64,000 nucleotides of DNA from an uncultured Marinobacter sp. (GTDB lineage Bacteria > Pseudomonadota > Gammaproteobacteria > Pseudomonadales > Oleiphilaceae), in assembly GCF_913055835.1 (NCBI RefSeq), contig NZ_CAJXKQ010000001.1, forward strand, positions 124,001 to 188,000. Reading direction: 5' to 3'. Positions 1-64,000 of this stretch are shown here, piece by piece (position 1 is the stretch's first letter; every line of letters starts with the position of its first letter). Below the pieces are notes generated by a model. The model ran no database searches and was not told the DNA's origin. It saw nothing but the letters and a program-made list of their open reading frames with translations. A program made the position numbers and the translations under genes.

Positions 1-57
1 TGGTATATCAGCGGTCAGAAAGTTTTGTTCCTAACTAATCATCCGGATTGAAAGACA

Positions 58-624
58 ATGCCAAGAGCTAGTGAAATCAAAAAGAACTCTGCGGTTGAAT
101 ACGATGGCCGCGTCTATTTCGTGAAAGACATCGAGCGTTCGGTGCCCCAGGGGCGCGCCGGGGGAAGCCTGTACCGCATGCGTATGTACGACGTGGTAAC
201 CGGCCAGAAGCTGGACGAGACCTTCAAGGATTCGGACATGCTCAACCTCGCGGACCTGACACGCCGGGAAGTGACCTTCTCCTACGCCGACGGCGACGAA
301 TATGTGTTCATGGACACCGAGGATTTCACCCAGTACAGCCTGAATCGTGAAGCCATCGCCGACGAACTGCTGTTCATCTCCGAAGACACCCAGGGCGTGA
401 TGGTTATCCTGTTGAAGGATGCACCGGTTGCACTGGCACTTCCGCCCACGGTTGAGCTGGTAATCGAAGAAACCGACCCGTCGGTGAAGGGCGGCTCTGC
501 TACCGCCAGAACCAAACCGGCCCGTTTTGCGACGGGATTGGTTGTCCAGGTTCCCGAGCACATCTCCACCGGAGATCGAATCCGCATCAACGTGGAGGAG
601 CGAAAGTTCCTGGGTCGCGCCTGA
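58..624 (+). CDS. efpL: Elongation factor P-like protein EfpL (YeiP)
   Basis: A 188-residue protein with the three beta-barrel layout of the EF-P/eIF5A family: an N-terminal KOW-like domain, a middle OB domain, and a C-terminal OB domain ending in the [17 protein letters not shown] type of tail. The loop that enters the ribosomal peptidyl-transferase centre reads VPQGRAGG, with Arg33 at the tip where canonical EF-P has a modifiable lysine. This arginine and the overall sequence place it with the YeiP/EfpL paralogue rather than with EF-P. The family relieves ribosome stalling at proline-rich and some other motifs. The start ATG at 58 agrees with the family's usual length. It stands alone upstream of an MFS gene. 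Confidence 0.9.
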
Positions 625-654
625 TCTGACATTGCTTTCAAGTAAGGACAGTCT

Positions 655-1839
655 GTGAAACCTCTAGCAACCATAAAAGTGCTGGTCGCCAGTGTCATTT
701 CCGTGGTGGTGATGGTGGGCATTGCCCGCTTCTCCTATACGCCGATGATCCCGGAAATGGTGGCGGCGCTTGGGCTGAGCAAATCCGTGGTGGGCCTGCT
801 GGCAACCGTAAACTACGCCGGCTACCTGACCGGAGCGGTGCTCATCACACGGATCAGCGATCTTGATCTCAAGGTTCGGCTGTACCAGCTCGGCCTGGTG
901 GTTGCTGTGGTTTCAACCCTGCTGATGGGTTACACCACCAATGTCTGGCTCTGGTATCTGCTGCGGTTCATTTCCGGTCTGAGTACCTCGGCCGGCATGT
1001 TGCTGGGCGCCGGGCTTCTGATGAGTTGGCTGATCAAGCACAACCAGAAATCCGAGCTCGGAGTATTTTTTTCCGGTATCGGCCTCGGGATCGTCCTGAC
1101 CGCTGTAACGGCGGAGTTGATCAAGGACCCGTTCAGCTGGGATCAGCAGTGGGTGATCTATGGGCTGGTGGCGCTGGCGCTGCTGGTGCCTGCCTGGCGC
1201 TGGATGCCGGACTATCGGGCCTGTGCTTTGCCAAGAACCGGTGTGGGCAAGGGCGGCGAAGAGCGCAGCCGATTCATACGTATCCTTCAATTGGCGTACT
1301 TCTGCGCCGGTGTGGGCTATGTCGTGACGGCCACCTTCCTGGTGGCGATTGCGGAATCCATGCCCGAGCTTCAGGGTCAGGGCTGGTTGGTCTGGCTGAT
1401 TGCAGGCCTTGCCGCTACCCCGGCTTGCTGGCTGTGGGATGTGTTCTCCCGCCGATGGGGGCAGTGGCTGGCGCTTTACCTGGCGTACATCCTGAACTCT
1501 GTCAGTATTCTGATGCTGATCGTGAACACCAGCCTGGCCAGTGTGATGCTCAGTTCGATCATTTACGGTGCCAGCTTTATTGGTATTGTCAGCATGATGC
1601 TGGCAATGGTGGGGCGGGTGTTCCCCGAAAACCCTTCCCGCCCCATGAGCCGGCTCACCTTCAGCTATGGCATTGCGCAGATGGTGGCGCCCGCTGTGGT
1701 CGGCTATCTCGCTGATGTGGAAGGCAACTACACCAACGGCCTCTGGCTGACCCTCATGGTGATGGCGTTGGGTGTTGTTATGCTTCATCTGGCAAGGAGG
1801 GCTCAGCAGCGTCAGGGCGAAGCTGCGGTCGCTGGATGA
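655..1839 (+). CDS. MFS transporter, YbfB/YjiJ-like
   Basis: A 394-residue integral membrane protein with about twelve hydrophobic segments and the two-half layout of the major facilitator superfamily. The N-terminal stretch (RFSYTPMIPEM near residues 24-34, followed by a GLLATVNYAGYLTG-like helix) is typical of the YbfB/YjiJ-type subgroup of putative exporters. The start is GTG at 655 with an AAGGA ribosome site about six bases upstream; no ATG gives a better start. The substrate cannot be told from sequence. It lies 30 bases downstream of efpL and 44 bases upstream of a thioesterase gene, so the three may be cotranscribed. Confidence 0.8.
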   Translation: MKPLATIKVLVASVISVVVMVGIARFSYTPMIPEMVAALGLSKSVVGLLATVNYAGYLTGAVLITRISDLDLKVRLYQLGLVVAVVSTLLMGYTTNVWLWYLLRFISGLSTSAGMLLGAGLLMSWLIKHNQKSELGVFFSGIGLGIVLTAVTAELIKDPFSWDQQWVIYGLVALALLVPAWRWMPDYRACALPRTGVGKGGEERSRFIRILQLAYFCAGVGYVVTATFLVAIAESMPELQGQGWLVWLIAGLAATPACWLWDVFSRRWGQWLALYLAYILNSVSILMLIVNTSLASVMLSSIIYGASFIGIVSMMLAMVGRVFPENPSRPMSRLTFSYGIAQMVAPAVVGYLADVEGNYTNGLWLTLMVMALGVVMLHLARRAQQRQGEAAVAG

Positions 1840-1883
1840 ATGGGGTCCCCCATCGAGATTTCGTTTAAAAGGAGAGGGGCATC

Positions 1884-2393
1884 ATGCCTGGAAAACCTTC
1901 AAAGCCCGTATCGGCATCGGCCATCGAGAAGCACGTCTACAAGGTGTTTCCGAACGACATGAATTCCCATAACACGGTATTCGGGGGCATGATCATGGCA
2001 AAGTGCGACCGGCTGGCGCTGGTTGTGGCCGAGCGGCATTCTGCCCATGTCTGCGTGACCGCTGCGGTGGATTCAATTCACTTCAGGGCGCCGGCGAAGG
2101 GTAACGATACGCTTTTGTTCAGCCTGTCGCTGAACCGGAGCTGGGGTTCCTCCATGGAGATTGGTGCGAGGGTAGAGGCGGAGAACAGTTACACCGGCGA
2201 TACCCGGCACATTCTCTCGGCCTTTTTTACATTTGTCGCGCTGGACGAACATGACCGGCCTGTGGACGTGCCCGAGGTGATTCCGGAGACTGACGAGCAG
2301 CGCCGCCGATTCAAAAATGCCCAGATCCGTCGCGAAGGGCGCCTGGAGACCAGAAAGCAGCTTTCATCCGCTGATGACTCATCATCTGGCTGA
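1884..2393 (+). CDS. Acyl-CoA thioesterase, hotdog fold (YciA/BACH type)
   Basis: A 169-residue single-hotdog protein. The N-terminal segment MNSHNTVFGGMIMAKCD (about residues 26-42) is the central helix entry of the acyl-CoA thioesterase 2 / YciA family, and the following strand with AVDSIHFRAP is typical. The family hydrolyses acyl-CoA to free acid and CoA in the cytoplasm. The C-terminus is long, charged and probably disordered. An AAAGGAGAGG ribosome site lies before the ATG at 1884. The gene converges on paaX with only seven bases between the stop codons. Substrate chain length is unknown. Confidence 0.82.
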   Translation: MPGKPSKPVSASAIEKHVYKVFPNDMNSHNTVFGGMIMAKCDRLALVVAERHSAHVCVTAAVDSIHFRAPAKGNDTLLFSLSLNRSWGSSMEIGARVEAENSYTGDTRHILSAFFTFVALDEHDRPVDVPEVIPETDEQRRRFKNAQIRREGRLETRKQLSSADDSSSG

Positions 2394-2400
2394 TCAGCGT

Positions 2401-3369
2401 TTATAGCACTTCCGGTTCTGTTTGCGCCTCACCCTGGGACGCAGTATCTCTCAAACCACCAAAGCGCTTGTAGAACTTCTCGCCGGGGCCAGGGAGGGGG
2501 CCGGACGCATTCTCCAGATTCTCGTCGAGCCACTGCTCGGCGCGTACGTAGATCTGCCGGTACAGGTTGCGACACAGCTGCTTGGCACTGCGACCTTCCC
2601 AGTCTCCGGGTAACAGTTCATCCGGCAACAGCGGATCCCTCAGAAGGATCTTGCGGTATTCGTGGATCAGAAGTATGCGGAGAATCAGGCACTCTTCAGG
2701 GCTGAGGGTGTCTTCCGACTGAAGCTCCCGCCACAGTGGGCGGAACTGGCTCAGAAACCGTCGGTACCGGCCGCCGAGTTCCTCAAGGTTCCAGCTCTCC
2801 CGGACCTGCAGTCTCAGGGCCCTTGGGCTCTTCTGCTCCATGGGCATGGTCTGCATGACAATGGTGTCTTCCAGGGCGCCCCATTCCTGCAGCATCGGAA
2901 TCAGCTCGCTGCGGGTAAACCGCGGGTGTTCCATCAGCCCTGGGGCCATGCTGCCAAAACTCAGCCATTTCAGCTCTTCCCGAACCTTCTGTCTGAGCTC
3001 TGGTGACAACTGGTTCAGATACACCAGGCACCAGCTCCCGCTCCACTCCTCGGTGTCCAGGTTATAGACGTGCTGGAAAGCCTGCTCGAACCGGCGCAGG
3101 CCAGGTCCCGTGAGGCTGTAGTAACTGCAGCGCCCCACCTTTTCTGTCTGCAACCAGGATTCCTGAACCAGGCGATACACCGACGTGCGTACCAGTCGTT
3201 GACTGATTCCCATGGGTTCAACCAGCTTCATCAGGCTTCCCAGCCAGACATTGCCACCCCGGGGAACGATGGCATCGCCATAGATGGTAATGATGAGGGA
3301 GCCTGCGCGCAGCGGCCGCTTTTTCTGGAAATTCTTGACGAGCAATTCTAGCTGGCTTTTTGCAGTCAT
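2401..3369 (-). CDS. paaX: Phenylacetate catabolon transcriptional repressor PaaX
   Basis: A 322-residue protein matching PaaX along its length. It has an N-terminal winged helix (RAGSLIITIYGDAIVPRGG, then RLVRTSVYRLVQESWL as the recognition region, residues about 20-80), a central PaaX domain (WCLVYLNQL), and a C-terminal region (EECLILRILLIHEYRKILLRDPLLP). PaaX proteins repress phenylacetate genes and are released by phenylacetyl-CoA. ATG at 3369 is preferred over an upstream in-frame TTG because a CAGG site sits just before it. The gene is divergent from the ABC importer operon. A TGATTC hexamer on the minus strand (3389-3394) lies about 20 bases upstream of the start and could mediate autoregulation, which is inference. 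Confidence 0.92.
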   Translation of the reverse strand: MTAKSQLELLVKNFQKKRPLRAGSLIITIYGDAIVPRGGNVWLGSLMKLVEPMGISQRLVRTSVYRLVQESWLQTEKVGRCSYYSLTGPGLRRFEQAFQHVYNLDTEEWSGSWCLVYLNQLSPELRQKVREELKWLSFGSMAPGLMEHPRFTRSELIPMLQEWGALEDTIVMQTMPMEQKSPRALRLQVRESWNLEELGGRYRRFLSQFRPLWRELQSEDTLSPEECLILRILLIHEYRKILLRDPLLPDELLPGDWEGRSAKQLCRNLYRQIYVRAEQWLDENLENASGPLPGPGEKFYKRFGGLRDTASQGEAQTEPEVL

Positions 3370-3673
3370 GGCCTGAGTTCGCAAATAAGAATCAATGAAA
3401 CACGTTGCACGTATTATGCGGTTCTTACGTGTCAGGTAAAGGCTTGTCTTTCTATTTACCGCGCTGGCACGTTGCGCCAGTGTCGGCTTTACTGAAAGAG
3501 CTGTGGCCGAGTGCCGTGAAATCGGTTGACACGAGAGTTATGATACAATAACTTCGTTTGATATTCGTCAATGGTATCGAATTTACCGGTAGCGAACATC
3601 AGGAGTGCTGTAATCAGGGACGACCGGAAAACCATAAATTCAAGCCCCTGCACAATTCGGGAGAACAAAAACA
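3370..3673. promoter_or_regulatory. Divergent paaX / ABC importer control region
   Basis: This 304-base intergenic region separates paaX (leftward) from the importer operon (rightward). It contains TTGACA at 3526-3531, then 17 bases, then TAACTT at 3549-3554, a plausible sigma-70 promoter for the importer with a modest -10 box. TGATAC at 3541-3546 lies in the spacer. A second element, TTGATATTCGTCAA (3558-3571), recurs with one mismatch at 20700-20713 in front of paaG. I see no small gene here. Confidence 0.5.
3541..3571. promoter_or_regulatory. Candidate PaaX operators upstream of the ABC importer
   Basis: Two TGATA-type elements lie in tandem: TGATAC at 3541-3546, preceded by TTA, and TTGATATTCGTCAA at 3558-3571. 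They overlap the spacer and the downstream edge of the proposed importer promoter, where a repressor would block RNA polymerase. The same core occurs at the other phenylacetate promoters. Assignment to PaaX rests on recurrence and on similarity to the TGATTC-type core known for E. coli PaaX; binding is inferred. Confidence 0.45.
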
Positions 3674-4831
3674 ATGTTTAAAACAGTGATTCGTCGCGCA
3701 GGAAAATGCGCAGCCGTAGCAGCAGCCAGTCTCATGATGATGAGCGCCCAGGCTGCGGATCCCATCAAGATCGGGTCGTTCCTGTCGGTGACAGGCCCGG
3801 CATCCTTTCTCGGTGATCCCGAGCTGAAAACGCTCGAGATGTACGTTGAAAAAATCAATGAAGAAGGCGGTGTTCTTGGTCGTCAGCTGGAGCTGATTCA
3901 CTATGACGACGTTGGCAACGCTTCCTCTGCCCGTAACTTTGCCAGTCGCCTGATCCGTTCAGACCAGGTCGATATCATCGTCGGCGGCAGTACTACCGGC
4001 GCCACCATGGCGGCGGTTCCTCTGGTTGAGCAGGCTCAGGTTCCGTTCATCTCTCTGGCCGGTGCGGTGGTTATCACCAATCCTGTCAAAAAATGGGTCT
4101 TCAAGACGCCCCAGACCGACCGGATGGCCGCTGAGCGGATTCTCGCGGACATGAAAGACCGCGGTATCACCAAGTTTGGTCTGATCTCCGGTACTGGCGG
4201 ATTCGGCAGCTCCGGTCGCACCCAGACTCTGGAAGTCGCCGAGCAGATGGGCATGGAAGTAGTGGCCGATGAGACCTACAGCGGATCTGATACAGACATG
4301 ACCGCCCAGCTGACCAATATCCGTAACACAAGTGGTGTGCAAGCGGTCCTGAACTTCGGTTTCGGTCAGGGTCCGGCCATCGTGACTCGCAACTACGCGC
4401 AGCTGGGCATGGAACTTCCGTTCTACCAGTCTCACGGTGTTGCATCTGACAGCTTCCTGGAGCTGGCTGGCTCTTCTGCCGAAGGTCTGCGTCTGCCTGC
4501 CTCTCCGCTGCTGGTTCCGGATTCCCTGCCGGATGATGATCCCCAGAAAGAAGTGGTTCAGAACTACAAGGCTGAATACGAGGCCCGTTGGGATTCCAAG
4601 GTATCCACCTTCGGTGCCTACGCCTACGACGGCCTGATGCTGGCAGTTCGTGCGATGGAAGAAGCCGGTTCTACCGATCCGGAAGCCGTTCGCAACGCGC
4701 TGGAAAACATCAATGGCTATGTTGGCGTAACCGGTGTGTTCAACATGTCACCGGAAGACCACAACGGCCTTGATCCGGAATCCTTCCGCATTCTGGAAGT
4801 CCAGAACGGCGAATGGAAGCTGATTAACTGA
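3674..4831 (+). CDS. Branched-chain-amino-acid-type ABC transporter, periplasmic binding protein
   Basis: A 385-residue LivJ-type (peripla_BP_6) binding protein. A signal peptide is clear: positive start, hydrophobic core, and cleavage near the AQA-A/D junction at about residues 27-28. The mature start DPIKIGSFLSVTGPASFLG is the classic type I fold entry. The family captures amino acids, but in aromatic clusters members often bind aromatic acids. Position next to paaX, with shared operator-like motifs, suggests phenylacetate or a related aromatic acid as ligand; this is inference. It is the first gene of a five-gene importer operon and is separated from the first permease gene by an 82-base gap with a strong hairpin. 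Confidence 0.88.
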   Translation: MFKTVIRRAGKCAAVAAASLMMMSAQAADPIKIGSFLSVTGPASFLGDPELKTLEMYVEKINEEGGVLGRQLELIHYDDVGNASSARNFASRLIRSDQVDIIVGGSTTGATMAAVPLVEQAQVPFISLAGAVVITNPVKKWVFKTPQTDRMAAERILADMKDRGITKFGLISGTGGFGSSGRTQTLEVAEQMGMEVVADETYSGSDTDMTAQLTNIRNTSGVQAVLNFGFGQGPAIVTRNYAQLGMELPFYQSHGVASDSFLELAGSSAEGLRLPASPLLVPDSLPDDDPQKEVVQNYKAEYEARWDSKVSTFGAYAYDGLMLAVRAMEEAGSTDPEAVRNALENINGYVGVTGVFNMSPEDHNGLDPESFRILEVQNGEWKLIN

Positions 4832-4851
4832 TACTCCTTTAACCTGTCTCG

Positions 4852-4891
4852 CGGCTGGCGATGCTCCTCCCCCTGGAGCAATCGCCAGCCG
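4852..4891 (+). other. Intercistronic hairpin after the binding-protein gene
   Basis: An 11-base perfect inverted repeat, CGGCTGGCGAT (4852-4862) with ATCGCCAGCCG (4881-4891), is extended inside by GCTCC/GGAGC with one bulged A at 4880. No T-run follows, so it is more like a transcript-stabilising or partial-attenuation hairpin than a terminator. Such elements between a binding protein and its permease genes usually raise the binding protein's mRNA level. Confidence 0.6.
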
Positions 4892-4913
4892 ATGTTCGAC
4901 CGGAACCACCGCT

Positions 4914-5789
4914 ATGCTCGCAGAATTCTTACAGTACCTGTTCACCGGGATTACTATCGGTGCGACCTACGCCCTGATAGCCCTCGGCTTTACCCTGATC
5001 TATAACGCCAGTCACGTCATCAACTTCGCCCAGGGCGAGTTCCTGATGATTGGAGGCATGGCCACGGTTTCCCTGACGGCCATGGGTGTGCCCATGATTC
5101 TCGCAGTCGTGTTGGCTGTGATTCTGGCCGGCATCCTCGGTATTGCCCTGCAACGTTTCGCGATTGCGCCGGCCAAGCAGGCCGATGTTGTAACTCTGAT
5201 TATTATCACCATCGGTGCGTCGATCTTCATTCGTGGTATTGCCCAGATTGTCTGGGGCAAGGAATACCATGTGATGCAGAATTTCAGCACCGACCAGCCC
5301 ATCGAGGTGTTTGGCGCGGTGTTGAACAGCCAGAGCCTTTGGGTGCTGGGAATAGGTGCGATCCTGGTGGTGGGCCTGGTGCTGTTCTTTACCAAGACAT
5401 TGATTGGTAAAGCTATTCTGGCTACTTCCATGAACAAGGAGGCTGCACGACTCGTTGGTATCCGGACCCAGATGGTTCTCATGCTGGCGTTTATGGTGTC
5501 AGCACTGTTGGGTTCGGTGGCCGGAATCGTCGTGGCACCGATTACGTTCACTTCCTACGACATCGGTATCATTCTCGGGCTGAAAGGATTTGTCGCCGCT
5601 GCGATTGGCGGTCTGGGCAGCGGTGTCGGTGCGGTTGTCGGCGGTCTGTCTCTCGGTATCGTTGAAGCCATGGCGGCCGGCTACATCTCATCCGATTACA
5701 AGGATGCCGTGGCATTCTCCATGATCCTGCTGGTGCTCTTCTTCATGCCCCGTGGATTGTTCGGTGCCAAGGTAGTGGAGCGCGTCTGA
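4914..5789 (+). CDS. ABC transporter permease, LivH type
   Basis: A 291-residue inner-membrane permease with about eight hydrophobic segments. The N-terminal pattern GITIGATYALIALGFTLIY followed by NFAQGEFLMIGG is characteristic of LivH-family permeases, and GLGSGVGAVVGGLSLGIVEA in the C-terminal third is the coupling-loop region. It pairs with the LivM-type protein to form the translocation channel of the importer. Its TGA overlaps the ATG of the next gene by one base (TGATG at 5787-5791), indicating translational coupling. Confidence 0.9.
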   Translation: MLAEFLQYLFTGITIGATYALIALGFTLIYNASHVINFAQGEFLMIGGMATVSLTAMGVPMILAVVLAVILAGILGIALQRFAIAPAKQADVVTLIIITIGASIFIRGIAQIVWGKEYHVMQNFSTDQPIEVFGAVLNSQSLWVLGIGAILVVGLVLFFTKTLIGKAILATSMNKEAARLVGIRTQMVLMLAFMVSALLGSVAGIVVAPITFTSYDIGIILGLKGFVAAAIGGLGSGVGAVVGGLSLGIVEAMAAGYISSDYKDAVAFSMILLVLFFMPRGLFGAKVVERV

Positions 5790-6796
5790 TGTTGAATACG
5801 TTTATGCAGTCGCGTCTCCGGGGGCTGATTATTCTTGCCCTGATTCTTGTCATTCTTCCCGCATTTCTGGGCAACCCGTTCCATTACGAGCTGGTTACCC
5901 AGATGGCGATCATTGCCGCTACGGTGGTTGGTCTTAATCTGCTGGTGGGTTTTGCTGGCCAGATCAGTCTTGGCCACGCCGGTTTCTTCGGGCTGGGCGC
6001 TTACTTTACCGGTATCGCGACCGGCACCTATGGCTGGTCTTCGGTGCCCGCACTGGTGGTGGGTGCCATTGCTGTGGGCGCTATCGCCTGGATTGTGGGT
6101 CGTCCAATTCTGCGCTTGAAGGGCCACTATCTTTCCATGGCCACCCTCGCGGTGGGCTTCATTATTGCCATCATCCTCAACAACGAGCGGGCACTGACGG
6201 GCGGGCCGGACGGCATGCCTGTGCCGGCGTTTGAGGTGTTCGGCTGGCAACTGAGCACTTTCGGCAGCTATTCGCTGTTTGGAATGGAGATTGAAGGCTT
6301 CCAGGCCTGGTATATCTTTGCCAGCGTTGTGCTCCTGGTGGCGGTGTGGTTTGCCCTGAACCTCATCGAGTCACCCATTGGCCGGGCGTTGCGTTCGGTT
6401 CATGGCTCGGAAGTAGCTGCCAGTGTTGTCGGTGTGAACACAGCGAAGTACAAAAGCCTGGTGTTCGTGATTTCTGCGATTTACGCCAGTCTCATGGGTA
6501 GCCTGTATGCCCATTTCCAGGGCTTCATAACGCCCGCAGTAGCAAGTTTCGAATTCTCAATCCTTTTCATCACCATGGTTGTACTGGGTGGCATGGGATC
6601 GACCTTCGGAGTGATTCTCGGTGCCGTGGTGCTGAAACTGCTGCCCCAGGTTCTGGCGGATTTCCAGGAGCTGGAACACGTGATGTTTGGCCTGATCCTG
6701 ATGCTTACGATGATTTTTATGCCCAAGGGGCTGCTCCCGACTCTGAGCGCTTTTGTTTCCAAGAAAATGCGGAAAAAAGCCGGAGGTGAGGCATGA
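5789..6796 (+). CDS. ABC transporter permease, LivM type
   Basis: A 335-residue inner-membrane permease of the LivM family, with about ten hydrophobic segments. Typical features are NLLVGFAGQISLGHAGFFGLGAY in the N-terminal third (shown here in family form only) and VVLGGMGSTFGVILGA in the C-terminal third, which contacts the ATPases. It is the partner of the preceding LivH protein. Its last four bases overlap the LivG start (ATGA at 6793-6796). The C-terminus is strongly basic (KKMRKKAGGEA). Confidence 0.9.
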   Translation: MLNTFMQSRLRGLIILALILVILPAFLGNPFHYELVTQMAIIAATVVGLNLLVGFAGQISLGHAGFFGLGAYFTGIATGTYGWSSVPALVVGAIAVGAIAWIVGRPILRLKGHYLSMATLAVGFIIAIILNNERALTGGPDGMPVPAFEVFGWQLSTFGSYSLFGMEIEGFQAWYIFASVVLLVAVWFALNLIESPIGRALRSVHGSEVAASVVGVNTAKYKSLVFVISAIYASLMGSLYAHFQGFITPAVASFEFSILFITMVVLGGMGSTFGVILGAVVLKLLPQVLADFQELEHVMFGLILMLTMIFMPKGLLPTLSAFVSKKMRKKAGGEA

Positions 6797-7551
6797 CAGC
6801 ACTTGTTGAGGTCAAAGGGCTGGATAAAGCCTTTGGTGGTGTGCATGCGGTCGAGGGGGTCAGCTTCTCTGTGGAAGCCGGGCAGGTCTATTCCGTCATC
6901 GGTCCCAACGGTGCCGGCAAGACAACACTGTTCAACCTGATCACCGGCCTTTATACGCCGACCAAGGGTGAGATCCTGCTGAACGGTGAAAGCACCGCAA
7001 AACTGGAGCCGAATGAGCTGGCTGAGCGGGGCATGTGCCGCACCTTCCAGCAGATGCAGATCTGCATGAACATGACAGCGATCGAAAACGTGATGCTGGG
7101 TCGGCACCTGCAGCTCAAGAGCAATCTGTTTACCACGCTGTTCCGCCTGCCTTCCCTGCGCCGCAACGAAGCGGCGGCTCGCAAGCGTGCGGCGGAACTC
7201 ATGGAATATGTAGGATGCGGCGACTACCTGGATGCCGAAGCCTCGGCGATGTCCTATGGCGCGCTGAAGCGATTGGAGATTGCCCGGGCACTGGCGGCAG
7301 AACCCAAGGTTATTCTATTGGACGAGCCAGCGGCCGGTTTGAACGCGGTTGAAACCGCGGCGCTGGAAGAACTGATCCGGAAGATTGCCGATCAGGGAAC
7401 CACGGTCATGCTGGTTGAGCACGACATGAAACTGGTGATGGGTATATCCGACCGGTTGCTGGTGCTTAACTACGGCCGTGTTCTGGCTGAGGGGACCCCC
7501 GAGGAAATCCGCCAGAACCCGGATGTTATCGCCGCCTACCTGGGTGGCTGA
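6793..7551 (+). CDS. ABC transporter ATPase, LivG type
   Basis: A 252-residue cytoplasmic ATPase. The Walker A motif is GPNGAGKTT (about residues 37-45), Walker B is VILLDEPAAGLN, and the H-loop is VEHDMKLV. The signature loop reads SYGALKRLEIARA, the variant form found in LivG-like subunits in place of LSGGQ. The C-terminus EIRQNPDVIAAYLGG is the standard LivG ending. It forms a heterodimer with the LivF part of the next gene product, which starts 17 bases downstream. Confidence 0.92.
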   Translation: MTALVEVKGLDKAFGGVHAVEGVSFSVEAGQVYSVIGPNGAGKTTLFNLITGLYTPTKGEILLNGESTAKLEPNELAERGMCRTFQQMQICMNMTAIENVMLGRHLQLKSNLFTTLFRLPSLRRNEAAARKRAAELMEYVGCGDYLDAEASAMSYGALKRLEIARALAAEPKVILLDEPAAGLNAVETAALEELIRKIADQGTTVMLVEHDMKLVMGISDRLLVLNYGRVLAEGTPEEIRQNPDVIAAYLGG

Positions 7552-7568
7552 GCAAGGAGACATTTCAC

Positions 7569-8933
7569 ATGAGCGAGCAAAATACTGAAATGGCGCCTGC
7601 CCAGTCACGCAGCGAGCAGGCCGTACGGATTATTGTTCATGAACACCAGGCGCTGTGGCGGATTCTCGATCTGCTGGACCAGTTGCTGAGTGATATGAAC
7701 CTCAACGATCAGCGCCCGGATGAGCGGCTGCTGACCACCATTTTCGATTACATTCAGCACTTCTCCCAGAGGGTCCACAGCACGCCCACGGACATCGAGC
7801 TTTACAAGCGGCTCAGTGAGAAGTCCCCCGAGACAGCGCCCCTGCTGGAGAAGCTGGCGAAGGGCTATGTCATTGGTCATGAAAAGCTGGTGGAACTCCG
7901 CCGTTTGCTGACTGACTGCGAGCAAAACTGGCCGGAAGGCCGAGAGGAGTTCAGTCATGCTCTGGCGCGCTTTACCGAAGCCCTGCGCAAGCATATCCGC
8001 AAGGAAGAGGGCGTGGTCATTCCGCGGGCCCGTAAACTGCTGACCGAAGAAGACTGGCAGCAGATCATTGAAGCGCGCGACGTGGAAAATGATCCGCTGT
8101 TCGGTGAGCGCGTTCGGGAAGAGTTCCGGGAATTGCGGCACCAGATTGTCAGCTACACCCCGGAGAAGTTCGGTGGACTGGGGCTCAAGCACGCGGACCG
8201 GGTAACAGCACCGCACGCCAAAGAGGAAATGCTGTCCATCAAGGGGCTGGTGACGTCCTACGGTCAGATCGAAGTTCTGCATGATGTGGATATTCACATC
8301 AACAGCGGTGAGATCGTATCACTTGTTGGTGCCAACGGTGCCGGCAAATCCACCCTGCTGATGACCATTTCCGGTCTGCAGCCCACTGACCGCGGTGCTA
8401 TCACCTTCGAAGGCAAGGATCTGTCCAGGATCAGTGCCGATCAGCGAGTGGCTGAAGGCATTGTTCAGGTGCCCGAGGGCCGGCAGGTTTTCAAGGACCT
8501 GAGTGTGCACGACAACCTGCTGTTGGGTGCCTACACCCGGGGCAAAACCCCCGAGGTGATGGACGATCTGGAACGGATGTATACCAAGTTCCCGATACTG
8601 CGCCAGAAACGCCATAACCTGGCGGGTGAACTCTCCGGTGGTCAGCAGCAGATGCTGGCTATGGGGCGCGCCCTGATGGCCAAGCCGAGGCTGCTGCTTC
8701 TGGATGAGCCCAGTATGGGGCTGGCGCCACTGATCATCGAGGAGATCTTTAACATCGTTAAAGAGCTCAAGGAAGAGGGTATCACCATCTTCCTGGTGGA
8801 GCAGAATGCGTCCCAGGCGCTGGCACTGGCCGATCGCGGCTATGTGCTGGAGACCGGCAAAGTGGTTATTGAAGGCTCGGGCCGTGAGCTGCTCAGCAAC
8901 GAGAAGGTCCGGGAGGCCTACCTGGGCATGTAA
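7569..8933 (+). CDS. Hemerythrin-like domain fused to LivF-type ABC ATPase
   Basis: A 454-residue fusion. Residues about 15-175 form a hemerythrin-like four-helix domain: an IIVHEHQALW start (His24, His26), RVHSTPTD (His70), GHEKLVEL (His104), and LRKHIRKEEGVVIPRAR (His142, Glu146). Residues 221-454 are a complete LivF ATPase: Walker A GANGAGKST, signature LSGGQQQM, Walker B LLLLDEPSMGL, and C-terminal VREAYLGM. LivF alone is about 235 residues, so the N-terminal 220 are extra. The fusion start is supported by AAGGAG upstream of ATG 7569, and the frame is unbroken. An internal ATG at 8229 follows GAGG by only two bases, so separate LivF synthesis looks unlikely. The role of the iron-type domain in an importer is unknown; oxygen or redox sensing is inference. 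Confidence 0.9.
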   Translation: MSEQNTEMAPAQSRSEQAVRIIVHEHQALWRILDLLDQLLSDMNLNDQRPDERLLTTIFDYIQHFSQRVHSTPTDIELYKRLSEKSPETAPLLEKLAKGYVIGHEKLVELRRLLTDCEQNWPEGREEFSHALARFTEALRKHIRKEEGVVIPRARKLLTEEDWQQIIEARDVENDPLFGERVREEFRELRHQIVSYTPEKFGGLGLKHADRVTAPHAKEEMLSIKGLVTSYGQIEVLHDVDIHINSGEIVSLVGANGAGKSTLLMTISGLQPTDRGAITFEGKDLSRISADQRVAEGIVQVPEGRQVFKDLSVHDNLLLGAYTRGKTPEVMDDLERMYTKFPILRQKRHNLAGELSGGQQQMLAMGRALMAKPRLLLLDEPSMGLAPLIIEEIFNIVKELKEEGITIFLVEQNASQALALADRGYVLETGKVVIEGSGRELLSNEKVREAYLGM

Positions 8934-8956
8934 CCGCTGGGTATTTTCTTCTGACC

Positions 8957-8998
8957 AATAAAAGGGGGACAGGTCTTGCGACCTGTCCCCCTTTTATT
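8957..8998. terminator. Bidirectional intrinsic terminator
   Basis: A perfect 19-base-pair stem (8957-8975 with 8980-8998) encloses a TTGC loop. An A-tract flanks one side and a T-tract the other (TAAAAGGGGG and CCCCCTTTTAT), so transcripts from either direction would end in a U-rich stem base. It lies between the importer operon (+) and paaZ (-), which converge here. Confidence 0.85.
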
Positions 8999-9006
8999 TG
9001 CCTGAC

Positions 9007-9040
9007 GCTTTCTCCCTGGGGTCCAGGACAGGGAGAAAGC
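9007..9040 (-). other. Hairpin downstream of paaZ
   Basis: Twelve-base perfect arms GCTTTCTCCCTG (9007-9018) and CAGGGAGAAAGC (9029-9040) with a ten-base loop, 14 bases past the paaZ stop. No T-run follows, so it probably assists the stronger terminator at 8957-8998 or protects the 3' end of the message. Confidence 0.55.
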
Positions 9041-9054
9041 AGGGAAGCCCGGAG

Positions 9055-11100
9055 TTACTCGGGCTTCTTGGCAACCAGTGTCAGGATGTCGTAGCTCGCA
9101 ACCAGTTCGTCGTTCTGGTTGGTCACCTGGACATCCCATACAACCACACCCTGGGGGTGGCCGTCGGGGGATGTCCGACCCTGATCGATCTTGCGCTTGC
9201 ACGTCAGCCGTGCGCGGATGGTATCTCCCGGCGCAACCGGCTCAATGAACCGCAATGTATCCAGGCCGTAGTTCGCCAGCACCGGACCTTCGCCCGGGGA
9301 AACGAACAGCCCGGCCGCGGCCGACAGTACAAAGTAACCGTGGGCGATGCGCTTGCCGAACTGGGATTCCCGGGCGGCAAGTTCATCAAAGTGCATGTAG
9401 AAGTGGTCACCGGACAGGCAGCCGAAGTTCACGATGTCTGCTTCGGTCACCGTGCGGCGGTGCGTCAGCAGCGACTCGTTGATCTGCAGGTCTTCGAAAT
9501 GGCGACGGAACGGGTGAACTTCAGTCTCAATCACGTTGGCACCGCGCACGTACTCGCGGGTTACTGCGGCCAGCATGCTCGGGGAGCCCTGGATTGCGGT
9601 GCGCTGCAGGTAATGGTGAACCGCACGGATACCACCCAGTTCCTCACCACCACCGGCGCGCCCGGGGCCGCCATGCTTGAGCATGGGCAGTGGCGAGCCG
9701 TGGCCGGTGGACTCTTTCGCGGCTTCGGCATCCAGCAGGTGCAGACGGCCGTGGAAGGCAGCCAGCAGTGGTGCGACCCTGCCAGCAATGGCGGGATCCC
9801 GAGTAGTCAGGGTGGTGACCAGGGAGCCGCGGCCTCTGGAGCACAATTCAACGGCGTCCTCGATGGTGTCGTAGGGAATCACCGTAGCCACGGGGCCGAA
9901 CGCCTCAATGTCATGGGCGCCACAGCCGTTTTCCGGGTTACGGCACAGCAGCAGGTGCGGTTCGATGAACGCGCCCTTCTCGGTGCCATCGCCAGTCGCC
10001 TTGAAGCTGCCGTCACCACCAACTACCAGCTCGCTGGTCTTGAGCAGTTCCTGGATATTGGCTTTGACATCTTCCAGCTGGTCGATGGAGGCCAGTGCAC
10101 CCATGCGAACGCCTTCGACAGAGGGATCGCCGACGGTGACCTTCGACAGACGCTCTTTGAGCTTGTCGCAAACTGCATCTACCTGGTCTTTCGGCACCAG
10201 GACACGCCGGATGGCGGTACACTTCTGACCGGCCTTGGCGGTCATTTCACGTCCAACTTCCTTCACGAAGACATCGAATTCCTCGTGCTCGGGAGTCACG
10301 TCTGGGGCGAGGATCGCACTGTTAAGGGAATCCGCTTCGGCATTAAAGGGAATCGAACGGTTGATGATGTTCGGGTGGTTACGAAGCTTGCGCGCGGTGG
10401 CGGCGGAGCCGGTAAAGGTAACCACGTCCTGCTCTTCCAGATGGTCGAACAGGTCACCGGTGCTGCCGATGATCAACTGCAGACTGCCTTCCGGAAGCGC
10501 GCCTGATTCCTGCATCAGGCGAACGGCCAGTTCCGTCACATAACAGGTAGAGGTGGCCGGCTTCACGATGGACGGCATACCTGCCAGGAACGTGGGTGCA
10601 AATTTTTCCAGCATGCCCCACACCGGGAAGTTGTAGGCGTCAATGTGAACGGCAACGCCACCGCGTGGTACCAGGATATGGGTGCCTGCAAAGTGGTTGT
10701 TCTTGCCCAGTGGAGTCACCGGGCCTTCGTGCACCACGTTGCCAGAGGGCAGCTCGCGCCGGCCCATGCTGGCATAAGAGAACAGGGTGCCGAAGCCGCC
10801 ATCGATATCGATGCCGTTGTCGCCCTTGGTGGAACCGGTGTGCATCGACAGGGCATAGAGCTCTTTCTTGTGTTCCTGGAGGTACAGGGCCATGGCTTTC
10901 AGGGCCAGGGCACGCTCCTGGAAATCCATCGCCATCAGGTTTTTACCGCCAACCTTGCGGCCATACTCAACGGCGTTCTTGAAATCGAGGGTGTCGTCGT
11001 GGGTATGGGCGACGATTTCGCCGTTAACGGCGCTTGGCAGAGCCTTGGCAGGCTTTTCACCGACCCACTGGCCGGCAATAAAACTTTTCAGGACTGACAT
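9055..11100 (-). CDS. paaZ: PaaZ: oxepin-CoA hydrolase / 3-oxo-5,6-dehydrosuberyl-CoA semialdehyde dehydrogenase
   Basis: A 681-residue bifunctional enzyme, the same length as E. coli PaaZ. The N-terminal aldehyde dehydrogenase domain (about residues 1-520) carries the catalytic Cys294 in AGQKCTAI and the cofactor-loop [14 protein letters not shown]. The C-terminal MaoC-like hotdog domain (about 540-681) carries [14 protein letters not shown] with the Asp/His hydratase pair. It opens the oxepin-CoA ring and oxidises the resulting aldehyde. ATG at 11100 is chosen because GGAG lies six bases upstream; an in-frame ATG at 11112 has no ribosome site. It follows paaE after an 87-base gap with a perfect hairpin. 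Confidence 0.93.
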
Positions 11101-11128
11101 GGGAAACTCCATTCGTTTCTGAAACGCG

Positions 11129-11160
11129 AAGGCAAGTCCCGCTGCTGCGGGACTTGCCTT
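11129..11160 (-). other. Hairpin between paaE and paaZ
   Basis: Perfect 14-base arms (11129-11142 and 11147-11160) enclose a four-base loop. There is no T-run on the minus strand beyond it. It may attenuate transcription into paaZ or protect paaABCDE mRNA, giving different levels of the epoxidase and of PaaZ. Function is inferred from position. Confidence 0.6.
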
Positions 11161-11187
11161 GCACTGGTCTTGTTCTGGGGGTGGAAA

Positions 11188-12267
11188 CTACATCTCGTCG
11201 TAGTCCAGAACCACCTTGTCGCTGATCGGGTAGCACTGGCAGGAAAGCACGTAACCGGCTTCCACCTCGTAGTCTTCCAGAGCGAAGTTCTGGTCCATCT
11301 CCACTTCGCCTTCCACCACCTTGGCGCGGCATGTGGAGCAAACACCGGCCTTGCACGAATAGGGCAGGTCAGCACCTTCTTCGTTGCCGGCATCCAGAAT
11401 GCTCTTGGTGTCGCGCACCAGCGGGAAAGTCAGGGAACGGCCATCGGCAATCACAGTGACTTCGCTGATCGACTGGGGATCCACATGGGCGGGATCCCGG
11501 TCTTTCCGGGGCTGCGGTTTGCCACCGGCCGGGGTAAACAGCTCGAAGTGGATCTTGCTCTTTTCCATGCCGTGGTTCAGCAGAGAGTCCCGCACGGTTT
11601 CCGTCATCATCTGCGGGCCGCAGATAAACGCAGCGGTCAGCTCCTTGGCGTTGATCCAGTGATCGAACAGCTTGTCGCACTTTTCGTGGTCGATACGGCC
11701 GTTGTACAGGTCTATGTCCTGCTCTTCACGGGTGAAGATGTACACCAGGTTCAGGCGGGACATGTACTCGTTCTTCAGGTCCTGCAGCTCGTCACGGAAC
11801 ATGGTGCTGCTGGTGGCCTTGTTGCCGTAGAACAGGGTAACCTCGCTCTTGGGCTCGGTTTCCAGGGTGGTCTTCACGATCGACAGGATCGGAGTAATAC
11901 CACTGCCGGCGGCAACCGCCAGGTAGTTGCCCTCACGTTCCGGGTCCAGATCAATGGAGAAATGGCCCTGGGGCGGCATGACTTCGAGAGTCTGGCCGGG
12001 CTTGAGCTGCTCGTTGGCAAAGGTGGAGAAGCGACCGCCGGGAACCTGTTTCACGGCAATGCGCAGTTCCTTGTCATTGACGCTACGGCAGATCGAGTAG
12101 GAACGGCGCACTTCCTCGCCATCCAACTTGGTGCGCACGATCAGGTGCTGGCCCTGCTGGTAATGAAACTTGTCTGCCAGATCTTCCGGCACGTCAAAAG
12201 CAAGTGATACGGCGTTTCTTGTTTCAGGTCTGACCTCTCTGAGGGTCAGTGGGTAAAATTTGTTCAT
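11188..12267 (-). CDS. paaE: Phenylacetyl-CoA epoxidase, reductase subunit PaaE
   Basis: A 359-residue NAD(P)H reductase that feeds electrons to the PaaA diiron centre. The order is FAD-binding ferredoxin-reductase domain (RRSYSICRS near residue 53), NAD-binding domain (GSGITPILSI and FICGPQMM), and a C-terminal plant-type 2Fe-2S domain with cysteines in CKAGVCSTCR and a final Cys in LSCQC. Length matches E. coli PaaE. ATG 12267 (MNKFYPLTLREV) is chosen over an upstream in-frame start that would overrun paaD. It lies 13 bases after the paaD stop. Confidence 0.94.
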   Translation of the reverse strand: MNKFYPLTLREVRPETRNAVSLAFDVPEDLADKFHYQQGQHLIVRTKLDGEEVRRSYSICRSVNDKELRIAVKQVPGGRFSTFANEQLKPGQTLEVMPPQGHFSIDLDPEREGNYLAVAAGSGITPILSIVKTTLETEPKSEVTLFYGNKATSSTMFRDELQDLKNEYMSRLNLVYIFTREEQDIDLYNGRIDHEKCDKLFDHWINAKELTAAFICGPQMMTETVRDSLLNHGMEKSKIHFELFTPAGGKPQPRKDRDPAHVDPQSISEVTVIADGRSLTFPLVRDTKSILDAGNEEGADLPYSCKAGVCSTCRAKVVEGEVEMDQNFALEDYEVEAGYVLSCQCYPISDKVVLDYDEM

Positions 12268-12280
12268 GATCGTATCGGCT

Positions 12281-12850
12281 CTAGATGCATTTGAAATAGT
12301 CGAAGGGCTCGAGGCATTCCTTGCAACGATAAAGGGCTTTGCAGGCGGTGGATCCAAATTCGCTGACCCGTTCGGTATCCTGGCTGCCGCAGTGAGGGCA
12401 TGTAAGGACTTCCGATTCCCCGAGCAGGCTCATTTTGCTGGAGCTGCCAACGGGCGGGGCGATGCCAAAAGCCCGGAGCTTTTCTTTGCCTTCGTCTGTG
12501 ATCCAGTCGGTGGTCCAGGCAGGGGTCAGCACCTGATTGATTTTCGGGTCCCGAAAGCCCGCAGCACGCAGGGCTTCGGCAATCAGCTCTTCAATCAGTT
12601 CAGTGGCCGGGCACCCGGAGTAGGTCGGGGTCACGTCAATGGACAGCTCTTTGCCGTCCCAGTGAACCGCCCGAACAATACCGAGCTCCACGACACTGAT
12701 GGCCGGCACTTCGGGGTCTTTGACCTCCTCAAGAAGTGCCCAGATGTCGTCCTCTGTCAGCAGATCGGGGCGGGCATTTGCCGGCACCCGATCACTGGCA
12801 ATCAGAATGTCGACAGCTGACCGGCTGTCTGAATCACCATGTTGTGGCAT
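12281..12850 (-). CDS. paaD: Phenylacetyl-CoA epoxidase complex maturation factor PaaD
   Basis: A 189-residue protein. The N-terminal DUF59/MIP18 domain includes VKDPEVPAISVVELG and the SGCPATE cysteine motif. The C-terminal zinc-ribbon-like part has CPHCGS, then a conserved STACKALYRCKECLEPF block and a final FKCI, with paired cysteines. PaaD is thought to help assemble the metal centres of the epoxidase. The start at 12850 follows a GAGGG site and overlaps the paaC 3' end by 17 bases. An in-frame start further upstream would lie deep inside paaC and is rejected. Confidence 0.93.
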   Translation of the reverse strand: MPQHGDSDSRSAVDILIASDRVPANARPDLLTEDDIWALLEEVKDPEVPAISVVELGIVRAVHWDGKELSIDVTPTYSGCPATELIEELIAEALRAAGFRDPKINQVLTPAWTTDWITDEGKEKLRAFGIAPPVGSSSKMSLLGESEVLTCPHCGSQDTERVSEFGSTACKALYRCKECLEPFDYFKCI

Positions 12851-13598
12851 CGGGATAGGCCCTCTGCAGGAACTGCATTTCTGCCAGGATGAAACCAAGG
12901 TGCTCGGTGTGCTCGCCGTGCTTGCCACCCATGTACATCCAGGCGTCTTCTGCGCCCGGCGTCAGGGTTGCCTGGGTAAGCACTTCATTGACCATGCCGC
13001 GCCAGTCTTTGGCCAGCTGGTCAGGATCCGGGCCAATGCCAGCCTCGGCCATCACACGATCAGTGTCGTCCGGAGTGATCAGCTCACCGGTAAAGCGCCA
13101 GAGGATATCCACAGCATCCTGCATGCGGCGGTGGCTTTCTTCGGTGCCATCGCCCAGACGCTTCACCCACTCCGAGGAACGACGCAGGTGATAAGTCACC
13201 TCTTTCAGCGACTTGGCGGCGATGCCGGCAATGCGCTCATCACTGGATTCGGTCAGGCTCTTGAGCGTGAAGTAGTGGTACACGTCGAAGAAGAACTGAC
13301 GGCCCATGGTGACCGCGTAATCCTCGTTGGGCTGCTCGGTGAGCAGCAGGTTACGGTAGTCGTGGGCGTCGCGACGGAAGCACAGCTTGTCGGCATCGCG
13401 GCCATCATCAATCAGCTCGGCTGCGTACTCGTACCAGTTGCGGGCCTGGCCGACGAGATCGAGGGCAACGTTCATCAGAGCCATCTCTTCCTCAAGTGCC
13501 GGGGCCTTGCCGCACAATTCGCACAGGCGCTGGCCGAGGATCATGTCGGAATCCGCCAGGCGCAGCAGGTATTCCTTTAATGCTTCTGCTTGTGTCAT
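12834..13598 (-). CDS. paaC: Phenylacetyl-CoA epoxidase structural subunit PaaC
   Basis: A 254-residue ferritin-like protein of the PaaA_PaaC family. Family blocks include LADSDMILGQRLCELCGKAP at the N-terminus and VDILWRFTGEL in the C-terminal half. In known complexes PaaC scaffolds catalytic PaaA and lacks a functional diiron site. It lies between paaB and paaD in the conserved paaABCDE order, 12 bases after paaB. Confidence 0.94.
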   Translation of the reverse strand: MTQAEALKEYLLRLADSDMILGQRLCELCGKAPALEEEMALMNVALDLVGQARNWYEYAAELIDDGRDADKLCFRRDAHDYRNLLLTEQPNEDYAVTMGRQFFFDVYHYFTLKSLTESSDERIAGIAAKSLKEVTYHLRRSSEWVKRLGDGTEESHRRMQDAVDILWRFTGELITPDDTDRVMAEAGIGPDPDQLAKDWRGMVNEVLTQATLTPGAEDAWMYMGGKHGEHTEHLGFILAEMQFLQRAYPDATTW

Positions 13599-13610
13599 GG
13601 GTAACGCTCC

Positions 13611-13892
13611 TTACATGTGTCCGACTTCATCGGGCAGCTTGTAGAAGGAAGCGTGCCGGTAAACCTTGTCTTCCGACGGATCGAAAAGCACTTCCTTCTC
13701 GTCGGACGCGGACGCCGTGATGGTGTCGGAGGGCACAACCCAGATGCTCACGCCTTCGTTGCGGCGTGTATAAAGGTCACGGGCGTTCTCCATGGCCATC
13801 TCGGCGTCAGCAGCGTGAACGCTGCCAACGTGCTTGTGGTTCAGACCGTGCTTGGATCTTACGAAAACTTCGTAAAGGCGCCATTCAGCCAT
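13611..13892 (-). CDS. paaB: Phenylacetyl-CoA epoxidase subunit PaaB
   Basis: A 93-residue protein matching PaaB over its full length: WRLYEVFVRSKHGLNHKHVGS at the start (family N-terminus), ALYTRR-type centre seen here as DLYTRRNEGVSIWVV, and a C-terminal DKVYRHASFY. PaaB bridges PaaAC heterodimers and is needed for activity. It sits 17 bases after the paaA stop, with an AGGAAT ribosome-site-like stretch before the ATG. Confidence 0.95.
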   Translation of the reverse strand: MAEWRLYEVFVRSKHGLNHKHVGSVHAADAEMAMENARDLYTRRNEGVSIWVVPSDTITASASDEKEVLFDPSEDKVYRHASFYKLPDEVGHM

Positions 13893-13909
13893 GTTCTATT
13901 CCTCCGGTA

Positions 13910-14902
13910 TCAAGCGGCTTGCGCGCGCTGTTTTTGTTTTTCGGCGTAGGCGACGGCCGCTTCGCGGACCCATGCGCCTTCATCAATTGCGTTCTTGCGA
14001 GTCTTGATGCGCTCGCGGTTGCAGGGGCCATTGCCCTTGAGAACGTCGTAGAACTCCTGCCAGTTGATTTCACCGAAATCGTAGTGGCCGGTTTCTTCGT
14101 TCCACTTCAGGTCGGGATCCGGCGCAGTGCAACCGAGGAACTCGAGCTGCGGCACGGTCTGGTCAATAAACATCTGACGCAGTTCGTCGTTGCTCTTGCG
14201 CTTGATCTTCCAGGCCATGGACTGCTGGGAGTTCGGGGACTCGTCATCGTGCGGGCCGAACATCATCAGGGCCGGCCACCACAGACGGTTAATGGCGTCC
14301 TGCACCATGGCTTTCTGCTCCTCGGTGCCTTCGCGCATCATGTCCAGCAGGATCTGGTAACCCTGACGCTGGTGGAAGCTTTCTTCCTTACAGATGCGGA
14401 TCATGGCGCGGGAGTAGGGGCCATAAGAGGTCCGCTGCAGCACCACCTGGTTCACGATGGCGGCGCCATCCACCAGCCAGCCAACAGCACCCATATCGGC
14501 CCAGTTCAGGGTCGGGTAGTTGAAGATGCTGGAGTACTTGGCTTTGCCCTGATGCAGCTTCTCGATCTCTTCGTCACGGTCAGCACCCAGGGTTTCCATG
14601 GCGCTGTACAGGTACAGGCCGTGGCCCGCTTCGTCCTGGATCTTGGCCATCAACTGGAGCTTGCGCTTGAGAGTAGGCGCACGGGTTACCCAGTTGCCTT
14701 CCGGCAGCATGCCAACCACTTCGGAGTGGGCGTGCTGGGAAATCTGGCGAATCAGGGTCTTCCGGTAGCCTTCCGGCATCCAGTTTTTGGGTTCGATTTT
14801 GGTTTCGGCGTCGACCTTTTCCTGAAACTCGCGCTCTTCAGGCGACATCTCTTCTTTGGTCTTCAGGCGCTTGGCGCCGGTTTCAACGAGCTGGGCGTAC
14901 AT
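13910..14902 (-). CDS. paaA: Phenylacetyl-CoA epoxidase catalytic subunit PaaA
   Basis: A 330-residue diiron oxygenase subunit that, with O2 and electrons from PaaE, epoxidises phenylacetyl-CoA. Diiron ligands lie in two E-x2-H motifs, [11 protein letters not shown] and [10 protein letters not shown]. The substrate region [19 protein letters not shown] is family-typical. ATG 14902 ([12 protein letters not shown]) is preferred: GGAGGT stands eight bases upstream. An in-frame start at 15013 would lie upstream of the proposed -10 box and is rejected. First gene of paaABCDE. Confidence 0.95.
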
Positions 14903-14993
14903 AAACAAATACCTCCGGATCGGGCTTGTTGTTCTGTTGTCCGTGAACACAGAGCCCTCAGTAACGACTGAAGGCCAATGACTCCATATTATA

Positions 14994-15012
14994 TGATACT
15001 GAATAAATATCA
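14994..15012. promoter_or_regulatory. Candidate PaaX operator at paaA
   Basis: TGATA (14994-14998) and TATCA (15008-15012) form a perfect inverted repeat around nine bases. The left half extends to TATGATACT. It abuts the TATAAT of the proposed paaA promoter. The TGATAC core recurs at 3541, 15093, 20701 and 20891. Confidence 0.5.
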
Positions 15013-15178
15013 AGAACTGTCTTTGTGTGTCATGTTATATCTAAAAGATTCCTTGGATGATCTTATAGTGCTGATTTGCATAATAAAAAATATGATACGT
15101 GCAGAAATGCTATTGAGATCAGCAAAAGGAAAGTCAAATTAAATCGGCAATTCTGTGGTGAGGATCGGGTAAGGGCGT

Positions 15179-15212
15179 GAGAGTCAGACCCAGTGTCTGC
15201 GGTCTGACTCTC
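15179..15212 (-). other. Hairpin downstream of paaK
   Basis: Perfect 12-base arms GAGAGTCAGACC (15179-15190) and GGTCTGACTCTC (15201-15212) with a ten-base loop, 16 bases beyond the paaK stop on the minus strand. No T-run follows, so termination would be factor-dependent or incomplete. It marks the boundary between the paaG-to-paaK operon and paaABCDE. Confidence 0.55.
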
Positions 15213-15228
15213 TGCCGGGCATGCAGGC

Positions 15229-16539
15229 TTACTTGTTGCGGTTGTCGAACACTCGCTTGGCCTTGCCTTCGGAGCGGGCCAGACGATTGGTTTCCACTAC
15301 TTCGACACGGGTACTGATGCCGATGTAGGACTTGATGTGGTGTGTCAGTTCCTTGGCTGCTGCGGCGCGACTTTCGGGGGTATCCGTGGCGCCCGGTTTC
15401 AGCTCGGCCCGGATATCCACACAGTCCAGGTTGCCTTCCTTGTAAACCTCGATCTCGTAGTGGGGCGCCAGCGCGTCGCACTTCAGTACCTGCTCCTCGA
15501 TCTGGCTCGGGAACACGTTCACGCCACGAATAATCAGCATGTCGTCGCTGCGACCGGTGATCTTGTCGATCCGGCGCATCGGGCGGGCGGTGCCCGGCAA
15601 CAGGCGTGTGAGATCCCGGGTGCGGTACCGCAGAATCGGCAGTGCCACCTTGGTCAGTGAAGTAAAGACCAGCTCGCCGTATTCACCGTCTGGCAGTACT
15701 TCGCCGGTATCCGGGTTGATGATTTCCGGGTAGAAGTGGTCTTCCCAGATGGTGGGGCCATCTTTCGTTTCAATGCACTCCATGCCCACACCGGGACCCA
15801 TGACTTCCGAGAGGCCATAGATATCCAGTGCCTCGATGCCAAGGCGCTCTTCGATCTCGGTGCGCATGGCGTTGGTCCAGGGCTCTGCGCCGAAAATACC
15901 AAGGCGCAGAGGCAGCTTGTGGGGGTCGATACCCTGGCGTTCCATCTCATCGGCAATGTTCAGCATGTAGGACGGCGTGACCATGATGATGTCTGGCTCG
16001 AAGTCCTTGATCAGCTGTACCTGCTTCTCGGTCTGGCCACCGGACATAGGGATGACGGTGCAGCCCAGGCGCTCGGCGCCGTAATGGGCGCCCAGGCCAC
16101 CGGTGAACAGGCCATAGCCATAGGAAACATGTACCTTGTCACCCCGGTAGCCGCCGCCGGCCCGGATGGAGCGGGCGACAATGTCGGCCCAGGTGTTGAT
16201 GTCGCTCTGGGTGTAGCCAACCACGGTTGGCTTGCCAGTGGTGCCACTGGACGCGTGCACGCGAACCACGTCGGACATGGGTGTGGCAAACATGCCAAAC
16301 GGGTAGTTGTCGCGCAGATCCGCCTTGGTGGTAAATGGCACCTTGGCCAGATCGTCCAGGGAGCTGATGTCCATGGGCTTCAGGCCGATGTCATCAAACG
16401 CTTTGCGATAGAACGGCACGTTGGTGTAGGCATGGACCACACTCCAGCGCAGGCGTTGCAGCTGTTCGTGGCGCAGCTCATCGATGCTGGCGGTTTCCAT
16501 GCGGTCAAGTTTGCCAAGTTTTTGCAGTGGTAAGGTCAT
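15229..16539 (-). CDS. paaK: Phenylacetate-CoA ligase PaaK
   Basis: A 436-residue adenylate-forming enzyme that converts phenylacetate, ATP and CoA to phenylacetyl-CoA, the pathway entry step and the source of the PaaX inducer. Motifs: P-loop ASSGTTGKPTVVGYT near residue 91, YGLSEVMGPGVGMEC in the centre, and a C-terminal domain with DDMLIIRGVNVFPSQIE. Length matches the family. ATG 16539 has AGGACAG upstream. It is the last gene of the operon that begins with paaG, 60 bases after the thiolase. Confidence 0.95.
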   Translation of the reverse strand: MTLPLQKLGKLDRMETASIDELRHEQLQRLRWSVVHAYTNVPFYRKAFDDIGLKPMDISSLDDLAKVPFTTKADLRDNYPFGMFATPMSDVVRVHASSGTTGKPTVVGYTQSDINTWADIVARSIRAGGGYRGDKVHVSYGYGLFTGGLGAHYGAERLGCTVIPMSGGQTEKQVQLIKDFEPDIIMVTPSYMLNIADEMERQGIDPHKLPLRLGIFGAEPWTNAMRTEIEERLGIEALDIYGLSEVMGPGVGMECIETKDGPTIWEDHFYPEIINPDTGEVLPDGEYGELVFTSLTKVALPILRYRTRDLTRLLPGTARPMRRIDKITGRSDDMLIIRGVNVFPSQIEEQVLKCDALAPHYEIEVYKEGNLDCVDIRAELKPGATDTPESRAAAAKELTHHIKSYIGISTRVEVVETNRLARSEGKAKRVFDNRNK

Positions 16540-16599
16540 GAGTCTGTCCTGCGTTGTTCTTGTCGAGTAATGGTCTTTGTTCAGTTCCGCACGGTGGCC

Positions 16600-17847
16600 T
16601 CAGGCCACCGCATCCGTCCGCTCAATGATCAGGGCGATGCCCTGGCCAACACCGATGCACATGGTGCACAGGGCATACCGGGCTTTCTGGCCCGCGGCGT
16701 GGCGGCGTTCCAGTTCGTTCAGGGCGGTAGTGACCAGCCGGGCACCGCTCATGCCCAGAGGATGGCCCAGGGCAATGGCGCCACCGTTCGGGTTAACGTG
16801 CTCGGCGTCATCCGGCAGGCCGAGATCCCGGGTTACCGCCAGGGCCTGGGCTGCAAACGCCTCGTTCAGTTCAATCACGTCCATGTCGGCCAGTTCCAGG
16901 CCGGCCGTGGCCAGGACCTTGCGGGTGGCCGGTGCCGGGCCAAAGCCCATGATCCGTGGCTCCACACCGGCCGTTGACATGGCAACGATCCGGGCGCGGG
17001 GCTTGAGGTTGTACTTTTTGAGAGCGTCGGCTCCGGCCAGCAGCAGGGCACAGGCGCCATCGTTGACACCGGAGGCATTGCCAGCGGTGACCGTACCGCC
17101 TTCACGGAACGGCGTCGGCAGCGAGGCCAGTTTTTCCAGGCTGGTTTCCCGGGGATGCTCATCGGTATCCACCACGAGCGGGTCCTGCTTGCGACGGGGA
17201 ATGGTCACCGGCGTGATTTCAGCGGCCAGCCGGCCTTCCTTCTGGGCAGCAGCGGTACGCTGTTGACTGCGCAGGGCGAAGGCATCCTGGTCTTCCCGGG
17301 AAATGCCGAAATCGGCGGCAACGTTTTCCGCTGTCTCGGGCATGGAATCAATGCCGTACTGCTTTTTCAGGACCGGGTTTACAAAGCGCCAGCCGATGGT
17401 GGTGTCGAAGATTTCCGCCTTGCGGCTGAAGGCTGACTCGGCCTTACCCATAACGAAGGGAGCCCGTGACATGGATTCGACGCCGCCGGCAATCATCAGC
17501 TGGGTCTCGCCGGTGCGAATGGCGCGGGCCGCACTGCCCACTGCATCCATACCGGAACCGCACAGACGGTTGATGGTGCTGCCAGGTACATCGACGGGCA
17601 GGCCTGCCAGCAGCAGAGACATGCGGGCAACGTCGCGGTTGTCTTCACCGGCCTGGTTGGCGCAGCCGTAGAGAACGTCGTCAACTTTCGACCAGTCCAG
17701 GTCCGGATGGCGTTCGGTCAGCGCCTTGATGGGAACAGCGCCCAGATCATCTGCGCGCACGGCGGAAAGGGCGCCCCCGTAACGGCCGATTGGGGTGCGG
17801 ATGGCATCGACGATGTAGGCGTCTTTCAGGGTGTTGTCGGTGCTCAT
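16600..17847 (-). CDS. paaJ: 3-oxoadipyl-CoA / 3-oxo-5,6-dehydrosuberyl-CoA thiolase
   Basis: A 415-residue thiolase. The nucleophilic cysteine is in [13 protein letters not shown] (about residue 95), the catalytic His in [19 protein letters not shown], and the second Cys in [11 protein letters not shown]. Family and context indicate the PaaJ/PcaF reaction: cleavage of 3-oxo-5,6-dehydrosuberyl-CoA and of 3-oxoadipyl-CoA to succinyl-CoA and acetyl-CoA. Its start overlaps the paaI stop by four bases. PcaF-type thiolases of the beta-ketoadipate route are very similar, so the symbol rests on context. Confidence 0.9.
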
Positions 17848-18290
17848 GCAGTTTCCTCCGAATTGCGTACGGTGCCACGAACCTCATAGGAACGGCCCCG
17901 GAACAGGGCAACCTTGCGGCCGTCCTGGTTGGTGAGTGTAATGTCGTAAACGCCGGTTCGGCCGCCACGGGCCTGTTCTTCGGCGGTGGCGGTCAGGCGG
18001 TCGCCTTCTTTGGCGCCGTACATGTAATCAATGCTGCAACCGGAGGCAACGGTGGCCCGGTCGTAGCTGTTGCAGGCAAAGGCAAACGCGGAGTCGGCCA
18101 GGGTAAACAGGTAACCGCCATGGCAGGAGCCGTGGCCCTGGATCATGTCGCCGGTCACGGTCATGGTGAGGACCGCTTTACCGGGGGCTACGGATTCAAT
18201 GTTCATGCCCAGCTTCTGGCTGGCGCGGTCCCGGGCAAACATGGCTTTCGCGCATTCTTCGGCGAGTGTTTGCGGATCCATCTCGCTCAT
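17844..18290 (-). CDS. paaI: Hydroxyphenylacetyl-CoA thioesterase PaaI
   Basis: A 148-residue hotdog thioesterase. The central helix motif [19 protein letters not shown] is the PaaI signature, including the Gly-Gly and Asp of the active site. PaaI removes CoA from dead-end ring-hydroxylated or ring-reduced phenylacetyl-CoA derivatives and so rescues CoA. It overlaps paaH upstream and the thiolase downstream by four bases each, indicating strict coupling. Confidence 0.93.
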
Positions 18291-19807
18291 GAATAAAACC
18301 CCTTCTGTGCAAATGCGTTCTTCCGGAGCAGCAGGGCAGGCCGATAGCGGTCTTCTGCGTAGCTGTTCTGGATGTTGGTGAGCACCTTGAACACGTGCCC
18401 GGCGCCAAGACGGTCGCTCCAGCTCAGGGGGCCATCGGGATAGTTCAGGCCCGCTTTCATGGCCAGGTCGATATCGGCGACCGTTGCCACGCCGTGCAGG
18501 GCCGCATCGGCGGCTTCATTGGCCAGCATGGCGACGGTGCGCATGATGACGAGTCCGGGGCGGTCTGCGATCAGGCTGACTTCGATACCCGCTTTCTGCA
18601 GTAAAGCACAGGCAGAGGAAACCGCTGCCTCGGAAGCCTGATCGGCAGGCGCCAGGGCAAGCCGGCTTGCTTTGCTGTAGTCAAAGGCCAGGTCAAACAG
18701 CACCAGGTTGGCTATGCCCTCATTGGCGGCACGCTCGGTAGCCATCCGGCCGTCGGTGAGTGCGAGTACCGCATCGCCAAAGCGGATCTGGCCTGGGCCG
18801 TCGCGTTCGATAACGGTCAGCCCGGCAGCCTTCAATCGATCCAGCAGCGGCGCGGCCGCACCGGCGTTGCCTTCGGCAATGACCACGGTCTCATCCGATT
18901 GATGCGCTGGCTCGGTCTGAGGCTCGGGCTTTTCTGCGCCCTCGCCATAGGGGTAAAACCCCTGGCCACTCTTGCGGCCGAGGCGACCTGCTTCCACCAG
19001 TTCTTTCTGGATCAGCGATGGCAGAAAGCGTGGGTCCTGGTAATAGGAATTGAAGACAGAGCTGGTAACGGCGTAGTTGACGTCGTGGCCGATCAGGTCG
19101 GTCAGTTCAAACGCGCCCATCCGGAACTGGCCGGCTTCACGGATAATGGCATCCAGCGTGGCGGCGTCGGTGGCCTGTTCCTGCAGCAGGCGCAGGCTTT
19201 CCGCATAAAACGGACGGGCCACGCGGTTGACAATAAAGCCCGGGGTAGACGTTGCATACACCGGTTTCTTGCCCCAGGCAGTTGCTGTGGCGTGGACGGT
19301 GTCGGCAACGGCTTTGCTGGTGGCCAGCCCCATCACGACTTCAACCAATGCCATAAGTGGCGCCGGGTTAAAGAAGTGCATACCCACAAGGCGCTCGGGC
19401 TTGTTCATTTCCGCGCCGAGGGCGGTGACAGAAATGGAGGAGGTGTTGGTGGCGAGGATCGCGTCTGCGGAGCACAGATCTTCCAGGTTCGCCAGAAGCT
19501 GGCGCTTGATCTGGAGATCTTCGATGATAGCCTCGATCACCAGCCCGGCATCGGCCAGGTCATCCAGTTTGGCCACCGGTTGAATACGGCCGATCACATC
19601 ATCCAGCTCCTGCTGCTGCATCTTGCCTTTGTCGACACGACGCTGGAGCTGCTTCGCAATACCGTCACGGCCGGCCTCGGCGGCTCCCTCTCTCTGGTCG
19701 TGCAGGTAAACCTGATGGCCTGCCTGGGCGGCAACCTGGGCAATGCCCGAGCCCATGGCGCCGGCGCCGACGACGGCAACTTTGGTTTGGGTATCCAGTG
19801 CCGGCAT
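18287..19807 (-). CDS. paaH: 3-hydroxyadipyl-CoA dehydrogenase PaaH
   Basis: A 506-residue enzyme of the 3-hydroxyacyl-CoA dehydrogenase family with two C-terminal 3HCDH domains. The N-terminal Rossmann motif is VVGAGAMGSGIAQVAAQAG. A middle GMHFFNPAPLMALVEVV block and a second domain near LNYPDGPLSWSDRLG follow. It oxidises (S)-3-hydroxyadipyl-CoA with NAD. The usual PaaH length is about 475-510. It starts three bases after the paaG stop. Confidence 0.93.
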   Translation of the reverse strand: MPALDTQTKVAVVGAGAMGSGIAQVAAQAGHQVYLHDQREGAAEAGRDGIAKQLQRRVDKGKMQQQELDDVIGRIQPVAKLDDLADAGLVIEAIIEDLQIKRQLLANLEDLCSADAILATNTSSISVTALGAEMNKPERLVGMHFFNPAPLMALVEVVMGLATSKAVADTVHATATAWGKKPVYATSTPGFIVNRVARPFYAESLRLLQEQATDAATLDAIIREAGQFRMGAFELTDLIGHDVNYAVTSSVFNSYYQDPRFLPSLIQKELVEAGRLGRKSGQGFYPYGEGAEKPEPQTEPAHQSDETVVIAEGNAGAAAPLLDRLKAAGLTVIERDGPGQIRFGDAVLALTDGRMATERAANEGIANLVLFDLAFDYSKASRLALAPADQASEAAVSSACALLQKAGIEVSLIADRPGLVIMRTVAMLANEAADAALHGVATVADIDLAMKAGLNYPDGPLSWSDRLGAGHVFKVLTNIQNSYAEDRYRPALLLRKNAFAQKGFYS

Positions 19808-19810
19808 GGC

Positions 19811-20602
19811 TTATTTCCCCTTGAAGTTCGGCGTGCGTTTTTCCATGAAGGCAGCAACGCCTTCACGGTAGTCTTCGGTCTGCCCTGCTTCGCGCTGCAG
19901 ATCGCGCTCCAGATTGATCTGCTCTTCAAAGGTGTTGCTGGCGCTGGCGTGCAGAGCCCGCTTGATAAGCGCAAGACCCTTGGTCGGTTGGGTCGCGAAA
20001 TGACGGGCAAGTTTCATGGTCTCTTCCATGAGCTGCTCGTTATCCACGCACCGCCAGATCATGCCCCAGCTCTCGGCCTGTTCGGCGCTGATCTTGTCGC
20101 CCAGAAGCGCCATGCCCTTGGCACGGGCCATGCCCGCTACGCGAGGCAGTGTCCAGGTGCCGCCAGAATCGGGAACCAGGCCCAGTTTGCAGAAAGCCTG
20201 AACGAAATTGGCCGAGCGGGCCGCGAGGGTAATGTCGCAGGCCAGGGCAATATTGGCGCCGGCACCGGCTGCCACGCCGTTAACGGCACAGAGCACGGGC
20301 ATGGGCAGATCACGCAGGCTACGCATCAGCGGGTTGTAGTAGTTCTCCAGGGACGCGCCCAGATCCGGCATCTCCTGATCCGGGGATACGCTTCGGTCGG
20401 CGAGATCCTGTCCCGCGCAGAAGCCCCGGCCAGAGCCGGTGATGACCAGCACGCGGACAGACTCATCCTTGCGCACGGTGCTGATGGCCTCGCGCATGCG
20501 CTCATGCATTTCAACGTTGAAACTGTTCAGGTTGTCCGGACGGTTCAGGGTAAGCAGAGCCACGCCCTGATCGATTTCAAGAAGAATGCTCGGCTGAGTC
20601 AT
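19811..20602 (-). CDS. paaG: 2-(1,2-epoxy-1,2-dihydrophenyl)acetyl-CoA isomerase PaaG
   Basis: A 263-residue crotonase-fold enzyme, the length of E. coli PaaG. Family blocks: SGRGFCAGQDLADR, NGVAAGAGANIALACD for the oxyanion hole, and FCKLGLVPDSGGTWTLPR. The C-terminal DYREGVAAFMEKRTPNFKGK is a strong PaaG match. It isomerises the ring epoxide to oxepin-CoA. ATG 20602 is chosen because the proposed promoter boxes (20686-20713) lie upstream, inside the longer in-frame ORF. First gene of the paaG-H-I-thiolase-K operon. No paaF accompanies it. Confidence 0.93.
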   Translation of the reverse strand: MTQPSILLEIDQGVALLTLNRPDNLNSFNVEMHERMREAISTVRKDESVRVLVITGSGRGFCAGQDLADRSVSPDQEMPDLGASLENYYNPLMRSLRDLPMPVLCAVNGVAAGAGANIALACDITLAARSANFVQAFCKLGLVPDSGGTWTLPRVAGMARAKGMALLGDKISAEQAESWGMIWRCVDNEQLMEETMKLARHFATQPTKGLALIKRALHASASNTFEEQINLERDLQREAGQTEDYREGVAAFMEKRTPNFKGK

Positions 20603-20685
20603 GGCGGTATGTCCTGTTGTTTGTTGTAGGGGGATAGCGTGAAAGGTGTGTTGAATCGGCACACTGCTATCGAATGTGGCAAATG

Positions 20686-20713
20686 AGTATATCTTAGAAT
20701 TGATACTCGTCAA
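20686..20713 (-). promoter_or_regulatory. Sigma-70 promoter of the paaG operon
   Basis: On the minus strand TTGACG (20713-20708), 16 bases, then TATACT (20691-20686): four to five matches to consensus in each box. The element TTGATACTCGTCAA (20700-20713 on the plus strand) covers the -35 box and part of the spacer, consistent with repression by PaaX. Confidence 0.6.
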
Positions 20714-20888
20714 GGACTGTGCTTGCCTGGTTCTGTATCACTTTGGTCGGATTCAATGGTGCGCCCGGTGTATCTTTATGAAAAGTGGGCAAAAATTTGA
20801 ATGGTCTTCCTCGCTGGCATAACGGGAACGGCGAATTTCGCATCGGAATCGGCTGCCAGAGTATGAAAAAACTCCCGGAAAAGGATAA

Positions 20889-20911
20889 TGTGATACAGAA
20901 AATGAATCACA
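20889..20911. promoter_or_regulatory. Candidate PaaX operator upstream of paaY
   Basis: TGTGAT (20889-20894) and ATCACA (20906-20911) are perfect inverted arms around 11 bases. The left half reads TGTGATAC and the right half, on the minus strand, TGTGATTC, the two core variants reported for PaaX-like sites. The TGTGA-to-TCACA spacing of 13 is too long for CRP. Confidence 0.5.
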
Positions 20912-20986
20912 AAGACTTTTCGGGTCCCATGTTACAGCAGGCTTTGCCGCTGACTGCAGCTGGACCCTGCCAACCAGGAGATCGCT

Positions 20987-21586
20987 ATGCCCAGTTACAG
21001 TATAGAAGGGGTTGTTCCCGTCGTTCACCCGTCTGCCTACGTGCATCCCACAGCCGTGCTGATTGGCGATGTCTGGATTGGCCCGGATTGTTACGTGGGG
21101 CCGGCAGCCTCGTTACGAGCGGATTTCGGGCGGATCGTTCTCAAGCAGGGTTCCAATGTCCAGGATACCTGCGTGATGCACGCTTTCCCGGGAATGGACA
21201 CGGTTGTCGAGAAGAATGGCCATGTCGGGCACGGGGCGATTCTCCACGGCTGCATTGTTGGTGAAGATGCCATGGTAGGAATGAACGCGGTGGTCATGGA
21301 TGAAGCCCACATTGCGCCACGTTCGATTGTTGGCGCCTGCGCCTTCGTAAAAGCGAAGTTTACCTGTGAGCCGGGCTCGCTGATCGTTGGCTCACCGGCC
21401 AAGGTCATGCGGATGCTCAGCGAAAAGGAAATCGCCTGGAAGAAGAAGGGTACGGAAGAATACCAGCGTCTGACGCTTCGGTCCCTCGCCAGCCTGCAGG
21501 AAGTTCAGCCGCTTGCGGAAGCCGAGCCGGATCGCGCCCGTGTGGATGCCAGCGGCTACAAGCCGAAGTACGAGCAATCCGAGTGA
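20987..21586 (+). CDS. paaY: PaaY, gamma-carbonic-anhydrase-like thioesterase of phenylacetate catabolism
   Basis: A 199-residue left-handed beta-helix protein of the hexapeptide-repeat family. Imperfect repeats run from [20 protein letters not shown] onward (residues about 12-130). Zn-binding histidines fit [19 protein letters not shown]. The C-terminal [13 protein letters not shown] is specific to the PaaY group. PaaY is reported to act as a thioesterase on toxic intermediates such as oxepin-CoA. AGGAGAT precedes the ATG. It is divergent from paaG and preceded by an operator-like palindrome. Confidence 0.92.
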
Positions 21587-21615
21587 CAACCGACGCCGGG
21601 TGGTACGCAGGGCTC

Positions 21616-22068
21616 CTACAATCCGGCGTCCTTTACATTCTCCATCACCACAAAGGTACTGGTCTGTAGCACATGGGGCAGGGCCGAAATCTCCTCCCCC
21701 AGAACCTGCCGGTATTCCTGCATGTTGCGGGTTCTGACTTTCAGCAGGTAATCGAAGTTGCCGGCGATCATGTGGCACTGCTCTACCGCCGACACGCTCT
21801 GAACGGCTTTGTTAAAGGCGGTGAGGGCGCTGCTGCTGGTGTCGTTCAACGTGACCTGGGCAAAGGCAATGTGGCTGAGGCCCAGTTTGGTCTGGTTTAC
21901 CAGGGCGGTGTAACCGGTGATGTATCCGTGTTCTTCAAGCCTGCGCATCCGCACCTGACACGGCGTTTTGGAAAGGCCCACCCGGGACGCAAGCTCGGTT
22001 ACCGTGATCCGGGAGTTCTTCTGTAACTCGCGGATGATGGATTGGTCTATGCGGTCCAAATCGGCCAT
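21616..22068 (-). CDS. Lrp/AsnC family transcriptional regulator
   Basis: A 150-residue Lrp-type regulator: N-terminal helix-turn-helix (LDRIDQSIIRELQKNSRIT, then ELASRVGLSKTPCQVRMRRLEE) and a C-terminal RAM domain (AGNFDYLLKVRTRNMQEY) that binds amino acids. It is divergent from the NAD-glutamate dehydrogenase gene and close to putA. PutA here has no DNA-binding domain, so this regulator could be a PutR-like activator of proline or glutamate catabolism. That role is inference from neighbours. Confidence 0.88.
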   Translation of the reverse strand: MADLDRIDQSIIRELQKNSRITVTELASRVGLSKTPCQVRMRRLEEHGYITGYTALVNQTKLGLSHIAFAQVTLNDTSSSALTAFNKAVQSVSAVEQCHMIAGNFDYLLKVRTRNMQEYRQVLGEEISALPHVLQTSTFVVMENVKDAGL

Positions 22069-22227
22069 GTTGTCTGTTCCAGGTTGAATTAACGGCTAAA
22101 TGGTGTGGCAAATATAATCGAAACTCCTTTAATCTGAAACTATATGGTCCAAGTGACTTTCAGGGCTTGCGTATACTGGTAGCTGTATCAGCCCAGTGTG
22201 AACGTTGACCAAGTCCGGAGAGTTTCG

Positions 22228-25200
22228 ATGACCGATTCCCGCGCATTACAAAAACAAACCCTGCTGGAACAGCTTGCCGATGTCCTCCAGAACCAGGCGC
22301 CCGACAACGACGACTCCCTCGAACTCCGGGAGATCGTGGCGCGGATGGTTGAAGAATCCCGATCCTGGGATGACGACCTCCACGGCGAACTGGTCCGCAG
22401 TTTCGGTGACTCGATAGGCGGGCGTTATGCCCAGGTGTTCAGCGGCGGTTTCCCCTCCGCCTACCGGGCAAGGTTCCCGGTTTCTGAAGCCCTCGCCGAT
22501 ATCGAACAGATCCAGTCCATTGCCGTGAGTACCGATGTCCCCATGCGCTTTTACCAGCCACGGGATCCGGCCGAGACGGGATTCCACTTCAAGCTTTACA
22601 GTGAAGGTCATCCGGTCGTTCTCTCAGACGTTATCCCGATTCTGGAAAACCTGGGAATGCGTGTTCTGGGCGAGCATCCCTACCGGGTGCGGCGCCGGGA
22701 CGGTGAAACCTTCGGGGTAAGCGATTTTAACGTGGAGCTCCACGACCGGTGTCGGGCAGCCGATCTGGACACCGCCAGACCGTTGATCCAGTCGGCGTTC
22801 CGGGAAATCTGGAACGGCTTTGCCGAAAACGATGACTTCAACCAACTGATCATGCTGTGTGGCCTAGGCTGGCGCGAAGTGGCGTTGATCAGGGCTTATG
22901 CCCGCTATATAAAGCAGATTCGGTTCGGTTTCAGTCAGCCCTTCATTGCAGAAACTCTCGCTCGGCACCCGGATATTACCTCGCGGCTCGTTGCCTTCTT
23001 CTTCAGTCGTTTTGAACCGGACATCAAAGGCCGCAAAGGGAAGGTGGAGAGGCTTGAGGGCGAGCTCCGGGAAGCCCTTGAGGCCGTGGCAAGTCTGGAC
23101 GACGATCGTATCCTCCGGCGTTTCTTTACGCTCATCCGGGCCACGCTCAGGACCAACTATTTCCAGGTCCGTGAGGACGGAGGGTCTCCGTCCTACCTGT
23201 CGCTCAAGCTGGATCCTTCCTCCATTCCGGATATTCCGCGCCCGACGCCAAAATTCGAGATTTTCGTCTATTCACCCCGGATTGAAGGCGTGCACCTGCG
23301 CTCCGGGCCGGTGGCGAGGGGCGGGCTTCGTTGGTCCGACCGGATTGAGGATTACCGCACGGAAATCCTTGGTCTGGTAAAAGCCCAGCAGGTGAAGAAC
23401 TCGGTGATTGTGCCTGCCGGCGCCAAGGGTGGCTTCGTGGTGAAGCAGCCGCCACGTGACGGCTCGCGGGAGGCTCTGCGGGAAGAGGGTGTCGCCTGCT
23501 ATCAGACTTTCATACGAGGATTGCTGGATATCACCGACAACCTGGAAGATGGTCGGGTGGTTCCCCCGCACAATGTAATTCGTTACGACGACGATGATAC
23601 CTATCTGGTGGTCGCCGCAGACAAAGGTACGGCCACGTTTTCCGATATAGCCAACACTCTGGCAGCCGAATACCGTTTCTGGCTGGGCGATGCTTTTGCC
23701 TCCGGCGGCAGTGAAGGCTACGACCACAAGAAAATGGGCATTACTGCCCGGGGTGCCTGGGAGTCGGTAAAACGGCATTTCCTGGAAAAAGGCACGGATA
23801 CGCAGGCGGATGAATTCACCGTCGTCGGTATCGGAGACATGGGTGGCGATGTGTTTGGCAATGGCATGCTGCTCTCGGACCGGATTCGCCTGGTTGGTGC
23901 GTTCAACCACCAGCACATATTTATCGATCCGAATCCGGATGCTGCGGCATCGTTCCGGGAACGCCAGCGACTGTTCAGCCTGCCCGGTTCCTCCTGGGCC
24001 GATTATGACACCGGGTTGATCAGCGAGGGCGGTGGGGTTTTCTCGCGATCCATGAAATCCATCCCTGTGTCGGCGCAAATGCGGAAGGTATTGGGCATAA
24101 AGGCCCGGACTCTGTCGCCGGCGGATCTGATCAGCGCTCTGCTGAAAGCCCCGGTAGACATGCTCTGGAACGGTGGCATTGGCACCTATGTAAAAGCTCC
24201 CTCGGAGTCCCACGAGGATGTTGGCGACAAAACCAATGATGCTTTGCGCATCGACAGTACCGAGCTGCGCTGCAAAGCCCTGGGTGAGGGCGGAAACCTG
24301 GGTGTTACCCAGAAGGCCCGGATCGACTTCGCACGTCGTGGCGGTTCCGTGAACAGCGATTTTATTGACAATGCCGGTGGTGTCGATTGCTCGGACCACG
24401 AGGTAAACATCAAGATTCTGCTCAACGACCTGGTGCATCGGCAGGTTATGACGCTTACTGAGCGGAACCGGATGCTCAGGGCCATGACCCCGGAAGTGGC
24501 TGAGCTGGTTCTGCGCAACAATTACCGTCAGGCCATGGCGCTCAGTCTGGCCCAGAATCCGGCGGTTGCCACTGCCGACCAGTACGATCGACTCATGCGC
24601 AGACTGGAAGCCGAGGGCAAGCTGGATCGTGGTCTGGAGTTTCTGCCCTCCGACGAGGAGCTTCAGACTCGCCGTGACCAGGGCGGAGGCCTGACGCGGC
24701 CGGAGCTGGCAGTGCTGGTTTCCTACGCGAAGATTGAGCTCAAACAGGCCCTGGTCGCATCGCCGATCGTGCACGACACGCGTTTTAACTCGGCATTGCA
24801 CTCGGCTTTCCCGGCCTCCCTGCTGGCCGCCTTCCCGCAGGCGATCGAGGCTCATCCCCTGCGTGCCGAAATCTCGGCCACGCAGATTGCCAACGATATG
24901 GTGAACCGGATGGGCATTACCTGGTTCGACCGTATTCGCAGTGCCACGGGGGCAGATGCCGGCCGGATTGCTGCAGCCTACCTGATCTCCCTGCGAATCC
25001 ATGACGTAGACGCCCACTGGGAGGCCATCGAATCTCTGGATGGAAATGTAAGCGCAGACGTTCAGGCAGACCTGTTTGCCGATGCCATCCGGCTGGTCAC
25101 CCGCAGTACCAGTTGGCTGCTGCAAAACCGTCGGCAGGCCCTGGATCCGGTCTCCTGTATTGATCATTACCGGGGTCCAATGGCGGATGTTTTGGCTTCC

Positions 25201-25722
25201 AGAGACCGACTTGAATCGGTGATTCCTGCAAGTCGGTGGTATGAACGCTATGCTGAATACTGTGAGCGGATGGTTCCCGAAGATTTGGCAGCCTGGTGCG
25301 CCTCGGCGGAAAGCCGCTACTGGCTGATGGATATGATCGAGATATCCCGCCAGTTGGAGGTAAGCCTTGAGTCCGTGGCCTGGGTCTATTTCAGCCTGGG
25401 GGAAAGCCTGAATCTGACCTGGCTGGACAGGCAGATGCGGGGCTTCAGGGCAAATGGCCACTGGCAGGTTTTGGCAACCATTCATTTTCGGGACGAGCTG
25501 GATCATCAGCTACGGAACCTCACATTCAGCGTGTTGTCGGAGCCCGTTGATGGCGAAGGAACGCCGGAGAAACGTCTTGAAGCCTGGCGCGAGGACAAGC
25601 GCATGTTGTTGGGCCGATGGGAGCGAATGCTGCACGATATGCAGGCAGCCAATGATGTGGATTGCGCCGTTTTCTCGGTGGCGCATGGTGTCCTCAGAGA
25701 GCTGGCAATGAAGGCCGCGTAG
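22228..25722 (+). CDS. NAD-specific glutamate dehydrogenase, N-terminally short form
   Basis: A 1164-residue member of the large bacterial NAD-GDH family (Bac_GDH), converting glutamate to 2-oxoglutarate and ammonia. Family blocks are clear: RSGPVARGGLRWSDR, VPAGAKGGFVVK with the substrate lysine, and GIGDMGGDVFGNGMLLS at the nucleotide-binding domain. Typical GdhB proteins have about 1600 residues. This one lacks roughly the first 400, which carry ACT-like regulatory domains. ATG 22228 has GGAG seven bases upstream; an in-frame GTG at 22198 has none. No remnant of the missing part is seen upstream, where the Lrp gene lies. It may belong to the 115-kDa subclass. Confidence 0.88.
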   Translation: MTDSRALQKQTLLEQLADVLQNQAPDNDDSLELREIVARMVEESRSWDDDLHGELVRSFGDSIGGRYAQVFSGGFPSAYRARFPVSEALADIEQIQSIAVSTDVPMRFYQPRDPAETGFHFKLYSEGHPVVLSDVIPILENLGMRVLGEHPYRVRRRDGETFGVSDFNVELHDRCRAADLDTARPLIQSAFREIWNGFAENDDFNQLIMLCGLGWREVALIRAYARYIKQIRFGFSQPFIAETLARHPDITSRLVAFFFSRFEPDIKGRKGKVERLEGELREALEAVASLDDDRILRRFFTLIRATLRTNYFQVREDGGSPSYLSLKLDPSSIPDIPRPTPKFEIFVYSPRIEGVHLRSGPVARGGLRWSDRIEDYRTEILGLVKAQQVKNSVIVPAGAKGGFVVKQPPRDGSREALREEGVACYQTFIRGLLDITDNLEDGRVVPPHNVIRYDDDDTYLVVAADKGTATFSDIANTLAAEYRFWLGDAFASGGSEGYDHKKMGITARGAWESVKRHFLEKGTDTQADEFTVVGIGDMGGDVFGNGMLLSDRIRLVGAFNHQHIFIDPNPDAAASFRERQRLFSLPGSSWADYDTGLISEGGGVFSRSMKSIPVSAQMRKVLGIKARTLSPADLISALLKAPVDMLWNGGIGTYVKAPSESHEDVGDKTNDALRIDSTELRCKALGEGGNLGVTQKARIDFARRGGSVNSDFIDNAGGVDCSDHEVNIKILLNDLVHRQVMTLTERNRMLRAMTPEVAELVLRNNYRQAMALSLAQNPAVATADQYDRLMRRLEAEGKLDRGLEFLPSDEELQTRRDQGGGLTRPELAVLVSYAKIELKQALVASPIVHDTRFNSALHSAFPASLLAAFPQAIEAHPLRAEISATQIANDMVNRMGITWFDRIRSATGADAGRIAAAYLISLRIHDVDAHWEAIESLDGNVSADVQADLFADAIRLVTRSTSWLLQNRRQALDPVSCIDHYRGPMADVLASRDRLESVIPASRWYERYAEYCERMVPEDLAAWCASAESRYWLMDMIEISRQLEVSLESVAWVYFSLGESLNLTWLDRQMRGFRANGHWQVLATIHFRDELDHQLRNLTFSVLSEPVDGEGTPEKRLEAWREDKRMLLGRWERMLHDMQAANDVDCAVFSVAHGVLRELAMKAA

Positions 25723-25766
25723 AGGATATAGAGAGGCAAATCGCCCTATATTTAAGGTTTTTGAAG

Positions 25767-25783
25767 AAAAATATTAAATTTTT
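25767..25783. promoter_or_regulatory. AT-rich inverted repeat upstream of putA
   Basis: AAAAAT (25767-25772) and ATTTTT (25778-25783) are perfect arms around ATTAA, within a strongly AT-rich 169-base gap before putA. Lrp-family regulators favour such sites, and an Lrp-type gene lies nearby. This may also be a bent-DNA or upstream-element sequence. Confidence 0.3.
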
Positions 25784-25891
25784 ATCATCTAAAAAAGCCG
25801 TAATAGGGTGCGTGTCTTAAATTTATAGAGAAATTGTCTTTGTCGATCTCGGTAGAATGCGGGAGAGACAAACAACTACGAGGGTACAACT

Positions 25892-28800
25892 ATGAGACCG
25901 CAGCAATCACAGACGCCCGAGCTTGTCGATAGCCGGCAGGCGATTCGTGATTATTATCTCGCTGACGAGCACAAGGTGATCCACGAGATGATTGCTGGTG
26001 CCCAGTTGTCCCAGGCCGAGCGCGACGCGATCTCTGCGCGCGCCGCCGAGCTGGTGCGCAGCGTTCGCAAGAATGCCAAGTCCACGATCATGGAAAAGTT
26101 CCTGGCAGAGTACGGCCTCACCACCAAGGAAGGCGTTGCCCTGATGTGTCTGGCCGAGGCACTTTTGCGTGTGCCTGACAACACCACCATCCACGAGCTG
26201 ATCGAAGACAAGATCACCTCCGGTGCCTGGGGTACCCACGTAGGCAAGGCGTCCTCTGGACTGATCAACACCGCCACCGTTGCCCTGCTGATGACCAGCA
26301 ACCTGCTGAAGGACTCCGAGCGCAACACCGTCGGTGAAACCCTGCGCAAGTTGCTCAAGCGCTTCGGTGAGCCGGTCATCCGGACTGTGGCCAACCAGGC
26401 GATGAAAGAAATGGGCCGCCAGTTTGTTCTGGGCCGCGATATCGATGAAGCCCAGGATGAAGCCAAGGAATACATGGAGAAGGGCTACACCTACTCCTAT
26501 GACATGCTGGGTGAAGCTGCCCGCACCGATGATGATGCCAAGCGCTATTACGACGCCTATTCCACCGCCATTGACAGCATCGCCAAGGCAAGTAAGGGCG
26601 ATGTCCGCAAGAATCCCGGTATCTCGGTCAAGCTCTCTGCACTGCTGGCCCGCTATGAGTACGGCAATAAAGAGCGGGTCATGAACGAGTTGCTGCCCCG
26701 GGCCCGTGAACTGGTCAAGAAGGCGGCGGCCGCGAACATGGGCTTCAACATCGATGCCGAGGAGCAGGATCGGCTGGATCTGTCCCTGGATGTCATTGAA
26801 GAACTGGTCGCCGATCCGGAGCTTGCCGGCTGGGACGGCTTTGGCGTGGTTGTCCAGGCCTACGGCAAGCGCTCCTCGTTCGTGCTTGACTGGCTGTATG
26901 GGCTGGCGGAAAAGTACGACCGCAAGTTTATGGTGCGCCTGGTGAAAGGTGCCTACTGGGACGCGGAGATCAAGCGTGCCCAGGTGATGGGTCTGAACGG
27001 GTTCCCAGTGTTTACCCGCAAGGCCTGCAGTGACGTTTCGTTCCTGTCCTGCGCCACCAAACTTTTGAACATGACGAACCGCATTTACCCGCAGTTCGCT
27101 ACCCATAACGCGCACTCGGTATCTGCCATTCTTGAAATGGCCAAGACCAAGGGGGTGGACAACTACGAGTTCCAGCGCCTCCACGGCATGGGTGAGTCCC
27201 TGCACAACGAGGTACTGAAGGTGAGTGGTGTGCCCTGCCGGATTTATGCGCCGGTTGGCCCCCACAAGGATCTGCTCGCGTACCTGGTGCGCCGTCTGCT
27301 GGAGAACGGTGCCAACAGTTCCTTCGTGAACCAGATTGTCGACAAGCGCATCACGCCGGAAGAGATTGCCAAGGATCCGATCGTCAGCGTTGAGGAAATG
27401 GGCAACAACATTTCCAGCAAGGCGATCGTGCATCCGTTCAAGTTGTTTGGTGATCAGCGTCGCAACTCGAAAGGCTGGGACATCACCGATCCGGTCACGG
27501 TCAACGAGATCGAGAAGGGTCGTGGTGCCTACAAGGACTATCGCTGGAAAGGCGGCCCGGTGATTGCCGGTGAAGTAGCCGGCACCGAGGTGCAGGTGGT
27601 CCGTAACCCGGCCGATCCGGACGATCTGGTCGGCCACGTCACCCAGGCCTCAGACGCCGATGTAGACACCGCGATTACCTCAGCGGCGTCTGCGTTCGAG
27701 AGCTGGTCCTCAAAATCTGCTGAAGAGCGTGCGGCCTGCGTTCGCAAGGTGGGCGACCTGTATGAGGAGAACTACGCCGAGTTGTTTGCCCTCACCACCC
27801 GTGAAGCGGGTAAATCCCTGCTGGATGCGGTGGCCGAGATCCGTGAAGCGGTGGATTTCTCCCAGTACTACGCCAACGAGGCCATTCGCTACAAAGACAG
27901 CGGCGATGCCCGCGGTGTGATGGTGTGTATTTCACCCTGGAACTTCCCGCTGGCGATCTTCACCGGTCAGATCCTGGCCAACCTCGCGGCGGGTAACACT
28001 GTGGTGGCGAAGCCGGCTGAGCAGACATCCCTGCTGGCCATTCGCGCTGTGGAACTGATGCACCAGGCGGGTATCCCGAAGGATGCCATCCAGTTGGTGC
28101 CGGGTACCGGCGCCACCGTGGGTGCGGCCCTGACCTCCGATTCACGGGTGAGCGGCGTGTGCTTCACCGGCTCTACCGCGACTGCCCAACGCATCAACAA
28201 GGTGATGACCGAGAACATGGCGCCGGACGCGCCGCTGGTGGCAGAGACCGGTGGTCTGAACGCGATGATCGTCGATTCCACGGCATTGCCGGAGCAGGTA
28301 GTCCGTGATGTGCTGGCCTCTTCGTTCCAGAGTGCCGGTCAGCGGTGTTCGGCCCTGCGTATGCTCTACGTGCAGAAAGACATTGCCGATGGATTGCTGG
28401 AAATGCTTTACGGCGCCATGGATGAACTGGGTATCGGTGATCCCTGGTTGCTCTCCACGGACGTCGGCCCGGTGATTGACGAAAACGCCCGCAAGAAAAT
28501 CGTGGACCATTGCGAGAAATTCGAGCGCAACGGCAAGCTGCTGAAGAAGATGAAGGTACCCGAGAAAGGACTGTTCGTTTCTCCGGCGGTGCTGAGCGTC
28601 AGTGGTATCGAAGAGATGGAAGAGGAGATTTTCGGTCCGGTTCTGCACGTTGCCACATTTGATGCGAAGAACATCGACAAGGTGGTGGACGACGTTAACG
28701 CCAAGGGTTACGGCCTGACGTTTGGCATCCACAGCCGTGTCGATCGCCGTGTCGAGCGTATTACCAGCCGGATCAAGGTCGGTAACACCTACGTGAACCG

Positions 28801-29521
28801 GAACCAGATCGGTGCCATCGTGGGCTCCCAGCCTTTCGGGGGTGAGGGCTTGTCTGGTACCGGTCCGAAGGCTGGTGGTCCGCAGTATGTGCGTCGTTTC
28901 CTGAAAGGTGAAACGGTCGAGCGCGAGGCGGATTCGAACGCCAAAAAGGTGGATGCCAAGCAGCTGCAGAAGCTGATCGGGCAGCTGGACAAACTGAAGG
29001 CATCCCGGCCCGAGGCTCGTATGGACGCAGTCCGGCCCATCTTCGGAAACGTTCCGGAGCCGCTGGACGCTCACGTTGAAGCGCTGCCCGGCCCAACGGG
29101 TGAAACCAACCGCCTGTCCAACCACGCCCGTGGTGTGGTGCTGTGTCTGGGGCCGGATAAGGAAACCGCTCTGGAGCAGGCCGGCACCGCGTTGTCACAA
29201 GGCAACAAGGTAGTGGTGATTGCACCGGGTGTTCAGGATACGGTGGACCAGGCTGCCAAGGCCGGACTGCCAATCACTGGCGCGGAAGGTCTGCTGGAGC
29301 CGGATGCACTGGCAACGGTCGACGGCTTTGAGGCGGTGGTCAGTTGCGGCGTTCAGTCCCTGCTGAAGGCCTATCGCGAGGCACTGGCCAAGCGTGACGG
29401 TGCATTGCTGCCGCTGATTACAGAGCACACCCTGGATCAGCGTTATGTGATCGAGCGTCACCTGTGTGTGGACACCACCGCAGCGGGCGGTAACGCCAGC
29501 CTGATTGCCGCTTCCGAATAA
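25892..29521 (+). CDS. putA: Bifunctional proline dehydrogenase / P5C dehydrogenase PutA
   Basis: A 1209-residue enzyme oxidising proline to glutamate. The N-terminal helical arm domain is followed by the FAD-dependent PRODH barrel (about residues 190-450, with VRLVKGAYWDAEIK and RLHGMGE). The NAD-dependent aldehyde dehydrogenase domain (about 560-1010) has catalytic Cys819 in AGQRCSALR, and GTGPKAGGPQYVRRF. A C-terminal ALDH-like extension completes a long-type PutA. There is no ribbon-helix-helix DNA-binding domain at the N-terminus, so it cannot repress its own gene as E. coli PutA does. GAGGG lies seven bases before the ATG. The product glutamate is the substrate of the GDH upstream. Confidence 0.95.
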   Translation: MRPQQSQTPELVDSRQAIRDYYLADEHKVIHEMIAGAQLSQAERDAISARAAELVRSVRKNAKSTIMEKFLAEYGLTTKEGVALMCLAEALLRVPDNTTIHELIEDKITSGAWGTHVGKASSGLINTATVALLMTSNLLKDSERNTVGETLRKLLKRFGEPVIRTVANQAMKEMGRQFVLGRDIDEAQDEAKEYMEKGYTYSYDMLGEAARTDDDAKRYYDAYSTAIDSIAKASKGDVRKNPGISVKLSALLARYEYGNKERVMNELLPRARELVKKAAAANMGFNIDAEEQDRLDLSLDVIEELVADPELAGWDGFGVVVQAYGKRSSFVLDWLYGLAEKYDRKFMVRLVKGAYWDAEIKRAQVMGLNGFPVFTRKACSDVSFLSCATKLLNMTNRIYPQFATHNAHSVSAILEMAKTKGVDNYEFQRLHGMGESLHNEVLKVSGVPCRIYAPVGPHKDLLAYLVRRLLENGANSSFVNQIVDKRITPEEIAKDPIVSVEEMGNNISSKAIVHPFKLFGDQRRNSKGWDITDPVTVNEIEKGRGAYKDYRWKGGPVIAGEVAGTEVQVVRNPADPDDLVGHVTQASDADVDTAITSAASAFESWSSKSAEERAACVRKVGDLYEENYAELFALTTREAGKSLLDAVAEIREAVDFSQYYANEAIRYKDSGDARGVMVCISPWNFPLAIFTGQILANLAAGNTVVAKPAEQTSLLAIRAVELMHQAGIPKDAIQLVPGTGATVGAALTSDSRVSGVCFTGSTATAQRINKVMTENMAPDAPLVAETGGLNAMIVDSTALPEQVVRDVLASSFQSAGQRCSALRMLYVQKDIADGLLEMLYGAMDELGIGDPWLLSTDVGPVIDENARKKIVDHCEKFERNGKLLKKMKVPEKGLFVSPAVLSVSGIEEMEEEIFGPVLHVATFDAKNIDKVVDDVNAKGYGLTFGIHSRVDRRVERITSRIKVGNTYVNRNQIGAIVGSQPFGGEGLSGTGPKAGGPQYVRRFLKGETVEREADSNAKKVDAKQLQKLIGQLDKLKASRPEARMDAVRPIFGNVPEPLDAHVEALPGPTGETNRLSNHARGVVLCLGPDKETALEQAGTALSQGNKVVVIAPGVQDTVDQAAKAGLPITGAEGLLEPDALATVDGFEAVVSCGVQSLLKAYREALAKRDGALLPLITEHTLDQRYVIERHLCVDTTAAGGNASLIAASE

Positions 29522-29541
29522 TCGGCGGCAATCGGTACTAA

Positions 29542-29579
29542 AAGCGCCCGGTATCAGCAGGTCCTGATACCGGGCGCTT
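29542..29579. terminator. Intrinsic terminator of putA
   Basis: Perfect 16-base arms (29542-29557 and 29564-29579) with a six-base loop, 20 bases past the putA stop. A short pyrimidine-rich CTGTTT stretch follows on the plus strand, and AAA precedes the stem so the reverse direction also ends in T. It can serve both putA and the converging transglycosylase gene. Confidence 0.8.
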
Positions 29580-29619
29580 CTGTTTCAGACGCCGGAAAAT
29601 TCTGGCTACCCTTATTGCA

Positions 29620-30321
29620 TCAGAGTGCAGCGTAGCGCTCGTGAAGGATGCCAACCCGTTCAACATAGGCCTTGGTTTCAGCGTAGGGCGGTACGCCCTG
29701 ATATCGGCTCACAGCACCGGGCCCCGCATTGTAGGCGGCGGTAGCCAGCCGGATGTCGCCATTGAACCGGGCAAGCATCTTGGCCAGGTAATGGACGCCG
29801 CCACGAATATTTTCGTCCGCCGCCAACGCATTGCGCACACCAAGCTCTTCAGCCGTGCCCGGCATCAGTTGCATCAGCCCCTGTGCGCCCACCGGCGATA
29901 GGGCTTTCTCGTTGAATGCGGATTCGGCGTGAATCACAGCGCGGACAAGTGCTGGATCAACGCCGAATTCCTGCGCTGCGGTCTGGATCTCGGAGTGGTA
30001 TGGTTTGGTGAAAAGCGGCGTTTTACGCCAGTCCACGCTGGACTCAGGGTCGCAGGCGTAGCAGTGGAAACGGATCACCTCAAACTCGGCAGCGGCCGGC
30101 TGTACGCTGCTGTAGGCAACCACGCCGTTGTCATCAGTGTAGCGGTAGACGGTGTCGTTGCCGCTGGAGGCCCTTGGTTGGCTGGCACTTTTCACGTTGG
30201 TGAATTCGACAGTGCCATCGGGATGCACAATGCGCTTGATGCTGTCTGCCATGGCGGGAGCCGACAGTACAAGCAGAAGTGCTGCAATGGATGAACTCAG
30301 AAGTGATCTGCCGATGGTCAT
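29620..30321 (-). CDS. Lytic transglycosylase with DUF4124-like N-terminal segment
   Basis: A 233-residue exported protein. A signal peptide ends near APAMA at residues 22-25. A short DUF4124-like beta segment (RYTDDNGVVAYSS) follows. The C-terminal half is an SLT domain (family GH23) with catalytic Glu in VIHAESAFNEKALSPVGAQGLMQ (family motif) and AAYNAGPGAV. It would cleave peptidoglycan between MurNAc and GlcNAc in the periplasm. A minus-strand TATAAT at 30394-30389, with TTTATT 16 bases upstream, is a possible promoter. Confidence 0.88.
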   Translation of the reverse strand: MTIGRSLLSSSIAALLLVLSAPAMADSIKRIVHPDGTVEFTNVKSASQPRASSGNDTVYRYTDDNGVVAYSSVQPAAAEFEVIRFHCYACDPESSVDWRKTPLFTKPYHSEIQTAAQEFGVDPALVRAVIHAESAFNEKALSPVGAQGLMQLMPGTAEELGVRNALAADENIRGGVHYLAKMLARFNGDIRLATAAYNAGPGAVSRYQGVPPYAETKAYVERVGILHERYAAL

Positions 30322-30500
30322 TACTCACTCGCGAAAGATGCCGTTAATGGCCGGCTTCGGGTATTCTCTAAAAACCGCCGTTGCCTGAATTATACGGGCT
30401 TGCGGGGCGGAATAAAGCGCGCGCTGTGTCGTAAAAATGTTACGTTCTGCGTTTAATGCCGGCCAGTTCTCATTCTCCGTAGAGGTCCCTCCAGAGCATC

Positions 30501-31040
30501 ATGGTTAACCCGACCGACACAGACAACCTCGTTCTCATCGGTATGCCCGGCAGCGGCAAGAGCACGGTGGGTGTGCTGCTGGCCAAACACCTGGGCCTCG
30601 GGTTTGTCGATACCGATTTGCTCATCCAGGAAGAAACCGGTCGTACTCTCCAGGCAATCGTAGACCACGACGGTTACGAAGCCCTGCGGCGAATTGAAGA
30701 ACAGGTGCTGCTCAAGCTGGATGTCCGGCACAAAGTTATCAGTACGGGAGGCAGCGCCGTCTACAGCGCCCGCGCCATGGAACATCTCAAGACCAACGGT
30801 ACTGTGGTGTTTCTCGATATCCCGCTTGAGCTCGTCATTGAGCGAATTGGCGATCACAGCATGCGGGGCATATCACGGAGGCCGGATCAGTCTTTGGATG
30901 ATCTGTTCGAGGAGCGCCACCGTCTCTATCAACGCTACGCCGACCTTACCGTGGAAGGGCAGGGAAAGAATCAGGACGAGGTCTGCCAGGCGGTGGTCCG
31001 GAAGCTACCGGCCAATTCCGGGTTGTTCCCGGCGCCCTAG
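30501..31040 (+). CDS. Shikimate-kinase-like P-loop protein
   Basis: A 179-residue protein of the shikimate kinase fold. The P-loop GMPGSGKST (residues 14-22) and the DTD motif (37-39) are intact. Two substrate or lid motifs differ from AroK: Gly-Gly-Gly becomes GGS (83-85), and the lid RPLL becomes RGIS near residue 121. The R-x-P-L-Y element reads RHRLY. It may act on another small hydroxylated substrate or be a divergent paralogue. It is not in the usual aroK-aroB setting; it lies between a divergent transglycosylase gene and the chemotaxis operon. Confidence 0.7.
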   Translation: MVNPTDTDNLVLIGMPGSGKSTVGVLLAKHLGLGFVDTDLLIQEETGRTLQAIVDHDGYEALRRIEEQVLLKLDVRHKVISTGGSAVYSARAMEHLKTNGTVVFLDIPLELVIERIGDHSMRGISRRPDQSLDDLFEERHRLYQRYADLTVEGQGKNQDEVCQAVVRKLPANSGLFPAP

Positions 31041-31133
31041 GCGGAGTAGTCCTTCCCTTACGGAACAGCCTGGCCCGCCCTTAGGCGATTACCAGCATTG
31101 ACCTGATTGTTCGCTTCACCCACCGGGAGCACG

Positions 31134-32348
31134 ATGGCCCTATCAGAATTGGAGCCAGTCGTGACCACTAATCCTCGCTTTCCTGTATCAAAGTTGATGG
31201 CTGTCAGCGCAGCACCTGCGCTGCTGAGCGCCACAGCGTTTCTGTTTGCACTGTCGGGGCCGGGGCGGTTTGCCCTGGCGTTGGCCCTGGTGATTGTTGG
31301 TATTGGTGCTGCCCTGCTGGCACGAACACTCTGCCACCGTGGTTCCGCGGCGTTCTCCGCGGCCATGGAGAGCCAGGCCACAGCGCTGGCGACGTCAGAC
31401 CTGCCCCAGCGGCAGGCCTGCGAAAAGCTTGGCTCTGAGTTGTTGCCCATCTGGTCCCAGCAGATCGAAACCGCCCGTTCCCAGACCGAAAGCGCCATCA
31501 CCGATCTGACCACCTGCTTCAGTCACCTCGCCGGGGAACTGCGCGACGCCACCGCCATGTCCTCGGAGGTGGCCGATTCCCTGGAAGGCGGCCTGGGCGG
31601 CGTTTTCGGCAAGTCTGAAAACGAGCTTCAGTCGGTGGTGAATACCCTGCAGCGAGCGCTTGAAGACCGGGATGGCCTGCTTCAGCAGATCAACGGTCTG
31701 GATACCTTTGTGGATGAGCTCGACACCATGGCGCAGGACGTGGCCACCATCGCCGGCCAGACCAATCTGCTGGCACTGAACGCGGCCATAGAAGCAGCAC
31801 GGGCCGGTGAGCACGGGCGCGGCTTTGCCGTGGTGGCGGACGAAGTGCGCAAACTCTCCCGGCTTTCTGCCGAGACCGGGGAGCGAATCAGCACCAAGGT
31901 CGGCTACATCGGTGATTCCATCCGCTCCGCGGTCAGCGCAGCCCAGGACTCACGGGGCCGTGACGGCGAAGCGGTGTCGTCGTCGGAACGCACCATCGAG
32001 CAGGTGCTAGCCAGTTTCCGGAGTTTCGGGACCCGGTTGGTGGAATCCGCCGAATCCCTGCGTCGGTCCAACGTCGGCATCCAGTCGGAAGTGGAGCAGG
32101 CGTTGGTACAGCTCCAGTTCCAAGATCGCACCAGTCAGATGCTGAGCCATGTGCGCGCCAACATCGGCTCAGTGAGTGACAGCCTGAGCGCCGGCGACCT
32201 GCCTGACGTGGATTCGGTGATGCGTCAGATGGAGGCCTCCTACGCCATGGCTGAGGAGCGCAACAACCATCGCAGCAAACATGGCGGCAATGACGAGAGC
32301 AAGGGGGCGGCCCGGTCGGCAACCGGCGGTGATATTACGTTTTTCTGA
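31134..32348 (+). CDS. Methyl-accepting chemotaxis protein without a sensor domain
   Basis: A 404-residue receptor. Two adjacent hydrophobic segments (about residues 23-42 and 46-64) are separated only by a tight SGPGR turn, so there is no periplasmic ligand-binding domain. The cytoplasmic part carries the signalling hairpin tip ([20 protein letters not shown]) and then [17 protein letters not shown] 31134 is chosen for its GGGAG site five bases upstream; a TTG at 31107 has none. It opens the chemosensory operon. It may sense a membrane or cytoplasmic signal, or work through other receptors in the array. Confidence 0.85.
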
Positions 32349-32402
32349 ACAGAGTGGGTCCGGCGGTGGCCGGCAAAGACAGACAGCTAACGGGTCAAAA
32401 CT

Positions 32403-32771
32403 ATGGCTAAAAGTATTCTGATTGTGGATGACTCGGCGTCCATCCGGCAGGTGGTATCGCTCACCCTCAAGGGCGCCGGCTTTGATGTGATCGAGGCCTG
32501 CGACGGCCGCGATGCCCTGGGCAAACTCAATGGGCAGCGCGTTCACCTGATGATCTCGGACGTGAACATGCCGAACATGGACGGGCTCACTTTCCTGCGG
32601 GAAGTCAAAGCCCGGCCCGAGTACAAGTTCACTCCGGTGATCATGCTGACCACCGAGTCCGCCGAGGACAAGAAAATGCAGGGCCAGGCCGGAGGCGCCA
32701 AAGCCTGGATGGTCAAACCTTTCCAGCCCCAGCAGATGCTGGCTGCGGTCAACAAGCTGGTGGGACCATGA
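32403..32771 (+). CDS. cheY: CheY-like response regulator
   Basis: A 122-residue single receiver domain. Acidic pocket Asp9-Asp10, phosphoacceptor Asp53 in ISDVNMPNMDG, conserved Thr in MLTTES, and Lys in MVKPFQP are all present. It would be phosphorylated by CheA of the same operon. Its stop overlaps the start of the STAS gene by four bases. Whether it drives a flagellar motor or another output cannot be read from sequence. Confidence 0.92.
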   Translation: MAKSILIVDDSASIRQVVSLTLKGAGFDVIEACDGRDALGKLNGQRVHLMISDVNMPNMDGLTFLREVKARPEYKFTPVIMLTTESAEDKKMQGQAGGAKAWMVKPFQPQQMLAAVNKLVGP

Positions 32772-33058
32772 GCGCCGTTGCCGATTTCGATGCCGGCACC
32801 GGCTGCCTGTCGTTCCGGGGCGAGCTCACCATCTATGAGGCCAACTCCGCCTCCGAACATCTCTGCAGTGCTTTCGGAACCGGCGAGCTTCGCAATGTTG
32901 ACCTGGGCGGTGTAACCGAGCTGGATACCGCGGGGCTACAGATCCTGCTGCTGGCCCGGCGCCTGGAAGTGCCGGGCAGTGAGACGGTTGCCCTCGTCAA
33001 CCACAGTGAGGCCGTTCGGGAAGTCTTCGAGCTGGCCGGCCTGGAGTCGCAGTCATGA
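32768..33058 (+). CDS. STAS domain protein (anti-sigma-factor-antagonist type)
   Basis: A 96-residue STAS domain. The usual phosphorylatable Ser of SpoIIAA-type proteins is Thr54 here, in ELDTAGLQILL. Such proteins occur in a subset of chemosensory operons directly before cheA, where their role is not settled; partner switching or array scaffolding has been proposed. It overlaps both cheY (four bases) and cheA (four bases), so it is made in step with them. Confidence 0.88.
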   Translation: MSAVADFDAGTGCLSFRGELTIYEANSASEHLCSAFGTGELRNVDLGGVTELDTAGLQILLLARRLEVPGSETVALVNHSEAVREVFELAGLESQS

Positions 33059-35133
33059 ACATGGAACAGGCGCTTCAAACCTTCCTGGATGAGAGCCGCG
33101 AGCTGCTGTTCGACATGGAGAACATCCTGCTTGAACTGGAAACCCGGCCCGGGGAGGCAGAGCTCCAGAATGCGCTTTTCCGTTGCGTGCACACCGTCAA
33201 GGGATCGGCTGGCATGTTCGGCCTCGACCACGTGGTGGAGTTCACTCATGTGGTCGAGAATGTTCTGGACCGCCTGAGGGCCCACGAGATTGCCCTGAGC
33301 CGGGAGCTGGCCAACCTGCTTTTACGTTGTCGGGACCACATTAGTCTTCTGGTGGAGGTGCCCGAGCCTGCCGACGCCGTTGAGCTCCAGCCTTCGGGCC
33401 GGGCCCTGCTGGCAGAGCTCGAACCCTTCCAGTCGTTGACTGTTTCCGGGTCGGCCGCTGCGGCGCCTGAAACGCCATTGTCGCCTGCTGGCGACAGCCT
33501 CTGGCAGATCCGGATCCGGGTCCACGCTGATGCCCTGCGTCATGGTATGGATCCCCTGGGCTTTATTCGCTTCCTGGGAACCCTGGGGCAGCTTGAGCAG
33601 GTTACGGCTCTGGAGCAGGGCCTGCCCGCACTGCCCGAGTTTGACCCCGAGGCCTGTTACCTGAGCTTTGACCTGGCTCTGCGCACTGACGCCGCTCAAA
33701 GCGACATCGAGGATGTGTTCGAGTTTGCCGGTGAACTGTGTGAGCTGGAGATCTTCCGGCCGGAGGCAGCCGACGAGTCTGAATCAGTGAGTGGCGTCGC
33801 ACCTGCGGATCCGGAGCAGGGCAACGAGCCTGTGGGCGATATCCGTATGGGAGAGGCCGTCGACCTGCAGCAGGGCCGCCGGAAGAAGTCGGTGCAGCAC
33901 CTCAGGATCCAGGCAGACAAACTGGACAACCTGATCAACCTGGTGGGTGAGCTGGTGATTGCCTCGGCAACGGTCACGCTGGATGCGGAACGCTCGGGCG
34001 ATGCCGTTTCCCGGGAGACTGCGGCCAATCTCAACCTGCTGGTGGAAGAGATCCGTGACAGCTCCCTGGATCTGCGCATGGTGCCCATTGGTGAAACCTT
34101 CCAGCGTTTTCAGCGGGTGGTTCGGGACGTGTCTTCGGAACTTGGAAAGGACATCGAGCTGGTGATTACCGGTGCCGATACCGAGCTGGACAAGACGGTG
34201 GTCGAGAAAATCGCCGACCCGCTGACTCACCTGGTGCGCAATGCCTGCGACCACGGCATTGAGTTGCCCGAGGTTCGCCTGGGCAAGGGCAAGCCGGGCC
34301 AGGGCCGGGTGCACCTCAATGCCTATCACGAATCCGGTGCCGTGGTGATTGAAGTGAGTGACGACGGCAACGGCCTCAACCGTGACCGGCTGCTGGCCAA
34401 GGCGGTAGAGCGGGATCTGGTGAAGCCGGATGCGGTGCTCTCCGACACCGAGATCTTCAACCTGATCTTCGAGCCGGGTTTTTCCACGGTGGAACAGGTC
34501 ACCAACCTGTCCGGCCGGGGCGTTGGCATGGATGTGGTGCGCCGCAACATTGAGGCGCTGCGCGGCATGGTGGAGCTGGAATCGCCGGGTGTTGCCGGTG
34601 GCACCACCTTCCGTATCCGGTTGCCGCTGACCCTGGCCATCATTGACGGCTTTCTTGCCAGCGTTGGCGAGGCCACCTACGTGGTTCCCCTGGAAATGGT
34701 GGTCGAATGCACGGAGCTGAGTGCCGAGCAGCAGGCCCTCAGTGCCGGCCAGGACTACCTGAATCTGCGCCAGGAGGTCCTGCCGCTGGTAAGGCTGCGG
34801 GATCAGTTCTGCGTGCCGGGCAAGCCGGGCCGGCGGCAGAACATCATTGTGGTGCGCCACGCCGGCCGCAAGGCGGGCCTGATCGTGGACGATCTGTTGG
34901 GCGAACACCAGACCGTGATCAAACCGCTGAACGGCATCTTTTCTCATCTCAGAGGGTTATCTGGCTCCACCATTTTGGGGAGTGGCCAGGTGGCCCTGAT
35001 TCTGGACGTGCAGGCCCTGATTTCCCAGATCAGCCATCGGGAGCAGGAATCGCTGAGCGCGCAGGGAATGCGTTTTCATCAATCAAGACATGGCCTTACA
35101 CAGGGGATCAAATCCAATGAGCCTGTTAAATAA
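33055..35133 (+). CDS. cheA: Chemotaxis histidine kinase CheA
   Basis: A 692-residue CheA. P1 has phosphoacceptor His46 in [12 protein letters not shown]. Residues about 150-245 are a ferredoxin-like module ([15 protein letters not shown]) in the place of a classical P2. P3 dimerisation begins near [19 protein letters not shown]4 kinase has the N-box [12 protein letters not shown] and G-boxes SDDGNGLN and [10 protein letters not shown]5 is CheW-like (about 540-660). A basic and Gln-rich tail follows. The last 17 bases overlap the next receptor gene. Confidence 0.94.
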
Positions 35134-36748
35134 TCTTCGAATCTTCACCAAACTGATGGGCGCCTTCGGGGTGGTCCTCGTGTTGTTCCTTGCCACCGGT
35201 GTGTTTGCCCTGATGCAGATGTCCACCATGAACGATTCTGCCAATGAACTGGCGGATAACTGGATGGTCGCAGTTGACGCCGCTCAGACCATGGATGCGC
35301 TGGTAGGCGACTATCGCCGGTTCGAACTGGAACACATCATTTCCCAGTCTGCTGAGGAGATGGCCGGGAACGAGCAGCGCATGGCCACCATCGACAGCCG
35401 ACTAGAGGCTGTGACCGCAACGTTTGCCGCTTTATTGAGCATGCCCGAGGAAAAAGCTCTGTTCGAGCAATACCAGTCTGCCTGGAACAGTTACCAGACC
35501 GACCATAAGAAGCTCCTGTCGCTCTCTCTCGCGGGTAATACCGAGGCGGCGATGGACTATTACCGTGGTGAATCGAGAGCTGCGTTCAACAATATCAGCG
35601 ATGCCATCGAACGCAACGTGACGTGGAATGTCGACATGGGTAAAGCTGCCAGCGCTGCTGCCAGCGAGGCCTACTCAGCCGCCCAGCTCGCGGTAATCGT
35701 ACTGCTCTCGGTCAGCATCCTGCTCGGCCTTGGGCTCGCCTATGTGATCGCACGCAGCATTACCGGCGCTATCCGAGAAGCCATGGCCGCGGCTACCAGC
35801 ATTGCCGACGGCGATCTGACCGTGAAAGTCGAGGCCCGCAGCCGCGACGAGATTGGCCAGATGATGGACACCATGCAGCGGATGGTGGTGAAACTGTCCC
35901 AGGTGATTTCTGAAGTCCGGTCCGGTGCGGACAACCTGGCCTCGGCTTCGGAGGAAGTCAGCGCTACCAGCCAGTCGTTGTCTCAAGCGTCAAGCGAGCA
36001 GGCCTCCAGTGTCGAAGAAACCAGTGCCTCCATGGAGCAGATGACCGCGTCCATCAGCCAGAACACCGAGAACGCCTCTATCACCGACGGCATGGCCAGC
36101 AAGGCTTCCCGGGAAGCGGTGGAAGGCGGGGAGGCTGTTGGCCAGACCGTTACCGCCATGAAGAGCATTGCCGAGAAGATCTCGATCATCGACGACATTG
36201 CCTACCAGACCAACCTGCTGGCCCTGAACGCGGCCATTGAAGCGGCCCGGGCCGGCGAGCACGGCAAAGGCTTCGCGGTGGTGGCCGCCGAGGTACGCAA
36301 GCTGGCCGAACGGAGCCAGGTTGCCGCACAGGAGATCGGAGAAGTGGCCGGGTCCTCCGTGGAGCTGGCCGAGCGGGCCGGGCGCTTGCTGACCGAGATG
36401 GTACCTTCGATCCAGAAAACCTCCGATCTGGTGCAGGAAATTGCTGCCGCCTCCGGCGAACAGTCGGCCGGCGTCGAGCAGATCAACAGCGCCATGGAGC
36501 AACTGAATCAGATTACCCAGCAGAACGCCTCTGCCTCCGAGGAGCTGGCGGCCACTTCGGAAGAAATGTCGTCCCAGGCCGAGCAGCTGCAGCAGGCCAT
36601 GGCCTTCTTCCGCACCCACGACAGCCACGGTGCTCAGGCACCCATGCGTCAGGCCAAGCCTGCGGTGCCTGCGAAAAAGGCCCGGGAGGTTTCCCGGCCG
36701 GTGCAGGACAACGACGAGTTTGATGCTTCTGCCTACGTGCGCTTCTGA
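35117..36748 (+). CDS. Methyl-accepting chemotaxis protein, four-helix-bundle sensor
   Basis: A 543-residue transmembrane receptor. TM1 (about residues 13-33) and TM2 (about 193-215) flank a periplasmic four-helix bundle of about 155 residues. A HAMP domain and the signalling domain follow, with tip [24 protein letters not shown] (family motif) and the adjacent [14 protein letters not shown]. No CheR/CheB-tethering pentapeptide is seen at the end (ASAYVRF). ATG 35117 overlaps cheA; an upstream in-frame ATG at 35090 is less likely. The ligand is unknown. Confidence 0.9.
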
Positions 36749-36760
36749 CCGGAGGTGACC

Positions 36761-37306
36761 ATGAGCCAGGTACAAAGACAGCAGGAGGTGGTCCGCATTG
36801 CGGACACCTCCGGAGACCAGAACCAGTATCTGACCTTTCAGGTGGGTCGCGAGATGTTTGCGGTGGGCATTCTGCACATTCGTGAAATCATCGAGTACGG
36901 CAGCCTGACTACCGTACCGATGATGCCCGAGTTTGTGCGCGGGGTGATCAACCTGCGGGGCAGTGTGGTGCCGGTGATCGACCTGTCCGCCCGCTTTGGT
37001 CGGGGCGAGAGCACCATCAACCGCCGCAGCTGCGTCGTCATCCTCGAGGTGGAAGGCGCGGACGAGAGCCTGCAGGAAATCGGGGTAATCGTGGACGCGG
37101 TCTCTGAGGTGCTGGAAATTCCGCCTGCGGAGATAGAGCCCGCACCCAGTTTTGGCGCTCGCATCCGGGCGGACTTCATTGCCGGCATGGGTAAGGTTCA
37201 GGGCCAGTTTGTGATTCTGCTGGACGTTCAGCAAACGCTGAACACCCGTGAAATGGCCGAGCTGGCCGCGATCTCGGATGGCCACCAAGATGTCCTCGAC
37301 CACTGA
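36761..37306 (+). CDS. cheW: Chemotaxis coupling protein CheW
   Basis: A 181-residue CheW. The core includes LTFQVGREMFAVGILHIREII, MPEFVRGVINLRGSVVPVIDLS (both family hallmarks) and IGVIVDAVSEVLEIP. It couples the receptors to CheA. GGAGG at 36751-36755 sets ATG 36761 as the start. It is the only CheW in the operon. Its last 17 bases overlap cheR. Confidence 0.94.
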   Translation: MSQVQRQQEVVRIADTSGDQNQYLTFQVGREMFAVGILHIREIIEYGSLTTVPMMPEFVRGVINLRGSVVPVIDLSARFGRGESTINRRSCVVILEVEGADESLQEIGVIVDAVSEVLEIPPAEIEPAPSFGARIRADFIAGMGKVQGQFVILLDVQQTLNTREMAELAAISDGHQDVLDH

Positions 37307-38141
37307 GCTTCGTGCCGAGAGCGTAAAGAGTGCGGTGAATGCCGCCCCGGTTCTCGGTGAAGCCGAATTCCGGGAATTCCAGGGGATGATCTTTGCGGTT
37401 GCCGGCATCCACATGCCGGCGAGCAAGCGCACCATGGTGGCCGGGCGACTTTCCAGGCGGTTGAAGACGCTGGCATTGGGCAGCTATGCCGAGTACTGGC
37501 GCTATCTGAAGACGAGTGCCTCGGAGAAGCAGGTCGCGGTCGACCTGCTGACCACCAACGAGACCTACTTCTTCCGGGAGCCCCGGCACTTCGAGTTCCT
37601 GCGGGACCGGATTCTGGCCGAGCGACGTCGGCAGGGCCGCTTTCGCCTCTGGAGTGCCGCCTGTTCCAGCGGCGAGGAACCCTACACCGCCGCCATGGTG
37701 CTGTCGGATACGATGGGCGCCAGCGGCTGGGAGATTCTGGCTTCGGATATCAGTACCCAGGTTCTGGAAAAAGCCAGAGCCGGCCGTTATCCCCTGGCCC
37801 GGACCGACCGGATTCCGCCGGAATGTCTCAAACGCCATTGTCTGAAAGGCATTGGCGAAGCAGCCGGCACCCTGATGGTGGATCCGGCCCTGCGGTCGCG
37901 GGTGGAGTTTCGTCAGATCAACCTCAACACCCGCTTGCCGGACGTTGGCGAGTTCGACGTGATCTTCCTGCGCAACGTGATGATCTATTTCAATGCCGAC
38001 ACCAAGCAGCAGATTGTTGCCCGGTTACAGGCCTGTCTGCGCCCCGGCGGCTATCTGCTGATTGGTCATTCTGAGACCCTGAACGGGTTCCAGAACGGAC
38101 TCGAGGCGATAGCGCCCTCCATTTACCGGAAACAAAAATGA
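37290..38141 (+). CDS. cheR: Chemoreceptor methyltransferase CheR
   Basis: A 283-residue SAM-dependent methyltransferase that methylates glutamates on receptors. The N-terminal helical domain (AEFREFQGMIFAVAGIHMP) precedes the catalytic domain with LTTNETYFFREP, the SAM motif WSAACSSGEEPYT, and VIFLRNVMIYFN. ATG 37290 gives a normal length; ATG 37278 in the same frame is possible, and neither has a strong ribosome site, consistent with coupling to cheW. Four bases overlap cheD. Confidence 0.92.
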   Translation: MSSTTELRAESVKSAVNAAPVLGEAEFREFQGMIFAVAGIHMPASKRTMVAGRLSRRLKTLALGSYAEYWRYLKTSASEKQVAVDLLTTNETYFFREPRHFEFLRDRILAERRRQGRFRLWSAACSSGEEPYTAAMVLSDTMGASGWEILASDISTQVLEKARAGRYPLARTDRIPPECLKRHCLKGIGEAAGTLMVDPALRSRVEFRQINLNTRLPDVGEFDVIFLRNVMIYFNADTKQQIVARLQACLRPGGYLLIGHSETLNGFQNGLEAIAPSIYRKQK

Positions 38142-38653
38142 CCGCACAACTGGGTTCGGGCATCGACATCTTTCTTCATCCCGGGGACTGGTATTTCGGG
38201 GATCGCGACACCCGGATTCATACCACCCTGGGTTCCTGCATCGCGGTGACGCTGTGGCACCCGGAGCTTAAGCTTGGCGGCATGTGTCACTACATGCTGC
38301 CGGGCCGTAGCCTTGAAAGTACGCTAAATGCCCGTTACGGGGCAGATGCCCTGGAGTTGCTGGTTGCCGAAATCCGTCAGCAGGGCACAGTGGTCACCGA
38401 CTACGAGGCCAAGCTGTTCGGCGGCGCCAGCATGTTTGATGTAGGTCCCCATGGCAGCTCGGTCGCCAGGCGCAATGTCGATGCGGCCGAGGCCCTGATG
38501 GCGCACTACGGGCTGTCGGTAACATCGAGAAGCCTCGGCGGCACAGGGTACCGGCGGTTGTTCTTCAGCATTGCCGATGGCGATGTCTGGGTTCGCCGGG
38601 GCGAAAGCCGGGCGGAGCCGGCCAGCCCGGTTTCATCAGGAGGAGTCGCATGA
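38138..38653 (+). CDS. cheD: Chemoreceptor glutamine deamidase CheD
   Basis: A 171-residue CheD. The catalytic Cys34 lies in [11 protein letters not shown] and His51 in MCHYMLPG, followed by [10 protein letters not shown]. It deamidates receptor glutamines to glutamates, making them substrates for CheR and CheB. It overlaps cheR and cheB by four bases each. Confidence 0.93.
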
Positions 38654-39717
38654 CTGCGCCAGTTTCCGTGTTCATTGTTGATGACTCGGCCGTCGTCCGC
38701 CAGGTGTTGGGCCAGTTGCTGATGTCGGACCCCGGAATACGGGTTGCCGGAGCCGCGCCGGACCCGATCTTCGCCCTGCAGAAAATGCAGAGGGACTGGC
38801 CGGACGTGATCATTCTGGACGTCGAGATGCCCCGCATGGACGGCATCACCTTCCTCCGCAAGCTGATGAAAGAGCGTCCCACGCCGGTGGTGATCTGCTC
38901 CACGCTGACTGAAAAGGGCGCGGATACCACGCTCCAGGCCCTGTCCGCCGGTGCGGTGGATATCATCACCAAGCCCAAGCTCGGTTTGCGGGATTTTCTG
39001 CAGGCCGGTGGCCAGCACATGGTGCAGGTGCTCAAGGCCGCGGCGCGGGCAAAGCTCGCGGCAGTGCCGCGGGCGCGTCCTGCGGCAGCGCCTGAACCCA
39101 GGGCGCCAGCGCCGGTGGCCATGGCCCGCACCACCGATCAGGTGGTGGCGCTGGGCACTTCCACCGGTGGCACCCAGGCACTGGAAGCGGTGCTGACCCG
39201 AGTGCCGGCAGACTGCCCGGGGATTGTGGTGGTGCAACACATGCCGGAGAAGTTCACGGCGGCCTTTGCCCAGCGGCTGAACCAGCTCTGCCGCTGCGAG
39301 GTGCGGGAGGCGGTGGACGGTGATCGGGTGATTCCCGGTCTGGTGCTTATTGCCCCGGGCGGGCGCCATATGCAGCTTCGCCGCAGCGGGGCCCAGTACC
39401 GTGTGGGCGTGGCGGATGGTCCGCCAGTGAACCGGCACAAACCGTCGGTGGACGTGTTGTTCCGATCGGTCGCCAATACCGCGGGGCGCAATGCCCTGGG
39501 CATCATCATGACCGGCATGGGCGACGACGGTGCCCAGGGTCTGCTGGCCATGCGCCAGGCCGGTGCCCACACCATCGCCCAGGACCAGGAAAGCTCGGTG
39601 GTCTTCGGCATGCCCCGGGAAGCCATTGAAATCGGCGCGGCCGCTGAAATTTTGCCTCTGAGCCAGATGGCCGAGGCCATCGTCGGCCGCCCACACAGGC
39701 GCCCAATGGCCTCCTAG
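38650..39717 (+). CDS. cheB: Chemoreceptor methylesterase/deamidase CheB
   Basis: A 355-residue CheB. The receiver domain has Asp57 in [12 protein letters not shown]. An Ala/Pro-rich linker follows (about residues 138-160). The methylesterase domain has catalytic Ser171 in [12 protein letters not shown], His in [10 protein letters not shown], and Asp in [11 protein letters not shown]. CheA phosphorylation should activate it. It closes the chemosensory operon. No CheZ, CheC, CheX or CheV gene is found in the operon. Confidence 0.94.
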
Positions 39718-39775
39718 GGACAATCCCGGGTCTGGAAGGCTCCCGGCTTCCTGCTACAGTTAAGAGGTAGTTTCA

Positions 39776-41572
39776 ATGAACGTTCAGGAGGACGATGTGG
39801 GATCCTACAGTCAGGTCCCCATCGGTGCGCTTCCCGGAGCGGTTCTTCGGATTGCGCCCGACGGCCGGATTCTGGATCTTAACAAAAGCGCTGCCCGACT
39901 TGATGCCTGCCTTGAAGTGGGCATTCCGCTGATCGAATGTCTGGGCGAAGCCGACCAGCCGGAACTTGGGTGGCGGCTCGGAGGCTCTGGTACGCTTCCG
40001 GAGACGGATCACGAACTGGAAGTCCGGATCAGTGACCGGCTCTATCGTCTCACCTTTGCCCGGACGACCTGTCCGGACGGTTCCCGTTTTGTGCAGTTGG
40101 CGGATATCACCGACTACCGGCAACTGTCGGAGCGGGTTGCCGTCAATGAGCAGCGGTTTCGCTCCCTGTTCTCGCAGAATCCGTACGCAGTCTGCAGTAT
40201 GGATCTGGAAGGCCGGCTGGTGGAAATGAACCACTGCACCGAAGAGTTGACCGGGTACCCCGAGAGCCAGCTTTGCGAGTATCACTGGGAAAACCTGGTG
40301 GATCAGCGGGACCGCGAGGCCGCCAGGGAATGTCTGGAGGCTGCGCTGAGTGGGATTCCATGCAGTTACCGCTGCCGCGTGCAGCGTCACAGCGGGCGCA
40401 CAGCCCTGGTCCAGGTGACCTACATTCCGATTCTGGTAAACGGGGAAGTCACCGGTGTGTTCGGTGTCGCCCGCGACAAGACCGAACGCTACCGTCTGGA
40501 GGAAAGCCGACGCTTGCTCCAGGCCTGCATGTCGCAGATTCACGACGTGATTATCATTACCGAAACCGACCCCCTGGATCCGCCGGGTCCGCGAATCGTG
40601 TATGTGAACGAAGGCGTGGAACGAATGACCGGTTATCGCCCGGACGAAGTGCTGGGTCAGACCCCCAGGATCTTTCAGGGTCCGGATACCGACCGGGCGG
40701 CCCTGAAAAGAATACGGGCCGCACTGGAACGTCGCGAACCCATCAAGGAAGTGCTGGTTAATTACTGCAAGGACGGCGTGCCGTTCTGGAACGAGATCGA
40801 AATCGTGCCCATTCCCGCCTCCGGGGAGAATGGTCGCGCCTATTTTGCCGCGGTGCAGCGCGATATCACCGAGACCAAACGTCGGGAAGCCGAGCTGAGG
40901 CACTCGCAAGAGGAACTGCGCCAGCTCAGCCGGGCCCAGGAAGGGGTGCTGGAGCAGGAACGTCGCCGTCTTGCCCGGGATCTGCACGACGAACTGGGGC
41001 AGACCCTGACGGCACTCAAGCTGAACCTGGGACTGGCTGTTGACCAGGTAGAAGAACTGTCACGCGAGCACCGGAAGCACCTGGTGAACACCATTGAGTC
41101 GGTGGACGACGCGGTGGAGAAGGTCAGGGAAATATCCGCCAACCTGCGACCACCCATGCTTGATGATCTCGGATTCGAGGCGGCAGCCGAGTGGCTGTTG
41201 TCAAAATGGGCCGAGCGCGAAGGCCTGGACGTCAGCTGGCACACCGAATCGGCTGAAAACGGCAGCTTGCAGAGCGAGGTGGCCACGGCGTTGTATCGCA
41301 TCCTGCAGGAGTGCATGACCAACATCAGCCGCCACTCGCGGGCGACGAGTGTGCGCGTCCGGTATCGCGAAACCGAAACGACGGCGAACCTTGAAATCAG
41401 GGATAACGGCGTTGGCTTTGATCCGGCGGCCTCGGGACACCAGGGCTCTGGTCTTCTGGGTATTCGTGAACGCGTCGCCATGCTGGGGGGTGAACTGACT
41501 GTCGAGTCAGCCAGCGGACGCGGGGTAAGAATTCTGATTAACCTGCCGAGGGGTAGTCGAACCGATGATTAG
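39776..41572 (+). CDS. Soluble PAS-domain sensor histidine kinase, HisKA_3 type
   Basis: A 598-residue cytoplasmic kinase without membrane segments. Three PAS-like regions span about residues 10-115, 125-245 and 255-375. HisKA_3 follows, with His404 in RRLARDLHDELGQTL, then a HATPase_c domain (NGVGFDPAASG, GSGLLGIRERV). NarX-type kinases of this kind phosphorylate LuxR-family regulators, and such a regulator overlaps the end by eight bases. AAGAGGT precedes the ATG by seven bases. It lies 58 bases after cheB; a link with the chemosensory system is possible but not shown. Confidence 0.9.
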   Translation: MNVQEDDVGSYSQVPIGALPGAVLRIAPDGRILDLNKSAARLDACLEVGIPLIECLGEADQPELGWRLGGSGTLPETDHELEVRISDRLYRLTFARTTCPDGSRFVQLADITDYRQLSERVAVNEQRFRSLFSQNPYAVCSMDLEGRLVEMNHCTEELTGYPESQLCEYHWENLVDQRDREAARECLEAALSGIPCSYRCRVQRHSGRTALVQVTYIPILVNGEVTGVFGVARDKTERYRLEESRRLLQACMSQIHDVIIITETDPLDPPGPRIVYVNEGVERMTGYRPDEVLGQTPRIFQGPDTDRAALKRIRAALERREPIKEVLVNYCKDGVPFWNEIEIVPIPASGENGRAYFAAVQRDITETKRREAELRHSQEELRQLSRAQEGVLEQERRRLARDLHDELGQTLTALKLNLGLAVDQVEELSREHRKHLVNTIESVDDAVEKVREISANLRPPMLDDLGFEAAAEWLLSKWAEREGLDVSWHTESAENGSLQSEVATALYRILQECMTNISRHSRATSVRVRYRETETTANLEIRDNGVGFDPAASGHQGSGLLGIRERVAMLGGELTVESASGRGVRILINLPRGSRTDD

Positions 41573-42173
41573 TGTGTATCTCGCTGATGACCACAGTATT
41601 GTCCGGGAAGGCATTCGCGCCCTGGTGGCGTCGGCCCCGGATATGGAGGTGGTTGGCGAAGCCTCGGATGGCGACGAAGCGCTCCGGGAGCTGCCAAAGT
41701 GCCAGCCGGGTGTGTTCCTGATGGATATGTCCATGCCCGGTTGCTCCGGCCTGGACCTGATTGAGCGGGTTCGCAGGCGGGCCCCGGAAACCCACATCCT
41801 GGTGCTGAGCATGCATCGGGAGGACCTTTACGCCACCCGCACCATTCGTGCCGGGGCCCGGGGCTTCATAACCAAGACCCGCCCGCCCGCGGAGTTGCTG
41901 GAAGCCCTTCGCAAGGTGGCCCGGGGCCAGATGTATATCACCCGGGAACTGGCGGACAAACTGGCCATGGACGCCCTGACCGGCAAGCAGGACGAGGAGC
42001 CCCACGCGCGGATGACCCGACGGGAATACGAAGTGTTCCTGGACCTGGCCCGCGGCATGAACGTGGGAGACATCGCCGAAAAGCTGCACGTCAGCTCGAA
42101 GACCGTCAGCACCCACAAGGCCCGGCTGATGGAAAAGCTGCACGCCAACAGTATTTCCGATCTGGTGCGGTAA
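41565..42173 (+). CDS. LuxR/NarL-family response regulator
   Basis: A 202-residue regulator. The receiver domain has Asp8-Asp9, phosphoacceptor Asp54 in FLMDMSMPGCSG. The C-terminal LuxR-type helix-turn-helix is MTRREYEVFLDLARGMN through KTVSTHKARLMEKL. The eight-base overlap with the preceding kinase gene identifies the pair as a two-component system. Target genes are unknown. Confidence 0.92.
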   Translation: MISVYLADDHSIVREGIRALVASAPDMEVVGEASDGDEALRELPKCQPGVFLMDMSMPGCSGLDLIERVRRRAPETHILVLSMHREDLYATRTIRAGARGFITKTRPPAELLEALRKVARGQMYITRELADKLAMDALTGKQDEEPHARMTRREYEVFLDLARGMNVGDIAEKLHVSSKTVSTHKARLMEKLHANSISDLVR

Positions 42174-42297
42174 GCACTGTCCCAGGATCTTCTCTGAGCC
42201 CGGGTAGGGCGTTTCCTACTTTAATTCAGACGTTACTGATCGTTTTCTGTATTGAAATCATGCACCTTGGGCTTCGGCCACAACATAGGTGGATAAA

Positions 42298-43704
42298 ATG
42301 AAACAAGCCCATTCCCTGATTCCCGACTCCGGCGATGACAGGATTCACAGGATAACGGGTGTCTATAGCAAACCTGTCAAGGATCATCCCATAACAATGA
42401 AGGGTTCATGTTGTAGTCTGACCGGGCCATTGACCAATCTGCCGGTTCGCCAGAACCTGTCGGTCGCCGTACAGCTGGCGGCGCAAAAGGGCCGCGGCGC
42501 TGCGGTGATGGTTGTAAAGATTGGTGCGCTTACCGAAATAAACCACTGGCAAGGATACGAAGTTGGTGACCGTGTCATCCGAACAGTCATGGGACGGATC
42601 GAAGCGTCCCTGCAAGAGAATGATTTCGTGGGCCGACTCGGCGGTGGCCATTTCCTTGTATTCCTGAACCATGGCCGGCAGCCAGATAGGCTGGATGAGC
42701 GTGTGCAGATGCTGCTGACAGCCGTTTCGGAACCGATGCACTTTGGTGGTGGCCCGCTGCTGATCAACGCCAGTGCTGGCGTAAGCCTCATGCCCGAGGA
42801 TGCGGGTAATGCAGACGAACTCCTGCGTAACGCGGAGCTGGCACTCAGAACAGCCAGGGCAGGTTGCGCCCGGTTTTTCTCCCGTGACCTTCAGGCCCAC
42901 CTCGCCGGTTATGCCGAGGTACGGTCTGCCATGGTGGGAGCCCTGGAACGGGAGGAGTTCTTCTTGGTCTACCAGCCGCAAGTGTGTGCTGCCTCTGGGC
43001 GGATGTTCGGCGTTGAGGCGCTGCTTCGTTGGCAATCGCCCACGTTAGGCCTGGTACCTCCGGACCGATTTATTCCGGTGGCCGAGAACGTCGGCCTGAT
43101 GCCGCAGCTCGGTGCATGGGTGCTGGCCAGTGCCTGTCGTCAAGCCAGCCTGTGGCGTGCACGGGGTACACCTCTGCGCGTGGCGGTGAATATCAGCGCC
43201 TCCCAGCTCGAGGATCCGCAATTTGCCAATCAGGTGCGGGCTATTCTGGGGGAACAGGCGTTGCCACCGGCGTTGCTCGAACTGGAAGTAACCGAGAGCA
43301 TGCTTGTGGGGGATGTGGCCGAGTGCCAGCGTGCGTTAGAAGCAATCCGACAGGCCGGTGTGAAGCTCGCCCTGGATGATTTTGGAACCGGGTATTCCAA
43401 CCTGGCCTACCTCCGGCACTTCACTTTCGATACCCTGAAGATCGACCGTCTCTTCACCAATGCCATTACCGGCGACAGCTCTGGAGACACACTGGTTCGC
43501 GCCATTGTGGCCATGGGGTCGGAGCTGGGCCAGGATATCGTCGCCGAGGGCGTTGAGACGCCGGAGCAAGCAGAGGCGCTCCGTAAACTGGGGTGCTCCC
43601 GCCTGCAGGGCTACTATTTCAGCCGCCCGGTTCCCGCCGCTGAAATCTCAATGATCCCTGATGTTCAATTCACTTCCGCGCGATCAGGAAGTTTCCTCGG
43701 GTGA
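42298..43704 (+). CDS. Degenerate GGDEF plus EAL domain protein, probable c-di-GMP phosphodiesterase
   Basis: A 468-residue soluble protein. The diguanylate cyclase domain (about residues 55-200) has GGGHF (115-119) in place of GGDEF, so cyclase activity is unlikely. The EAL domain (about 215-460) keeps the catalytic set: EALLRW with Glu240, NISASQL, LELEVTES, LDDFGTGYSN, and AEGVETPEQ. It should cleave c-di-GMP, with the N-terminal domain perhaps binding GTP as a regulator. ATG 42298 follows AGGTGG by five bases. It overlaps the converging symporter gene by 21 bases. Confidence 0.88.
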   Translation: MKQAHSLIPDSGDDRIHRITGVYSKPVKDHPITMKGSCCSLTGPLTNLPVRQNLSVAVQLAAQKGRGAAVMVVKIGALTEINHWQGYEVGDRVIRTVMGRIEASLQENDFVGRLGGGHFLVFLNHGRQPDRLDERVQMLLTAVSEPMHFGGGPLLINASAGVSLMPEDAGNADELLRNAELALRTARAGCARFFSRDLQAHLAGYAEVRSAMVGALEREEFFLVYQPQVCAASGRMFGVEALLRWQSPTLGLVPPDRFIPVAENVGLMPQLGAWVLASACRQASLWRARGTPLRVAVNISASQLEDPQFANQVRAILGEQALPPALLELEVTESMLVGDVAECQRALEAIRQAGVKLALDDFGTGYSNLAYLRHFTFDTLKIDRLFTNAITGDSSGDTLVRAIVAMGSELGQDIVAEGVETPEQAEALRKLGCSRLQGYYFSRPVPAAEISMIPDVQFTSARSGSFLG

Positions 43705-45033
43705 TGGTTCGGGCGGCAGCCTCTTTCCCGCGAGATTCTCCATCAGACGGCAGGTTACCAGGTCGCCCGTCACGTTGATGGCGGTTCGGCACATATCCAG
43801 GATCCGGTCCACGCCCATGATCAGGGCAATGCCGGCGGGAGGAATGCCAACGGTCTGCAACACCATGGCAAGGATCACGATGCCGACCCCGGGGGTGGCC
43901 GGTGAACCGATCGAGGCACCGACGGCCATGGCGACCACGAGCGCCATGCTTCCCATGCTGAGATCAATGCCGTAAACCTGGGCCAGAAAGATGGTGGCAA
44001 CGGCCTGGTAGAGTGCCGTGCCGTTCATGTTGATGGTGGCACCCAGCGGAATCACGAACTGCGACACCGAAGGCCGGACCCCCAGCTTGTCTTCGGCAGT
44101 CCGTATCGACAGGGGCATGACGGCCGCCGAGCTGGATGTGGAAAAGGCAAGTAGCAGCACATCCCGGGTGTCTTTCAGAAAACGTTTGGGAGACTGGCCC
44201 GCCAGAAGTTTAAGAATGAGCATGTAGACTCCCAGCAATACCAGGAGTCCGGCAATGACGGTCGCCACATAAGAGGCCATGCCGAGCATTGCCCGGAACC
44301 CCAATGTTGTTGTCAGTTGAGCCATCAGGCCGAATACCGCAATCGGGGCAAGGCGCATGGCCCAGCGTACGACGGTCATGCAGATTTGCTGGAGGGAATC
44401 GAGCAGGTCCAGCATGGGCCTGGATTTTTCCGGGGCCATGCTCACCAGGGCAATGCCGACAATGATGGAAAAGATCACCACCTGGAGCATCTGGCCTTCA
44501 ACCATGGCGTCGAGCGGGTTCCCCGGCAACAGCCCGAGCAGGGTCTTCGGTAGCTCATCCACACCCGGCATGGAGGCAACAGGCACACTGTTATCCCCAG
44601 CTGCAACTGGAGTGCCGAGCCCTGCCATCATGCTGCCGGGATTGATCAGGTCGCCGATCCAGAGACCTATCGACGCCGCCATCGCAGTGGTGACCACGAA
44701 AAAGCCGGTTACCCTCAGGCCGAGCTTTCGCAACTGTTCGAGGTCTTCACTGGCGGCAAGCCCGCGAACCACCGAGGCAATCACCAGCGGGATCACGATC
44801 ATCTGGATCGTGGCCAGGAACAATTGGCCCGGGAAAGCCAGCCAGTTACCGATCAACGTGCCGGTGTCCGGTTCCACGAGTCCCACGGAGGGGCCCAGGA
44901 GCGTGCCCGTAATCAAACCCAGGAACATGCCAATGAGCACCTTCAGCCAGAGCTTGCCCTGCACCAGCCCTGAGAGGTAGCTGCTAAGGTGACGAAGTGG
45001 CCGTGGGTAGAAGTCGCTCGCCTGATTCGGCAT
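43684..45033 (-). CDS. Dicarboxylate/amino-acid:cation symporter (SDF family)
   Basis: A 449-residue transporter of the sodium/proton-dicarboxylate symporter family (DctA/GltP type). Hairpin motif LAFSTSSSAAVMPLS and the TM7 motif NMNGTALYQAV are present; the second has Asn where most members have Asp (NMDGT). About eight transmembrane segments and two re-entrant loops fit the family. ATG 45033 (MPNQASDFY) is chosen as it gives the usual cytoplasmic N-terminus; an upstream in-frame start at 45114 would overlap rsuA. Substrate, glutamate or a C4-dicarboxylate, is undetermined. Confidence 0.87.
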   Translation of the reverse strand: MPNQASDFYPRPLRHLSSYLSGLVQGKLWLKVLIGMFLGLITGTLLGPSVGLVEPDTGTLIGNWLAFPGQLFLATIQMIVIPLVIASVVRGLAASEDLEQLRKLGLRVTGFFVVTTAMAASIGLWIGDLINPGSMMAGLGTPVAAGDNSVPVASMPGVDELPKTLLGLLPGNPLDAMVEGQMLQVVIFSIIVGIALVSMAPEKSRPMLDLLDSLQQICMTVVRWAMRLAPIAVFGLMAQLTTTLGFRAMLGMASYVATVIAGLLVLLGVYMLILKLLAGQSPKRFLKDTRDVLLLAFSTSSSAAVMPLSIRTAEDKLGVRPSVSQFVIPLGATINMNGTALYQAVATIFLAQVYGIDLSMGSMALVVAMAVGASIGSPATPGVGIVILAMVLQTVGIPPAGIALIMGVDRILDMCRTAINVTGDLVTCRLMENLAGKRLPPEPSPEETS

Positions 45034-45110
45034 GGTGGTGAATCGTCCCTGGTTCCAGTCAAAGCACCCTACAAGCATAGCCGATGTGCGCCGCAGGTTT
45101 GTGAGACAGA

Positions 45111-45809
45111 TCAATCCGGTATCAGGTTGATTTCGTCGGCAGTGAGCGGTCGGTAGTCGCCGGGCGCCAGCGTTTCGTCCAACCGGATATTCCCCATCCG
45201 CTCCCGGTGCAGGGCCGTCACACGATTACCGACAGCGTGGAACATGCGCTTGACCTGATGGTAACGGCCTTCATAGATGGTCATCCTGGCGTTGCAGGGG
45301 CTCAAACGTTCCAGATGAGCGGGTGAGGTTGTCAGTTGCTCAAACTCAAACCAGATGCCCGCTGCGAATCGCTCCGGCGTGTCCGGAGCGATCGGGTAGG
45401 CTGTACTTACCCGGTAGACCTTCGGGATCTTGATGCGGGGCTCGGTGAGTTGGCGGGACCAGCGACCATCACTGGTGAGGATGAGAAGCCCGGTACTGCT
45501 GCGATCGAGCCGGCCAGCAATGTGCAGATCCGGGCGCAGGTCCGGGGCAATCAGTTCCATCACCGTTGGGTGGACGTCGTCGCTGGTTGCACTCAGGAAC
45601 CCCGGTGGCTTATTGAGCATGAGATAGAGTCGGTTTTCGCCGGTCTGAATCGTTTCGTCATCCACGCGGACGCTGGAAAAGCGGTCGACTTCGGTAGCCG
45701 GTTCTCTGCAGATGGCCCCGTTCACGGCCACGCGCCCCGACGCGATCAGGAAATTGGCCTGACGGCGACTGACGCCATTCCGGTTGCTGAGAATTCGGGA
45801 AAGCTTCAT
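45111..45809 (-). CDS. rsuA: 16S rRNA pseudouridine synthase RsuA family
   Basis: A 232-residue enzyme with an N-terminal S4 RNA-binding domain (SRRQANFLIASGRVAVNG) and a pseudouridine synthase domain. The catalytic Asp is in AGRLDRSSTGLLILTSDG. The C-terminal YEGRYHQVKRMFHAVGN block is typical of the RsuA/RluB/E/F group. RsuA modifies U516 of 16S rRNA. RluE- or RluF-like specificity cannot be fully excluded by eye. Confidence 0.85.
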   Translation of the reverse strand: MKLSRILSNRNGVSRRQANFLIASGRVAVNGAICREPATEVDRFSSVRVDDETIQTGENRLYLMLNKPPGFLSATSDDVHPTVMELIAPDLRPDLHIAGRLDRSSTGLLILTSDGRWSRQLTEPRIKIPKVYRVSTAYPIAPDTPERFAAGIWFEFEQLTTSPAHLERLSPCNARMTIYEGRYHQVKRMFHAVGNRVTALHRERMGNIRLDETLAPGDYRPLTADEINLIPD

Positions 45810-45864
45810 GGTGTGAATCGGCTATGCTGGATGTAAACCCCCGATAATAATACGAGGAAATGCC

Positions 45865-46104
45865 ATGCCATTCTCTGTTGATCACCTTGCCGAACTCAAT
45901 CTGCTGGGCCAGTTTCCCTCGACGTCTACCCAGGAAGGGCTCAAGGTGCATGCACATTCGGCGGCCCCGGAAACGGTGAAAGCCGCGGAAAATCTGTACG
46001 CCAAGGGGCTGACGAGCCAGAAAGATGGCGGCTACCTCACCCCGTTGGGTGCAGAGGCCGTTGAGCTGACCCAGAAACTCCAGTCGATTCTCAGCAGCCC
46101 CTAA
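45865..46104 (+). CDS. Small conserved protein, TIGR02647-like
   Basis: A 79-residue soluble protein beginning MPFSVDHLAELNLLGQFPSTSTQ, resembling the short gammaproteobacterial TIGR02647 family of unknown function. A predicted helical end (LTPLGAEAVELTQKLQSIL) could resemble a winged-helix remnant. A GAGGAAAT site precedes the ATG. It is divergent from rsuA with a 55-base gap. Confidence 0.65.
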   Translation: MPFSVDHLAELNLLGQFPSTSTQEGLKVHAHSAAPETVKAAENLYAKGLTSQKDGGYLTPLGAEAVELTQKLQSILSSP

Positions 46105-46162
46105 ACCGGGATGATCTGCTCGGCCTTTGAGACCCGGTGTCCTCCCGCGTTAGGCTAAGGCC

Positions 46163-46897
46163 ATGAGCAACTGGAAAAAATCGCCCATCCTCTGGATGGG
46201 GGGCAGCATTGCCGGCGTCGGCCTCATTGTTGGTCTGCTCTATGCGTTTGGAGTGCATCAACAGGTGGTTGAGTTACTGCGCTGGTTTGATACCCAGGGT
46301 GCCTGGGCGGCTTTATTGTTTATTGGCATCATGGTGCTTGCCATGGTGCTACTGCTTCCGGGGGTTCTTCTGACCACCGGCGCTGGCTTTGTGTTTGGCG
46401 TACTGGAGGGCACGGCTTACGTGGTGGTGGGTACCACCCTTGGCTCGGCCATTGCCTTTCTGATTGCCCGGCATTTTCTGGGTGAACATGCCCACGTGTA
46501 TATCCGCAATCGGGCTCGACTGTCTGTGGTCAGCAACGAAATGGCACCCCACGGGTGGAAAATCGTGCTGCTGACCCGCCTGATCCCGTTCTTTCCCGGC
46601 AAGCTGTCCAATTTTCTGTTCGGTCTCACCAACTTTTCATTTGGCGGTTTTGTCGCCGGCACCTTTTTCGGTGTGATTCCCTTTTCCCTGCACAACGTGT
46701 ATCTCGGCTCGCTTGCTGCCGACCTCTCTACTCTGGGCGTGCGGGAAACCGGCCGCACACCACTGGAGTGGGCCATTTACGGTGCGGGTTTCGTAGGCAC
46801 GGTACTGGCCGTGGTGTTTCTCAACCGACTCGCCCGGCGGGCCCTGGCTCGTTACAAGGTCGAGACTGAACCAACAGAACAGGCGGCAAACGAATGA
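46163..46897 (+). CDS. TVP38/TMEM64 (DedA-like) membrane protein
   Basis: A 244-residue inner-membrane protein with about six hydrophobic segments. The central block LLPGVLLTTGAGFVFGVLEGTAYV and the later RLIPFFPGKLSNFLFGLTNF, with its R-x-x-P-x-x-P pattern, mark the TVP38/SNARE-associated family. Members are thought to move or arrange lipids, often as scramblases. Its stop overlaps the start of the glycoside-hydrolase-like gene (ATGA at 46894-46897), so the two are coupled. Confidence 0.85.
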   Translation: MSNWKKSPILWMGGSIAGVGLIVGLLYAFGVHQQVVELLRWFDTQGAWAALLFIGIMVLAMVLLLPGVLLTTGAGFVFGVLEGTAYVVVGTTLGSAIAFLIARHFLGEHAHVYIRNRARLSVVSNEMAPHGWKIVLLTRLIPFFPGKLSNFLFGLTNFSFGGFVAGTFFGVIPFSLHNVYLGSLAADLSTLGVRETGRTPLEWAIYGAGFVGTVLAVVFLNRLARRALARYKVETEPTEQAANE

Positions 46898-49089
46898 GCT
46901 GGATGAAGTGGCTGCCCTGGCGTTATCTGGTAAAGCGCGTGGCCCATCGCCATGGTTTTCTGGACCCGATCGCGCTACTCGGAAAACTGCACAGCTTTGC
47001 CCAGCCTTCGGAAGTCGGCGAGCCTATCGAGTTGCTCAGGGCCGGCGTGGTTTTCCACGCGCGGGGGCTGATCAACAGTCGGGTCATCCAGCATAACCTC
47101 GACTGGGTCTGGCCCTACTGGGTGGAGCGTCAGTTCGACCCCGAGGATGTTGCCTTCATTCCCCGGGCATTCTCCATCACTCACATCAATTTGAGTAACC
47201 GAAACTGGACGGCCATTGGCCAGCCGAATGTGGATGAACTGCCGGTTGTGGATCCCCGCGGGTTGCTGACCCCGTTCCATGACAGCTGGTCACTGGATGC
47301 GTGGTTGTTGGCAGACGATGGCCGCTGTCTTCTGCCTTCACGTTGCAGGACGGCCCGGCAGCGCCAGGAACTCGAAAATGGCCCTTGTGTGGTCACGGAG
47401 TCGGAGCTGGATGGGCTGGCCCTGACAAGCCGCTCCCGGGTGGTGGTGGAGGAGGGCCGCCCCGTTTGCGAGATGGTGGTGAAGGCGAGGGCTGAGACTT
47501 CCGGCTCCCTGGTCATATCACTGCGTCCGGCCAATCCTGAAGGGATCAGTTTTATCAACAAGGTGCGTCTCTCCGAACAGCGAGACGCCTGGACCGTGGA
47601 CGGCAAGCAGGCGGTATTCTTCAATCGGCCCGCTGAGCGGCATCATGTGTCGAACTACCGCCAGGGTGACGTTCGAATTCACCTGCACGACAAGGAAGAC
47701 CAGAGCGAAGGAACATGCGACGTTGGCATGGTTACGGCGGCGGCCCTGTTCCGGGTTGAGGCCGGGGAGGAATCGGAACTCAGGCTCAGGGTGCCGCTGC
47801 AGGATGAATCGGCCCCGATCATTCGTTCGGATGGCTGGGCCAGTGCCCTTAAAGGGCACGCCCGGTTGGAGTGCCCGGACGAAACCTGGCAGTTTCTCTA
47901 TGACGCTGCTCTGAGTTCCCTGGTTCTGCACTCTCCGGAAGACGTGTATCCCGGTCCCTACACCTACAAGCGGTTCTGGTTCAGGGATGCCGCTTTCATT
48001 ATCCATGCCTTGCTTTGTGCAGGTCTGACTGACCGGGCCGAGCGGGCGCTCTACCAGTTCCCGGCGAGGCAGATGAAAAATGGCTATTTCCGCTCCCAGG
48101 AAGGGGAGTGGGATGCCAATGGAGAAGTGCTCTGGATTCTCAGGCGATACCATGAACTCACGGGCAGGCCGTTGCACAGTGAATGGCAGGAACCCGTGCG
48201 CAAGGGGGCTCGCTGGATCGAGAGAAAACGTCTCAGCGATACGATTGACGAGCCCCATGCGGGTCTGCTGCCCGCCGGTTTCAGTGCCGAGCACCTCGGG
48301 CCCAATGACTATTACTATTGGGACGATTTCTGGGGCATCGCTGGCCTCAAGGCCGCCGAAGCATTGTTTGCCCCGATTGACCGGCCAACCAGCGAGCATT
48401 TTGGCGCCGGTGCCCGAGAGTTCAGCCAGACCGTTGATCGCAGTCTGGCAACCTGTGAGCAACGGCTGAAGCGGCCGGGCATGCCGGCATCACCCTACCG
48501 TCGCCTGGATGCCGGCGCCATTGGCTCTCTGGCGATCGGTTACCCCACCCAGCTGTGTGAGCCGGATGATCCCAGATTGCTCGATTGCGTCGAGTTTCTG
48601 CTCGACAAATGCTTTGTGAAAGGTGCGTTTTATCAGGACATGATTCATTCGGGCCTGAACGCCTACCTGACCCTGCATGTGGCGCAGGTGCTCCTGCGCG
48701 CGGGTGATCCACGGTTCCTGGATCTGGTGGATGCGGTTGCCCGGCTGGCCTCACCAACGGGGCAGTGGCCCGAAGCGATCCATCCGGCGACCGACGGCGG
48801 CTGCATGGGCGATGGTCATCATGTGTGGGCGTCTGCCGAATGGCTGCTGATGGTGCGTAACTGCTTTGTCCGGGAGGAAGGCGATCGCCTGATTCTTTGT
48901 GCCGGCATTCCCCCGCGTTGGCTTGAACAGGACAAACCCATCCGCTTTGGTCCGGCGCCGACCAGTTTCGGAACCCTGTCCATTACCATCGTGCCACGCC
49001 CGGGCGAATCTCCTGAAGTGACCTGGGAGGGCCATTGGCATGACTCCGAACCCGATATCGAGGTAAGGCTGCCGGAGATTCGCGGTTGA
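46894..49089 (+). CDS. Putative (alpha/alpha)6-barrel glycoside hydrolase
   Basis: A 731-residue protein without a signal peptide. The N-terminal half (about residues 1-320) is beta-rich. The C-terminal half (about 330-700) looks like a six-hairpin glycosidase domain, as in amylo-alpha-glucosidases, GH15, GH63 and related enzymes. Barrel-type blocks include YTYKRFWFRDAAFIIHALL, GEWDANGEVLWILRRY and YYYWDDFWGIAGLKAAEAL, with acidic residues that could be catalytic. I recognise no specific family. It is coupled to the TVP38 gene, which suggests a role at the membrane or in a glycolipid or osmolyte pathway; that is inference. Confidence 0.65.
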   Translation: MSWMKWLPWRYLVKRVAHRHGFLDPIALLGKLHSFAQPSEVGEPIELLRAGVVFHARGLINSRVIQHNLDWVWPYWVERQFDPEDVAFIPRAFSITHINLSNRNWTAIGQPNVDELPVVDPRGLLTPFHDSWSLDAWLLADDGRCLLPSRCRTARQRQELENGPCVVTESELDGLALTSRSRVVVEEGRPVCEMVVKARAETSGSLVISLRPANPEGISFINKVRLSEQRDAWTVDGKQAVFFNRPAERHHVSNYRQGDVRIHLHDKEDQSEGTCDVGMVTAAALFRVEAGEESELRLRVPLQDESAPIIRSDGWASALKGHARLECPDETWQFLYDAALSSLVLHSPEDVYPGPYTYKRFWFRDAAFIIHALLCAGLTDRAERALYQFPARQMKNGYFRSQEGEWDANGEVLWILRRYHELTGRPLHSEWQEPVRKGARWIERKRLSDTIDEPHAGLLPAGFSAEHLGPNDYYYWDDFWGIAGLKAAEALFAPIDRPTSEHFGAGAREFSQTVDRSLATCEQRLKRPGMPASPYRRLDAGAIGSLAIGYPTQLCEPDDPRLLDCVEFLLDKCFVKGAFYQDMIHSGLNAYLTLHVAQVLLRAGDPRFLDLVDAVARLASPTGQWPEAIHPATDGGCMGDGHHVWASAEWLLMVRNCFVREEGDRLILCAGIPPRWLEQDKPIRFGPAPTSFGTLSITIVPRPGESPEVTWEGHWHDSEPDIEVRLPEIRG

Positions 49090-49192
49090 TCAACTGTACT
49101 GGTCATGAAACCGGATTTCTGTATCTGTTTTGTTTGCCTGCTAACTTATAAAGTAAGCTGACTGACAAATATATCGAATCCGGTTGAGGTCC

Positions 49193-50080
49193 ATGCGCTC
49201 ACTGTTTTACTCGTTTTTCGTGCCCGCGCTGTTTGTCTGGCTGTGGAGTACCGGTTTTATCGGTGCCAAGTACGGTCTGCCGTTTGCGGAGCCGTTCACC
49301 CTGCTGCTGATCCGCATGCTGTCGACACTGGTGTTGCTGGCGGGGCTGGCCTGGATCATGAAAACCCGCTGGCCGGGCTGGCGCGGTGCCGGGCATCTTG
49401 CGGTCACCGGGATGCTGGTACATGGCTGCTACCTCGGCGGGGTCTACTATGCGATCCAGGACGGCATGGCGTCCGGGATTGTGTCCCTGATTGTTGGCTT
49501 GCAGCCGCTGGTAACCGCAGGTGCGGCAGTTATCTTCCTCAAGGAGTCCGTCAGTGGTCGCCAGTGGGTGGGGCTGGTCCTGGGCCTGGTTGGAGTTGCT
49601 CTGGTGCTGCTGGAAAAATTTGGCGTCAATGGCTCGGATTCAATGTACTCACCCTGGAGCCTGCTCTGGGCCGTTTTTGCCCTTGCCGGAATATCCATGG
49701 GCACTGTCTATCAGAAGCGCTACGGCACCAATGCGGATCTGGTGGCAGGCTCACTGATTCAGTTTTCGGCCGCTGCCGCCCTGTTTGCCATTGGCGCCTT
49801 TGCCCTGGAGACCCGGGAGGTTGAGTGGACTCTGCAACTGCAATTGTCCATGGCATGGCTTGTGGTCGGCTTATCCATTGGCGCCGTGCTGCTCCTGATG
49901 TGGCTGATCCGCCAGGGTGCGGCGTCCCAGGTCGCTAGCCTGTTCTATCTGGTGCCACCGGTTACTGCGCTGGAGGCATATTTTCTGTTCGACGAGCGTC
50001 TGGGCGCACTGGCGATGACTGGTGGCCTCATTGCCATTGTTGGTGTGGCGCTGGTGGTCACCCAGAAAAAGCCTGCTTGA
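49193..50080 (+). CDS. EamA-family (DMT) transporter
   Basis: A 295-residue membrane protein with about ten hydrophobic segments in two EamA repeats (about residues 5-135 and 150-290). The start LFYSFFVPALFVWLWSTGFI and the WVGLVLGLVGVALVL end of the first repeat are typical of DMT exporters. ATG 49193 is chosen; an in-frame TTG at 49184 would lie across the GAGG ribosome site. The substrate is unknown. The next gene is a second EamA protein 28 bases downstream. Confidence 0.85.
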   Translation: MRSLFYSFFVPALFVWLWSTGFIGAKYGLPFAEPFTLLLIRMLSTLVLLAGLAWIMKTRWPGWRGAGHLAVTGMLVHGCYLGGVYYAIQDGMASGIVSLIVGLQPLVTAGAAVIFLKESVSGRQWVGLVLGLVGVALVLLEKFGVNGSDSMYSPWSLLWAVFALAGISMGTVYQKRYGTNADLVAGSLIQFSAAAALFAIGAFALETREVEWTLQLQLSMAWLVVGLSIGAVLLLMWLIRQGAASQVASLFYLVPPVTALEAYFLFDERLGALAMTGGLIAIVGVALVVTQKKPA

Positions 50081-50108
50081 AAAGACAATTCCCAGGGGTG
50101 GTTATCAC

Positions 50109-50999
50109 ATGACGGAAGTGACCAAGGGCGTCTGGTATGGTTTGGGCGCCTATACCATCTGGGGCTGTTTTCCTCTCTTTTTTGCCCTGTTCGAGGGCGT
50201 GCCGGCGTTTGAAATCCTGATCCACCGGATTATCTGGTCCTGTGTATTTCTGGCCCTGGTGATCAGTGGCTTACGGCGCTGGCCGGCTGTAAGAGCGGCG
50301 TTGGCGAACCCGTCCCAGCTCTGGCGAGTACTTGCCTGTGCGTTGCTCATTGCCGCTAACTGGGGCATCTACATTTATGCGGTAGAAACCCGCCATGTTC
50401 TCCAGGCCAGTCTTGGCTACTTCCTGACGCCGCTGGTGAATGTTGCTCTCGGGATGCTCGTGCTGCGTGAGCGTATGGGGTCATGGCAGATGGCCGCTGT
50501 GGTGCTGGCGGGTATCGGAATCCTGATTCAGCTGGCGCTTCTTGGTGAGCTGCCCTGGATTTCATTGGCCCTTGCCATGAGTTTTGGTACCTACGGTCTT
50601 GTTCGCAAGCAGGTGATGCTGGATGGGCTTTCCGGGTTGTTTGTTGAAACCATGCTGTTGCTGCCAGTCGGCCTGCTGACTTTTGGCTGGCTTGCCCGCG
50701 AGGGCATGTCCCACTTCGGAGAGGATGTCTATATCGGCGGACTGCTGATGGCGAGCGGCATTGTTACAGCCATTCCGTTGCTCCTGTTTGCCGGTGCGGC
50801 CCGGCGCCTGCGGCTGGCGACCGTCGGCTTCCTGATGTACATCAACCCAACTTTGCAGTTCTTCATTGCCTTGCTGGTCTTCGGCGAGCCATTAAGTGAT
50901 ATCCAGCTGGCCAGCTTTGTGGTGATCTGGATTGCACTGGGCCTCTACAGCTGGTCTTCCTGGCACTACCGGCCACGGGTGCCGGTGGGCCAGGATTGA
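50109..50999 (+). CDS. rarD: RarD-family EamA transporter
   Basis: A 296-residue membrane protein with about ten hydrophobic segments. GVWYGLGAYTIWGCFPLFFALF at the N-terminus, LLIAANWGIYIYAVETRHVLQASLGYF in the first half (family hallmark), and NPTLQFFIALLVFGEP near the end identify RarD. The family is named from a chloramphenicol-sensitive phenotype; the transported compound is not certain. ATG 50109 avoids running into the preceding gene. Confidence 0.88.
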   Translation: MTEVTKGVWYGLGAYTIWGCFPLFFALFEGVPAFEILIHRIIWSCVFLALVISGLRRWPAVRAALANPSQLWRVLACALLIAANWGIYIYAVETRHVLQASLGYFLTPLVNVALGMLVLRERMGSWQMAAVVLAGIGILIQLALLGELPWISLALAMSFGTYGLVRKQVMLDGLSGLFVETMLLLPVGLLTFGWLAREGMSHFGEDVYIGGLLMASGIVTAIPLLLFAGAARRLRLATVGFLMYINPTLQFFIALLVFGEPLSDIQLASFVVIWIALGLYSWSSWHYRPRVPVGQD

Positions 51000-51025
51000 G
51001 TCCGCCGCCCTTGGAGCTGGATCAC

Positions 51026-51916
51026 TCAGGAGAGAGTGGCGAGTAGATCGTTGATGGCCCGGGCGAAAGGCACGGGTGAATCTTCCTGAAGAAAATGACC
51101 ACCCTTGAGGGTTACGTGGGGCTGGTCCTTCGCACCCGGAATCCGTTTCTGCATGTATGCATCGCCACCCCGGGTAATTGGATCGCCGTTGCTGAAGGTG
51201 GTCAGGAAGGGTTTTTCCCAACGTTCGAGCACTTTCCAGGCATTACGATTGGCCTCACTGGCAGGATCGTCCGGGTGCATCGGCACCAGTCGGGGAAAGG
51301 CCCGCGCACCGGCTTTGTACTTCTTGCCGGGGAAGGGCGCGTCGTAGGCCCTCATTTCGTCGGGACCCAGCTTGCGGAAGGACCCGGTGTTGATGATCCG
51401 CGCGATGGGAAACCAGGGGCTGTGCAGGGCGAAATTCTTCCAGATCTTGAACGCTGGCGGCGCTTTCTGATCGCCGGTAGGCAGCATGCCATTACCGACC
51501 ACAATGGCCCGGAACCGGTCTGGATTTTCTGCCGCCAACCGCAGCCCTAACAGCGAGCCCCAGTCCTGGCACACCAGGGTAATGTTGGTGAGCTTCAGTT
51601 GATCCAGGAAGGACTGCATCCAGTCCATATGCTGCTGGTAGGAATAATCGTCGATAGCCGTGGGTTTGTCGGACTTGCCAAAACCGATCAGGTCCGGAGC
51701 GATAACCCTGTGGCCGGCTGCGGCGCACACCGGGATCATATGACGGTAAAGATAGGACCAGGAAGGCTCACCATGCATCATCAGAACAGGGCTTGCGTCT
51801 GCAGGCCCCTCATCGACATAGTGCATTCGCAGACCGCCAACGTCGAGGTAGTGGGGCTCGAACGGATAGTCCAGCAGTCTTTCAAAGCGTTTATCCGGGG
51901 TTCTTACGAAATCCAT
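51026..51916 (-). CDS. Haloalkane dehalogenase-like alpha/beta hydrolase
   Basis: A 296-residue alpha/beta hydrolase resembling DhlA-type haloalkane dehalogenases. The oxyanion-loop HGEPSWSYLYRHM (from His48) and the nucleophile Asp118 followed by Trp119 in VCQDWGS match the family, as does the cap block AYDAPFPGKKYKAGARAFP. A candidate catalytic acid is in SNGDPITRGG and the His is in GGHFLQED. The second halide-binding tryptophan of DhlA (W175) has no clear counterpart where the caps align, so activity on haloalkanes is not assured; other ester or epoxide substrates are possible. It converges on rarD. Confidence 0.75.
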   Translation of the reverse strand: MDFVRTPDKRFERLLDYPFEPHYLDVGGLRMHYVDEGPADASPVLMMHGEPSWSYLYRHMIPVCAAAGHRVIAPDLIGFGKSDKPTAIDDYSYQQHMDWMQSFLDQLKLTNITLVCQDWGSLLGLRLAAENPDRFRAIVVGNGMLPTGDQKAPPAFKIWKNFALHSPWFPIARIINTGSFRKLGPDEMRAYDAPFPGKKYKAGARAFPRLVPMHPDDPASEANRNAWKVLERWEKPFLTTFSNGDPITRGGDAYMQKRIPGAKDQPHVTLKGGHFLQEDSPVPFARAINDLLATLS

Positions 51917-51995
51917 CGCGCTTGCCTTGTTATTGATTATTGTGAGGGAATGGTGACGAGAATTGTGCTGGAGCGAGGGAGCAGAGACAAGCGCA

Positions 51996-52907
51996 ATGGC
52001 CTATTGGTTGATTTGCAATTCCAGGGCGGGTGATGGTGAGCGTGGCAGGGACTTCTGGCTGGAGCACCTGGCCTCGGCAGGTATCCACGAACCCCGGTGC
52101 CATGACTTTGAAGACGCCGACTGGAGCGAGAATCTCGGCGCCGGGGACACGGTTATCGTCGCAGGCGGCGATGGATCGGTGAACCGTGCCGCTGCCATAT
52201 GCCGGAACCAAGGCGCGACGCTTGCCATTCTGCCCTCTGGAACAGCCAACGACTTTTCCCGGAATCTCGGGCTTCCGCAACAGCCGGAAGCCCTGTGCGA
52301 ACTGATTGCCAGGGGCGTTACGCAAACGGTTGATGTGGCAGAGTATGGCGACGGCATTTTTCTGAATGTCGCCCATGTGGGCATGGGAACCTTGCCTGCG
52401 CGGGAGTCCCATGGTGCCGAGAAAAAAATCTTTGGGCGATTCAGTTACGTCGTTGAATTATTGCGCCGGTTGAACGCAAAGCGAGGCTTCAGGGCAACCA
52501 TTCGTTGTGATCGGGGCGTCGTAAAGGGGCGATGGCTTTCAATCGCGGTAGCCAGTGGTGCTTTTTTTGGTGGTGGCAATGAGATTCCCGAGGCCTCCGC
52601 CAGTGATGGCCAGCTGGATATGATCGCGGTCCGGCCACGACCGATCCTCCAGCTCCTGTTTACCTTTTTGATGGTTCGCCTTAACAGGCAGGCTCCCAGG
52701 CGTACCAGCACCCTGGTCCATATCAAGAGCCAACGCTGTCTCGTACACACCGGCAAACCAAAAACGGTGACGGCCGACGGTGATGTGGTCTCCCGAACGC
52801 CTCTCAACGTAGTCTGTAGGCATGGCAGCCTTCGCGTTATCGGACCGAAGGTCGTCAGTACCGCCGCCAACGGTAAAGGCAAAGAGGGGCTCCCCGACAC
52901 TGCCTGA
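51996..52907 (+). CDS. Diacylglycerol/lipid kinase family protein
   Basis: A 303-residue protein of the DAGK catalytic family (YegS/BmrU-like). The nucleotide site VIVAGGDGSVNRAAA and LAILPSGTANDFSRNL are the family's GGDG and G-T-x-N-D motifs. The C-terminal beta domain includes FFGGGNEIPEASASDGQLD. It would phosphorylate a lipid or a related substrate such as phosphatidylglycerol or sphingoid base. ATG 51996 (MAYWLICNSRAG) is chosen over an upstream in-frame ATG at 51963. It is divergent from the dehalogenase-like gene. Confidence 0.88.
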   Translation: MAYWLICNSRAGDGERGRDFWLEHLASAGIHEPRCHDFEDADWSENLGAGDTVIVAGGDGSVNRAAAICRNQGATLAILPSGTANDFSRNLGLPQQPEALCELIARGVTQTVDVAEYGDGIFLNVAHVGMGTLPARESHGAEKKIFGRFSYVVELLRRLNAKRGFRATIRCDRGVVKGRWLSIAVASGAFFGGGNEIPEASASDGQLDMIAVRPRPILQLLFTFLMVRLNRQAPRRTSTLVHIKSQRCLVHTGKPKTVTADGDVVSRTPLNVVCRHGSLRVIGPKVVSTAANGKGKEGLPDTA

Positions 52908-53108
52908 AACAAAGACGGGTTTTCAGATACGTTTTGTCACTGACTTTTCCCGCAGGAAGCGCAATCATGGGCTTTACTGGCATAATCAATCACAATGGAT
53001 GACATTAAATGCCAGAGTGTCGCTTTTGCAACCATATTCCTGGTTTCTGGTCACCCATTGCGGCCACCTGACTCCCGTTCCAGCTGAAATGTCGAAAAGG
53101 ATTAGAGA

Positions 53109-53891
53109 ATGCCCACAGAAATTGCATCGGTCTCCTCGAAGGTAATCAAAGGCATTAAAACCGGTATTATCGCCCTGGCCTTGTCGGCCACTGGTCAACC
53201 GGCTTTTGCAGCCGAGCGTCTTTATATCTTCACGGAAAACTACCCGCCCTATAATGCTTCGGAAACCGGAAAAGGCTTTGCCCATAACGAAGACGACATT
53301 ACCGGCATCTGCACGGACATGGTCAAAGCAATGCTTTCCCGGGTCGACTATGACTACGTAATGAAAATGCGGGATTGGAGTTACGCCTATAACTGGGTAC
53401 AGGATCGGGAAAATCATGGGCTTTTCTGTACCGCACGCACCGAGCAGCGGGAAGACCAGTTTCAGTGGGTAGGCCCTCTGGCATCCATCAAATGGACGCT
53501 GTTTGCCGCACCGGATTCCGACATCACCCTTAGCTCCCTGGAAGAGGCCAAAGACCTGAGAATAGCCGGTTACAAGGGCGATGTGATGTCCGAGTACCTG
53601 GTCGATCAGGGCTTTAATGTCATCATGGGCATTTCCGGTGATGTAAATACCCGTCGCCTGACTCTGGGGCAGGCGGACTTATGGGTCACTGATGGCCTGG
53701 TAGGTCCTCTGGTGGCAAAAGAAGAGCACGGGATTACCGGGCTGCAGCCGGTGCTGGTCTTCCGTGAAACGCCTATGTATCTGGCCTTCAGCAACAATAC
53801 CGATCCGGCGGTGATTGAAGATCTCCAGCAGGCGCTGGATAAAGCCCGTGAAGCCGGAGATATCGACAGGATCGCAGCCAGCTACGAGTAA
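53109..53891 (+). CDS. Periplasmic solute-binding protein, family 3-like, orphan
   Basis: A 260-residue exported protein. A signal peptide ends near GQPAFAA (about residues 29-34). The mature part ERLYIFTENYPPYN, the GICTDMVKAML helix, and FCTARTEQREDQFQWVGPL match bacterial extracellular solute-binding proteins of family 3. No permease or ATPase gene is nearby, so it is an orphan binding protein; it could serve a distant transporter or a receptor. The ligand is unknown. A 201-base gap without recognisable features precedes it. Confidence 0.8.
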   Translation: MPTEIASVSSKVIKGIKTGIIALALSATGQPAFAAERLYIFTENYPPYNASETGKGFAHNEDDITGICTDMVKAMLSRVDYDYVMKMRDWSYAYNWVQDRENHGLFCTARTEQREDQFQWVGPLASIKWTLFAAPDSDITLSSLEEAKDLRIAGYKGDVMSEYLVDQGFNVIMGISGDVNTRRLTLGQADLWVTDGLVGPLVAKEEHGITGLQPVLVFRETPMYLAFSNNTDPAVIEDLQQALDKAREAGDIDRIAASYE

Positions 53892-54042
53892 AAGCTCATG
53901 CGGGAAAAGCAGATAAGTGGTATTCGCTATGCCTGAAAGCCGTGTGTGAGCAAAAAATGATCTACACTCCCGGGTAGAACGTTGCTAAATGGCGGGTCTG
54001 ATTTCCGTCTGCCCGCTCATCGATCGAACGGGAGGATCGACT

Positions 54043-54267
54043 ATGGAAGATCCGAAAACGGTTATTACCAAAGAGCCACGCAAGAGTCTGATCATTCTTT
54101 TCCTGTCAGCGATGTACAGCATCATCATCGGTATTGTGGTGCTGATCGGCCTGGGCAGTGGAGACACCCAGATGGCCGAAGGGGCAGGATGGGTACTGAT
54201 CGTGTGTGGCGTTGCCAGTCTTGTCTATTATTTCCTGGCCCGCAAGCAGACACCCCCGCTCAAGTAG
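54043..54267 (+). CDS. Small inner-membrane protein of unknown function
   Basis: A 74-residue protein with two hydrophobic segments (LIILFLSAMYSIIIGIVVLIG at about 14-34 and GAGWVLIVCGVASLVYYF at about 45-62, given as family-free descriptions). I do not recognise a family. ATG 54043 follows GGGAGG by seven bases, which is strong support; a longer in-frame start at 53989 has none. It ends ten bases before the converging DUF2244 gene and is followed by a terminator hairpin. Confidence 0.65.
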   Translation: MEDPKTVITKEPRKSLIILFLSAMYSIIIGIVVLIGLGSGDTQMAEGAGWVLIVCGVASLVYYFLARKQTPPLK

Positions 54268-54277
54268 CAGAAATGTC

Positions 54278-54790
54278 TCAGAACCAGAGCCCGATCTGCG
54301 GATCGGGCTCTTTGCGTTCTATCAGCAGTCCTTTTTGTTCGAGCATGCCAATGAGCTTCTGAGTGTCCTCAATGTTAAGGAAGCCACCAATCGATACTTC
54401 GGTATCCCGATGGGTGAGCGACAGCTTCGCCGGCGTGAACGGGTGCGTTGGTGAGTGGATCTGAAGGCGCGAATAGCGGATCGGTAGCGTCCATTCCGCC
54501 TGCTTGCGCTTTCTGCCTTTCTCCAGATGAATGTCGTTATTGTCGATGGACAAAACCTCCTGCCGTTGGCATTCGCGAGAGGTAAGGTAGATGCCGCAGG
54601 CAAGCGCAATAAGCTCCAGGCCGGCAAATGGGATGATCACCCAGGCGCCCATGAGCGTGAACCCTGTGGCTATCAGGGCTGAAAGAATAAACAGGGCGGC
54701 CCAGATTCTGACATTGCCATGCCAGCTCAGTGAACGGTTGGGGGTAAGAACCAGCCTGAAGCCGTCCGGATGTGGCAAGCGTTCCACCAT
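54278..54790 (-). CDS. DUF2244 membrane protein
   Basis: A 170-residue protein with two adjacent hydrophobic segments (about residues 30-70), followed by a cytoplasmic beta-rich domain with IDNNDIHLEKGRKRKQAEW. The arrangement, and the N-terminal FRLVLTPNRSLSWHG, fit the DUF2244 family, often found near cytochrome oxidase genes but here isolated. Function unknown. The terminator hairpin of the converging gene overlaps its last codons. Confidence 0.75.
   Translation of the reverse strand: MVERLPHPDGFRLVLTPNRSLSWHGNVRIWAALFILSALIATGFTLMGAWVIIPFAGLELIALACGIYLTSRECQRQEVLSIDNNDIHLEKGRKRKQAEWTLPIRYSRLQIHSPTHPFTPAKLSLTHRDTEVSIGGFLNIEDTQKLIGMLEQKGLLIERKEPDPQIGLWF
54286..54313 (+). terminator. Terminator of the small membrane gene, inside the DUF2244 coding end
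   Basis: Perfect 11-base arms AGAGCCCGATC (54286-54296) and GATCGGGCTCT (54301-54311) with a TGCG loop and a short TTT. It lies 18 bases past the small gene's stop and encodes part of the C-terminus of the opposite-strand DUF2244 protein. Confidence 0.6.
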
Positions 54791-54859
54791 GGAATCTGCC
54801 TCAGTATTAACGCGCCGCTAGACTTGATGATAGTCAAATATACGGTGAATGCGACTGAA

Positions 54860-55651
54860 TCAGATCTGACAGTTGGCCGGGGGAACCCTCTCGAAAACCG
54901 AGCGGGCGGCAGCCAGCTGATTTTGCAGGGAGGCAATACGGGTATCGTGGTTCGGGTGGGTTGAGAGAAATTCCAGTGGTTGTGAGCCAGAAGCCTGCGC
55001 CATGTTCTGCCAGAGGCGAACGCTCTGGCCCGGCTCAAAGCCGGCCCGGGCCATGATTTCCAGCCCCATCAGATCTGCCTCCTCTTCATGGGCGCGACTG
55101 AACGGCAGAGTAATGCCCAGTTGGGCACCGATGCCGAGGGCCTGCTGGATCTGGTCTTCTGCAATTTCACTTTCGGTGAACAGGCCGACGAGGAGCATGC
55201 CTGCCTGCAGGCCCAGTTGCTGGGTTAAACGTTCATTGCCATGGTCAGCAAGAACGTGAGCAATTTCATGCCCAATGACGGTGGCCAGCTGCGCCTGGTT
55301 TTCCGCGAGCTGCAGTAGCCCTGAATGCACGCCAATCTTGCCTCCGGGCAGGGCGAAAGCGTTAGGTGTGGGGTTCTCAAAGACGGCTACTTCCCAGGAT
55401 TGGGGCATCGGTGCCCCGGGGTATTCTGTATGGGCCGCAGTGACCAGGGCCTCGGTAATGCATTTTACCAGGCGGTTGACGTCTGGCCTTGTGATTACCG
55501 CGTTCTGCTGCTTCATCTGCTCGAAGCTGTCCTGGCCCATGTCCGCCAGAACAGCGTCGGGAACCAGGGCCAGTCGGTTCCGGCCGGTGGGAGATTCCTG
55601 GCAGCCGGTCAGGAACACCAGGGCTGCAAGACTCAGAATCAGCGCCTTCAA
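54860..55651 (-). CDS. M48-family metalloprotease lipoprotein
   Basis: A 263-residue lipoprotein. The lipobox LTGC gives Cys17 as the acylated residue. The M48 zinc motif is GHEIAHVLADH, and the third ligand is in EEEADLMGLEIMARAG. NAFALPGGKIGVHSGLL is a typical upstream block. LoiP/YcaL-type proteins of this kind act at the outer membrane in protein quality control. It lies 18 bases after the response regulator gene on the same strand. Confidence 0.9.
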   Translation of the reverse strand: MKALILSLAALVFLTGCQESPTGRNRLALVPDAVLADMGQDSFEQMKQQNAVITRPDVNRLVKCITEALVTAAHTEYPGAPMPQSWEVAVFENPTPNAFALPGGKIGVHSGLLQLAENQAQLATVIGHEIAHVLADHGNERLTQQLGLQAGMLLVGLFTESEIAEDQIQQALGIGAQLGITLPFSRAHEEEADLMGLEIMARAGFEPGQSVRLWQNMAQASGSQPLEFLSTHPNHDTRIASLQNQLAAARSVFERVPPANCQI

Positions 55652-55669
55652 TCAGAACTCCATCGTCTC

Positions 55670-56365
55670 TCAGGAGGGTGGGTTTGGGGCACGGTATCGT
55701 CGCTCCGGGCGTCCGACACTACCATAGGTCACTTCGGCGGACAGCTCTTCTGTACCCACCAGGTATTCCAGATAACGCCGGGCGGTTGTTCGGGAGGCTC
55801 CGATGGCGCCACCCACATCCTCGGCACTCAGATGGCTGCCCTTTGCCATCACCGCCCGGATCTTGTCCAGGGTGAGGGCATCAATTCCCTTGGGCAAACG
55901 CTGTTCTGTGCCCTGGGTGCTTTCGCTGCTGGTTCTTGGAAGCAGAGCATCCACCTCCTTCTGCGCAACATGGTGCAGTGATGACAAGCGCTCCATGTGG
56001 TCGCGGTAGCGGTTGACCGCCTCCTGCAAACGCTCGAAAACCAGGGGTTTCAATATGTAGTCGAAAACACCGCCTCTCAGAGCGCTGCGCAAGGTTTCAA
56101 CCTCCTTGGCGGCGGTTATCAGAATGACATCGCTACCGCTGTCTTCAGCCCGCAGTTCGCGAAGCAGTTCGAGTCCATTGCCATCGGGAAAGTAAACATC
56201 CAGCAGAATCAGATCCGGTGTCAGTATCTCGATCTGGTCCCGGGCATCCGCAAGACTATGGGCGATGCCGCAAAGTTCAACGTCTTCCAAACGTTCAACA
56301 AAACGTCGCTGTATTTCGGCGATTTTCCGGTCATCCTCGACGATCAGCAGGCGAATGGTGGTCAA
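55670..56365 (-). CDS. CitB/DcuR-type response regulator
   Basis: A 231-residue regulator. The receiver domain has Glu10-Asp11-Asp12 and phosphoacceptor Asp56 in LILLDVYFPDGNG. The C-terminal helix-turn-helix (LSAEDVGGAIGASRTTARRYLEYL) is of the CitB/DcuR type. It overlaps its sensor kinase by four bases. The divergent tctCBA genes are the likely targets, by analogy with tctDE-type control; this is inference. Confidence 0.9.
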   Translation of the reverse strand: MTTIRLLIVEDDRKIAEIQRRFVERLEDVELCGIAHSLADARDQIEILTPDLILLDVYFPDGNGLELLRELRAEDSGSDVILITAAKEVETLRSALRGGVFDYILKPLVFERLQEAVNRYRDHMERLSSLHHVAQKEVDALLPRTSSESTQGTEQRLPKGIDALTLDKIRAVMAKGSHLSAEDVGGAIGASRTTARRYLEYLVGTEELSAEVTYGSVGRPERRYRAPNPPS

Positions 56366-57981
56366 TGTTCGAACCTCCGCTCGGGCTTTTTCGGTAAGTA
56401 TAGGGTAAAGCGACTGCCGCCCTCGGGGATGTTATCGACCGTTACCGAGCCGCCCCAGTACCCCAGAAACTGTTGGACCAGATGCAGGCCATAGCCACGG
56501 GCTTCGCCTTCCTTACTGCTTACCCCTTTCTCGAAAATCCGCTGCCGTTCAGACTCCGGAATGCCGGGCCCCTGATCCTGGACTTCGAAAATCAGCTCCT
56601 GGCCGAGATCCGTCATCGAGAGTTGCACTCGCCCACCGGCACCTGTTTCAAGGCGCGTGGCATCCAGGGCGTTGTCGATCAGATTGCCAAGAACACTGAC
56701 TAGCTGATCCCGGGGCAGGGTGGCGGGCAGGTCTGCCATCTGACTGTCAGGATCAATGTCCAGCCGTAATCCCATCTCCCTGGCGCGATTGTATTTGCCG
56801 AGCAGGTACCCGGCGATAACCGGATCAGGCACGGCCTCCAGCAGCAGGTGAATAAGCGCCTGGTGGTCACTCACTTCACTGCCAATCAGATTCATTGCTT
56901 CTTCGGTAGCGCCGATCTGGATGAGCCCGGCAATGGTATGGAGTTTGTTCGAATATTCGTGGGTCTGGCTGCGCAGGGTATCCGCATATTGCTGAATCCG
57001 CGTGAGCTGATGGCTGACCTGGTCCAGTTCATTGCGCAACCGGAAGCTGGCAACCACACCAATGATCTCGTCGCCCTGTCGAACAGGTAACCGATTCACC
57101 ACCATCTGGCGACCACGCAGCCAGATCTCCCGGTCGAAATCCGGGTGGCCGGATTCCAGCACAGACATCAGGCTGCTTTCCGGAAGAACCTCCAGAATCG
57201 GGCGGCCGGCAAGTGGGTTGTCGGTTGGCAAGTCCAGTGTTTCATAGGCGGCACGGTTTGCTGTGGTGATTATGCCGTCCCGATTGACCGCAATGATCCC
57301 TTCCCGCACAGACTGGAGTGTTGCCTCCCGCTCCCGAAACAGCCGGGCGATTTCTTCAGGCTCCAGACCGAAGATGGCCTGTTTGAATCGGCCGGCGATG
57401 ACAATGGCCGACAGGATGGTGACCAGCAGCATCAGCCCGACCACGCCATAGAGCACCAGGTTGTAGCGCTGAATGGTAGCTTCGACCTGCTCAAGGCTGT
57501 AGCCGACCGACACGATTCCAACGATCTCTCCGGTTTCAGGAACCGTTACGGGCGCCTTACCGCGCATGGATTCGCCAAGACTGCCTCTGGCCAGGGCCAC
57601 ATAAGCGTTGCCTTCCACAAGGGCCTTGCGGCCGAAGTCGCCATCATCGTCACCCATAGAGTGGCCAATGCGGCTTGCGTCAGGATGGGCCAGGCGAATG
57701 GCTTCATGATCGCCAATGACAATAAACAAGGCCTGGTTGGTATCGGTCAGGCGCGTGGCAAGGCGGTTCAGTCCGTTTACATCCCGGGAACGCACGCCAT
57801 CAATCACGGCGGGGGTGGCGGCCACGGTCTTCGCGACCATCAGAGCCCGCTGGCCGATCTCATCGTACAGGGAATCGCTGAGGTAATAGCCGGCAAAGCC
57901 ACCAATTAGCATGGTTTGCAGCGCGCCCAGCAGACCCAGTGTAAGGATCATTCGGGTTTTGAGTTTGGTTTTTCGAAACAC
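56362..57981 (-). CDS. CitA/DcuS-type sensor histidine kinase
   Basis: A 539-residue membrane kinase. TM1 (about residues 13-33) and TM2 (about 172-193) flank a periplasmic PAS-like (sCache) sensor domain with RLAHPDASRIG and GIVSVGYSLEQ. A cytoplasmic PAS domain (about 220-320) follows. The phosphoacceptor is His341 in THEYSNKLHTIAGL, and the HATPase domain has NLIDNALDAT and GYGLHLVQQF. Family members sense citrate or C4-dicarboxylates. It is divergent from tctCBA with a 246-base gap, in which I see no clear promoter. Confidence 0.92.
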   Translation of the reverse strand: MFRKTKLKTRMILTLGLLGALQTMLIGGFAGYYLSDSLYDEIGQRALMVAKTVAATPAVIDGVRSRDVNGLNRLATRLTDTNQALFIVIGDHEAIRLAHPDASRIGHSMGDDDGDFGRKALVEGNAYVALARGSLGESMRGKAPVTVPETGEIVGIVSVGYSLEQVEATIQRYNLVLYGVVGLMLLVTILSAIVIAGRFKQAIFGLEPEEIARLFREREATLQSVREGIIAVNRDGIITTANRAAYETLDLPTDNPLAGRPILEVLPESSLMSVLESGHPDFDREIWLRGRQMVVNRLPVRQGDEIIGVVASFRLRNELDQVSHQLTRIQQYADTLRSQTHEYSNKLHTIAGLIQIGATEEAMNLIGSEVSDHQALIHLLLEAVPDPVIAGYLLGKYNRAREMGLRLDIDPDSQMADLPATLPRDQLVSVLGNLIDNALDATRLETGAGGRVQLSMTDLGQELIFEVQDQGPGIPESERQRIFEKGVSSKEGEARGYGLHLVQQFLGYWGGSVTVDNIPEGGSRFTLYLPKKPERRFEH

Positions 57982-58227
57982 GGTTGGTCATGGCTTGTTG
58001 TCGTTTGGTTGTCAGGGTACTGCATGATCGCCCGGGTTGCCCGTAATCAATATGAACAAAATGCCCGTTAAGCCCTTTAAAGGCGTTACTTGCACAAGCT
58101 TCCGGGTCTCGGGTTTCACCTATTAACCTGCCTGCAATCGCTCCTCTGGCCTGCCATAGCCAGGGACCCGGCCAACACGGTCCTGCCTCAGGAGTGATCA
58201 CAAAAACAAGTTGATGAGGTGACAACC

Positions 58228-59205
58228 ATGATGATCAAGCGAACCCTGTCTTTTGTGGCGGCTGCGGCCGTCTCCATGTCTGCCATGGCCTGGCAGCCCT
58301 CCGGAAAAGTGGAATGTCTCGCCCCGGCTGATCCCGGCGGCGGTTGGGATTTCACCTGCCGCAGTGTCGGCAATGTGTTGCAGGACCTCAGCCTGGTTGA
58401 CGGCAGCGTGCAGACCGTAAACATGGCTGGCGCAGGCGGTGGCGTGGCCTATGCACACACTGTGAGCAAGCGTGCAGAAGACGACAAGCTGCTGGTGGCC
58501 GCTTCAACGGCGACCACAACCCGCCTGGCCCAGAAGCAGTTCCCGGGTATGAACGCGGATATGGTCACCTGGGTCGGGGCCCTGGGGGCCGATTACGGCA
58601 TCATCGCTGTTGGCAAGGACTCCGAATACCAGAACCTCAGCGAGTTGATGGACGCTGTGAAAGCCAACCCGAAATCCGTGAAATTCGCCGGTGGCAGCGC
58701 CCGTGGCGGCTGGGACCATCTCAAGGTGCTGATTGCGGCCAAGGCGGCGGGCGCCGACAAGCTCCCCTCGATTCCCTACCTTTCCTACAACAACGGCGGT
58801 GAGGCCATGAGCCAGGTTGTTGGTGGGCAAGTGGATGCGTTCACCGGAGATATTTCCGAAGCCACCGGCTTTCTCGAGTCCGGTGACCTGAGGGTCGTCG
58901 CAGTGCTTTCCGAGGAACGTCTGCCTGGAAAGTTCAGCGACCTTCCAACGGCAAAAGAGCAGGGTATTGATGCAGTTGGCCCGAACTGGCGTGGCTTCTA
59001 TATGCCCAAAGGCGCCAGCGAGGAGGCCAAGTCCTATTGGGTGGATGCTGTCGATACGCTGTACGCCAGTGAGCAGTGGAAAAAGGTTATGAAGAGCAAT
59101 GGCCTGATTCCGTTCCACCCGCCGGCGAGCAAGTTCGACGAATTCGTCCGCAACCAGGTGCAGGACATTGAGAACCTCTCACGTGAAATAGGACTCCTCA
59201 AATGA
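58228..59205 (+). CDS. tctC: Tripartite tricarboxylate transporter, binding protein TctC
   Basis: A 325-residue periplasmic binding protein of the TctC family. The signal peptide ends near SAMA at about residue 20. WQPSGKVECLAPADPGGGWD at the mature start is typical: these proteins hold a di- or tricarboxylate through a P-G-G-G-D loop. ATG 58228 follows GAGG by eight bases; an in-frame GTG at 58219 lies on that site. Four bases overlap tctB. Confidence 0.92.
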   Translation: MMIKRTLSFVAAAAVSMSAMAWQPSGKVECLAPADPGGGWDFTCRSVGNVLQDLSLVDGSVQTVNMAGAGGGVAYAHTVSKRAEDDKLLVAASTATTTRLAQKQFPGMNADMVTWVGALGADYGIIAVGKDSEYQNLSELMDAVKANPKSVKFAGGSARGGWDHLKVLIAAKAAGADKLPSIPYLSYNNGGEAMSQVVGGQVDAFTGDISEATGFLESGDLRVVAVLSEERLPGKFSDLPTAKEQGIDAVGPNWRGFYMPKGASEEAKSYWVDAVDTLYASEQWKKVMKSNGLIPFHPPASKFDEFVRNQVQDIENLSREIGLLK

Positions 59206-59648
59206 CCAGTCTCGGTGATCGTATTCTCGGTCTGGGTCTACTTGTTCTCGCCGTTGCCTATGGCTGGGCCGCCCAACAGTGGCCTGAGCCTTTCGGTGGC
59301 GCCGAGACGGTAGGGCCGGAAACCTTTCCCACCATGCTGGCGGTCGTTCTGGTGGCCGGCAGCCTCTACCTGATGATCAAGCCGGATCCGGACGCCCAGT
59401 GGCCAGTCGGCAAATCAGCCTTTGAGCTTGTGATCTCGCTGGTGGTTCTTGTGGTCTACACGTTGCTGCTGGAGCCCCTCGGCTTCGTCATTGCCACTAC
59501 CCTGGCTGTGGGTACCCTCAGTTGGCGCATGGGCGCAGCGCCAAGGCCGGCATTTCTCACCGGCCTGCTGAGCGCTGTTGTGGTATTCGTGCTGTTCAAC
59601 TATGGCCTGTCCCTGAGTCTGCCTGCCGGCCTGCTGGAGGTGCACTGA
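59202..59648 (+). CDS. tctB: Tripartite tricarboxylate transporter, small membrane subunit TctB
   Basis: A 148-residue membrane protein with four hydrophobic segments, as usual for TctB. The FGGAETVGPETFPTMLAVVLV block after the first segment is family-typical. It works with TctA to import the carboxylate bound by TctC. It overlaps tctC by four bases and tctA by one. Confidence 0.88.
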   Translation: MTSLGDRILGLGLLVLAVAYGWAAQQWPEPFGGAETVGPETFPTMLAVVLVAGSLYLMIKPDPDAQWPVGKSAFELVISLVVLVVYTLLLEPLGFVIATTLAVGTLSWRMGAAPRPAFLTGLLSAVVVFVLFNYGLSLSLPAGLLEVH

Positions 59649-61174
59649 TGGAAACCCTGGGCTTCTTGATGGAGGGTTTTGCGGTAGCCCTGACTCCGTA
59701 TAACCTGATGTTTGCTCTGTTCGGTGCGTTCGTGGGCACGTTGATCGGGTGCCTGCCCGGTCTGGGGCCTGCTAATGGTGTCGCCATTCTTATCCCCCTG
59801 GCTTTCACCCTCGGCCTGCCGCCGGAAACCGCGATGATCCTGCTGACAGCAGTGTACGCCGGTGCCATGTATGGTGGCCGGATTTCCTCAATTCTGCTGA
59901 ACATTCCGGGTGATGAACCGGCGATGATGACCTGCCTGGATGGGTATCCCATGGCCCGGAAAGGGCGGGCAGCCGACGCCCTGGCAGTTTCCGCAATTGC
60001 ATCCTTCGCTGGCGGTCTGATTGGCACCATTGGCTTGATCATGCTGGCGCCGGTATTGGCCAGGTTTGCCCTTACCTTTGGGCCGGCCGAGTACTTTGCC
60101 CTGTTCCTGCTGGCCTTTGCCACGCTGGGCGGAATCACCGGCAAGAACCCGGTGAAAACCGTGGTCGCCGCCACCCTGGGGATCATGATCTCCACAGTGG
60201 GCATCGACATCTCGACCGGGACCCAGCGCTACACCTTTGGCGTGCTGGAGTTGTATGAGGGTATCGATTTCATTCTGGCCATTGTCGGGCTGTTTGCCAT
60301 CTCCGAGCTTCTGTTCTTTGTGGAATCCCGCATGGGACGGGGGCGAGACAAGATGAACGTGGGCAAACTGACACTGACCATGAAAGAGTTGGTGATGACG
60401 ATCCCCACCCAGCTGCGTGGTGGTGTGCTTGGCTTTATTTCCGGCGTTTTGCCCGGCGCAGGTGCCTCATTGGGCAGCTTTATCAGCTATACCCTCGAAA
60501 AGCAGGTGGTCGGTAAGAAAGGCAAGTTTGGAGAAGGTGACATTCGGGGTGTGGTCGCTCCCGAAGCCGGAAACAACGGTGCATCCTCTGGCGCCCTGGT
60601 GCCCATGCTGACCCTCGGGGTGCCGGGAAGCGGCACCACCGCGGTTCTGCTGGCGATGCTGATCTCCCTGAATATCACGCCGGGACCGCTGATGTTCACC
60701 CAGAATGCGGACATTGTCTGGGGTGTTATTGCCGCTCTGTTGATTGGCAACGTCCTGCTGCTGGTGTTGAACATTCCGCTGGTCGGCTTCTTCGTGAAGC
60801 TGCTCTCGGTGCCTCCGATGTATCTGCTGCCCATCGTTACCATGGTGGCGTTCGTTGGCATCTACTCCATCAGTCACAGCACCTTTGATCTGTACTTCAT
60901 GGTGGCCTTCGGCGTCGCCGGCTACTTCCTGCGCAAGCTGGAAATACCGCTGGTGCCGATCATCCTTGGCCTGCTCTTGGGGCCCGAGATGGAAAAGAAC
61001 CTTGGTCATGCCCTGGTGCTATCGGATGGCGAATGGAGCGTACTCTGGGCAAGTCCGCTGGCAATGGGGCTCTGGATCGTCGCAGGCCTGGGACTGATTC
61101 TGCCTTACCTGGTTGGTCCGCTGCTGCGTCGGCGAATGAATGCCGCCATGAAAGAGAGTCCGGTCAGCGATTAA
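59648..61174 (+). CDS. tctA: Tripartite tricarboxylate transporter, large membrane subunit TctA
   Basis: A 508-residue permease with about twelve hydrophobic segments. The family signature GCLPGLGPANGVAILIPL (about residues 34-51) and the central block VPGSGTTAVLLAMLI are clear. ATG 59648 shares a base with the tctB stop; a longer in-frame ORF beginning at 59522 lies inside tctB and is rejected. A terminator follows at 61219. Confidence 0.93.
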   Translation: METLGFLMEGFAVALTPYNLMFALFGAFVGTLIGCLPGLGPANGVAILIPLAFTLGLPPETAMILLTAVYAGAMYGGRISSILLNIPGDEPAMMTCLDGYPMARKGRAADALAVSAIASFAGGLIGTIGLIMLAPVLARFALTFGPAEYFALFLLAFATLGGITGKNPVKTVVAATLGIMISTVGIDISTGTQRYTFGVLELYEGIDFILAIVGLFAISELLFFVESRMGRGRDKMNVGKLTLTMKELVMTIPTQLRGGVLGFISGVLPGAGASLGSFISYTLEKQVVGKKGKFGEGDIRGVVAPEAGNNGASSGALVPMLTLGVPGSGTTAVLLAMLISLNITPGPLMFTQNADIVWGVIAALLIGNVLLLVLNIPLVGFFVKLLSVPPMYLLPIVTMVAFVGIYSISHSTFDLYFMVAFGVAGYFLRKLEIPLVPIILGLLLGPEMEKNLGHALVLSDGEWSVLWASPLAMGLWIVAGLGLILPYLVGPLLRRRMNAAMKESPVSD

Positions 61175-61218
61175 GCTTGCAGTATTTACGTCCACCTGAC
61201 GATCTGTTGTCAGTCTTT

Positions 61219-61245
61219 GCACCGGGCCATGCCCGGTGCTTTTTT
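61219..61245 (+). terminator. Intrinsic terminator of tctCBA
   Basis: Perfect nine-base arms GCACCGGGC (61219-61227) and GCCCGGTGC (61231-61239) with a CAT loop, followed by six T residues (61240-61245). It lies 45 bases past the tctA stop. Confidence 0.92.
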
Positions 61246-61253
61246 AGGTGGGG

Positions 61254-61856
61254 TCAGTCCGGCACATCGGTGACACTGTCGACCACCGCCGCGTAAAGGT
61301 CCCGCGTGGACGCCAGGGCGCCATCGTGCACCTCCTGGGCAGACAGTACCTTGCCGTTGGCCGCCTGCAACGGACGGGAGGCCGTCGCGCTGGCAACGAC
61401 CGTGGGCGCGTACCCGAGATTGAAGCCGCCGTGAGCGGTCGAGTTGACGCACATGTGGGTCATGAAGTCCGCAAGGATGATGTTCTTCACGCCTTTGGCT
61501 TTGAGTTGTTCATCGAGGTCCGTTTGCACAAACGAGTTCGGGAAGTTTTTGGTGATTACCGGCTCGCCCTCGATGGGCGCCACGATATCGGCTATGGCCC
61601 CGATGTGCTCGTTAATGTCATAGGGAGAGCCGGGGCCGGCATCGTGCCGGATGTGAAAGATCGGGATGCCCAGCGCCCGGGCTCTTTCCAGCAACTTTTT
61701 CCCTTCTTCCAGAGCGTTCTCGACCCCTTCAAGTTTCATTATGCCTTCCCGATAGGTGTTCTGGCAGTCGATCATGATCAGGGCGGATTCGGAAAGGCCT
61801 GAAGGCGTGTGGCCGAGGCCTTTAAGGTCTCTGAGGGTAGTGGAGGCTGTTGTCAT
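61254..61856 (-). CDS. Isochorismatase-family cysteine hydrolase
   Basis: A 200-residue hydrolase. The catalytic triad fits Asp30 in IMIDCQN, Lys in ITKNFPNSF, and Cys in FMTHMCVNSTA. The preceding residues LADF and the following GFNLGYAPTVV are typical of the YcaC/nicotinamidase-like group. The substrate is unknown. It converges on tctA and is divergent from the next oxidoreductase. Confidence 0.87.
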   Translation of the reverse strand: MTTASTTLRDLKGLGHTPSGLSESALIMIDCQNTYREGIMKLEGVENALEEGKKLLERARALGIPIFHIRHDAGPGSPYDINEHIGAIADIVAPIEGEPVITKNFPNSFVQTDLDEQLKAKGVKNIILADFMTHMCVNSTAHGGFNLGYAPTVVASATASRPLQAANGKVLSAQEVHDGALASTRDLYAAVVDSVTDVPD

Positions 61857-61987
61857 GGTTGTTCTCCTGTTGTTGGTCGCTACGGAATCTGTGCAACATG
61901 GGTTGGTCAGGTGTTACATACGACGATAAACCCGTTTCGATGGGTCTTTGGTAGGATGGTCGCAGAAAACGTTGGGGATGGGTTGAT

Positions 61988-62659
61988 ATGAAGGTGATGT
62001 TGCTGGGTGCTACCGGTTTGACCGGTGGCAAGGTGATGCAGGGTTTGCTGGGCAGGGACGAGGTGTCACAGGTGGTGGCGCTGGTGCGGCACAAGCTGCC
62101 TACGCTGCATGACAAACTGGCGCAGCATGAAGTCGATTTTGATCGCTTGGAGGATCACTCCGAACTCTTCGATGTTGATGTGATTATCTGCTGCCTGGGC
62201 ACCACCATCAAAAAAGCCGGCTCACAGGATCAGTTCCGCAAGGTGGATCTGGGGTACCCTCTGAAAGCGGGTGAGCTGGGCCGTTCCCATGGAGTGCGGG
62301 CGTTTATCCTGATGTCTGCCATCGGCGCCTCATCCTCCTCGACCATTTTCTATAACCGGGTGAAGGGCGAGCTTGAAGATGCCCTGAGAGATCTCGACTA
62401 CCCCTACCTGTCCATTTATCACCCCAGCCTGTTGCTGGGCGATCGGAAGGAACAGCGCACCGCCGAGGCCCTGGGCATAAAAGCGATGCCGCTGGTCAAC
62501 CGCCTGTTGATTGGTCCCCTGGATAAGTACAGGGGGATTGAGGCGCAAACGGTGGCCAATGCCATGGTCAATGAGGCCTGCAGCCTGGCCTCAGAACCCG
62601 CCGCCGAGCAAGTGGTCCAGACTCGCGAGTACGATGAGATTGTCCAGCTGGCGGGTTGA
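61988..62659 (+). CDS. NAD(P)-binding oxidoreductase, atypical SDR (HTATIP2/YbjT-like)
   Basis: A 223-residue Rossmann protein. The glycine-rich motif LLGATGLTGGKV is at residues 4-15. CCLGTTIKKAGSQDQFRKVD and FILMSAIGASSSSTIFYNRVKGELE (family blocks) place it with atypical short-chain dehydrogenases such as HTATIP2-like proteins. The Tyr-x3-Lys pair is present as YNRVK. Substrate unknown. It ends five bases before the converging LysE gene. Confidence 0.82.
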   Translation: MKVMLLGATGLTGGKVMQGLLGRDEVSQVVALVRHKLPTLHDKLAQHEVDFDRLEDHSELFDVDVIICCLGTTIKKAGSQDQFRKVDLGYPLKAGELGRSHGVRAFILMSAIGASSSSTIFYNRVKGELEDALRDLDYPYLSIYHPSLLLGDRKEQRTAEALGIKAMPLVNRLLIGPLDKYRGIEAQTVANAMVNEACSLASEPAAEQVVQTREYDEIVQLAG

Positions 62660-62664
62660 GCCGG

Positions 62665-63285
62665 TTATTTGCCGTTCAGAATGCCGACAACCAGGCGGCC
62701 GGCCAGGCCGATGAGAATGGCGCCGAAGATGCGCTCGAACCACACGGCTTTCTGCCGGAGCAGGGTCAGCCATTTCGGGTTGGAGAACAGCCAGGCGACG
62801 ATCAGGTACCAGCTGGTATCAATGACAAGAGCGGTTGCGGCATAGCCGAACTTGGCCACCAGGCTGGTGTCGGTGCCTACCACCTGGCTGAACAGAGCCA
62901 GGAAGAAGACGGCGATTTTCGGGTTGAAGAAGGCAATCAGGAAACCGTCACGGGCCGCACTTTTGGTGGTGGGCGGCTCGGGCAGTTCGTCATCCGGCTG
63001 GCGTTTTGCCATCAGTCCTTTCATACCCAGCCAGGCCAGGTACAGGGCACCGCCCCACTGCAGGATTGAAAACGCCGTTGGCGAGGCTGTGATGATGGCG
63101 GCCAGCCCGAGAATGCTCAGGAAGGCATAGATGCCGACGCCGACGCCATGGCAAAGGGCGGTAATGACGCCGTTGCGTCGACCGCCGGTGAGCGTCTGTT
63201 TGAGTACCAGGGCCAATGACGGGCCCGGTGACATGGCGCCAAGAACGCAAATGGTGACAACGGCCAGCCAGGTGGCAAGCGTCAT
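62665..63285 (-). CDS. LysE/RhtB-family amino-acid exporter
   Basis: A 206-residue membrane protein with about six hydrophobic segments. GAMSPGPSLALVLKQTL near residue 17 is the LysE/RhtB signature, and FFNPKIAVFFLALFSQV in the middle is typical. It would export amino acids or related compounds from the cytoplasm. The precise substrate cannot be told. Confidence 0.9.
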   Translation of the reverse strand: MTLATWLAVVTICVLGAMSPGPSLALVLKQTLTGGRRNGVITALCHGVGVGIYAFLSILGLAAIITASPTAFSILQWGGALYLAWLGMKGLMAKRQPDDELPEPPTTKSAARDGFLIAFFNPKIAVFFLALFSQVVGTDTSLVAKFGYAATALVIDTSWYLIVAWLFSNPKWLTLLRQKAVWFERIFGAILIGLAGRLVVGILNGK

Positions 63286-63375
63286 GGTGGATCATTCCTT
63301 TGCAGATGAAACAGGCTGCCAATTCTAGCAGCCTGATCCTCTTCAAAAACCTGGAAACTGCAACCAGTTCAATGC

Positions 63376-64000
63376 TCAATCACCGGCGAGAATCCAGCGG
63401 GCGGCCTTTTCCGCAATCATCAGGGTGGGGGAGTTGGTGTTGCCGCTGGTGATGGTGGGCATGACCCCGGCGTCCACCACACGCAGTCCGGCCACGCCGC
63501 GTACTCTCAGATGCGGGTCCACCACTGCCTGGTCATCATCGGCGCGGCCCATGCGTGTAGTGCCCACCGGGTGAAAGATCGTGGTGCCGATGTCGCCCGC
63601 CAGTTTCGCCAGCTCGTCGTCGGTCTGGTACTCTAGGCCGGGTTTGAATTCTTCCGGCTGGTACTGCATGAACGCGGGCTGTTCTGCGATCCGCCGCGTT
63701 ACCCTCAAAGAGTCAGCGGCCACTTTCCGGTCTTCCGGAGTGCTCAGGTAGTTGGGCGAAATCGCCGGCGCCTGTTTCGGGTCGCTGCTTCGAATACGCA
63801 CCGTGCCCCGGCTGGTGGGGTTCAGGTTGCAGACGCTGGCGGTGATGGCCGGGAAGTTGTGCAGGGGTTGGCCGAAGGCGTCCAGGCTCAGTGGCTGAAC
63901 GTGGTACTCGATGTTGGCGTGTTTGTACTCCTCGGAACTGCGGGTGAATAGGCAAAGCTGTGACGGCGCCATGCTCATGGGGCCGGAACGGGTGAGGAGG
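63376..64000 (-). CDS. GMC oxidoreductase (choline dehydrogenase-like), C-terminal part
   Basis: Partial: the reading frame runs open to the window edge, so about 208 C-terminal residues are seen. LLTRSGPMSMAPSQ near the edge, and the C-terminal GMC_oxred_C domain with TIFHPVGTTRMG (catalytic His), VRGVAGLRVVDAGVMPTITSGNTNSPTLMIAEKAA (family hallmark), identify a glucose-methanol-choline FAD enzyme. The N-terminal FAD domain lies outside the window, so the substrate, an alcohol or choline, cannot be assigned. Confidence 0.9.
   Translation of the reverse strand, partial: LLTRSGPMSMAPSQLCLFTRSSEEYKHANIEYHVQPLSLDAFGQPLHNFPAITASVCNLNPTSRGTVRIRSSDPKQAPAISPNYLSTPEDRKVAADSLRVTRRIAEQPAFMQYQPEEFKPGLEYQTDDELAKLAGDIGTTIFHPVGTTRMGRADDDQAVVDPHLRVRGVAGLRVVDAGVMPTITSGNTNSPTLMIAEKAARWILAGD

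Follow-up and report, generated by a model that had tools for sequence, protein, structure and literature searches.

A conserved gene pair in Marinobacter joins a VTT membrane protein to a GH15-like protein without a named family

The gene pair

The window analysed here is a stretch of 64,000 nucleotides of DNA from an uncultured Marinobacter sp. It carries two overlapping genes on the same strand (Table 1). The first encodes P0001, a membrane protein of the VTT/TVP38 type, and the second encodes P0002, a large protein that belongs to no Pfam family. A preliminary description, made from the sequence alone, had called the upstream product TVP38-type and had noted that its stop overlaps the next start by four bases. 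Both statements are correct: P0001 scores 78 bits against PF09335 (cut-off 33.9), and the ATG of P0002 and the TGA of P0001 share an ATGA. Against the UptA NCBIfam equivalog P0001 reaches 21.3 of 250 bits, short of the cut-off. P0002 begins with MSWMKWLPWRYLVKRVAHRHG; judged by eye, it has no signal peptide.

Table 1. Positions of the genes and their parts in the window
Feature	Position	Strand	Basis
P0001, VTT/TVP38-type membrane protein, 244 aa	46163..46897	+	ORF; PF09335 at 1.1e-21; orthologs co-occur with those of P0002 (same 15 of 58 relatives)
ATGA stop/start overlap	46894..46897	+	Sequence; spacing of -4 also in 50 of the 71 genome-contig loci with VTT upstream
P0002, GH15-like six-hairpin protein without Pfam family, 731 aa	46894..49089	+	ORF; no match in Pfam; AF2 model; structure matches
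P0002 residues 1-99, conserved basic Trp-rich segment	46894..47190	+	Conservation in 60 orthologs; model partly of low confidence; outside the match to distant relatives
P0002 residues about 100-300, predicted beta-sandwich domain	47191..47794	+	AF2 secondary structure; 9ju0, 1lf6 and 1ug9 matches span the domain
P0002 residues about 314-660, predicted (alpha/alpha)6 barrel	47833..48873	+	AF2; alignments; W362-x-R364-D365, D407, E466, D477, E627

Conservation of the pair

Do the two genes belong together? Orthologs of P0002, with at least 59% identity, occur in 15 of 58 related genomes, our own included (14 of the 37 from the genus and one from the order). Orthologs of P0001, scoring at least 206 bits, are found in exactly these 15; elsewhere, in the remaining 43, the best P0001 match reaches at most 79.1 bits or is missing. 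At all 15 loci a VTT gene lies directly upstream of the P0002 ortholog. A class-level search matched 27 of 369 genomes: our own, 15 with full-length orthologs (L016-L030) and 11 with distant relatives only. VTT directly precedes the ortholog at 10 of these 15 class-level loci; the preliminary description had missed that the other five lack it. By eye, no recurring substitute stands upstream of orthologs without VTT. A third set was drawn from genome contigs; it leans to close relatives, because it consists of the best 80 of 543 loci. Here VTT is directly upstream at 71 of the 76 loci with at least 800 bases upstream, and the spacing seen in the window is common (Table 1). At one locus (L094) VTT lies downstream instead. 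The pair is real and conserved, and the coupling of its genes that had been suggested from the window holds up among its relatives.

The P0002 family is large. One collection contains 543 confirmed places, many of them in MAGs and, by record titles, spread over several phyla; among the best 80 of these, the closest named loci are from Marinobacter (94% for L045). Searching viral and phage collections with P0002 gave zero matches, and a plasmid search gave three distant ones.

The operon in relatives

Clustering the ORFs of the 80 genome-contig loci produced four large families: P0002 (75 loci), VTT (65 loci), a protein of ~429 aa (43 loci) and a protein of ~806 aa (43 loci). The next neighbour cluster covers only 21 loci, and the smaller ones look like local synteny within a few genera. 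Family scans identify the ~429-aa neighbour as a GT4 glycosyltransferase (two proteins scanned) and the ~806-aa neighbour as a two-domain phosphoesterase, PF01663 plus PF03372 (EEP) (three proteins scanned). By HMMs built from the clusters, GT4 lies downstream of the P0002 ortholog at 52 of the 80 loci and the phosphoesterase at 42. GT4 is also downstream at 15 of 15 class-level loci, including the five without VTT; flanks in that set are too short to score the phosphoesterase. The most widely kept partner outside the window's clade, GT4 is absent from this lineage, and the preliminary description had missed it.

What might these two enzymes act on? Among NCBIfam models, the two GT4 proteins scanned score best with alpha-monoglucosyldiacylglycerol synthase, at 151.1 and 165.3 bits, and next best with an N-acetylglucosaminyl phosphatidylglycerol synthase, well below its cut-off. 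The first model has a cut-off of 400, far above both scores, so the acceptor they suggest is tentative. Relatives of known structure include D-inositol 3-phosphate glycosyltransferase (7qsg) and phosphatidylinositol mannosyltransferases (3oka, 2gej). Since many EEP enzymes, including sphingomyelinases, resemble the EEP half of the phosphoesterase, this likeness does not fix the enzyme's substrate; the fold list is filled by that domain and leaves the phosphodiesterase half uncovered. By the families found, the four largest neighbour clusters contain no sugar transporter or glycogen gene.

GT4 is missing from 28 of the 80 loci, of which 24 are titled Marinobacter (one, L059, with too little flank to tell) and four are others (L051, L085, L107 and L114). 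On a quick tree of 60 orthologs its presence and absence need two changes. Since 12 of the 13 GT4-less rows, the window's among them, form one group (starred SH-aLRT 99), with L114 apart, the simplest history is a single loss of GT4 in the window's Marinobacter-type clade. GT4 is still present in two of the 15 relatives, one of the genus (L014) and one of the order (L015). The window's genome has no close GT4 counterpart (best 35% identity), its only match to the phosphoesterase is an EEP match of 28.9 bits, and we identified no partner glycosyltransferase for P0002 in it. A metallophosphoesterase-like/GT4 fusion of this genome was considered as a substitute. It scores highly in 14 of 14 P0002-positive genus genomes (two with an in-frame TGA) and was rejected as unspecific because 16 of the 23 P0002-negative ones carry it too, one of them in pieces.

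We also searched for Pho-boxes, approximating the VTT start by a fixed offset, and found no signal: best scores at 75 loci were 8-11 of 14 against a shuffled mean of 8.9, and the window scored 9 against a shuffled 8.84.

Fold and family of P0002

Pfam returns zero families for P0002 up to E 1, and zero for 60 of 60 members of its ortholog alignment at 0.01, in keeping with the earlier remark that the protein matches no nameable family. NCBIfam offers one match, TIGR01577, whose 9.9 bits fall far short of the 820.7 required, and phmmer finds nothing among PDB sequences at E 1. The AF2 model, made from the 60-row alignment, has a mean pLDDT of 80.8 and a pTM of 0.84; its low-confidence stretches include residues 31-76 and 458-473. 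The six-hairpin C-terminal half that had been surmised appears in the model as an (alpha/alpha)6 barrel preceded by a beta-sandwich. This is the architecture of GH15, and it is common to other families too.

Foldseek places glucodextranase 1ug9 (1.2e-14) and glucoamylase 1lf6 (9.4e-14) at the top, with disaccharide phosphorylases after them. The top VIA row is dextran dextrinase 9ju0 (Z 27.7, rmsd 4.2, 522 aligned). Others are 5z3c (Z 27.5 over 301 residues only), 1lf6 (Z 27.1, rmsd 3.1, 518 aligned), GH65 7fe3 (Z 26.8, 518 aligned), 1ug9 (Z 25.8, rmsd 3.3, 525 aligned), 7vma (Z 25.4) and the methylmannose polysaccharide hydrolase MmpH, 7qsj (Z 25.0). GH15-type enzymes are thus among the best structural matches; since Z differences under 1 are ties, the fold alone picks no family.

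Profile comparisons point in more than one direction. With hhalign, which favours GH15 among the few profiles compared, P0002 and 17 relatives reach 98.6% over 505 columns against 10 GH15 proteins, 97.0% over 318 columns when an eleventh GH15 sequence is the master, and 0.1% against reversed GH15; the orthologs alone reach 21% against a two-sequence GH15 set. The same method gives 96.3% against six GDE_C matches (several of which also match PF17389), 2.0% against two others, 38.7% against one SOGP protein and 0.6% against two GH65 (PF03632) proteins. Because these sets are small and unequal, GDE_C, SOGP and GH65 all stay in contention. In the alignment that includes distant relatives, 6 of 18 rows reach E 1 with the GH15 model PF00723 (best 0.0016). 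The distant relatives do better with the GH78-type PF17389 (2.3e-6), and one of them (G069) passes its cut-off, with 28 bits against 24.5; neither P0002 nor any of the 60 orthologs matches that model. The barrel profile finds rhamnosidase 2okx best in the PDB (1.1e-5), with MmpH at 0.00099 and dextran dextrinase at 0.0013. A GH78 sequence search matched 7 of 60 genomes, largely the GDE_C set again plus two distant P0002 relatives.

Clean GH15 membership was rejected: PF00723 is unmatched in P0002 and in 60 of 60 orthologs. Because the distant relatives favour the GH78 model and the best PDB match of the barrel profile is a rhamnosidase, we call P0002 GH15-like rather than GH15. It would be an enzyme of the six-hairpin glycosidase superfamily that the GH15 Pfam model does not reach. 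The preliminary description had named two outcomes that would count against it, a pair that is not conserved and a large protein that falls cleanly into a known cytoplasmic family with another role. The pair is conserved, and P0002 falls cleanly into no known family.

These matches bring to mind a soluble substrate. In the cytoplasm P0002 could act as a glycosidase for recycling an alpha-glucan or oligosaccharide of the soluble or storage kind, with VTT and GT4 in general envelope sugar traffic. The nearest solved enzymes (1lf6, 1ug9 and 9ju0) act on maltodextrins or dextrans, MmpH is also matched, and one distant relative lies near GH15 and SOGP-type genes. However, the constant neighbours are VTT and a GT4 whose best NCBIfam models glycosylate lipids, and the largest neighbour clusters are free of sugar transporter and glycogen genes; we regard this alternative as rather unlikely.

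The N-terminal segment of P0002 sets it apart from its distant relatives, 13 of which were aligned and share 18-24% identity with it. In 60 orthologs the first 22 residues have a median net charge of +5 and 3 Trp. An amphipathic membrane anchor was considered and dropped, the signal for the N-terminal helix of P0002 being weak (0.20-0.26; best-window median 0.42 in the 60 orthologs). In 29 distant ORFs (some retrieved twice, some truncated where the locus ends) every match to the ortholog profile begins at position 97 or later, and 12 of the 18 rows of the distant-relative alignment, five of which are orthologs, carry F5/8 type C domains. The first 100 residues are thus special to the VTT/GT4-linked group. 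The distant relative with GH15 and SOGP-type genes nearby (L132), a 'discoidin domain-containing protein' on a Methylosinus plasmid, is homologous to P0002 over 104-709 (136 bits).

Candidate active site

In five of five hhalign settings W362, R364, D365, D407 and E627 fall opposite residues that all 10 GH15 proteins share; E405 stands opposite a Gln. R364, D365, E405, D407, E466, D477 and E627 are invariant in the 60 orthologs, and the first four of these and E627 are invariant also in 18 of 18 rows with distant relatives. Such constancy argues against the view that the barrel is catalytically dead and serves to regulate or anchor the VTT protein or GT4. A scaffold would fit the long N-terminal segment, which is conserved, and the link to a membrane gene, and the position of the general acid lacks a clean match, but we think a dead barrel very improbable.

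Which residues would do the chemistry? In GH15 the acid and base are placed in the alpha5-alpha6 and alpha11-alpha12 loops (PMC12446779). By our helix count on the AF2 model, E627 lies in the alpha11-alpha12 loop, as a GH15 base Glu does, E466 in the alpha5-alpha6 loop and D477 at the start of alpha6. The two alignment methods treat the acid differently, and the model is of low confidence at 458-473. hhalign leaves E466 one residue off the GH15 acid Glu, and HMMER pairs D477, within YYWDDFW, with the Glu in the IWED motif of dextran dextrinase 9ju0 (E 0.0013). From the motif, we take this Glu to be E671. E671 is the acid/base catalyst of that enzyme (PMC12446779). The general acid is ambiguous between D477 and E466, and we lean slightly to D477. 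The GH15 Arg-Tyr pair (R500 and Y501 of the GH15 protein L134), present in 10 of 10 GH15 proteins, has no counterpart in P0002 on our reading of the hhalign alignment, which makes glucose an uncertain substrate.

P0002 might also build rather than cut. It would then be a transglycosidase or a scaffold involved in extending or assembling a glycan on a lipid, in the way that dextran dextrinase builds dextran with the same fold. Dextran dextrinase heads the VIA rows (tied with others within 1), GT4 adjoins P0002 in relatives, and retaining and inverting members are indistinguishable by sequence (PMC12446779). Yet according to the same paper the nucleophile of dextran dextrinase is placed by intersubunit contacts that involve domain N1, and a shallow look at the P0002 model and its structure matches shows no sign of this domain. 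We consider a synthetic role improbable.

Proposed function

Our preferred reading, which is tentative, is that the VTT protein moves an alpha-glycolipid and that P0002, as a GH15-like glycosidase in the cytoplasm, trims it or turns it over. P0002 would work at the cytoplasmic side of the inner membrane and act on the alpha-linked sugar at the end of the glycolipid, E627 serving as base and D477 (or E466) as acid. The VTT protein, translated together with P0002, would carry either the glycolipid or the lipid carrier of the glycolipid across the membrane. In relatives the presumed maker of the alpha-glycolipid would be GT4, whose nearest model is alpha-monoglucosyldiacylglycerol synthase, and the phosphoesterase could supply or remove the lipid headgroup. 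In the Marinobacter-type lineage, with these two genes gone from the locus, the pair may act on a lipid glycosylated elsewhere.

Retaining GT4 enzymes make alpha-glycosides, the linkage that GH15 enzymes cut. Because this stereochemistry is common to GT4 and GH15, and the best models of the GT4 are lipid-type, we infer that a glycolipid is the likeliest shared substrate of GT4 and P0002. UptA is a DedA protein. Transporters of the UptA type flip undecaprenyl phosphate (PMC11474028), and proteins with PF09335 are predicted to act as transporters (PMC7818093); by analogy, a lipid or a lipid phosphate is a fitting cargo for the VTT partner. The preliminary description had suggested a route for either glycolipids or compatible-solute glycosides. 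The first gains indirect support from the relatives' operon, with its sub-cut-off GT4 and its phosphoesterase. The second has no support among the neighbours, and 2-O-alpha-glucosylglycerol phosphorylase (4ktr, 4ktp) appears in the Foldseek results from rank 31 onward, as one among many barrel enzymes.

A broader view, possible though doubtful, is that VTT, the cytoplasmic GH15-like glycosidase, the GT4 and the membrane phosphoesterase make up an undescribed, widespread module that builds, edits and moves an alpha-glycolipid; such a module might stand in for PlcP-Agt remodelling. In that case P0002 would be the founding member of a new glycoside hydrolase family, one that acts beside VTT and edits bacterial glycolipids from within the cytoplasm, and the Marinobacter-type clade would have kept only the half of the module that edits and transports.

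In titles and abstract starts of the open-access literature we found no description of this pair or operon. P0002 belongs to a GH15-like family without a name, in an operon of which this lineage keeps two genes. The family matters because it is large and spans several phyla without a Pfam model. We know of no cargo for most bacterial VTT proteins; a VTT gene tied to a putative sugar-cutting enzyme and, in relatives, to a lipid-type glycosyltransferase offers a handle on that question. Such an operon also suggests an unstudied route by which membrane glycolipids could be made or trimmed.

Comparison with known systems

P0002 shares its predicted beta-sandwich and (alpha/alpha)6 barrel, W-x-R-D and the base Glu with GH15 (glucoamylase, glucodextranase, isomaltose glucohydrolase, and dextran dextrinase as a homolog). 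It differs in its failure to match PF00723, in an uncertain acid that is perhaps Asp, in the Arg-Tyr pair that our alignment reading finds missing, in the extra conserved N-terminal 100 residues, and in its operon with VTT and, in relatives, GT4. GH78-type rhamnosidases and GDE_C (amylo-alpha-1,6-glucosidase) have the same barrel and are weakly matched by distant relatives, but P0002 and its orthologs match neither Pfam model. In the distant relatives of ~1000 aa, such as L132, F5/8 type C takes the place of the N-terminal segment.

The relatives' operon recalls PlcP-Agt lipid remodelling, in idea only, by setting a lipid-type glycosyltransferase beside a phosphoesterase (PMC4796936). It differs in that its phosphoesterase is PF01663 plus PF03372, that the window's locus has neither gene and that no Pho-box signal accompanies it. 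P0001, finally, matches PF09335 over the cut-off like other VTT transporters (DedA, TVP38, UptA); unlike UptA, it falls short of the equivalog and forms an ortholog group of its own that tracks P0002 through the 58 relatives.

Additional genes in the window and source genome

Three kilobases downstream of the pair formed by the VTT/TVP38-type membrane protein and P0002, the six-hairpin GH15-like protein, lies a YegS/diacylglycerol-kinase-type gene (Table). Its place and size suggest that it belongs to neighbour cluster 10 of the clustered loci, which is present in 13 of 80 loci (the best 80 of 543); those listed for it are Marinobacter loci.

Table. Additional features
Feature	Location	Evidence or remark
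YegS/diacylglycerol-kinase-type gene	window 51963-52907	PF00781, 3.7e-18
Two more VTT matches	G000:C53:6915-7439 and 10358-10792	~3 kb apart
747-aa protein	L125:451-2694 (G000 contig C7)	NCBIfam score (C-terminal half); by eye (N-terminal half)

One of the two further VTT matches in the source genome (G000) falls inside a 752-aa open frame, perhaps a VTT fusion; similar long frames occur repeatedly in relatives. In Marinobacter similis (L056), two separate ORFs 5' of the P0002 ortholog share the VTT match, with scores of 210 and 154; the split points to a disrupted gene or to an error in sequencing.

A distant P0002 relative of the F5/8 type is encoded on a Methylosinus plasmid (L132:4091-12064), with genes for a GH15 protein and a SOGP-type phosphorylase close by.

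The 747-aa protein, widespread within the genus, has an N-terminal half that looks metallophosphoesterase-like. Its C-terminal half scores 208.9 bits against the alpha-monoglucosyldiacylglycerol synthase model (cut-off 400), higher than both tested GT4 glycosyltransferases from relatives' operons, all three being under the cut-off.
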